Shown piece by piece: positions 1 through 33,581 of a stretch of DNA of 33,581 nucleotides. How positions within the stretch are numbered: position 1 is the first letter of the stretch; the number at the start of each line of letters is the position of its first letter. The stretch is taken from positions 1 to 33,581 of the forward strand of contig CANJII010000036.1 in the NCBI GenBank assembly GCA_947474435.1, in the 5' to 3' direction. A program made the position numbers and the translations under genes. The stretch comes from Chitinophagaceae bacterium (lineage in GTDB: Bacteria; Bacteroidota; Bacteroidia; Chitinophagales; UBA10324). Under the pieces are notes generated by a model that had not been told where the DNA came from, made no database searches, and worked only from the letters and a program-made list of their open reading frames with translations.

Positions 1-677
1 CTGAAAACAGTTTGCATGGCACTTGCTTTTGATCGGCCTTCATTTGATGGAAGTAATTTAAAGCCTGCCCGCATGTATTCATCATATCCAACCCAACCAA
101 TTGCCCAGAAGTGAGGTAGCTGCCAGAAGAACTGAATCAAAAATAAAAGTGATGCCTGTTCATTCAACAAATTTGTGGCGGCCACATATCCAATCATCGG
201 AGGCAATGCACCTGGAATTGCACCAACATAAACTGCAATGGGGCTGTATCTTTTTAATGGCGTATAAATGAAAGCATAAGTGAGTAAAGCAATGGCACTT
301 AACAATGCTGCGGCTTCATTAAAATAAATCCAGAGAATTCCGATTCCGCTTACTGCTAAAACTCCGCTGAATAATAATGCTTCAATTGATGCCATCCGTT
401 CAGTTGGTAATGGTCGGTTCGCAGTGCGCTTCATAAGGCGATCAAAATCTTTTTCAATTACCTGATTTAATGCATTGGATGCGCCGGAGGTTAACATTCC
501 TCCAACACAAATCATTATGAAACCCTGCCAATTAACTGAACCGGTTAAACCCATGAGGTAACCGATACCTGAAGAAAACACCACCAACATCGACAAACGG
601 AATTTCATTAGTTGCGCATAGTCTTTCAACTTCGCAACAATTAAGGATGAAATTTCAATTCGCTCGGTATTCTGCAT
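1..677 (-). CDS. ctaB: protoheme IX farnesyltransferase (heme O synthase), 3' end cut by window
   Basis: Integral membrane prenyltransferase that adds a farnesyl group to heme B to give heme O, the precursor of heme A for the oxidase encoded just upstream. About 225 residues are visible from the ATG at 677; the C-terminus lies beyond base 1. The diagnostic UbiA-family stretch is present around residues 66-92: ASNALNQ, then EKDFDRLMKRT and NRPLP, with the acidic residues that bind Mg-prenyl diphosphate. Hydrophobic helices surround it, and PHFWAIGW near the visible end is also typical of CtaB. The start lies 21 bases after the ctaD stop, so it is the last visible gene of the ACIII/oxidase operon. 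Family assignment is secure. Confidence 0.95.
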   Translation of the reverse strand, partial: MQNTERIEISSLIVAKLKDYAQLMKFRLSMLVVFSSGIGYLMGLTGSVNWQGFIMICVGGMLTSGASNALNQVIEKDFDRLMKRTANRPLPTERMASIEALLFSGVLAVSGIGILWIYFNEAAALLSAIALLTYAFIYTPLKRYSPIAVYVGAIPGALPPMIGYVAATNLLNEQASLLFLIQFFWQLPHFWAIGWVGYDEYMRAGFKLLPSNEGRSKASAMQTVF

Positions 678-698
678 TTTAGTTTCTATGAAAATTAA

Positions 699-2579
699 TT
701 ATCCGTGATGAGTGGTTTCACCTGGTCGCATCGGAACTGTTTGTGGAATAAAATCTTCGCCGTCTTTTCCATAATCATATGGTCCGCGATGAACTTCTGG
801 TAATGGTCCATCCCAGTTTCCGTGTCCAGGATGAATCGGAGTAGTCCATTCAATGGTATTTGATTTCCAAGGATTGAGTTCAGTAACTTTTTTACCGCGA
901 TACATGCTGTACAAGAAATTGAAAACAAAAAGTAACTGTGCCAAGAAAACAACAATCGCAGCAATGGTAATAAACTCACTCAGTGCACCGAATTTATTGA
1001 ATGATTCAAATGCTCCATGAGAATAATAACGACGGGGAACACCTGCCATTCCCTGATAGTGCATTGGCCAGAAAATACAATATGATCCCACGAAAGTCAC
1101 CCAGAAGTGAATAAAACCGATTGTACGATTCATAAAACGACCATACATTTTCGGGAACCAGTGATAAACTCCAGCAAACATTCCGAAGAAAGCGGCAACT
1201 CCCATTACAATGTGGAAGTGAGCTACAATGAAATAAGTATCGTGCAGTTGAATATCAATGGAAGAATTACCCAAGAAAATTCCTGTTAACCCTCCGGAAA
1301 TAAAAAGCGAGACAAACCCGACAGAGAACATCATGGCCGGAGTATATCGAATGTTTGCTTTCCAGATTGTTGTAATCCAGTTGAATACTTTTATAGCAGA
1401 AGGGATCGCAATTAATAAAGTGAGGAACACAAACACAGAACCAACAAAAGGATTTAATCCGGTAACGAACATGTGATGCGCCCAAACAAAGAAAGCCAAA
1501 GCAGCAATCGCTAACATGGAAAGAATCATTGCGCGGTATCCGAAAATTGGTTTACGCGAATTCACCGCTAACACTTCAGATACAATTCCGAATGCAGGAA
1601 GAATGACAATGTAAACTTCAGGGTGACCGAGGAACCAGAATAAGTGTTGATATAAAATCGGGTTTCCACCTTCGTGAGGCATTGCACCAATTCCACTCAT
1701 GTAAATTTTATCGAGATAAAAACTTGTTCCCATTGAACGATCAAATATCAAAAGGATAGCAGCTCCTAAAAGAACCGGGAATGAAAGCAATCCAAGAATA
1801 GCAGTGATTAACAAAGCCCAAATTGTTAATGGCAATTTAGCCATCGACATTCCTTTTGTTCGGAGATTAAGAATGGTGGTGATGTAATTTAACCCACCCA
1901 ACAAACTTGAGACTATAAACAATGCCATGCTGACCAACCATAAATCTGCCCCGGTTTCGGAACCAACCGCAGCTTCCCGAATTGCACTGAGTGGCGGATA
2001 GAAAACCCAACTAACCCCTGCGGCGCCACTTGGAACAAAGAAAGAAGTAAACATTACGGCTCCTGCTAAAAAGAAAAACCAGTATGAAAGCATATTTAAA
2101 ACCGGTGAAGCCATGTCACGCGCACCAATCTGAAGCGGTATTAAAAGATTCGCGAATGTTCCGCTTAATCCTGCAGTCAATACAAAGAAAACGAGGATGG
2201 TTCCATGCATAGTAATAAGCATGTTATAAAAATCAGGAGTCATTTTTCCACCGGGTGCCCATTGATCACCGAAAACAGTACCAATAAAATGCAAAGGCAC
2301 ATCAGGAAATCCCAACTGCATTCTGAAAATATTGGAAAGTCCTCCACCAATAATTGCCCAGATAATTCCGGTAATCAAAAACTGCTTACCAATCATTTTA
2401 TGATCAGTACTGAAAATATAAGTGTGAATGAAATTCTTTTTGTTTCTGTCATTGTCATGATGACCATGATCAGCTTCGAATCGAATTACTCCTTCCGTAT
2501 CCTGATAATGTACATGGTCAGTAATTACAGCACCTGAATGATGCTCACTGTGTCCATGATGAAGATCTTTTGCGTCCAT
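699..2579 (-). CDS. ctaD: cytochrome c oxidase subunit I (aa3-type, A1 family)
   Basis: Catalytic subunit of the heme-copper oxidase that reduces O2 to water and pumps protons; 626 residues with about twelve membrane helices. Ligands are visible: H125 (ITMHGT) and H456 for low-spin heme a, H454 for heme a3, and H319, H368 and H369 for CuB. The HPEVY motif at 319-323 carries the cross-linking His-Tyr pair and the D-channel Glu321, which marks the A1 subfamily. The N-terminus before the first helix is unusually His-rich (HHGHSEHH, then DHGHHD within residues 1-42), and the C-terminus ends TTHHG. It lies 10 bases downstream of ctaC in the same operon. The ATG at 2579 is used; no better in-frame start is obvious. 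Confidence 0.98.
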   Translation of the reverse strand: MDAKDLHHGHSEHHSGAVITDHVHYQDTEGVIRFEADHGHHDNDRNKKNFIHTYIFSTDHKMIGKQFLITGIIWAIIGGGLSNIFRMQLGFPDVPLHFIGTVFGDQWAPGGKMTPDFYNMLITMHGTILVFFVLTAGLSGTFANLLIPLQIGARDMASPVLNMLSYWFFFLAGAVMFTSFFVPSGAAGVSWVFYPPLSAIREAAVGSETGADLWLVSMALFIVSSLLGGLNYITTILNLRTKGMSMAKLPLTIWALLITAILGLLSFPVLLGAAILLIFDRSMGTSFYLDKIYMSGIGAMPHEGGNPILYQHLFWFLGHPEVYIVILPAFGIVSEVLAVNSRKPIFGYRAMILSMLAIAALAFFVWAHHMFVTGLNPFVGSVFVFLTLLIAIPSAIKVFNWITTIWKANIRYTPAMMFSVGFVSLFISGGLTGIFLGNSSIDIQLHDTYFIVAHFHIVMGVAAFFGMFAGVYHWFPKMYGRFMNRTIGFIHFWVTFVGSYCIFWPMHYQGMAGVPRRYYSHGAFESFNKFGALSEFITIAAIVVFLAQLLFVFNFLYSMYRGKKVTELNPWKSNTIEWTTPIHPGHGNWDGPLPEVHRGPYDYGKDGEDFIPQTVPMRPGETTHHG

Positions 2580-2589
2580 CTCCTGAATT

Positions 2590-3636
2590 TTAATGATTTG
2601 AATGATCGCTTCCTTTTTCGGTGGAAACTTTTTCCGTTACTGTTGCAAATGCTTTCTTCTCTGCCTCTGTACCTTTAATTGCTGAATCAAAAAATGAAGG
2701 TTGCTTTTTTAACCAAACCTGGTATTGCTCTTTCGTATCAACATATACCATCATCTTCATGGCTGAATGTCCCTTGCCACACAAATAATCACAGCACAAT
2801 TCATAATCAAACGCTGGATTATTTGTAATTTTCTTCATCTCATCCGTTGTAATGGTTGGAGTGAATTTAAAGTGAGTTGGAAGTCCGGGCATTGCATCCA
2901 TCTTGATTCTGAAATGAGTTAATCCCACATCATGGATCACATCACGACTACCAATTTTCAAAAGATAAGGCTTGTTTACTTCAAAATGAATTTCAGTTGG
3001 CATTACATCATCTAACCCATCTTTGTTTTTGAAATCAATTCCTACGGCATTTGTTTCGTCAATTAATTTCCAGTTGCTTGTTCCCAATTTTCCATCAGGG
3101 CCGGGGTAACGAACCAACCAGTTGAATTGCTTACCTGTAATCTCCACCACTCTTGCATCGGCAGATGCAGGACCGGTAATTCTGAACCAATAATATAATC
3201 CAACTACCACTAAAATTGTTAATGCTATTGCAGGAACAACTGTCCATATCATTTCCAGTTTATTATTCTCGGGATAATAAAATCCGAGTTTGCCCTTTTT
3301 ACCATGATACTTCCAGGCAAACCATCCCAAAGCAGCCTGTGTTAAAACGAAAACAATTCCAGTAAGAGCAAGTGTGATGTTAAACATGGTGTCAATCCAA
3401 TGACCATGTTCCGATGCAGATTCAGGAAGGAATAATGGACTGAAATACCATGTACTCCAAAAAATTCCAACTAAAAATAAAACAGTAAATATTAACCAGA
3501 GTACACCATTGATTTTATCGGTATCCAATTCAGCATCTTCACCTCTGAGTGTATTGATATATTCATTGGCTTTCGAAATCTGAACAACCAGCATCCCGAT
3601 GAGGAGTAAGGCCGCTATTACTAAGTATGTTGTCAT
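2590..3636 (-). CDS. ctaC: cytochrome c oxidase subunit II (CuA subunit)
   Basis: Carries the binuclear CuA centre that takes electrons from cytochrome c or directly from ACIII; 348 residues. The cupredoxin domain (about 160-305) shows the CuA ligand set H235 (DVIHDV), C282, C286, H290 and M293 in CDYLCGKGHSAM. No C-terminal cytochrome c domain follows, so it is not a caa3 type. Four hydrophobic segments are visible (about 3-19, 44-62, 83-105, 131-150), two more than the usual two-helix subunit II. The extra N-terminal helices and long loop resemble other Bacteroidota subunit II proteins. It lies between actF and ctaD, with 26 and 10 bases of spacing. Confidence 0.96.
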   Translation of the reverse strand: MTTYLVIAALLLIGMLVVQISKANEYINTLRGEDAELDTDKINGVLWLIFTVLFLVGIFWSTWYFSPLFLPESASEHGHWIDTMFNITLALTGIVFVLTQAALGWFAWKYHGKKGKLGFYYPENNKLEMIWTVVPAIALTILVVVGLYYWFRITGPASADARVVEITGKQFNWLVRYPGPDGKLGTSNWKLIDETNAVGIDFKNKDGLDDVMPTEIHFEVNKPYLLKIGSRDVIHDVGLTHFRIKMDAMPGLPTHFKFTPTITTDEMKKITNNPAFDYELCCDYLCGKGHSAMKMMVYVDTKEQYQVWLKKQPSFFDSAIKGTEAEKKAFATVTEKVSTEKGSDHSNH

Positions 3637-3662
3637 TGCAAGTTCTTTTTCTCAGTCAGTTA

Positions 3663-4844
3663 TTAAAGGGAATTATGAATGCTCTCTTGTAAGAATGGAT
3701 GATTCTTGGGAACCAATGCTGCTTTTGCCAATGAAGAAAAAACAACATAAAGCAGTAAGCCAATGTATAAACAAGGCAATCCGATTTCAAGAAAACCAAA
3801 TCCATTTTTATCGCCAACGGTTGCAGGCATTATCATTAAATAAAAATCAGTAAAATGTCCGATAATTATTATACATGCAACAAGTATTAAACGATTCATA
3901 TTTCTTTTTGCGTCTCGTGACATCAGCAATAAAAACGGAAGCACAAAATTCAAAACAAAAATTCCGTAGAACAAGGGTTTGTAATGACCATATCTATGCT
4001 GGAAGTAAATAGTTTCTTCCGGAATGTTTGCATACCATATCAGCATGAACTGACAGAAGGTTACATAAGTCCAGAAAATACTGAAAGCGAACATCATGAT
4101 TCCAAGGTTATGCAAATGGTTCACATTTACTTCTTTCAAATATCCTTTCTTCTTTAAGAAAATGGTAAACAATGTTATCACTGCAATACTGGTTACCCAA
4201 AAACTTGCGAATGAATACCAACCATACATAGTACTGTACCAATGCGGGTCTAATGACATTAACCAATCCCAGGCAGTTACTAAAATATAAACAGCGAAGA
4301 ATGGAATGAATACTGAAGCGATTACTAAACTGCGTTTGTACATTGTAGTATCACCAGCCATCATTGTATCTTCTTTCAATGAAGTTTTTCTAAGGAGAAT
4401 AGTACAGATTACCAATGCCCCAAGAAAAAATGCAAATCGAATAAAAAAGAATGGAAGATTCAAATATGCTGTCTTTCCTTTTAATATCGGATCGTGTTCT
4501 ACTTCCTCTGCATGTGTCCACTCATATAAATTTCCATGTCCGGCAACTAACACTAATAATAAAATGACTGCGGCAACCGGCATCCATTGTGAAATTGCTT
4601 CGGGAACTCTTTTAAACACAACTGAAAATCCGCCCCAGGCGAGGTAAACGGCAGCAATAAAAAATGCGCTACCCATTCCTATTCCTAAGAAGAACACACT
4701 ATCCAACAGAAGATTTGCCCATACACGGTTTACTTCATCTCCACTATAAACAACAAAGCCTCCCGCTAATGCAGCAGCACCAATCAGCATTAATACTATG
4801 CTGATGGTTTTTAGTCTCGATGTAAAATTAAAAGTCTCGTTCAT
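3663..4844 (-). CDS. actF: alternative complex III subunit ActF (membrane subunit)
   Basis: Polytopic membrane subunit of alternative complex III, the quinol:electron-acceptor oxidoreductase that replaces cytochrome bc1 in many Bacteroidota; 393 residues with about ten hydrophobic helices. In the family ActF is a diverged relative of the NrfD-like ActC and helps form the membrane module. The sequence shows the expected long helices with few charges, and conserved-looking loops such as SLDPHWYSTMYGW and FQHRYGHYKP. The start is the ATG at 4844, 22 bases after the actE stop. The assignment rests on composition, length and position between actE and ctaC, all of which agree. Confidence 0.93.
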   Translation of the reverse strand: MNETFNFTSRLKTISIVLMLIGAAALAGGFVVYSGDEVNRVWANLLLDSVFFLGIGMGSAFFIAAVYLAWGGFSVVFKRVPEAISQWMPVAAVILLLVLVAGHGNLYEWTHAEEVEHDPILKGKTAYLNLPFFFIRFAFFLGALVICTILLRKTSLKEDTMMAGDTTMYKRSLVIASVFIPFFAVYILVTAWDWLMSLDPHWYSTMYGWYSFASFWVTSIAVITLFTIFLKKKGYLKEVNVNHLHNLGIMMFAFSIFWTYVTFCQFMLIWYANIPEETIYFQHRYGHYKPLFYGIFVLNFVLPFLLLMSRDAKRNMNRLILVACIIIIGHFTDFYLMIMPATVGDKNGFGFLEIGLPCLYIGLLLYVVFSSLAKAALVPKNHPFLQESIHNSL

Positions 4845-4866
4845 TGCAGCGCTTGATTTTCAGTGT

Positions 4867-5526
4867 TTACATTTTTTTTGTTGAATCACTCACAGCAGGA
4901 GCACCGGCTAAAGTTTTGCGGTAATCGTCCTGCATACTTCTTACATAAGAAATTACTTTCCAGATTTGAATTCTGTCTAACTGAGTACTGTAAGAACCCA
5001 TTAGGTTTTTTCCATAGTGCACAGAGAAATACATTTTTCCTTCAGGTAATGCTAAAATCGCATCAGTAAAATAAGATGGTGGTGGTGGAAATTTACTTGT
5101 TACATTATCACCAACCACTATGTGACCTGAAGCTTTTCCATCTTCGCCATGGCAGATGGCACAATAAATATTGAATAATCTTTTTCCTTCACCTAAAACA
5201 TCCGGAGTAATGGTCAATGGATTTTTAACATCCGTTCCTGCTGCTTCATATCCTTCAGGTGTATTGGTATAATGGAAAGGCATAAATGCATTTTCATTTC
5301 CAACAATTCCCTGATAAATCGGAATGGTTCCCAACACAGGTTTTTGTGCGTTCATGCTGTCAGGAAAAATTTCATTACCTAAATAGGTTTCGTAAGCTAC
5401 AGGATGCGCCATATCAGGCATGTACTCACGACCGGGAGTTCTGCGTGGTTCGTTACTGCAAGCACTTTGCAATAACCAAACAAACAGTACTAAACCGGCG
5501 GTTACTATGGATGACCTCTTTATCAT
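4867..5526 (-). CDS. actE: alternative complex III subunit ActE, monoheme cytochrome c lipoprotein
   Basis: Monoheme c-type cytochrome of ACIII, expected to face the periplasm and pass electrons towards the oxidase; 219 residues. The N-terminus is a lipoprotein signal with lipobox LQSAC, so Cys23 should be acylated. One heme-binding motif, CAICH (C122, C125, H126), starts the cytochrome domain; M177 (NLMGSY) is a likely axial ligand. The C-terminal part is Lys- and Ser-rich. It sits 20 bases downstream of actD and 22 bases upstream of actF, the canonical ACIII order. Confidence 0.95.
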   Translation of the reverse strand: MIKRSSIVTAGLVLFVWLLQSACSNEPRRTPGREYMPDMAHPVAYETYLGNEIFPDSMNAQKPVLGTIPIYQGIVGNENAFMPFHYTNTPEGYEAAGTDVKNPLTITPDVLGEGKRLFNIYCAICHGEDGKASGHIVVGDNVTSKFPPPPSYFTDAILALPEGKMYFSVHYGKNLMGSYSTQLDRIQIWKVISYVRSMQDDYRKTLAGAPAVSDSTKKM

Positions 5527-5546
5527 GATTCTTTTTTCGAAATCAA

Positions 5547-6083
5547 TTAATAATGTCTTTTTAAATCTCTCTCCTTAATTTCTTCTGCACCTGATGATTG
5601 AAGCAATTCTTTCATCTTGCTTATTTCTTCAGAAGTAGTTCTTTTATAAATTCTGAATACCACAGCAAATTTATCGTCAGTAGTTCGCTCATCTAATTTT
5701 TCACGGATTCTTCCCGGATACAATCCAGAACGAAGCAAGAAAGTTAATGTCATTCCAATGGAAGCACTCAACACAGTAAATTCAAAAAGGATAGGAACAA
5801 AAGCCGGAAAAGAAAAGTGGGGCTTGCCGCCAAAGTTTAATGGCCAGTCAGAAGTGAATACCCATGACATGAAAGTCAGTGCAATAGTCAATCCTGTAGC
5901 ACCATAAATAAATCCGGTGATGTGCAATCTTGATTCATTCAATCCTAAAGCATCATCTAATCCGTGAACCGCGAATGGAGAAACCACATCGTACACTTCC
6001 AGATGATTCTCACGCATTTTTCGTACGCCATCTATCATCTTGTCCTCATCGCTGTATAATCCTACTAAAAATTTATTTCTCAT
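5547..6083 (-). CDS. actD: alternative complex III subunit ActD (DUF3341)
   Basis: Small ACIII subunit of the DUF3341 family; 178 residues. It has a cytoplasmic-looking N-terminal domain (residues 1-55, FLVGLYSDEDKMIDGVRKMR), two membrane helices (about 60-80 and 95-118) and a charged C-terminal tail. In known ACIII complexes ActD packs against the membrane module and has no cofactor; none is visible here. The start follows the actC stop by only 2 bases, so translation is probably coupled. The family is recognised from length, topology and operon position. Confidence 0.92.
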   Translation of the reverse strand: MRNKFLVGLYSDEDKMIDGVRKMRENHLEVYDVVSPFAVHGLDDALGLNESRLHITGFIYGATGLTIALTFMSWVFTSDWPLNFGGKPHFSFPAFVPILFEFTVLSASIGMTLTFLLRSGLYPGRIREKLDERTTDDKFAVVFRIYKRTTSEEISKMKELLQSSGAEEIKERDLKRHY

Positions 6084-6085
6084 GG

Positions 6086-7507
6086 TTAATGAACTTGAAT
6101 TGATCCAGGTAAATCTTCATGACTATGTGAATGTGCTGCAGCAGCTTTTTTCTGTGCATCACCTGAAATTCTTAAAATGTGTTTTGTTTCGGCCATCGCA
6201 ATTACAGGCATTGTCTTAGCGAACAACATGAACGCTGTCAGGAATAATCCAACAGTTCCGGCAAAAATGCTTATCTCAACATAAGTTGGTGAATAGTAAG
6301 ACCATGATGAAGGAATGAAATCACGATGAATGGAAGTAACGATGATTACAAATCGCTCGAACCACATTCCGCAATTGATAATGATTGACATAAAGAAAGT
6401 AAACCAAACACTGCGGCGCAAAGGACGAACCCAGAACAATTGCGGACTGATAACATTACAGGTCATCATTCCCCAATATGCCCACCAGTATGGCCCGAGT
6501 GCTCTGTTTGCAAAAGCATATTGTTCGTAAATGTTTCCGCTGTACCAGGCAACAAATAATTCGGTTATGTAAGCTGAACCAACAATGGAACCTGTTAACA
6601 CAATGATTTTATTCATTGATTCAATGTGTTCCAAGGTAATGTATTGCTGAAGGTTCATTACTTTTCTTGCAACCAACATCAATGTCAACACCATTGCGAA
6701 ACCGGAGAAAATTGCACCGGCAACGAAGTATGGAGGGAAGATGGTGGTGTGCCAACCGGGAATAACTGAAGTAGCGAAGTCAAAGGATACAATGGTGTGA
6801 ACCGAAAGTACAAGCGGTGTTGAAATACCTGCAAGCACCAATGAAAGTGCTTCGTGTCGTTGCCAATGTTTAGCAGAACCTGTCCAGCCGAAACTTAAAA
6901 TTCCGTAAATCCATTTTGTAAATTTCTTTTTCGCACGGTCACGAACTGTTGCGATATCAGGAATTAATCCGGTGTACCAGAATAAAAGTGAAACGGTAAA
7001 GTATGTTGAGATGGCAAACACATCCCACAACAATGGCGAATTGAAGTTAGGCCAAAGTGGTCCACGGGAATTAGGATATGGAAGGTTGAAAAATATTAAC
7101 CAAACACGACCCATGTGAAATATCGGAAATAAACCAGCACAGATAACAGCGAAAATAGTCATTGCTTCTGCTGCACGATTAATTGCCATACGCCATTTCT
7201 GACGGAACAATAAAAGAATTGCAGAGATTAATGTTCCGGCGTGACCAATACCAATCCACCAAACGAAATTGGTGATGTCCCATCCCCAATCTACGGTTCT
7301 GTTTAATCCCCATGTACCGATACCGAACCAAACGGTCCAGCCAATCATGAATAAACCCCAGGTCATCAACAATGCAGTGAAAGTAATCGTGATGAGGTAA
7401 AGTCTTGTGGGCTTGCTTTCTATCGGGCGACAAATATCCTCAGTAATCTGATGATATGTTTTGTTGCCGTAAATAAGCGGGGCCCTTACGGCCGATTCTG
7501 CGTGCAT
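6086..7507 (-). CDS. actC: alternative complex III subunit ActC (NrfD/PsrC-like quinol-binding membrane subunit)
   Basis: NrfD-type membrane anchor of ACIII, believed to bind menaquinol and pass electrons to the iron-sulfur subunit ActB; 473 residues with about ten hydrophobic segments. Family-like stretches include [15 protein letters not shown] near residues 65-79, [12 protein letters not shown] (first helix bundle) and [16 protein letters not shown]. The C-terminus is soluble and His-rich (HSHSHED before the end). The gene starts with an ATG 21 bases after the actB stop and is followed almost immediately by actD. The NrfD assignment is secure; the quinol-binding residues were not mapped. 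Confidence 0.96.
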
Positions 7508-7528
7508 AATTTTTCTTTAGTTATCTAA

Positions 7529-10500
7529 TTAAGCCATGTTTTCATTGTTGCGAACTTTCACCATGTAACCAATGGATGGTTTCACATGCAGTTCAGCGAG
7601 TACATAATAATTGCGTTCGTCTTCACGGGTTTTAGAAACCGCTGTTTCTTTATTGTTCACATCACCAAACACAATTGCATCAGCAGGGCAAGCAGACTGA
7701 CAAGCGGTTCTTGCTTCTCCATCAACCAATGCTCTGTCTTGTTTTTTTGCATTCAGTTTAGCATCCTGTAATTTCTGAACACAGAAACTGCATTTTTCAA
7801 TTACTCCTCTTGAGCGTACAGTTACATCCGGATTCAACACCATGCGCGTTAAATCATCAATCATCATTGCAACTCCTTCGCTCTTATCGTAAGTATTCCA
7901 AGGGAAACTATCTGCAGTGGTATAATCGAACCAGTTGAAGCGACGAACTTTATATGGACAGTTGTTGGCGCAATATCTTGTACCGATGCAACGGTTGTAA
8001 GTCATTTGATTTAATCCTTCACTGCTGTGGTTGGTTGCTGCAACCGGACAAACATTTTCGCAAGGCGCATTTTCGCAGTGCTGACACAACATAGGTTGGT
8101 GCACTACTTCAATGTCTTCCCAATCTTTTACATCATCATATTGATTTCCTAAACCAATTGCATTTGAGTGAGATTCTTTTGTCACTCTTTCTTTCTCACC
8201 TGCAAATGAATAATAACGATCAATACGAATCCAATGCATTTCGTGAACACGACGAACTTCATCTTTTCCTACAACAGGAACATTGTTTTCTGAAGAACAT
8301 GCAACCTGACATGCGCCGCAACCGATGCATGAATTCAAATCAATGTTCATTCCCCAACGCAAACCATTGTACTCATGAATATTCTGAGGATATAGTGTTA
8401 CACCATTTACTTCTTCATATTCTTTTATTGATTCATTTCCGGCAGAAGCATCTTGCTTATATTCAGAAAGTGTTGTTTGCTGAATTACATTTCTTCCTTC
8501 GAAAGTTCCGTGAGTTTGAGTGATTGCCAATTCATATTTATTACCGGTTGGTTTCACACTCACTTTTGAATTTGAATAGCTCATTGTATCGCCACTCATG
8601 GAAACAAAAGGGTAAACATTTTTTCCAACGCCATCACCGGCACGGCCACATTTTTCGCGACCTAAACCAACAGCAACCGCAATGGTATTATTTGCAATTC
8701 CGGGTTGAAGCACTACTGGCAATTCCATTTTGAAATCACCGGCGCTCACTTCAATCATATCACCTTCAACCAGATTATTTTCTTTTGCATATGGAACCGG
8801 AATCATTGCAACTGTATCCCAAACTACTTTAGTAATCGGATCAGGATTTTCCAGTAACCATGGGTTGTTGGCATATTTTCCATTTCCTAATCCTACAGAT
8901 TCGAAAATCACTAACTCCATTCCATCAGCTTTCTTTCCACCAGAAGCTGAAGCGGCAGCATTTACATCACCTGCAAATGCAGTTGTAGTTGCAACTGCTG
9001 ATGCTTTTTCAAAAACACCAACTCGAATGCAATTATCCCAGAATGATTGAAAACTTGTTTCTTGTGTTTGTGCTGGGAAAACAAATTTCTCCCAGTTTTT
9101 CTTAATAACCGTTGCATAATCATCGGCGCTATCCATCCACTTCAATAAACTATCGGCAGCCTGACGGGTATTAAAAATAGGATTGATACACGGTTGACTT
9201 AAACTGTATTTACCCAATTTAACTTCTGCATCATTCCAGCTTTCTAAATAATGATTGTCGGGTAAATGATATTTAACCAATGAAGTTGTCTCGTCAGTTC
9301 TGTCGTTGAAAGAAATTGTGAGACCAACTTTTTTCAATGCCTCACCGAATTTTTTTCCCTTGGAAAAACTATAAACAGGATTGGTATTGTAAATGATTAA
9401 AGCATCTACTGATCCGGCTTCCATTTCAGAAACCAAATCAGAAAAGTCTTTGTCGAATCCCTGTGCAACATTTGTGTAATTATCTAAATCGATTGTGCTG
9501 CCGTAACTACCAAGAATATCGTTGATGGCATTCACTAAAATTTGCGCGTTGGTATCATTTGAACCACAAACAACCAATGAAGAATTTTTATTCGCCCACA
9601 TTTCAGCAGCAGCTTTGTTCAATGACTTGTTTGCTTTGTCTGAAACTTTTCCTCCCGAAACTCCGGCTTTTCCTGCAAAACCTGCAACCATATTATAGAG
9701 TGCAATAATTGCGTCGCCTTCTTCTGATGGTTTTATCGCTATTCTCTTATCAGCATTACTTCCGGTTAATGAAACATTAGATTCAAACTGATAATGGCGA
9801 GACATTTCAGCTTTTGCTTTCGATACTTTTCTGTTCGTTACATATTGCTTAGTGAACTCAATTGGAGAAATCCATGAACCAAGAAAATCAGCAGCGAACG
9901 AAACTATCACCTTTGCTTTATCAAAATTGTAACCCGGAATTACACGCTTTCCAAAACTTTTTTCATTGGCAGAAAGCATTCCTGCGTTTGACATTGGTTC
10001 GAAAACAACATGCTTGGTATTACCATAAAAAGTTCCGAAATCAGCAATTAAATTTTTTGTTGAAGGGCTTAAAACAGTAGATGAAAGTATCCGAATATTT
10101 CCTCCCTTGGTTTTAATTGCAGCCAATTGACTTTTAATATCAGAATCAGCAGTGGACCATTCTACCTGTTTCCCGTCTTGATGTGGAACATGTGTTCTTG
10201 CCTTATCATATAACGATAGTATGGAAGCTTGTGCGCGTGCATTTGTCCCACCTTTTGTTACAGTAGAATTTGAATTACCTTCAATTTTTATAGGCCGTCC
10301 ATCTCTTGTTTTCACGAGAATACTGCAATAGTCACTTCCATCCATATAAGTAGATGCATAATAATTGGCTAATCCCGGTACAATTTCTTCAGGTTTAATA
10401 ACATATGGAATTGCCTGACGAACAGGTATTTTACAACTCGCCGCAACGGTTGCCGCAGTAACACTGAACCCGAGCATCTTTAAAAAATCGCGGCGTGCTC

Positions 10501-10636
10501 TTGGTTTTTGAACAAAGTTGCTGTTAAATATTTCCTCAATCGGAAGTTCTTCAGCAAACTCTTTGTCGCGCTCATGAATAAACTCTGGCGTTTCTTCTAA
10601 TTCAGCGAGACCTTTCCAATATGATTTATTTTCCAT
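7529..10636 (-). CDS. actB: alternative complex III subunit ActB (molybdopterin-like domain plus iron-sulfur domain)
   Basis: Large peripheral electron-transfer subunit of ACIII; 1035 residues. RRDFLKMLGF at 48-57, followed by a hydrophobic stretch, is a Tat-type signal, indicating folding before export. Residues about 80-740 resemble a molybdopterin oxidoreductase fold, which in ACIII carries no molybdenum cofactor. Residues 766-1035 form a ferredoxin-like domain: C770, C773, C776 and C780; C851, C854, C859 and C863; C883, C889 and C893; C949, C952, C979 and C983. The third group reads CIGTRYC, with Thr where a fourth Cys would be, as expected for one [3Fe-4S] and three [4Fe-4S] clusters. 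It lies between actA and actC in the operon. Confidence 0.96.
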   Translation of the reverse strand: MENKSYWKGLAELEETPEFIHERDKEFAEELPIEEIFNSNFVQKPRARRDFLKMLGFSVTAATVAASCKIPVRQAIPYVIKPEEIVPGLANYYASTYMDGSDYCSILVKTRDGRPIKIEGNSNSTVTKGGTNARAQASILSLYDKARTHVPHQDGKQVEWSTADSDIKSQLAAIKTKGGNIRILSSTVLSPSTKNLIADFGTFYGNTKHVVFEPMSNAGMLSANEKSFGKRVIPGYNFDKAKVIVSFAADFLGSWISPIEFTKQYVTNRKVSKAKAEMSRHYQFESNVSLTGSNADKRIAIKPSEEGDAIIALYNMVAGFAGKAGVSGGKVSDKANKSLNKAAAEMWANKNSSLVVCGSNDTNAQILVNAINDILGSYGSTIDLDNYTNVAQGFDKDFSDLVSEMEAGSVDALIIYNTNPVYSFSKGKKFGEALKKVGLTISFNDRTDETTSLVKYHLPDNHYLESWNDAEVKLGKYSLSQPCINPIFNTRQAADSLLKWMDSADDYATVIKKNWEKFVFPAQTQETSFQSFWDNCIRVGVFEKASAVATTTAFAGDVNAAASASGGKKADGMELVIFESVGLGNGKYANNPWLLENPDPITKVVWDTVAMIPVPYAKENNLVEGDMIEVSAGDFKMELPVVLQPGIANNTIAVAVGLGREKCGRAGDGVGKNVYPFVSMSGDTMSYSNSKVSVKPTGNKYELAITQTHGTFEGRNVIQQTTLSEYKQDASAGNESIKEYEEVNGVTLYPQNIHEYNGLRWGMNIDLNSCIGCGACQVACSSENNVPVVGKDEVRRVHEMHWIRIDRYYSFAGEKERVTKESHSNAIGLGNQYDDVKDWEDIEVVHQPMLCQHCENAPCENVCPVAATNHSSEGLNQMTYNRCIGTRYCANNCPYKVRRFNWFDYTTADSFPWNTYDKSEGVAMMIDDLTRMVLNPDVTVRSRGVIEKCSFCVQKLQDAKLNAKKQDRALVDGEARTACQSACPADAIVFGDVNNKETAVSKTREDERNYYVLAELHVKPSIGYMVKVRNNENMA

Positions 10637-10669
10637 CCAGTGTTATTTTACAACTGAGGTTTCAAAATT

Positions 10670-11917
10670 TTAGTAATGACATTTTTGACATTCCGTTCCT
10701 CCCAAATCACCTTCTGTTACCTGCGAAATTTTTCCGGTCTTTAACTCTTCATGTAATTTGCTGAAGAGCGGATCGTAGTATTTATTTTGGGCAAACTGAG
10801 TAGCCGTATTGCGATGACAGTTTACACACCATCCCATTGACAAACTTGCAAATTGTTTCACCTCATCCATTTCCTGAATTGGTCCGTGACAGGTTTGACA
10901 AGCTACTTGCCCTGCTTTCACATGTTGTGCGTGGTTGAAGTAAACATGGTCTGGAAGGTTGTGAACTTTAACCCACTTGATTGGCTGGTTATTATCATAT
11001 GCAGCATAAATTTTTGAAATCTCAGCAGTACCTGTTATTGGTCCCTCTTTAATTGCCTTATGGCAATTCATACAAACACTAACTGAAGGAATTGAAGCAA
11101 CTTTACTTTTCTCAGCACCTGAATGGCAGTACAAACAGTTGATTTGATTTTGACCGGCGTGGATTTTATGCGAGAATTTTACAGGTTGAATGGGTTGATA
11201 ATTACGACTGCGGCCAAGGCTTTGACCTTCATTCACCATCCAGTACCCAAGAAACATCACACACATAAATAACATGAGTGCAACATTTCCTTTTGAAAAT
11301 ATGGCTTTGAAGAACGGGCGCTCTTCAGGAATTTCTTCTCCTTCCTTTTCTCCGGCATAACGACGAAGATTATTATTGATTCGGAAAATTAAAAAACTTA
11401 AACCTGCAAGTGTCACAACCACCACCCAAAGTATTCCGGTATAGCTATCTGCACTTTCTTCAACTGCACCAGCTGCACCTCCAGTTGGTGCACTTGCAAC
11501 AACTGCCACTTTATTACTTGCATCATTTATATAGGCAACAATAGATTTAATATCATCATCAGTGAAAGAAAGAAACTGAGTCATGCTTGCTTTCTTGTAT
11601 TCTTCAAAAATTGCAATTGCATCTTTATCGCCGCTTGCACGGAAAGCAACATTGTTTCGTATCCAACTGATCAACCAGGCTTCAGACCTTTTCTTATCAA
11701 TATTTTTTAATGATGGACCAACCAATACCTGATCTTTATCCGGAGTAGTGTGGCAAGACCGGCAATTGTTCGCGAACAGCTTTTGCCCATCGGCCACGCT
11801 TACAGCAGCAGTTGAGACAGAAACATTAAACGAAAAAATAAACGAAAGCAATAAAAGCAGTCTGGCCGAAACCCTTGTTAACTCAGCAATCCGCGAGGGC
11901 TTGTAGTAAAATGTCAT
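10670..11917 (-). CDS. actA: alternative complex III subunit ActA, multiheme cytochrome c with fused N-terminal monoheme domain
   Basis: First gene of the ACIII operon; 415 residues. After a signal-like N-terminus (to about 37) comes a small cytochrome c domain with CRSCH at 52-56 and a likely axial Met112. Two membrane helices follow (about 161-179 and 210-228). The C-terminal half is a pentaheme domain with CLYCH (261), CMNCH (282), CQTCH (340), CVNCH (364) and CQKCH (410), the last one residue from the end. Six heme motifs are therefore present, against five in the core ActA domain. ActA is thought to receive electrons from ActB and deliver them to ActE or the oxidase. A candidate promoter lies 27 bases upstream. 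Confidence 0.95.
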   Translation of the reverse strand: MTFYYKPSRIAELTRVSARLLLLLSFIFSFNVSVSTAAVSVADGQKLFANNCRSCHTTPDKDQVLVGPSLKNIDKKRSEAWLISWIRNNVAFRASGDKDAIAIFEEYKKASMTQFLSFTDDDIKSIVAYINDASNKVAVVASAPTGGAAGAVEESADSYTGILWVVVVTLAGLSFLIFRINNNLRRYAGEKEGEEIPEERPFFKAIFSKGNVALMLFMCVMFLGYWMVNEGQSLGRSRNYQPIQPVKFSHKIHAGQNQINCLYCHSGAEKSKVASIPSVSVCMNCHKAIKEGPITGTAEISKIYAAYDNNQPIKWVKVHNLPDHVYFNHAQHVKAGQVACQTCHGPIQEMDEVKQFASLSMGWCVNCHRNTATQFAQNKYYDPLFSKLHEELKTGKISQVTEGDLGGTECQKCHY

Positions 11918-12260
11918 GCGGGCTATTTTTTTTTGAATGGTGGCAAAAATATACAGGCAAGTGAGGTTTTTATATTGTTGCCAAAAAATATTTTAACACA
12001 ACCAACATTCGTCTTCAAATAAATACAATAGGTGATCATTTTTTTTTGAACTGAAAGCTAAATACATTCTGTTTAAATGGTTGAGGAGTAAAGGTTTCAG
12101 AGAAATTGAATCCGATAATTTATTTTTTAAAAATGAAAATATATCCGGTGAGTTTTTAATGGAATTATTTTTCTCTTTAGAATAATTCTAAGTTTATAAA
12201 TACTTCTTTTAAAAATTTGCACGGGCTTTGTCTTTATCCTTGCACTCAATACTAATTTTT
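11918..12260. other. AT-rich divergent intergenic region
   Basis: This stretch of more than 300 bases separates the respiratory operon (minus) from the lipoprotein gene (plus). No ORF with coding character or RNA gene was recognised. It holds the candidate actA promoter and an 8-bp inverted repeat, GAATTATT at 12162-12169 and AATAATTC at 12181-12188. TATCCTTG at 12235-12242 differs by one base from the -7 consensus TAnnTTTG and lies 18 bases before the ATG at 12261. Otherwise it consists of A and T tracts. Confidence 0.5.
11944..11951 (-). promoter_or_regulatory. candidate -7 element of the respiratory operon promoter
   Basis: Read on the minus strand this is TATTTTTG, an exact match to the Bacteroidetes -7 consensus TAnnTTTG, 26 bases before the actA ATG. 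A matching -33 TTTG at the usual spacing is not clear; the nearest TTTG is about 30 bases upstream, which is too far. It is the best candidate for starting the actA-to-ctaB transcript. Confidence 0.35.
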
Positions 12261-13430
12261 ATGAAAAAGATTTTTTTACTTTTTGTTTCAATCAGTGTTT
12301 TTGCAGGTTGCACCAGCATACAAAAAGAATTGCGAAACGGTGATTATGATTCTGCTTTTGATAAAGCGCTGAAGCGTGTAAAAAATAATCCCGGAAAAGA
12401 TAAATATGCTGTTTGGCTCGAAGCAGCTTCAGATAAAGCTTATACCAGAGACATGAAGCAAATTGAGTACTGGAAAAAAGAAGGTGAACCATCACACTTA
12501 GTTGACATCTATTATTTGTTAAATAATATTCATAGCAGGCACAATGCAGTTGAACCTATTGCTCCGTTACACATCAGCAGCAAAAAAAGAGATGCCGTTT
12601 TTAAAGACATTGCCGATGATGATTTGATTGCTGCAAAAACAAAAGCGGCTGAATATTTATATGCTCATGCTGTAAAAATTATGGCAAGCAACAACCGGTA
12701 TGATGCACGCGACGCGTATAATGAATTTTTAAAAGTTAAAGAATTTTTTCCGGGCTTCCGTGATGTGGATGCACAAATTCAAAATGCATATGCAAAAGGA
12801 ATCAGTCATGTGTTGTTAAATGTGGTGAATGTATCGAATGCAATAATGCCTGCGGGATTGGAAAAACAACTGACTTCTATTGATATGATTGGATTGAATT
12901 CGCAATGGGTGAAGTTCGATAGTAAAGCAAATGAAGCAACTATCTACGATTACCGTGTGATGGTTCACTTGGTAAAAATTGATGCAAGTCCCGAACAGGT
13001 TTTGAAAAATAAATATACCGACACAAAAAAGGTGGAAGACGGTTTTGACTATGTGCTGGATGCAAAAGGAAATGTGAAGAAGGATAGTTTGGGTAATGAT
13101 ATGAAAACGAAAAAATATAAAACTATTGCCTGCGATTTACTTGAAACCGTGCAACAAAAAGATGGATTGGTTGGTGCTACCGTTGATTTTTATACTTCAC
13201 AAAATGAATTGATCTACTCCTACCCTATCAGCGGAATGAGTCACTGGCAATACATGAGTGCGGTTGCAATTGGCGATTTGAATGCGCTCACTGATGCAAG
13301 TCGTGCGAAACTCGCACACACTGTTCCTGCTCCGTTTATTTCTGATGAAGAAATTGTTTTAATGGCAGGTGAACAACTGAAACCATACTTGAAAAGTGCA
13401 ATAGAAAATAACAGGGGACTGGTAAAATAA
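12261..13430 (+). CDS. predicted lipoprotein of unknown function
   Basis: 389 residues from the ATG at 12261; a TTG 33 bases earlier is in frame but would place residues before a good signal peptide. The N-terminus MKKIFLLFVSISVFAGC is a lipoprotein signal with lipobox FAGC, so the protein should be membrane-anchored by its Cys17. The next segment (about 20-170) is helical and recalls degenerate tetratricopeptide repeats (NGDYDSAFDKALKRV, NNRYDARDAYNEFLKV). The C-terminal half (about 180-389) has a beta-rich character and no motif I recognise. It is convergent with the T9SS protein gene at 13487 and alone on its strand. No function is proposed. Confidence 0.85.
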   Translation: MKKIFLLFVSISVFAGCTSIQKELRNGDYDSAFDKALKRVKNNPGKDKYAVWLEAASDKAYTRDMKQIEYWKKEGEPSHLVDIYYLLNNIHSRHNAVEPIAPLHISSKKRDAVFKDIADDDLIAAKTKAAEYLYAHAVKIMASNNRYDARDAYNEFLKVKEFFPGFRDVDAQIQNAYAKGISHVLLNVVNVSNAIMPAGLEKQLTSIDMIGLNSQWVKFDSKANEATIYDYRVMVHLVKIDASPEQVLKNKYTDTKKVEDGFDYVLDAKGNVKKDSLGNDMKTKKYKTIACDLLETVQQKDGLVGATVDFYTSQNELIYSYPISGMSHWQYMSAVAIGDLNALTDASRAKLAHTVPAPFISDEEIVLMAGEQLKPYLKSAIENNRGLVK

Positions 13431-13486
13431 GTAGTGTAAAAGTACCCACACGATTTTTTGTGCTACCGAATATTTCATCTCGCGTT

Positions 13487-15019
13487 TTATTGCTTCACAA
13501 ACCTCCCAACTGTTATTGCTCCGTTTATGCATTTGGCTTTTATAAAATAAATACCATTTGTTAGTGACTCAATCTTGAGTTTGAAATTTGATTGTTTAAT
13601 GATTGATATAATAATACTTCTACCAAACACATCAGTGATTTCTATTTCATCTATAATTTCTTTACTGTTTATTATTAACTCATCATTTGCAGGATTAGGA
13701 TAAATCTGTAATTTGTAATCAGCAATCTGCAATTCATTCACCCCCATATAATTCACACATTCCGTTGTGTCATTGCAACCACCACCTGTAACAATTACCG
13801 CATAGTTGCCTGCTGTATCAGGTACATAAGTATTTGATGTGGCTCCTGATATTATGCTTCCATTTGCACAATTTATCCAATGAAAATAACCGGTTTCATT
13901 TACAAATAATGTATCGCCACTTGTTTCAATAACTGGAGGAATACAAATTATTGAATCATCACTGAAGCGTGCGATCTTATTGGCAATTACACAATTTCCT
14001 ACATGTTGAAATGAGCCACCCAAGTACAAGTAGTTTTGAAAGGTATCCATTGTAAAAATGTTATAATCTCCATAATACTCATGAAAAATTTGAAAACTTG
14101 TTCCATCATAACTTGCCAGAGACCCTGAAGGAGGGATACCATTATTAATAATACCACAGATATAGAGTTTATTATGATAAACCTGTAATTCATAAGCATT
14201 GCAACCATTATACCCAGATGGTATTGACCAATTGCTTCCATTCCACTTTGCAAAACCACCCGGACTACCTACTCCATCTACTACATTGAAACCACCTATT
14301 GCATATAAACCTCCATTGTACTCACAAATATCTCTGATTTGAACTCCCCCCGCAGAAACATCCACCCCTCCCCCCATAGCATGCCACTGCGCTCCATCCC
14401 ACCTTGCAATGTGGTTGGCGGCTATGCCGCCTATTGAATCAAATGTGCCTGCTGCTATTAAATCGCCATCGTAAACTCCAAGGCATTGAACAGATCCCAT
14501 TCCATCTGTTAAACTACCTCCCACACCTTCCCAGTTTGTGCCGTTCCATTTTGCCAATCCGGAACTGCCATCCTGTAGGTAAAACCCACCTCCTATGTAT
14601 AATGTATCGTTATAGCTTATAACATCAAGGATATAATTAATTCCAAAGAATACTTGCGGAAAATTAAATGGTATTTGCTGCGTACTATCAAAAACATGAA
14701 CACCTAAATCAACTGCAAAAACATTGTAACCATTCCACATTGTTGAACTCATATCGAAATTTGAACCTACAAATCCTGTCATTGGATAGAATGAGTTTCC
14801 ATCCCAGTAACATCCATCAATTACAGGAATGGAATCAGCATATAAGAATTCCCCCCCTATTAATAATTTATTGTGAATGGTATCGCCTAAAATAGATTTT
14901 ACCCTTGTATCAATCGATTGTATTCCATCAATTCCAATTCCCATTCCAATTGGCTCAAAATACTGTGCTCTTGCATGTACAGTAAAAGTAAAAACAAAAA
15001 CCGCTAAATATTTTTTCAT
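13487..15019 (-). CDS. T9SS-secreted protein with propeller-like repeats
   Basis: 510 residues. It has a Sec signal peptide (MKKYLAVFVFTFTVHARAQ) and then repeated units of about 45-60 residues built around W-[DN]-G-x-x-W and GG[GS], for example LAKWNGTNWEGVGG and IARWDGAQWHAMGG. These suggest a beta-propeller or similar repeat fold. Residues about 360-425 look Ig-like (GDTLFVNETGYFHW). The last 80 or so residues are a type A T9SS sorting domain: YPNPANDELII, DVFGRS, then NGIYFIKAK and the basic end GRFVKQ. The protein should cross the outer membrane through the type IX system and stay on the surface or be released. Its ATG overlaps the stop of the upstream gene remnant. The substrate is unknown. 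Confidence 0.88.
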   Translation of the reverse strand: MKKYLAVFVFTFTVHARAQYFEPIGMGIGIDGIQSIDTRVKSILGDTIHNKLLIGGEFLYADSIPVIDGCYWDGNSFYPMTGFVGSNFDMSSTMWNGYNVFAVDLGVHVFDSTQQIPFNFPQVFFGINYILDVISYNDTLYIGGGFYLQDGSSGLAKWNGTNWEGVGGSLTDGMGSVQCLGVYDGDLIAAGTFDSIGGIAANHIARWDGAQWHAMGGGVDVSAGGVQIRDICEYNGGLYAIGGFNVVDGVGSPGGFAKWNGSNWSIPSGYNGCNAYELQVYHNKLYICGIINNGIPPSGSLASYDGTSFQIFHEYYGDYNIFTMDTFQNYLYLGGSFQHVGNCVIANKIARFSDDSIICIPPVIETSGDTLFVNETGYFHWINCANGSIISGATSNTYVPDTAGNYAVIVTGGGCNDTTECVNYMGVNELQIADYKLQIYPNPANDELIINSKEIIDEIEITDVFGRSIIISIIKQSNFKLKIESLTNGIYFIKAKCINGAITVGRFVKQ

Positions 15020-15180
15020 AGCTTTTGAATAATTAGTTTTTTAAGTTCATGTAAGGTTGCTGATTTTACTTCCACAAAGTAGAGCCCATCACTTACATTT
15101 TCAGGTACAGTAAGCATGCCACTGAATACGCCATTTCGTTCTTGATGGTGTTCCACATTTTTTACTTTCAACAAATATAA
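15016..15180 (-). pseudogene. remnant of a second T9SS protein (C-terminal sorting domain only)
   Basis: On the minus strand, 54 codons are open between a TAG at 15181-15183 and a TGA at 15016-15018. They read like the end of a type A sorting domain: GVFSGMLTVPENVSDGLYFV, then EVKSATLHELKKLIIQ and KL, with the typical DGLYFVEV beta strand and basic, hydrophobic end. There is no start codon, signal peptide or upstream domain, and the usual YPNP strand is missing. The stop overlaps the ATG of the next gene as ATGA, a spacing typical of genuine adjacent genes, so this looks like the decayed 3' end of a gene once cotranscribed with its neighbour. Confidence 0.7.
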
Positions 15181-15419
15181 CTACCCCAAGCCCTTGCGAA
15201 GTGTTTTCACCTGCAAGATTTTTTCTGCAACACAGGAAACCCATTTTATTAAAATGGTTTCAGTTTTGAAAACATTCAATTTGTATCATTACTTAGTCAC
15301 GGCTTTGTAAGTTGTTTGTGAAATATAAAATCAATTGTACTGTTATTAAATGCAACACACTTAATTCGCTCCGCACATTTTTCATGTCAGTAAAGGTTCT
15401 GGAACTTACAAAAATCTTC

Positions 15420-15451
15420 TCACCCCTAACCCCTCTCCAGGGGGAGATGGG
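15420..15451. repeat. GC-rich palindromic intergenic element
   Basis: The run CACCCCTAACCCCTCTCC is followed by AGGGGGAGATGGG, so CCCTCTCC can pair imperfectly with GGGGAGA and GGG. It is a GC-rich island in an AT-rich spacer, 16 bases before the gldA start. The motif resembles a dispersed element I have seen in many bacterial intergenic regions. The rest of the 15184-15466 spacer shows nothing recognisable. Only one copy lies in this window. Confidence 0.5.
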
Positions 15452-15466
15452 AATAGTCATTTATAT

Positions 15467-16372
15467 ATGTCGGTAAGAGTTGAACATTTAACTAAAATGT
15501 ATGGCGAGCAAAAAGCCATCGACAACATTTCGTTTGAAGTGAAGCCGGGCGAAGTGCTCGGTTTCCTCGGCCCCAATGGTGCAGGTAAAAGCACCACCAT
15601 GAAAATTCTTTCCGGCTTTATACCACAAACTGAAGGCAAAGCATTTGTTTGTGATTTTGATGTGGAGCAAAATTCGCTCAAAGCAAGAAGCAAGGTTGGG
15701 TACTTACCCGAAAACAATCCGCTTTATACTGATATGTATGTGAAAGAATTTTTGTTGTTCGTGGCCGGATTGAACGGAATAAAACACAAGCAGCGGATAT
15801 CAAGAATGGAAGAAATGCTGGAGGTTACGGGGCTGAAGCAGGAGATGAATAAAAAAATCGGTGCCCTTTCAAAAGGTTATCGTCAGCGTGTGGGATTGGC
15901 GCAGGCACTCATTCATGATCCGGAAGTTTTAATTTTAGATGAACCAACATCTGGTTTAGATCCGAATCAATTAGTTGAAATAAGAAATTTAATCCGTGAG
16001 TTGGGAAAAGAAAAAACAGTGATACTTTCCACACACATTATGCAGGAAGTGCAGGCACTGTGCCATCGGGTAATCATCATCAACAAAGGAAAAATTGTGG
16101 CGAACGATACTGCTGAAAATTTACAGCGCACCACATTAAACGAAGTGGTGGTGAAAGTAAGCTTTAAAGAAACTGTGAATGAAAAACTGCTGCTGCAAAT
16201 TGAAGGAGTGAAGAGTGTAAAAAATGTAGGAGCAAATAATTTTGAATTGAATTCAACAACAGACATACAGGAAAAAGTTTTTCGTTTCGCAGTTGAAAAC
16301 AAACTCACCATTCTTTCATTGCAACAGGAAAAACAAAACTTAGAAGAAGTTTTTCGACAACTGACAAAATGA
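15467..16372 (+). CDS. gldA: gliding-type ABC transporter ATP-binding protein GldA
   Basis: ATPase of the GldA-GldF-GldG ABC system; 301 residues. Walker A GPNGAGKST is at 35-43, the ABC signature LSKGYRQ at 134-140, Walker B VLILDEP at 154-160, and the switch His lies in STHIMQEV. A C-terminal extension of about 90 residues after the nucleotide-binding domain is typical of this exporter subfamily. The start MSVRVEHLTKMYG matches the family. It is followed directly by gldF and gldG, which supports the gliding-type name over a generic ABC-2 ATPase. In flavobacteria this system is linked to gliding motility; that this organism glides is inference. Confidence 0.9.
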   Translation: MSVRVEHLTKMYGEQKAIDNISFEVKPGEVLGFLGPNGAGKSTTMKILSGFIPQTEGKAFVCDFDVEQNSLKARSKVGYLPENNPLYTDMYVKEFLLFVAGLNGIKHKQRISRMEEMLEVTGLKQEMNKKIGALSKGYRQRVGLAQALIHDPEVLILDEPTSGLDPNQLVEIRNLIRELGKEKTVILSTHIMQEVQALCHRVIIINKGKIVANDTAENLQRTTLNEVVVKVSFKETVNEKLLLQIEGVKSVKNVGANNFELNSTTDIQEKVFRFAVENKLTILSLQQEKQNLEEVFRQLTK

Positions 16373-16412
16373 AAACAACCCGAAACTAAAAAATCCGAAA
16401 CTATTTTTTTTG

Positions 16413-17144
16413 ATGTTTACCATTTTTAAAAAAGAACTCAGCAGTTATTTCAGCAGCATTACCGGTTATGTGGTCATGATTGTTTTCTTATTGGCATTGG
16501 GTTTATTCGTTTGGGTTTTTCCTGAAAGCAATGTGCTTGAATATGGTTATGCCTCACTGGATCCGCTTTTCTTTTACGCCCCGTGGATTTTTATTTTTCT
16601 GATTCCCGCCATTACCATGAAATCTTTTTCCGAAGAAATAAAAACCGGAACAATAGAATTGCTCAGCACAAGACCTGTTACTGATTTACAAATTGTATTG
16701 GGAAAATATTTTGCTTCACTTTTTTTAGTTGTATTTTCAATAGCTCCCACACTTTTATATTTCTACTCCATTTACCAATTAGGCAGTCCGAAAGGCAACA
16801 TGGATATTGGTGCCACCTGGGGTTCGTACATCGGATTAATTTTTCTGAGTGCCACTTTTGTGAGCATCGGAATTTTTACTTCATCCATAACCGCCAATCA
16901 GATTGTTGCTTTTATTCTTGCGGTGTTTCTCTGTTTCTTTTCTTATCAGGCTTTTGATATGCTCAGCAAGCTGAATTTTTTTGCCGGAACATTTGATACC
17001 ATTGTTCAGAACATCGGAATCAATTATCACTATCAATCCATTAGTCGTGGTGTAGTTGATACGCGCGATGCACTTTATTTTATTTCGTTCATCATCATTT
17101 TTATTTTAATGACCCGCACATCATTACAAAGCCGGAAATGGTAA
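16413..17144 (+). CDS. gldF: gliding-type ABC transporter permease GldF
   Basis: ABC-2 type permease partner of GldA; 243 residues from the ATG at 16413 (an in-frame TTG just before it is less likely). Six hydrophobic helices are visible, starting after the amphipathic FTIFKKELSSYFSS typical of this family. The loop SFSEEIKTGTIELLSTRPVT (about 71-90) is the conserved coupling region after helix 2. The gene lies 40 bases after gldA and 9 bases before gldG, so the three are probably one transcript. The transported substrate is unknown. Confidence 0.9.
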   Translation: MFTIFKKELSSYFSSITGYVVMIVFLLALGLFVWVFPESNVLEYGYASLDPLFFYAPWIFIFLIPAITMKSFSEEIKTGTIELLSTRPVTDLQIVLGKYFASLFLVVFSIAPTLLYFYSIYQLGSPKGNMDIGATWGSYIGLIFLSATFVSIGIFTSSITANQIVAFILAVFLCFFSYQAFDMLSKLNFFAGTFDTIVQNIGINYHYQSISRGVVDTRDALYFISFIIIFILMTRTSLQSRKW

Positions 17145-17153
17145 TCTGAAAGT

Positions 17154-18878
17154 ATGAGCACCACAAAAAGAAAATCAAACAAACAATCCATTCTCTTCCG
17201 CCTTACGGTGGTTGTTGGAATAATTGTGTTGTTGAATCTGCTGGCTTCAAGATTATTTCTCCGGTTGGATTTAACAAGCGACAGGCGTTTTACCATTTCG
17301 CGAAACACCAAATTAATGTTGCGCGATTTGAAAGATAATGTGTTTGTAAAAGTTTATCTCACAGGTGATATGCCAGCTGGATTTAAACGGCTCGCCAACT
17401 CAACACGCGATCTGTTGGATGAAATGAAAATATATGCAGGTAACAGATTGCAATATGAATTTGAAGACCCACTGGAAGGAAAAACCGAAAAAGAAAAAAA
17501 TGAAATTCTAAAAGAACTTGCACAAAACGGATTGGAACCAACCAATGTTACCGTGAAAGGCGAAGATGAATATTCACAGAAATTAATTATTCCCGGGGCG
17601 GTAGTTTATTTTCATTCGGGAGTTGGAGTGCCGGTAAATCTGTTGAACAACGAAAGCGGAATGAAATCGCAACTCGCTTTGAATAATTCAGAAGCGCAGT
17701 TAGAATATAAATTTTCATCAGCTATAAAAACACAGCTTTCTCCCATAAAAACACGAATTGCTTTTCTGCGTGGTCATGGCGAAAAGGAACTGTATTATTT
17801 ATATGATTTTGTAAAAACGCTCACCTCATTTTATGAAGCCGATACCATTGAGTTGAACAGAGTGGTTGATCTAAAAAAGAAAATCGATGTATTAATTATA
17901 GCTCAACCAACACATGCATTTAACGAGCAGGATAAGTTTAAGATTGATCAGTTTGTAATGAATGGAGGAAAAATATTGTGGCTATTAGATGCTTCTAATG
18001 CATCGCTCGATAGTCTTACACAAAAACCCGCCATGCTCGCATTGAATTATTCCCTCAACTTAGATGATCAGTTATTTACTTATGGTGTTCGGCTCAATGC
18101 AGGGTTGTTAATGGATTTAGCGTGCAACCAGATTCCGTTGATGGTGCAGAATAATAATTCAACCAACAACCAACCGCAATTTAAGTTATTTCATTGCCCG
18201 TTTTTCCCGGTACTGTTTCCTGATGCTGTACATCCGATTACATACAGCATTGATGCAGTGAGTACTTTATTTCCATCAACGCTTGATACTGTTGCCACTA
18301 TCGGAATAAAAAAAACGGTTTTGCTTCATTCATCAAAATATTCGAAGCAGGTATTTGCGCCCTACATGATTGATATGCGTGAACTGCGAAAAGAGCCCGA
18401 GGTAAATTCATTCAACAAAAAAAATTATCCCGTTGCAGTTTTGCTGGAAGGCAAATTCAAATCACTGTATCAAAACCGAATGACTGATGAATTGCAGAAT
18501 GTTCTTCGCGATTCATTAAAAACTCCTTTTAAAGAAACAAGTACTGAAAACGCAATGATTGTAATTGCTGACGGTGATATTGCAAATAATGAATTTGGTA
18601 AAAATGGTCAGCCCTTTTCACTTGGATATTATAAATACACCGGCGACTATTTTAACAACAAAAGTTTTTTACTCAATTGCATTGATTATTTAACCAACAA
18701 TCTCAATCAGATTGAAACAAGGGGAAAGCAGGTAAAGCTCAGGTTACTTGACATACAAAAAGTTAAAAAAGAAAAATCAATCTGGCAAACCGCTAACATT
18801 GCTGCCCCCATACTTCTGATTTTACTTTTTGGTTTGACATATATAATCATCCGGGTAAAAAAATACTCGCGATTATAA
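17154..18878 (+). CDS. gldG: gliding-type ABC transporter auxiliary component GldG
   Basis: 574 residues with one N-terminal helix (about 13-33) and one C-terminal helix (about 545-566, followed by basic residues). The large part between them should be exposed on the outer face of the inner membrane. It has the ABC_transp_aux/GldG character: LDLTSDRRFTISRNTK after the first helix, RIAFLRGHGEKE near 200, and a Rossmann-like segment IDVLIIAQPTHAF followed by GGKILWLLDAS. The family is described as a substrate-binding-like component of the GldAFG system, but the ligand is unknown. It overlaps no neighbour; the next gene starts 30 bases later. Confidence 0.9.
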   Translation: MSTTKRKSNKQSILFRLTVVVGIIVLLNLLASRLFLRLDLTSDRRFTISRNTKLMLRDLKDNVFVKVYLTGDMPAGFKRLANSTRDLLDEMKIYAGNRLQYEFEDPLEGKTEKEKNEILKELAQNGLEPTNVTVKGEDEYSQKLIIPGAVVYFHSGVGVPVNLLNNESGMKSQLALNNSEAQLEYKFSSAIKTQLSPIKTRIAFLRGHGEKELYYLYDFVKTLTSFYEADTIELNRVVDLKKKIDVLIIAQPTHAFNEQDKFKIDQFVMNGGKILWLLDASNASLDSLTQKPAMLALNYSLNLDDQLFTYGVRLNAGLLMDLACNQIPLMVQNNNSTNNQPQFKLFHCPFFPVLFPDAVHPITYSIDAVSTLFPSTLDTVATIGIKKTVLLHSSKYSKQVFAPYMIDMRELRKEPEVNSFNKKNYPVAVLLEGKFKSLYQNRMTDELQNVLRDSLKTPFKETSTENAMIVIADGDIANNEFGKNGQPFSLGYYKYTGDYFNNKSFLLNCIDYLTNNLNQIETRGKQVKLRLLDIQKVKKEKSIWQTANIAAPILLILLFGLTYIIIRVKKYSRL

Positions 18879-18908
18879 TTTTATTTTGATGTTTTCAATT
18901 TCATTTTC

Positions 18909-19931
18909 ATGAAAAAAAATCTGTTCTATTTAGTTGCATTCATCCTGGTTGGCGCTGCTGTATATTATTTTGTTTTCAGAAAAGGCAGCAGCACACTTCC
19001 GATTAATGAAAAGAATTTTGCCGTAGATGACACAGCAAGTATTGGAAAAATATTTATTGCCGATATGAGTAAAAAGACTGTAACACTTGAGCGCAATCAA
19101 AACGGCGGATGGATGGTGAACGAAAAATTTATTGCAAGGCCTGATGCTGTAAGCTTGCTTTTGAAAACAATAAAACAACTAAGCATTAAATATCCGGTGG
19201 CTGATGCAGCCCGTAACAATGTATTAAAATCGCTGGCCACAAATAATTGCAAGGTCGAAATTTATGATTTGAACAATAACCCTATTACTTCCTATTATGT
19301 TGGAAATGGCACCAACGATTTTAATGGAACCTATATGAAAACACTGGATGGTGAAAATCCTTATGTAGTCAGTGTTCCCGGCTTTCATGGTGTACTTACT
19401 GTCCGGTATATTACCGATATTGAACAATGGAGAAGCAGAAGTGTTTTCAATTTGCCACTCAATCAATTGAAATCAGTTTCAGTTCAATATCCAAAGCAAC
19501 CTGATAGTTCATTTATAATTAATGTTATTGGAATTGACTCAATTCAACTTTTTAACTTTAAAAGTCATGCTCAAATAAATCAGAAGTCAATTAACATGGA
19601 AAAAGTAAGCATGTATTTATCGTTGTTTCGATTTATAAACGCCGAAGGGTTTGAAAATAATAATCCGGTTAAAGACACCATTTTATTGCAACAGCCTTAT
19701 TGTGAAATAAAAGTCACTGATGTTCGTAAAAATCTATATACAGCCACTTGTTATTATAAACCGGTTACGAAATCAACCATGCAGCAATTTTCAAACACCG
19801 GAGAACCCATGCAATTTGATGTTGACCATTATTATGCAACCATTAACAATGGAGATGATTTTGTGCTGATACAGCAATTTCATTTCGGGCGCTTGTTTCA
19901 GAAAATCGGATTTTTTATTTCCAAAAAATAA
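18909..19931 (+). CDS. DUF4340-like membrane-anchored protein
   Basis: 340 residues with an N-terminal signal-anchor helix (LFYLVAFILVGAAVYYFVF, about 5-23) and a large extracytoplasmic region. Segments such as KTVTLERNQNGGWMVN and later repeats of a similar beta-rich pattern fit DUF4340 proteins, which often lie next to GldFG-like ABC genes. It starts 30 bases after gldG and is probably cotranscribed, so it may be a fourth part of the transporter. No catalytic motif is visible. The family name is less certain than the gene boundaries. Confidence 0.75.
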   Translation: MKKNLFYLVAFILVGAAVYYFVFRKGSSTLPINEKNFAVDDTASIGKIFIADMSKKTVTLERNQNGGWMVNEKFIARPDAVSLLLKTIKQLSIKYPVADAARNNVLKSLATNNCKVEIYDLNNNPITSYYVGNGTNDFNGTYMKTLDGENPYVVSVPGFHGVLTVRYITDIEQWRSRSVFNLPLNQLKSVSVQYPKQPDSSFIINVIGIDSIQLFNFKSHAQINQKSINMEKVSMYLSLFRFINAEGFENNNPVKDTILLQQPYCEIKVTDVRKNLYTATCYYKPVTKSTMQQFSNTGEPMQFDVDHYYATINNGDDFVLIQQFHFGRLFQKIGFFISKK

Positions 19932-19952
19932 GATCTCATAAAAAGTCAACTG

Positions 19953-20894
19953 ATGAGTATAATCAATTCTATAAGTACAGATAGCTGGTTGTACATTATC
20001 TTTTCAGGGGTGCTTGCAATTTCATTGTTCATTGATTTTGGAGTGTTTCATAAGCCAAAAGAAATGAGTTATAAAAGTGCCGCATTACAAAGTTTTGCCT
20101 GGGTTTGCATCGCATTATCATTTGGCTACCTGATTTATCAGAAAGAAGGTAAAGAATTTGCCATGCAATATGTTACTGCATACCTGATGGAATATTCGCT
20201 TTCCATTGATAATATTTTTGTTTTTGTTTTAATACTCACCTACTTCAAAGTTTCAGGCAAATACTATCACAAAGTTCTGTTCTTCGGAATTATGGGAGCA
20301 GTAATTTTCAGAACAATTTTTATTTTGTTGGGAATGATGATAGTGGATGAGTTTGAATGGATACTATACATTTTCGGTGTATTGCTGATTTATACAGGAT
20401 ATAAAATCTTAATGAGTGGTCAGGAACCCGAAGTGCATCCTGATAAAAATGTGATTTATAAATTCATAAAAAAATATTTCAGCATTTTACCTGAAGAAGG
20501 TGAAGGAAAATTTATCATACACCGCAATGGAAAAAAATATTTCAGTATGCTTTTTTTGGTGGTGGGCGTTTTAGCCAGCACTGATTTGGTATTTGCCATT
20601 GATTCTATACCGGCTGCATTTGCTGTTTCGCAACATAAACTTGTAGTACTTACCTCAAATATTTTTGCAGTAATGGGGTTACGCGCTATGTTCTACTTGT
20701 TAATGGGTGCGGTAAATAAATTTGATTACCTGCAACAGGGAATTTCATTTGTGCTCATGTTTATCGGAATAAAAATGCTTATCGGAATTTTTAACTGGCA
20801 CATACCAACTGAACTTTCTTTATTAATTATAATATTGATGCTTGGTTCATCAATCTTGTTTTCGTTTTTGAAAAGAAATAGTATAAAAAAATAA
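19953..20894 (+). CDS. TerC/Alx-family membrane protein
   Basis: 313 residues with about nine helices. The two TerC-family signatures are present: EYSLSIDNIFVF (about 80-91), and ASTDLVFAIDSIPAAF (about 208-223), where acidic residues lie inside membrane helices. TerC and Alx relatives export or handle metal ions, notably manganese, in other bacteria; the substrate here cannot be read from sequence. A cytoplasmic loop of about 40 residues (156-195) separates the two halves. It starts 21 bases after the DUF4340-like gene, so it may belong to the gld transcript, and it ends 2 bases before the terminator stem. Confidence 0.9.
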   Translation: MSIINSISTDSWLYIIFSGVLAISLFIDFGVFHKPKEMSYKSAALQSFAWVCIALSFGYLIYQKEGKEFAMQYVTAYLMEYSLSIDNIFVFVLILTYFKVSGKYYHKVLFFGIMGAVIFRTIFILLGMMIVDEFEWILYIFGVLLIYTGYKILMSGQEPEVHPDKNVIYKFIKKYFSILPEEGEGKFIIHRNGKKYFSMLFLVVGVLASTDLVFAIDSIPAAFAVSQHKLVVLTSNIFAVMGLRAMFYLLMGAVNKFDYLQQGISFVLMFIGIKMLIGIFNWHIPTELSLLIIILMLGSSILFSFLKRNSIKK

Positions 20895-20895
20895 A

Positions 20896-20921
20896 AAGGC
20901 CAACATCATTTAGTTGGCCTT
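20896..20921. terminator. bidirectional intrinsic terminator between terC-like gene and frr
   Basis: Perfect 9-bp stem AAGGCCAAC (20896-20904) with GTTGGCCTT (20913-20921) and an 8-base loop. On the minus strand the stem is followed by TTTTTATTTTTTT, a strong tract for ending frr transcripts. On the plus strand the tract is weaker (TGTAATTATT) but the hairpin also suits the end of the convergent terC-like gene. Confidence 0.85.
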
Positions 20922-20965
20922 GTAATTATTCAGAAAATAATTTACAAATCAGTTGCTGCAATTTG

Positions 20966-21523
20966 TTAAACAGTCATAATCTCCTTCTCTTTAACCTCAA
21001 TGTGCTTTTCAACAATACCTGAAAATTTATTGGTGAGCTCCTGCACTTTTGCCTCGCCATCTTTAATGGCATCTTCCGGAACATGCTCCTTAGCCAGTTT
21101 TCTGATGTGTTCATTTGTATCCCGGCGAATGTTTCGAATACTTACTCTTGCGGCTTCAGCCATGCCATACGCTTTTTTCACATATTCTTTTCGACGTTCT
21201 TCAGTTGGCGGGGGCATAAAAAGTTTTATGGTATTCCCATCGTTATGTGGATTAATACCAAGGTTTGCAGCCTGAATTGCCTTGTCAATCAATTCCAGAT
21301 TTTTCTTTTCCCATGGTTGAATGGTTAATGTACGGGCATCGGCCACAGCCACATTGGCAACCTGATTAATAGGAGTTTGAGTGCCATAATAGTCTATTGA
21401 AAGACCATCTATTATGTTGGGGGTAATTTTTCCGGCGCGAACTTTTGTAAGTTCTACTTCTAAATGTTGCACAATTTTATCCATGTGCCCGCTACATTCT
21501 TTTATTAAACTTTCTATGGTCAT
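20966..21523 (-). CDS. frr: ribosome recycling factor
   Basis: Splits post-termination ribosomes together with EF-G; cytoplasmic. 185 residues, the standard length. It has the long three-helix bundle with the beta-rich insert: ELTKVRAGKITPNIIDGLSI near 25-44, YYGTQTPINQVANV, TIQPWEKKNLELIDKAI, then RKEYVKKAYGMAEAARVSIR and the C-terminal helix. The start ATG at 21523 gives the expected N-terminus. It is often next to pyrH; here the upstream neighbour is the Cys-rich membrane protein, 149 bases away. It has its own candidate promoter. Confidence 0.97.
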   Translation of the reverse strand: MTIESLIKECSGHMDKIVQHLEVELTKVRAGKITPNIIDGLSIDYYGTQTPINQVANVAVADARTLTIQPWEKKNLELIDKAIQAANLGINPHNDGNTIKLFMPPPTEERRKEYVKKAYGMAEAARVSIRNIRRDTNEHIRKLAKEHVPEDAIKDGEAKVQELTNKFSGIVEKHIEVKEKEIMTV

Positions 21524-21544
21524 TATTTAAATAATTAAGGACAC

Positions 21545-21552
21545 CAAAAATA
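21545..21552 (-). promoter_or_regulatory. candidate -7 element of the frr promoter
   Basis: Minus-strand TATTTTTG, an exact match to the Bacteroidetes consensus TAnnTTTG, 21 bases before the frr ATG. TTTT lies at the -33 position with 19 bases of spacing, one base from the expected TTTG. The predicted leader would be only about 15 bases. Confidence 0.45.
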
Positions 21553-21672
21553 AAATTCATTGTCGGAGTTGAAAATGATTTTTATCTAAGTGTTTATTAG
21601 AAGTAGTTTTTAAAAATTCAACCCTATTAATAAGAAGTAAAAATATGCTTCTCTGCTTTTATCTTTTTTCAA

Positions 21673-22089
21673 TTATTCAACTTTTTTGTCTTTGCAGCAG
21701 GCACTGTCTTTACCCATCAATTCGTGGGAGCATTTTTCTTTTTTGTCGCATTTCATTTCGTCATGGCATTTATTATCGCCATGGCATTTTTCTTCACCAT
21801 CACATTTCATTTCACGACGCTCACATTTAATAATTTCCTTTGAGCAGTTCAAATCGTCACCATGCATTTTTCCAAAACATTGTTCCTTCCCTGAGCAATT
21901 TCCACCATGAAGGAAACACCTGTTGAAACAACAAAAAATCTGGCAAACAAGTGTACATGTGGCTACCACCAAAATGAAATAAGAAGTCCATTTAAAAAAT
22001 GAGCCTGAATTTTCTTTATTGCTTTTTGCAATTAAATGCATTGCAGCAATCATGGTTAATAAACTGAGGCAAATGAAAGCACAAATCAT
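21673..22089 (-). CDS. small membrane protein with Cys/His-rich cytoplasmic or periplasmic tail
   Basis: 138 residues from the ATG at 22089; a TTG 54 bases upstream is in frame but would place polar residues before the first helix. Two helices (about 1-21 and 36-55) are followed by a hydrophilic tail of about 85 residues containing 15 Cys and 5 His. The tail has short irregular repeats of KC-x4-KCH type (KCDGEEKCHGDNKCHDEMKC) and ends SACCKDKKVE. Spacing is too irregular for heme, zinc ribbon or ferredoxin motifs, so metal binding is inference. It is not a recognised family. No metal transporter is adjacent, although a TerC-like gene lies about 800 bases away beyond frr. Confidence 0.75.
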   Translation of the reverse strand: MICAFICLSLLTMIAAMHLIAKSNKENSGSFFKWTSYFILVVATCTLVCQIFCCFNRCFLHGGNCSGKEQCFGKMHGDDLNCSKEIIKCERREMKCDGEEKCHGDNKCHDEMKCDKKEKCSHELMGKDSACCKDKKVE

Positions 22090-22285
22090 AATTAGGTTTT
22101 TTTTATAACTGTAAATGTAATGCGAAAAGCAAGGTGTGAACAATTGCTAATTGAGCTTATAGAAACGAACAGCTGAAAGCCATTTGTTTAACAGTTCATT
22201 GAAAGTGAAAGAAATATTCAGTTGGACTTTTGTTTTTGTAACCATCGGCATATGCCATCGTAAGGGCGTGAAATTTTAAAACTTC

Positions 22286-22765
22286 ATGCGTTATATATTA
22301 CCATTCACAGCGCTTTCATTTTTTGTTTTATTCAGCATCAATGAAAATTCATTTGCTCAGGGATTAAATAATCTTTCAGTAAAAGGTGAAAAATCCATCT
22401 CTATGAATTTCAGGTTAAAAGAAATTTCAACCGGAATAAATGAAGTGGAATTAAAAGATTTTTCAGTTCTGCCCTATCGCATAAAAGAATTTGTATCGCT
22501 TAAACAGGTAGGTTCAAATGGAATATTGGTTTTATTAAAAAATGCAGATGGTGAAATTATTTCTCAGCAAAATATTTCTTCGCCCTTCGTTGAACATATT
22601 GAAGTGCCTTCCCCGGATGGTCACATTGAATCTGCTGACATTACAAAACAGGATGCAAATTTTACCATTCGCCTCCCATATAACATCACCGCGCAACAAG
22701 TTGAAGTTTATCAAATGAATGACCACCGTAATTTGCAGAAACTGGCAACATTTGTTATAAAATAA
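22286..22765 (+). CDS. small exported protein of unknown function
   Basis: 159 residues with a Sec signal peptide (MRYILPFTALSFFVLFSINE, cleavage probably after SFAQ, about residue 25). The mature part is beta-rich, with alternating polar and hydrophobic residues (VELKDFSVLPYRIKEF, NGILVLLKNADGEII) and no Cys. It has no sorting domain, so it is probably periplasmic or reaches its place by another route. It lies 101 bases upstream of the M64-like peptidase gene on the same strand and could share a transcript. No family recognised. Confidence 0.75.
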   Translation: MRYILPFTALSFFVLFSINENSFAQGLNNLSVKGEKSISMNFRLKEISTGINEVELKDFSVLPYRIKEFVSLKQVGSNGILVLLKNADGEIISQQNISSPFVEHIEVPSPDGHIESADITKQDANFTIRLPYNITAQQVEVYQMNDHRNLQKLATFVIK

Positions 22766-22866
22766 TTTTAAAGTAATGATGCGGTTCTAAATACCGGTCA
22801 CCGAATTTTCAAAAAACTGCACTTGTATAATTTTTCAATCCCTTTACGATAATAAATTTTCTTTAA

Positions 22867-25737
22867 ATGAAATATTGGTTGTTCGCCCTGATTCTTCATG
22901 GATTTTTTATAACAAGTTCATCAGCACAGGTTGTGCTTGGTGTTGATACTTTAATTAACAACGGAAATAAAAACAACCGCATCAATCTTGTTTTTATGGG
23001 CGATGGATATACATCGGCGCAGCAATCGCAATTTATTTCTGATGTAAATACAATCGTCAATAAATTATTTATAACTGCACCCTTTAATCGTTACACCAAT
23101 TTTTTTAATGTGTATGCCATTAAAGTTGTATCAACCGAAAGTGGTTGCGATCACGCACACACCGCAGCCGATTGTGGTTCTGCCAATCCACAGGTTCCAA
23201 ATGCAACAGTTAATACAATACTTGGAGCCCAATTCGATTATGGTGGCATTCATCGCCTTCTTTATTGCACAAACACCACCAACATCAACAGCATATTGCA
23301 ATCATATGCTCCGTTTTATGACAAAGCATTGATAGTTGTGAACTCACCTTACTACGGTGGATCGGGTGGAACATTTCCAACTTGTTCGGTTGAATCAAAT
23401 AGTGCAGAAATAATGATTCATGAATTGGGTCATTCGTTCGCAGGATTAGGTGATGAATACGGAGGCACCAGTTGCGGTGGAACTGAAAAACCAAACTGCA
23501 CGCAGGAAACAAATCCGACTTTAATAAAATGGAAAAGCTGGTTCCCCAATGGAATTGCAATTCCAACTCCCGCAGGAACAAACTGCTCATCCATTGGACT
23601 ATATCTCGGCGCGAATTATTGTAACACGAATTGGTATCGCCCGAAATGCAATTGCAAAATGAATCAGTTGAACAATGCATTTTGCGAAGTATGTTCTCAA
23701 GAATTTGTTTACTGTATTTCAAATTCCATTAATTTAATTGAATCAACTACACCGGCAACATCTAATCTTACTTTATCTGATGGTCAGTCGCAAACTTTCA
23801 ATGCAACTGTAATTGCACCTGTTCCGAATTCATTATTCATTACCTGGAAATTGGATAACAACATCGGAGCAATCAATACTACCTCCTATTCCATTATTGG
23901 AACTTCACTTTCCACTGGCACACACACGCTGGTATTATCGGTTAGCGACTCCAGTTTTTTATCGAAAAAACAAATGGCGCAATACACAACAGTATGGACC
24001 ATTACAAAAACCGGAACAACTGTAACACTCAATCCATTTAATCCGGTGTGTTCAAACGCAATAGAATTTTTCTTGACAGGCGGAAGCCCAACCGGTGGAA
24101 CATATAGCGGCCCCGGAGTTACAAGCGGATATTTTTATCCATCACAAGCCGGAGCAGGAATACATACCATCACATACACTTACAGTGGTTCATCAGCCAC
24201 CCAACCATTAACTGTTAATGCGCAACCGAATGTTACAGTATCAGCCAACGCAACAATTTGTGTTGGTTCATCTGCTAATTTAATTTCAAGCGGCGCAACA
24301 ACATATTCATGGTCGCCTTCAATTGGTTTGAATGCGACTATTGGTGCAAGTGTAATTGCATCGCCAACATCAAATCAAGCATACACAGTTGTGGGTAATA
24401 CAAATGGCTGTACAAAAAGCCAAACTGTTTTTGTGTTTGTGAATTCATTACCGACGGTGAGTGTGAGCGGAGCAACTTCTATTTGCAAAGGAAGCAATAC
24501 TGTTTTAACAGCAAGCGGTGCAACTACATATTCATGGTCGCCATCAGCAAGTCTAAATTCTTCAACGGGTGTGAGTGTAACAGCATCACCTACAACAACA
24601 ACTTCATACACAATTACCGGAAGTAATAACGGATGCACAGCAACGGCAACAAAATTTTTATCGGTAAAAACTACTCCAATAATTTCTGCAACTTCATCAC
24701 CAACATCATGTCCATCATCAAGTGATGGTTTGATTGATGTTACAATTACACCTGCAGGACAAACCCTATTTTATTCGTGGTCGAGTGGAAGTACAACACA
24801 AGACCTTCAAAATATTTTAGCAGGAAATTATTCAGTTTCGGTTTCAAATTCATTGGGATGTTCAGCAATAAAAAATAATTCGCTCATTGCTCCTTCTTGC
24901 AATAGTGTTTCCGGAATTTCAATTTCAAATATCAATTCATCATCAGCCACCATTAACTGGAATGCAAATTTATGTGCATCATTCATCAAGCTGAGACGAA
25001 AAGCAACAACAGAAACAATTTGGAAATATGCTGAAATGGATGGAACATTCATTTCAAAATCATACAGCAATTTGCAACCGGGAAAAACTTACGAAGTGCA
25101 ATTAATGAGCTATTGCAACAGCAGTAAAACAGATTCGTCAGGTTATTCATCATCCTATTTTTTCACCACAGCAAATACCTGCACAGTGCCAACAAGTTTG
25201 AGTACTTCGAATGTTTCTTCAACATCAGCCACACTATCATGGAGTGCAGGCAGCAATTCATTTTGCAATAAAATTAAATACAGAGTTGCAAACGGAACAT
25301 GGCATTTTGTAATTGTATCGGGTGGTTTGAGTCAATGCACATTGACTAATCTTTTACCGGGTACTTCTTATCAATGGATGATGAAATCAATTTGCGATTC
25401 AACAGCCTCGGATTATTCTTCATTTACGGGAAGTCAGTATTTCACCCCTTCTTCAATTGCAAAAATGGAAGAGAATGAAAATACTATTTCGTCTTCATGG
25501 AAAATTTATCCAAACCCGACGAGCGATAAAATTCTATTGAGCAATGGTTTTTATTCAGAAGGAAAAACAATTTTAATTGTAAGCGATGTATTGGGAAAAG
25601 AATTATTCCGCAAAACAATTGTTGAATCAACTTCACTAAATTCCGAATTGGATTTATCAGCTTATTCAGCAGGAACATACTTGTTGCAAATACAATCTTC
25701 AGAAGGAAATTACAACGGAAAAATCATTAAGCAATAA
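22867..25737 (+). CDS. T9SS-secreted M64-like metallopeptidase with Ig-like and fibronectin III-like domains
   Basis: 956 residues. A signal peptide (1-20, cut after SSAQ) precedes a catalytic domain that starts INLVFMGDGYTSAQQ (39-53) and carries HELGHSFAGLGDEYG at 185-199: zinc ligands His185 and His189, Glu186 as base, and D196 or E197 as the third ligand. This is the M64 (IgA peptidase-type) pattern. A linker and PKD- or Ig-like region (about 290-455) follow, then two near-identical 75-residue Ig-like modules (about 459-608), a short beta domain, and two fibronectin III-like domains (about 680-860). The last 90 residues are a type A sorting domain (IYPNPTSDKILL, LSAYSAGTYLLQI, end GKIIKQ). 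Predicted surface or secreted protease; the substrate is unknown. Confidence 0.88.
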   Translation: MKYWLFALILHGFFITSSSAQVVLGVDTLINNGNKNNRINLVFMGDGYTSAQQSQFISDVNTIVNKLFITAPFNRYTNFFNVYAIKVVSTESGCDHAHTAADCGSANPQVPNATVNTILGAQFDYGGIHRLLYCTNTTNINSILQSYAPFYDKALIVVNSPYYGGSGGTFPTCSVESNSAEIMIHELGHSFAGLGDEYGGTSCGGTEKPNCTQETNPTLIKWKSWFPNGIAIPTPAGTNCSSIGLYLGANYCNTNWYRPKCNCKMNQLNNAFCEVCSQEFVYCISNSINLIESTTPATSNLTLSDGQSQTFNATVIAPVPNSLFITWKLDNNIGAINTTSYSIIGTSLSTGTHTLVLSVSDSSFLSKKQMAQYTTVWTITKTGTTVTLNPFNPVCSNAIEFFLTGGSPTGGTYSGPGVTSGYFYPSQAGAGIHTITYTYSGSSATQPLTVNAQPNVTVSANATICVGSSANLISSGATTYSWSPSIGLNATIGASVIASPTSNQAYTVVGNTNGCTKSQTVFVFVNSLPTVSVSGATSICKGSNTVLTASGATTYSWSPSASLNSSTGVSVTASPTTTTSYTITGSNNGCTATATKFLSVKTTPIISATSSPTSCPSSSDGLIDVTITPAGQTLFYSWSSGSTTQDLQNILAGNYSVSVSNSLGCSAIKNNSLIAPSCNSVSGISISNINSSSATINWNANLCASFIKLRRKATTETIWKYAEMDGTFISKSYSNLQPGKTYEVQLMSYCNSSKTDSSGYSSSYFFTTANTCTVPTSLSTSNVSSTSATLSWSAGSNSFCNKIKYRVANGTWHFVIVSGGLSQCTLTNLLPGTSYQWMMKSICDSTASDYSSFTGSQYFTPSSIAKMEENENTISSSWKIYPNPTSDKILLSNGFYSEGKTILIVSDVLGKELFRKTIVESTSLNSELDLSAYSAGTYLLQIQSSEGNYNGKIIKQ
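24241..24690 (+). repeat. two tandem 225-bp units encoding Ig-like modules
   Basis: Within the M64-like gene, 24241-24465 and 24466-24690 are offset by exactly 225 bases (75 codons). A 31-base core is nearly identical (24287-24317 and 24512-24542, encoding SGATTYSWSP in both). Each unit begins near a conserved Cys (codons at 24259 and 24484) and ends near NGC. The units were probably made by internal duplication. Confidence 0.7.
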
Positions 25738-25740
25738 TGC

Positions 25741-26358
25741 TTATTTCATTTCAATAGGATTGAAGTTGTATCCTTCATCCTTCAGAAAATTTAATACACG
25801 AGGCAATGCATATTTTAATCGCGGCTCTGCTTTAACGCTGTCGTGAAATACGATGATAGAACCCGGCTCGGTATTATTCAAAACATTTTTTACTACTTTT
25901 TCTTTCGGCAATTCAGTATCAAAATCGCCACTCAATACATCCCACATAATTATGCGGAAACGATTACCTAACCGGCGTGCTTGAGCTCTGGTAATGCGAC
26001 CATAAGGCGGGCGAAATAAATTACTCGGTACAGTTTCACCACACTTTAATGCGCTCTTGGTATAAGAAGGTAAAGTTGTTCTCCATCCATTCAAGTGAGT
26101 GAAAGTGTGATTGCCGATTGAATGGCCTTCTGCTAAAATCCGCTCAACAATTTCAGGATGATTCACGGCATTTTTTCCAACTAAAAAGAAAGTGGCTTTT
26201 GCTTCAAACTTTTTTAAAGTATCAAGCACCCATTCAGTAACTCCGGGTGTGGGGCCATCATCAAAGGTGAGGAAGGCAGATTTTTCAGCCACAGGAATAT
26301 TCCAAACCTGCTGCGGAAACAATGATTTAAGGAGAGTTGGGGTTTTTATGAAGTACAC
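25741..26358 (-). CDS. polysaccharide deacetylase (NodB-like, carbohydrate esterase 4)
   Basis: 205 residues. Metal-dependent deacetylase of N-acetylated glycans, possibly peptidoglycan. Motifs are in family order: AFLTFDDGP at 28-36 (Asp33, Asp34), the zinc-binding H84-x3-H88 in GNHTFTH, FRPPYG at 115-120, MWDVLSGDFD at 138-147 and the catalytic His172 in IVFHDS. The start is a GTG at 26358, giving MYFIKTPTLLKSLFP, as in many Bacteroidota homologues. No signal peptide is obvious, so its compartment is uncertain. It is the last gene of a minus-strand group with the L,D-transpeptidase and dioxygenase genes, and ends 3 bases from the stop of the convergent M64-like gene. Confidence 0.93.
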   Translation of the reverse strand: MYFIKTPTLLKSLFPQQVWNIPVAEKSAFLTFDDGPTPGVTEWVLDTLKKFEAKATFFLVGKNAVNHPEIVERILAEGHSIGNHTFTHLNGWRTTLPSYTKSALKCGETVPSNLFRPPYGRITRAQARRLGNRFRIIMWDVLSGDFDTELPKEKVVKNVLNNTEPGSIIVFHDSVKAEPRLKYALPRVLNFLKDEGYNFNPIEMK

Positions 26359-26423
26359 TTTCGGAAATTCAAGAGCATAGACCTTACAATAAGGTAAATA
26401 GTTGCAAGCAGTAAATAAATATT

Positions 26424-26939
26424 TTAAGGTTTGATTTCAATTGGTGTCCCAATTGGAGTATGATTAAACATTTCATCCATTTCTTGATCTGTTATAGCTA
26501 TACATCCTGCTGTCCAATCAACCCACCTATGAAATTTGCCAATAAAACCATAACCATTTATAATACCATGAATCTTTATATCTCCTCCTGTTTGTTTGCC
26601 TAAGTCTTTTGCTTTTTCAATATCAGTTATATTTGGATATGAAATCCCTAAGTTTTTATAACATGTACTTTTGGAATTTTTAGCATTAATGAAGTAAATA
26701 CCTTCTGGTGTTTTATTATCTCCTTCAAATTCTTTATCGCCAATTGGATTTTTTCCTAAAGAGATTTTGTAAGTTTTTAAAATAATGTTATTCGAATAAA
26801 CCACCATTTCTCTTTTCGATTTGCAAACTACTATTCGATTAATCGAAATATCTTCAGGTATTATTTTATCTGGAAAGAAATAATATGTACAAAGCGTAGT
26901 AAGAACTATTAAAAAAGAAAAGAGAAATAATTTCTTCAC
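26424..26939 (-). CDS. L,D-transpeptidase (YkuD family)
   Basis: 171 residues starting from a GTG at 26939. The N-terminal helix (2-22) anchors it in the membrane facing the periplasm. The YkuD domain shows KIHGIING at 122-129 (His124) and DWTAGCIAITDQEM at 141-154 with the nucleophile Cys146. In this family the Cys forms an acyl-enzyme with peptidoglycan stem peptides and makes cross-links or attaches proteins. The DNA is visibly more AT-rich than its neighbours, which hints at separate origin but does not prove it. It starts 12 bases after the dioxygenase stop and lies 65 bases before the deacetylase, so a cell-wall pairing with the latter is plausible. Confidence 0.92.
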   Translation of the reverse strand: MKKLFLFSFLIVLTTLCTYYFFPDKIIPEDISINRIVVCKSKREMVVYSNNIILKTYKISLGKNPIGDKEFEGDNKTPEGIYFINAKNSKSTCYKNLGISYPNITDIEKAKDLGKQTGGDIKIHGIINGYGFIGKFHRWVDWTAGCIAITDQEMDEMFNHTPIGTPIEIKP

Positions 26940-26951
26940 TTAAAATAATTT

Positions 26952-27476
26952 CTAAACCAACTTCTTTGGCGGCTCCATCACATGTCCGCAATTTTTGCAA
27001 GTGCGTAATTCAATGCTTCCATAAAATTTATCGAAGATGGCTCCGAAATCTTTTTCAATATCTTTCAATTCAAAATATTCTTCGTAGAGTTTGTTGTTGC
27101 ATTTTTCGCAAAACCAGTTCAGTCCGTCTTTTTCGTGATTGTGTTTTTTGTGTTCAATCACTAAACCAATAGTGTTTGGTCCGCGGCGCGGTTGATGCGG
27201 AGTGCGCGGTGGCAGCATAAAAATTTCTCCTTCGTTGATTGGTATGTCAACTGCTTTTCCATCTTCCTGAATTCCGACCACAATATTTCCTTCAAGCTGA
27301 TAATAGAATTCTTCGCCTTCATTGAAGTGATAATCCTTGCGCGAGTTTGGTCCGCCAACCACCATGATAATGAAGTCAGCATCTTTGTAAACAACCTTGT
27401 TGCCAACCGGTGGTTTCAGCAAGTGACGGTTATCATCAATCCACTTTTTAAAATTGAAAGCTCTTTGAATGGGCAT
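26952..27476 (-). CDS. nbaC: 3-hydroxyanthranilate 3,4-dioxygenase
   Basis: 174 residues. Iron(II) cupin dioxygenase that opens the ring of 3-hydroxyanthranilate to 2-amino-3-carboxymuconate semialdehyde, in tryptophan or nitrobenzoate catabolism. Iron ligands His50, Glu56 and His94 match the family; Arg46 and Arg98 are in the expected substrate-binding places. The C-terminal rubredoxin-like site is intact: CEKC (Cys123, Cys126) and CKNC (Cys160, Cys163). It is divergent from the SDR/dehydrogenase/deaminase genes, with 137 bases between start codons, and precedes the L,D-transpeptidase by 12 bases. Function is near certain; whether it serves NAD synthesis or full degradation depends on genes outside the window. 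Confidence 0.96.
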   Translation of the reverse strand: MPIQRAFNFKKWIDDNRHLLKPPVGNKVVYKDADFIIMVVGGPNSRKDYHFNEGEEFYYQLEGNIVVGIQEDGKAVDIPINEGEIFMLPPRTPHQPRRGPNTIGLVIEHKKHNHEKDGLNWFCEKCNNKLYEEYFELKDIEKDFGAIFDKFYGSIELRTCKNCGHVMEPPKKLV

Positions 27477-27492
27477 GAGAATTATTTTTATC

Positions 27493-27529
27493 AGACCGCG
27501 TCGTCCGCCTTGGCGAGACGATGCTGTCT
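27493..27529. repeat. GC-rich inverted repeat in the dioxygenase/SDR divergent region
   Basis: AGACCGCGTCGTCCGCC, then TT, then GGCGAGACGATGCTGTCT. The two arms pair over about 17 positions, with one mismatch, one G-T wobble and one bulged base. It is a strongly structured GC-rich island 17 bases upstream of the dioxygenase ATG, so it could lie in that mRNA leader. No T tract follows on either strand, so it is not a typical terminator. It may be a dispersed palindromic element. Confidence 0.6.
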
Positions 27530-27613
27530 TTTGGTTCGAAGAAAAATTTTCTTAGGACGAATCTATTTGCTTCTGACGAAAAACTACCAACTTCGCCGCA
27601 AGAAATTTTGAAT

Positions 27614-28399
27614 ATGGATTTTTCGTTGAAAGGAAAAAATGCACTTGTGTGCGGAAGCAGTAAGGGAATCGGGAAAGCAATTGCGATTGCTTTAGCAGAG
27701 TTGGGCACAACTGTTACACTCGTGGCGCGCAATGAAGACAAACTGATTGCCACCAAGAAAGAACTGAATACCGATGCCAGTCAGGAGCATAATATTCTGT
27801 TGTGCGATTTCAGCAAGCCGGCTGAGTTGAAAGAAATTATTCAGTACCACCTTAAAAATTATTCGTACCAGATTCTGATAAACAATACCGGCGGACCACC
27901 GGCAGGGAATATTTCGGATGCGAAAGAAGAACAATTCATCAGTGCGTTTCAAAATCATTTGCTCTGCAATCATATTCTGGCAATGGCATTAATTCCCGGA
28001 ATGAAGCAATCGGGTTATGGAAGAATTGTAAATGTGATTTCTACTTCTGTAAAAATTCCGATTAAGGGATTGGGTGTTTCAAATACCATTCGCGCCGCAG
28101 TTGCCAATTGGTCGAAAACTTTATCTGGTGAATTAGCACCATTCGGAATTACTGTAAATAATATTTTACCGGGTGCAACAAAAACCGAACGGCTCGAAGA
28201 AATAATCCGCAACCGCGCGAACAATTTAAAAGTGAATGCTGAAATAATTGAAGAAGAAATGTTAGCCGAAATTCCGATGGCGCGATTTGCCGTTCCGGCA
28301 GAAGTTGCTGCTGCTGCGGCTTTCCTTGCATCACCTGCTGCTTCATACATCACGGGAATAAATATTCCGGTTGATGGTGGAAGAACGGGTTCATTGTAA
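27614..28399 (+). CDS. SDR-family protein lacking the classical YxxxK dyad
   Basis: 261 residues from the ATG at 27614. The upstream ATG at 27521 would add 31 poorly conserved-looking residues and lies in the palindrome. The NAD(P)-binding fold is intact: CGSSKGIG at 13-20, DF near 65, NNTGG at 90-94 and PGATKTER near 186-193. A Ser is present at NVISTS (140-145), but the Tyr-x3-Lys that should follow about ten residues later is replaced by GVSNTIRAA at 154-162. Such SN..R variants exist in an SDR subgroup, so the protein may use another mechanism or only bind a ligand. It starts the operon with the aminomuconate genes 12 bases before the aldehyde dehydrogenase; its role in the pathway is unknown. 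Confidence 0.88.
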   Translation: MDFSLKGKNALVCGSSKGIGKAIAIALAELGTTVTLVARNEDKLIATKKELNTDASQEHNILLCDFSKPAELKEIIQYHLKNYSYQILINNTGGPPAGNISDAKEEQFISAFQNHLLCNHILAMALIPGMKQSGYGRIVNVISTSVKIPIKGLGVSNTIRAAVANWSKTLSGELAPFGITVNNILPGATKTERLEEIIRNRANNLKVNAEIIEEEMLAEIPMARFAVPAEVAAAAAFLASPAASYITGINIPVDGGRTGSL

Positions 28400-28411
28400 A
28401 ACGATTTTGAA

Positions 28412-29851
28412 ATGAAAATTCTGAACTACATAAACGGAGAACTGAAAGAACCCATTGGCAATTTGTGGATGGATAATTACGAACCGGCAACCGGAGAAAT
28501 TTATTCTCAAATTGCCGACAGTGATTTGTGCGATGTAGAACTCGCCGTTGCTGCTGCTGAAAATGCCTTTGAAAATTGGAGTAACATCGCAGCAGAAGAG
28601 CGCGCAAAAATTTTATTGCGCATTGCAGATATCATTGACAGTAAGCTCGATTTTCTTTCCGAAGCAGAAAGTCGTGATAATGGCAAACCGATAAAACTCG
28701 CATCAGTTGTTGACATACCAAGAGCATCGAGTAATTTCAGATTTTTTGCAACTGCCGCCATGCAGTTTTCTTCTGATGCACACATCACCGAAAACACGGC
28801 GGTGAATTATACCATTCGCCAACCGATAGGAATTGTTGGTTGCATTTCGCCGTGGAATCTTCCGTTGTATTTATTCACCTGGAAAATTGCGCCTGCACTG
28901 GCTGCCGGAAATTGTGTGATTGCAAAACCATCGGAAATAACTCCGCTCACTGCATTTGAATTGTCAAAGATTTGCATTGAAGCCGGGTTGCCTGCGGGAG
29001 TTTTAAATATTGTTCATGGTAACGGTCCACGATGCGGGGCAGAAATTGTAAAGCACCCGAAAGTGAAAGCGATTTCATTTACAGGAAGCACACGCGCCGG
29101 AAAAGAAATTGCAAGTGTAACAGCGCCAATGTTTAAGAAAGTTTCACTGGAGTTAGGCGGAAAAAATCCGAACATCATTTTCGCGGATTGCGATTTTGAA
29201 AAAATGATTCACACCACCATCAATTCTTCTTTCAGCAATCAGGGAGAAATTTGTTTGTGTGGTTCAAGAATTCTCATTGAAAGAAGTATTTATGAAAAAT
29301 TCAAAACAAGATTTGTAGAAGAAACTTCAAAATTGAAAGTCGGCGACCCGAATGAAAAAGGAGTTCGCCTCGGAGCAATTGTTTCGAAAGTTCATTTTGA
29401 AAAAATTATGTACCACATCAATCTCGCAAAAGAAGAAGGTGGAAAAATATTATTCGGCGGTGAGCAAGTGAAATTGGAAGGAAGATGTAAGAATGGTTTG
29501 TTCATTCAACCAACCATCATTGAAGGATTGAAACAAAACTGCAGAACTAATCAGGAAGAAATTTTCGGACCGGTTGTTACACTGCAACCATTCGATACTG
29601 AAGAAGAAGCATTGCAATTGTCAAATAATTCTGATTATGGATTAGCTGCAACCATCTGGACAGAAAATCTGAATCGCGCCCACAGGGTTGCTGCAAAAGT
29701 GCAAAGTGGAATCATCTGGATTAACTGCTGGCTCTTTCGCGATTTAAGAACTCCGTTTGGCGGAATGAAAAATTCAGGAGTGGGAAGAGAAGGTGGAAAT
29801 GAAGCAATGCGATTCTTTACCGAACCAAAAAATGTTTGCATAAAACTTTAA
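28412..29851 (+). CDS. nbaE: 2-aminomuconic 6-semialdehyde dehydrogenase (ALDH8-like)
   Basis: 479 residues. NAD-dependent oxidation of 2-aminomuconate semialdehyde to 2-aminomuconate. Aldehyde dehydrogenase motifs are complete: SPWNLPL with Asn149, FTGSTRAGKEI at 223-233, Glu247 in LELGGKNP and the catalytic Cys281 in NQGEICLCGSR. The GEICLCGSR form and NCWLFRDLRTPFGGMKNSG near the C-terminus are typical of ALDH8A1 and the hydroxymuconic/aminomuconic semialdehyde group rather than general ALDHs. Operon neighbours agree: it lies 12 bases after the SDR gene and 10 bases before the deaminase. The 2-hydroxymuconic semialdehyde dehydrogenase of phenol pathways is an alternative. Confidence 0.92.
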   Translation: MKILNYINGELKEPIGNLWMDNYEPATGEIYSQIADSDLCDVELAVAAAENAFENWSNIAAEERAKILLRIADIIDSKLDFLSEAESRDNGKPIKLASVVDIPRASSNFRFFATAAMQFSSDAHITENTAVNYTIRQPIGIVGCISPWNLPLYLFTWKIAPALAAGNCVIAKPSEITPLTAFELSKICIEAGLPAGVLNIVHGNGPRCGAEIVKHPKVKAISFTGSTRAGKEIASVTAPMFKKVSLELGGKNPNIIFADCDFEKMIHTTINSSFSNQGEICLCGSRILIERSIYEKFKTRFVEETSKLKVGDPNEKGVRLGAIVSKVHFEKIMYHINLAKEEGGKILFGGEQVKLEGRCKNGLFIQPTIIEGLKQNCRTNQEEIFGPVVTLQPFDTEEEALQLSNNSDYGLAATIWTENLNRAHRVAAKVQSGIIWINCWLFRDLRTPFGGMKNSGVGREGGNEAMRFFTEPKNVCIKL

Positions 29852-29861
29852 TCAAATAATT

Positions 29862-30275
29862 ATGTCAGAAAAATTTTCTACTGATAAAGCACCTAAGGCA
29901 GTTGGATTATATCCTCATTCACGCAGAGTTGGAAATCTTTTATTTCTCTCCGGAATTGGTTCGCGTGAAGCAGACACGAATAATATTCCCGGAAATGTTT
30001 ATGATGAAAACAAAAAATTAGTGAAGTATGATATTGCTGCACAGTGTCATTCAGTTTTCAAAAATGTGCGGACAGTTTTAGAAGAAAGTGGAAGCAATTG
30101 GGATAAGCTGATTGATGTAACAGTTTTCTTGACTAACATGAAGGATGACTTTGAAACTTACAATAAAATTTATGCAGAGTATTTCAAAGACAATCAACCT
30201 TGCCGCACCACGGTCGAAATAAAATCTTTGCCAACTCCTATTGCAATTGAGTTGAAGTGCATTGCAACTATTTGA
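29862..30275 (+). CDS. 2-aminomuconate deaminase, RidA family
   Basis: 137 residues of the YjgF/YER057c/UK114 fold, active as a trimer. It hydrolyses the enamine/imine form of 2-aminomuconate, releasing ammonia and 2-oxohex-enedioate. PCRTTVEIKSLPTPIAIEL (113-131) holds Arg115 and Glu130, aligned with the RidA catalytic Arg and conserved Glu. LFLSGIGSRE (27-36), with a polar insertion and the DENKKLVKYDIAAQ segment, fits the aminomuconate deaminase subgroup better than general RidA. Its position directly after the semialdehyde dehydrogenase is the best support. A general RidA imine hydrolase is the alternative. Confidence 0.88.
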   Translation: MSEKFSTDKAPKAVGLYPHSRRVGNLLFLSGIGSREADTNNIPGNVYDENKKLVKYDIAAQCHSVFKNVRTVLEESGSNWDKLIDVTVFLTNMKDDFETYNKIYAEYFKDNQPCRTTVEIKSLPTPIAIELKCIATI

Positions 30276-30277
30276 TT

Positions 30278-30310
30278 CTTCGACAACACTTCGACAAGCT
30301 CAGTGTGACA
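30278..30310. repeat. short repeat-containing palindromic element between deaminase and recX
   Basis: CTTCGACAA occurs twice (30278-30286 and 30289-30297), followed by GCTCAGTGTGACA. ACACT at 30286-30290 can pair with AGTGT at 30302-30306 across an 11-base loop. The element fills the gap between the deaminase stop and the recX start exactly. Its reverse complement (ending CTTGTCGAAG) recalls a dispersed motif common in Bacteroidota and other genomes. Confidence 0.5.
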
Positions 30311-30790
30311 ATGGAAAAGAAAAAGAAAGCACCATTAAATTATGCAGAGGGTTTAGTAAAAGCCCGCCGGTGGTGTTCATTGCAGGAGCGCAGTCATAAC
30401 GAAGTGAAAGAAAAATTACTGTTTTACGAAGTTCCTTACAGAGATATTCAGTTAATCATTACCGAATTAATCGGCGAGGGATTTTTAAGTGAAGAACGAT
30501 TTGCAAAAGCGTATGCAGGTGGAAAATTCAGAATAAAACATTGGGGGAAAAATAAAATCGCACAACAGTTGCAACGCAAGGGTGTTTCAGAAAAAAATAT
30601 TGAAACCGGACTGAAAGAGATTGAAGAGAAAGATTATCGCACCACCATTAAAAAATTGATTCAGAAAAAACTTCCCTCCCTCAAACAAAAAACTCCCTTT
30701 GAGCAGAAAGGAAAACTCGCTCAGTACTTAATGACAAAAGGATATGAAGCAGAATTGGTTTGGAATATTTTGAATGATGTAATTGATTAA
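30311..30790 (+). CDS. recX: regulatory protein RecX
   Basis: 159 residues from the ATG at 30311; an in-frame ATG at 30257 would overlap the deaminase gene and the repeat, so it is unlikely. RecX binds RecA filaments and limits recombinase activity. The three tandem three-helix repeats are visible: ARRWCSLQERSHNEVKEKL (about 19-37), ELIGEGFLSEERFAKAYAGG (about 52-71) followed by KIAQQLQRKGVS, and KLAQYLMTKGYEAELVWNIL near the end. No recA is nearby. It is separated from atpB by about 105 bases with an independent promoter. Confidence 0.92.
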   Translation: MEKKKKAPLNYAEGLVKARRWCSLQERSHNEVKEKLLFYEVPYRDIQLIITELIGEGFLSEERFAKAYAGGKFRIKHWGKNKIAQQLQRKGVSEKNIETGLKEIEEKDYRTTIKKLIQKKLPSLKQKTPFEQKGKLAQYLMTKGYEAELVWNILNDVID

Positions 30791-30856
30791 AAAACCAACA
30801 GAAATCACTCTCAGAAATTTATTTTCTGCATCACTTTCTTTTTTTACTTGTGCGAA

Positions 30857-30864
30857 TATCTTTG
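30857..30864 (+). promoter_or_regulatory. candidate -7 element of the atp operon promoter
   Basis: TATCTTTG, an exact match to TAnnTTTG, followed by CGCCACC. It lies 31 bases before the GTG at 30896, which fits a short leader, and argues against an atpB start at an upstream TTG. A clear -33 TTTG is not visible; the region upstream is TTTCTTTTTTTAC. Confidence 0.5.
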
Positions 30865-30895
30865 CGCCACCAAAAAAAGGGTAATCGCTCTCAAA

Positions 30896-31999
30896 GTGTT
30901 GAAATTCAAACTTTTCATTACAATATTTTTACTTTCTGTTTTCTCAGTTTCACTGGTTTCTGCCGCTCATGGCGAAGAAGAGACGAATTCAACTGCTCCA
31001 ACTGAACATAACGAATCGAAAAAAGAAGACGGTAAGTTCAACGCTAAAAAAGTTATTCTCGAACACATAAGCGATTCGCACGAATGGCATTTCTTCAGTT
31101 ACCCGACTGGTGATGGTTATAAAGATGTAGCTCTGCCACTTCCATGCATATTATATAACGATGTAAACGGATTCAGTTTTTTCCTTTTCAATAAATTGCA
31201 TCATGGTGCTATTGATGGTTACAGTTTAAATGCTGAACACCACATTGGTCGTAGCGATGGCGAGGGGTTTTACGATTTAAGTATTACAAAGAATGTATTT
31301 GCCATGATGATCAGCAGCATTCTCTTAATCTGGTTATTCAGAAGTGCAGCGAAAGGATATGGGGCACGACCAAATCAGGCACCAACTGGGTTACAAAATT
31401 TAATGGAAGTATTGGTTTCATTTGTTCGCGATGAAGCAGCAAAACCTTTTCTTGGAAAAAAGACTGATAAATACTTACCCTACTTATTGACTGTTTTCTT
31501 TTTCATCTGGATAAATAACATGCTTGGCTTGTTGCCTGGTGGCGCCAATGTTACAGGCAACATTGCAGTAACAACCACACTTGCACTTTTCACTTTCATT
31601 TTAATTCTCACCGGTTCTCGCAAACATTATTGGATGCACATTCTCAATCCGCCCGGAATTCCATTCGGCGTAAAATTGATTTTGGTGCCGGTTGAAATTC
31701 TAGGAATAATTACAAAGCCATTTGCGTTGCTCATTCGATTGTTTGCAAACATGACTGCAGGTCACTTAATCGTGCTCAGCTTTTTGTCCATGATTTTCAT
31801 TTTTGGTCAGATGAGTCCGATTGCTGGTGGGGGAATTTCAATTTTCTCCATTGCATTCAGCACTTTCATTTACTTGCTGGAAATGTTAGTGTGCGCTTTG
31901 CAGGCATACATTTTTACCATGTTGTCATCCGTTTTCATTTCCGAAGCAATTGCCGGCGGTCATGATCACGATGAACATGCAGCAGAAGATTTACCTTAA
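30896..31999 (+). CDS. atpB: ATP synthase Fo subunit a
   Basis: About 367 residues from the GTG at 30896 (TTG at 30899 is also possible). An upstream TTG at 30848 is in frame, but the promoter lies downstream of it. Subunit a forms the proton half-channels against the c-ring. The essential Arg is in FALLIRLFANMTAGHL, in the characteristic penultimate helix. The N-terminal 80 or so residues are a signal-like helix and an acidic, His-containing extracytoplasmic segment (HGEEETNS), longer than in most bacteria and common in Bacteroidota. The C-terminus is His- and acid-rich (GGHDHDEHAAED). It starts the atp operon and ends 33 bases before atpE. Confidence 0.95.
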   Translation: MLKFKLFITIFLLSVFSVSLVSAAHGEEETNSTAPTEHNESKKEDGKFNAKKVILEHISDSHEWHFFSYPTGDGYKDVALPLPCILYNDVNGFSFFLFNKLHHGAIDGYSLNAEHHIGRSDGEGFYDLSITKNVFAMMISSILLIWLFRSAAKGYGARPNQAPTGLQNLMEVLVSFVRDEAAKPFLGKKTDKYLPYLLTVFFFIWINNMLGLLPGGANVTGNIAVTTTLALFTFILILTGSRKHYWMHILNPPGIPFGVKLILVPVEILGIITKPFALLIRLFANMTAGHLIVLSFLSMIFIFGQMSPIAGGGISIFSIAFSTFIYLLEMLVCALQAYIFTMLSSVFISEAIAGGHDHDEHAAEDLP

Positions 32000-32287
<288 letters not shown>

Positions 32288-32299
32288 ACAAAAAAATTA

Positions 32300-32339
32300 A
32301 ACTGCTTCCAACACGGTTGGTGGAGGAAGCAGTTTTTTT
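32300..32339 (+). terminator. intrinsic terminator between atpE and atpF
   Basis: Stem AACTGCTTCC (32300-32309) with GGAAGCAGTT (32325-32334), followed by a run of seven T to 32339. The loop can form an inner CCAAC/GTTGG stem. It is inside the atp operon, 12 bases after the atpE stop and 46 bases before the atpF start. Confidence 0.8.
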
Positions 32340-32384
32340 GATTTGAACAATTTTGATTTTTGATTTTAAATTTTTGAACAGAAA

Positions 32385-32879
32385 ATGGAACTCTTAAAAC
32401 CCGAACTCGGCCTCATCATCTGGACAACAATTATTTTGTTGTCATTGATTTTTATATTGACAAAGTTTGCATGGAAACCAATCCTGAAAGGATTGAACGA
32501 CCGTGAAAAAACCATTGCCGAAGCATTAAACACTGCTGAGAAAACCAAGTTGGAAATGGCAGCCATGAAAAGTCAGCACGAAGCATTGTTGAACGAAGCA
32601 CGGCAGGAGCGTAGCTTGATTTTGAAAGAAGCAAAAGATATGAAGGATGCCATTATTGGTGAAGCGCGCGACAAAGCAAAATCAGAGGGAGCAAAAATGA
32701 TTGAAGAAGCGAAGCGTGAAATTGACAATCAAAAAATGGCTGCCATAATTGAAGTAAAAAATGCTGCGGGAAATTTAGTGTTGGAAGTTTCTGAAAAAAT
32801 TCTTCGCCGTGAATTGAACAGCAAGGATGAGCAGGTGAAGTACATCAATACATTGATTGAACAATCAAAACTGAACTAA
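32385..32879 (+). CDS. atpF: ATP synthase Fo subunit b
   Basis: 164-residue peripheral-stalk subunit. One N-terminal membrane helix (about 8-26, LGLIIWTTIILLSLIFIL) precedes a long charged helix (about 30-150) with the repeating pattern of a coiled coil and many Ala, Glu and Lys. KFAWKPILKGLNDREKTIAE just after the membrane is family-like. No second b' gene is seen, so a b homodimer is expected. It ends 4 bases before atpH. Confidence 0.95.
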   Translation: MELLKPELGLIIWTTIILLSLIFILTKFAWKPILKGLNDREKTIAEALNTAEKTKLEMAAMKSQHEALLNEARQERSLILKEAKDMKDAIIGEARDKAKSEGAKMIEEAKREIDNQKMAAIIEVKNAAGNLVLEVSEKILRRELNSKDEQVKYINTLIEQSKLN

Positions 32880-32883
32880 GCAA

Positions 32884-33444
32884 ATGTCATCGTATCGTTT
32901 ATCGGCGCGTTATGCAAAGTCTCTTCTTGATTTAGCCATTGAGAAAAATCAGTTAACAGAGGTTTTTAATGATGTGAGTTATTTTAACGAAGTGCTGAAA
33001 AATGTTCGCGAGTTATTATTGCTTTTAAGAAATCCTGTAATTCATACTGATAAAAAACAAAAGATTGTTGACCAGATTTTCGGTTCACGATTCAATGGCA
33101 TAACAAAAGAATTTTTCAAGTTAGTAATCAGCAAACGACGCGAAGAATTTTTACCTGAGTTTGCAACTGAGTTTATTGCTCAATACAATAAAAAGAAAGG
33201 TATTACTGTAGTTACAGTTACCACTACGGTTCCTGTTGACAATTATATTTTAACCAATATTCTTGAACTGTTAAAAACAGATTCATCAGTATCGAATGTT
33301 GAATTTAAAACCAAGGTGGACGAAAAATTAATTGGCGGATTTGTGTTGCAGTATGGTGATAAAATGTTCGATACCAGCATTGCCCGTGCATTAGAAGTAA
33401 TAGACGATAATTTCTTAGATAATTCATACATTAAAAAATACTAA
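32884..33444 (+). CDS. atpH: ATP synthase F1 subunit delta
   Basis: 186 residues linking the peripheral stalk to the top of F1. The N-terminal helical domain begins [17 protein letters not shown], and the C-terminal domain holds [17 protein letters not shown] and [19 protein letters not shown] (about 155-173), the usual OSCP/delta signature. The start ATG lies 4 bases after the atpF stop, and atpA follows 2 bases after the stop. Confidence 0.95.
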
Positions 33445-33446
33445 AC

Positions 33447-33581
33447 ATGGCAGAAGTAAAACCTGATGAAATATCCGCGATACTCCGCCAGCAGCTTTCA
33501 AATTTTAAATCTGCTGCTGAACTGGAAGAAGTGGGAACCGTTTTGCAGGTGGGCGACGGTATTGCGCGCATCTATGGCTTA
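33447..33581 (+). CDS. atpA: ATP synthase F1 subunit alpha, 5' part only
   Basis: The first 45 codons are visible, starting [17 protein letters not shown] and continuing to [17 protein letters not shown], the conserved N-terminal beta-barrel of the alpha subunit. The frame is open to the window edge. It directly follows atpH, as in the standard atpBEFHAG order of Bacteroidota. Confidence 0.95.

Follow-up and report, generated by a model that had tools for sequence, protein, structure and literature searches.

Hairpin-anchored proteins with cysteine- and methionine-rich tails in Bacteroidia: a possible family of membrane-tethered metal buffers

What would a bacterium do with a small membrane protein whose C-terminal part is crowded with cysteines, and does such a protein belong to a family or to the accidents of one genome? 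The question arises from one gene in a window of 33,581 nucleotides (the whole stretch of DNA that we analysed) from a Chitinophagaceae bacterium, contig CANJII010000036.1. A preliminary description, made from the letters of the window, had proposed an unrecognised membrane protein carrying a metal-buffering tail. Here we describe relatives of this protein in the Bacteroidia and weigh what their tails may be for.

The gene and its product

The open reading frame at 21673..22089 is genuine and is encoded on the minus strand, starting from an ATG at 22089; the preliminary coordinates were exact, with the strand absent. Translation gives 138 residues plus a stop, comprising a hairpin anchor and a Cys-rich tail, and one match in the source genome (3.5 Mb, 98 contigs) makes the gene single-copy. 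The product contains 18 cysteines (positions 3, 7, 45, 49, 53, 54, 58, 65, 71, 82, 89, 96, 102, 108, 114, 120, 131 and 132) and six histidines (18, 61, 76, 103, 109 and 122). The preliminary description had suggested a structure prediction, and AlphaFold2, run with the window protein and 17 relatives, gave two helices at residues 2-26 (22012..22086, minus; block mean pLDDT 73-83) and 30-60 (21910..22002, minus), with a Lys-rich turn between them, followed by a tail predicted to be disordered. The mean pLDDT was 59, with values under 50 at residues 64-77 and 79-138, residue 78 being the exception.

The tail (residues 53-138; 21676..21933, minus) is predicted to be disordered from about residue 64 and holds 14 Cys, five His and four Met. 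The preliminary count of 15 Cys and five His in 85 residues was right for His and high by one or two for Cys: residues 53-138 (86 residues) hold 14 and residues 54-138 (85 residues) hold 13, 15 being reached only with C49 of helix 2. The tail had also been said to be without the regular spacing of haem, ferredoxin or zinc-ribbon motifs; taken as a lack of any regular spacing, this is contradicted by C96, C102, C108, C114 and C120, spaced exactly six residues apart inside an 18-bp tandem array (21748..21815, minus; 3.8 copies by Tandem Repeats Finder). A K-D-S motif at residues 127-129 (21703..21711, minus) recurs near the C-terminus across the family, with [KE]D[ST] found within the last 18 residues of 31 of 75 members vs 2 of 490 neighbours, often with Lys residues after it.

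Composition by itself makes an imperfect case against chance. Among 502 proteins encoded by neighbouring ORFs at family loci, no 86-residue stretch holds more than nine Cys, vs 14 in the window protein. Two cases count against a simple chance argument: the His-rich neighbour L158 exceeds the window protein in Cys plus His (24 vs 19), and 1 of 60 other stop-to-stop frames of the window attains 13 Cys. The stronger evidence is that relatives retain both the frame and the Cys, two points that the preliminary description had named as checks.

Extent of the family and what its tails conserve

Clear homologues occur in two of five other genomes of the genus, G001 (58% identity over residues 1-109) and G003 (43% over residues 4-121). 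At E <= 1e-4, a profile built from the window protein and these two homologues, A1, found matches in 42 of 395 Bacteroidia genomes. A1 is biased because it takes in the Cys-rich tail, and a tail-less, helix-only profile, A3, was therefore built from 34 hairpins; it matched 59 of the 395 genomes at E <= 1e-3, and we judged the matches in G420, G521 and G739 to be chance. Within the order, a three-row helix profile matched 44 of 396 genomes at E <= 0.05, many of them weakly and in broken frames. We took 15 places with long open frames, a selection that favoured long frames, and left L011, a second place in G177 and matches with stops or short frames outside the counts. In a phylum sample of 296 genomes the sole match was the window's own genome; since many of its genomes come from the order and class of the window's genome and complete assemblies are over-represented, it speaks for patchiness and not for absence beyond the class. 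A narrower profile gave 22 carrier loci, all in metagenome-assembled genomes by title: one Marinifilum sp., two Chitinophaga pinensis, two Flavobacteriales and the remainder Bacteroidetes, Bacteroidota or Bacteroidia. In all, 81 loci were scanned (the window and 80 others). Removing L118, L119 and L120 (chance-like) and L108 (an anchor, then a break) left 77 for genomic context, and removing L125 and L115, truncated at contig ends, left 75 members for analysis of tails.

The family is large in the Bacteroidia and apparently undescribed. Pfam, NCBIfam, PHROGs and PDB sequences gave no believable family match for the window protein or the family, and plasmids and phages gave no match. Literature searches likewise listed no paper on such a family, in one case judged by the titles and abstract openings of 15 of 27 papers. 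About one in seven sampled Bacteroidia genomes match a family for which the libraries searched hold no model. Matches to DUF7598, EfeU, TMEM52, SUR7, DUF2243, DUF3789 and other Pfam or NCBIfam entries were weak, lay on hydrophobic or low-complexity parts and fell below the cut-off wherever one is given; we rejected them.

Across the 75 members the hairpin, two helices with a Lys-rich turn, is conserved at the sequence level (consensus of a subset of members, MILIAxSLxLLAIVAGMxLLAKTQKDNLGxLYKYVSYFVI), while the tail is conserved in composition. The tails contain 11.7% Cys, 12.0% Met, 4.8% His, 15.2% Gly, 12.8% Lys, 10.3% Glu and 0.5% Leu; for comparison, the C-terminal 100 residues of 460 proteins encoded nearby contain 0.95% Cys, 2.2% Met, 2.0% His and 8.8% Leu. 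Cys is thus enriched 12-fold, Met 5.5-fold and His 2.4-fold, with Leu at 0.05 times the reference, and Leu and other hydrophobic residues are depleted family-wide. Met, overlooked in the preliminary description, is as abundant as Cys. Tail Cys reaches at least 5% in 71 of 75 members, and Cys, His and Met together reach at least 15% in 71 of 75. The searches did not create this enrichment, as it is present in all 14 members found by A3 and missed by A1 (28-39% Cys, His and Met) and in the 15 order members found by the helix-only profile (13-24 tail Cys each).

There are exceptions. The preliminary description would have been refuted by homologues that keep the helices and lose Cys and His, and here the evidence is divided: against the 71 Cys-rich tails stand four Cys-poor members, L130, L155, L124 and L161, with 0, 1, 3 and 4 tail Cys, respectively, and two tail-less anchors. 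The four still hold 13-25% Cys, His and Met, and in L130 and L155 His takes the place of Cys. The hairpin of L108 (the same gene as L202) is kept, with a break after about residue 35 and no tail, and the hairpin frame of L011 ends after 51 residues, a His/Met-rich stretch going on in another frame; both are apparently broken copies or assembly errors. Cys-poor and tail-less members together indicate that Cys itself is replaceable. Tail Met is almost absent from one branch, f45. In the order family f7 (L168-L178), the tails carry a well-conserved stretch, about GCKMEGDSVVMxKxMCEKMMGxEAC up to the next MC, which resembles a small folded Cys domain more than it does a loose tail; the f7 tail (L173) had no believable Pfam match.

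The cysteines follow a spacing grammar. In 51 non-redundant tails, compared with shuffled expectation, successive Cys lie two residues apart 5 times vs 59 expected and three apart 9 times vs 53, whereas distances of 6, 7, 8 and 9 occur 79, 84, 57 and 50 times vs 36, 31, 28 and 24. Thus Cx5C to Cx8C are enriched and CxC and CxxC avoided, with adjacent CC slightly raised (86 vs 68). Met is placed in relation to Cys as well, CxM occurring 130 times vs 70 and MxxC 101 times vs 68. The 938 tail Cys of all 75 members include only 8 CxC and 11 CxxC, neither in the window protein, and the haem site CxxCH occurs in 0 of 75 tails. Repeat units with a single Cys would yield the same spacing, so that the growth of repeats may explain part of the grammar.

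Cys is also the best-kept tail residue in relatives. Among 15 pairs above 55% identity, each member used once, identity at aligned tail positions was 91% for Cys and 81% for Met; for the seven pairs whose tails align with few gaps, the figures were 94% for Cys, 89% for Met and 76% for all non-Cys residues. Tail dN/dS could be calculated for 10 of the 15 pairs, ranging from 0.07 to 0.35 and exceeding hairpin dN/dS in nine of the 10. These ratios are rough, as there are few sites and alignment favours the matching of Cys to Cys. Tail dS was saturated in the remaining five pairs, including that of the window protein and G001, where dN is 0.48 in the tail vs 0.15 in the hairpin. Close pairs show 0-24 gap columns in the tail.

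A candidate tethered metal buffer and its rivals

On which side of the membrane the tail lies bears on any function. A net-positive turn is expected on the cytoplasmic side of a membrane, and the turn carries a mean net charge of +1.9 over 75 members; the first 20 tail residues are likewise net positive (+1.6). A better hint comes from L200, from a Marinifilum sp. metagenome-assembled genome (frame 3974-4687, 238 residues from the ATG used), in which the hairpin and Cys/Met tail are followed by an 86-residue domain, the only fusion of this kind seen among members. The domain contains two LTxxQ-like motifs. It matched 13 of 198 genomes (E 1e-5 to 6e-4); 10 of the 13 relatives were scanned, leaving out the long proteins L208, L214 and L216, and all 10 match DUF4890, LTXXQ or Metal_resist, only L213 (DUF4890) above the cut-off. 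These relatives begin with an apparent signal peptide by eye, further in for L204. L200 itself reached no Pfam family, and its domain matched no PDB sequence. Foldseek with the L200 model gave nothing significant (best E 0.6), and structural comparison gave STV (Z 7.8), CnrX (up to 6.8), NccX (5.7) and unrelated spidroins (6.5-6.7), a hint only, since the comparison tool treats Z under 8 as noise for helical bundles. The post-tail domain of L200 appears to resemble periplasmic domains of the CpxP/LTXXQ/CnrX type, and the window protein is without one (no PF07813, DUF4890 or Metal_resist domain). As the domain is related to proteins with apparent signal peptides, it hints at a periplasmic tail, a placement in which we have moderate confidence, resting mainly on one fusion whose domain has no Pfam match. 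Adjoining the fusion gene is a long repetitive stretch (L200:4782-5438), open on both strands, with EEIGSE-type and FRIDFLSFRT-type repeats.

We consider a membrane-tethered buffer for soft, copper-like metal to be the best reading of the family, with close to an even chance of being right. In the model that we propose, the hairpin is embedded in the inner membrane, its Lys-rich turn facing the cytoplasm, and the disordered tail would extend into the periplasm. There the tail would present numerous soft ligands, each on its own: a Cys roughly every 6-9 residues, His, and Met partners two residues after a Cys or three before. Excess thiophilic metal, with Cu(I) or one like it the most likely, would be captured with high capacity and modest affinity and kept close to the membrane until its export or use, or until the stress is over. 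A tethered sponge of this kind agrees with the tail composition, the constraint on Cys and Met, the presence of His in members that have lost Cys and the probable periplasmic side, and with moderate confidence we infer from composition, spacing and constraint that the tail binds metal. Cys, Met and His are established Cu(I) ligands, and for this reason Cu(I) is weakly favoured; Ag, Zn, Ni or Hg may be bound instead. Cu(I) trafficking proteins are described in PMC7558416 as using CxC or CxxC, and as the tails avoid both, tight, chaperone-like Cu(I) binding is unlikely. Against the sponge stand the lack of a metal gene as a common neighbour, the loss of Met in f45 and the few members nearly without Cys. 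The preliminary suggestion of a metal buffer is partly supported: composition, spacing and constraint point to a putative metal role, Cys is replaceable and the neighbouring genes lend no support.

Other explanations have to be weighed against the same evidence. The strongest, which we nevertheless think unlikely, is a redox sink, in which tail Cys and Met would scavenge oxidants or reactive electrophiles at the membrane with no metal involved. No other tail residues are as enriched or as well conserved as Cys and Met, and avoidance of CxC and CxxC does the idea no harm, but it predicts neither the His enrichment nor the His-for-Cys members L130 and L155. Less likely again is an envelope sensor of metal or stress, its anchored tail reading metal or redox state and signalling via a partner, as in CnrX-type anchored sensors. 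The CpxP/LTXXQ-like domain of L200, the appearance of CnrX and NccX among its structural neighbours and the recurring C-terminal K/E-D-S/T motif would suit a sensor, yet the fusion is a single case, the Z scores lie in the range of helical-bundle noise and no regulator is a common neighbour.

The many Cys of a probably periplasmic tail might instead form disulfides, giving a structural tail that would strengthen the envelope or attach to a surface layer. This appears improbable: even numbers of tail Cys are not preferred (29 members even, 46 odd), the tail is predicted to be disordered, and the enrichment of Met and His would go unexplained. Least credible is low-complexity drift, in which the tail would be a functionless repeat expansion. 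The 18-bp tandem units and the tail gaps between close pairs are in its favour, but it is already largely refuted by tail dN/dS well below 1 where calculable, by Cys as the best-conserved residue and by a composition that recurs in different families of the class.

How would a tethered metal buffer compare with known systems? PcoE and SilE are soluble, exported Met/His proteins. The proposed role, a many-site periplasmic metal sponge, would be the same, and the family tails are enriched in Met and His; the window protein differs in being hairpin-anchored and Cys-rich, and the libraries searched gave neither a matching family model nor a sequence relation to PcoE or SilE. PMC7558416 presents PcoE as a possible periplasmic Cu sponge and first line of defence. 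Metallothioneins such as SmtA and MymT are, like the window protein, small and Cys-rich. Their usual motifs are CxC and CxxC clusters, whereas the present family nearly excludes these, has Met as frequent as Cys and has a membrane anchor; avoidance of CxC and CxxC, with the absence of CxxCH from the 75 tails, sets it apart from metallothioneins and from c-type cytochromes. Neither Pfam nor NCBIfam listed a metallothionein model for the window protein, nor did Pfam list one for the 28 members scanned. According to section 4.3 of PMC7558416, metallothioneins are rare in bacteria. Csp copper storage proteins also use many Cys for many metal ions, but these sit inside a rigid four-helix bundle (PMC7558416), whereas the window protein has two helices only and its Cys lie in a tail predicted to be disordered (pLDDT under 50). 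By the tests made the protein is not a metallothionein and, judging from the predicted structure, not a Csp. The streptococcal Cu chaperone CupA shares a membrane anchor joined to a metal-binding part, putative in the window protein, and differs in that this part is a folded cupredoxin domain that binds Cu at two sites (PMC7558416).

It is tempting to go further and see a new family of tethered, predicted disordered periplasmic metal buffers in the Bacteroidia, with a ligand grammar unlike that of metallothioneins, although we place this somewhat below an even chance. The grammar would consist of single Cys at 6-9 residues with CxM and MxxC partners and CxC and CxxC nearly excluded, and added repeat units would raise the capacity of the tail while avoiding haem attachment, iron-sulfur chemistry and tight chelation. 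Metal buffers as a kind are known; the anchored, disordered Cys/Met form avoiding CxC and CxxC looks new. If the tail does bind metal, the family would provide a buffer held at the membrane, with a spacing rule that could be tested directly as a code for replacing a few tight sites by many weak ones.

Genomic context

The neighbourhood of the gene is variable. The preliminary description had placed it beside frr, which holds in the window and in G001, where the gene lies between pyrH and frr (gene names by inspection), and fails in G003, where it lies elsewhere. A TerC-like metal-handling gene had also been noted nearby; it is real (TerC/Alx, 19953-20894, 335 bits to TIGR03718), yet it lends no support to a metal role, as TerC is not among the 25 listed of 85 neighbour families, and it is probably a chance neighbour. 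No neighbour is common to most lineages: the largest cluster, of ABC ATPases in mixed positions, reaches 14 of 77 loci, and the neighbours of the 77 members cluster mainly by lineage. For a Pfam scan of adjacent proteins, 88 of 139 usable references were kept after thinning of near-duplicates. The 88 proteins gave 85 Pfam families, diacylglycerol kinase leading among those listed (7), and apart from a single Nramp the best 25 of the 85 had no connection with metals. Upstream, the neighbouring gene is on the opposite strand in 46 of 75 cases and the downstream neighbour on the same strand in 43 of 75.

Upstream of the gene, alignment with the same-genus relative G001 shows a common block, TTTTCGCA-N-TACATTTAC (22111..22128, minus), which is a possible Bacteroidota-type promoter. 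A sigma-70 promoter scan found fewer promoter-like sites than shuffles (1 vs 4.3) and was set aside, and upstream alignments gave lineage-specific blocks only. In five f7 loci (L171-L174 and L176), an inverted repeat, GCGA-N6-TCGC, lies just upstream of the likely promoter and is a possible operator.

Two other parts of the window caught the eye. On the minus strand, 699-11917 holds an ordinary run of genes that by eye look like cytochrome oxidase and alternative complex III subunits, with Cys-rich haem and Fe-S motifs. On the plus strand, 22867-25737 appears by eye to encode a large secreted protein; it has a metalloprotease-like HELGH motif and, at the C-terminus, a tail of sorting-signal type.
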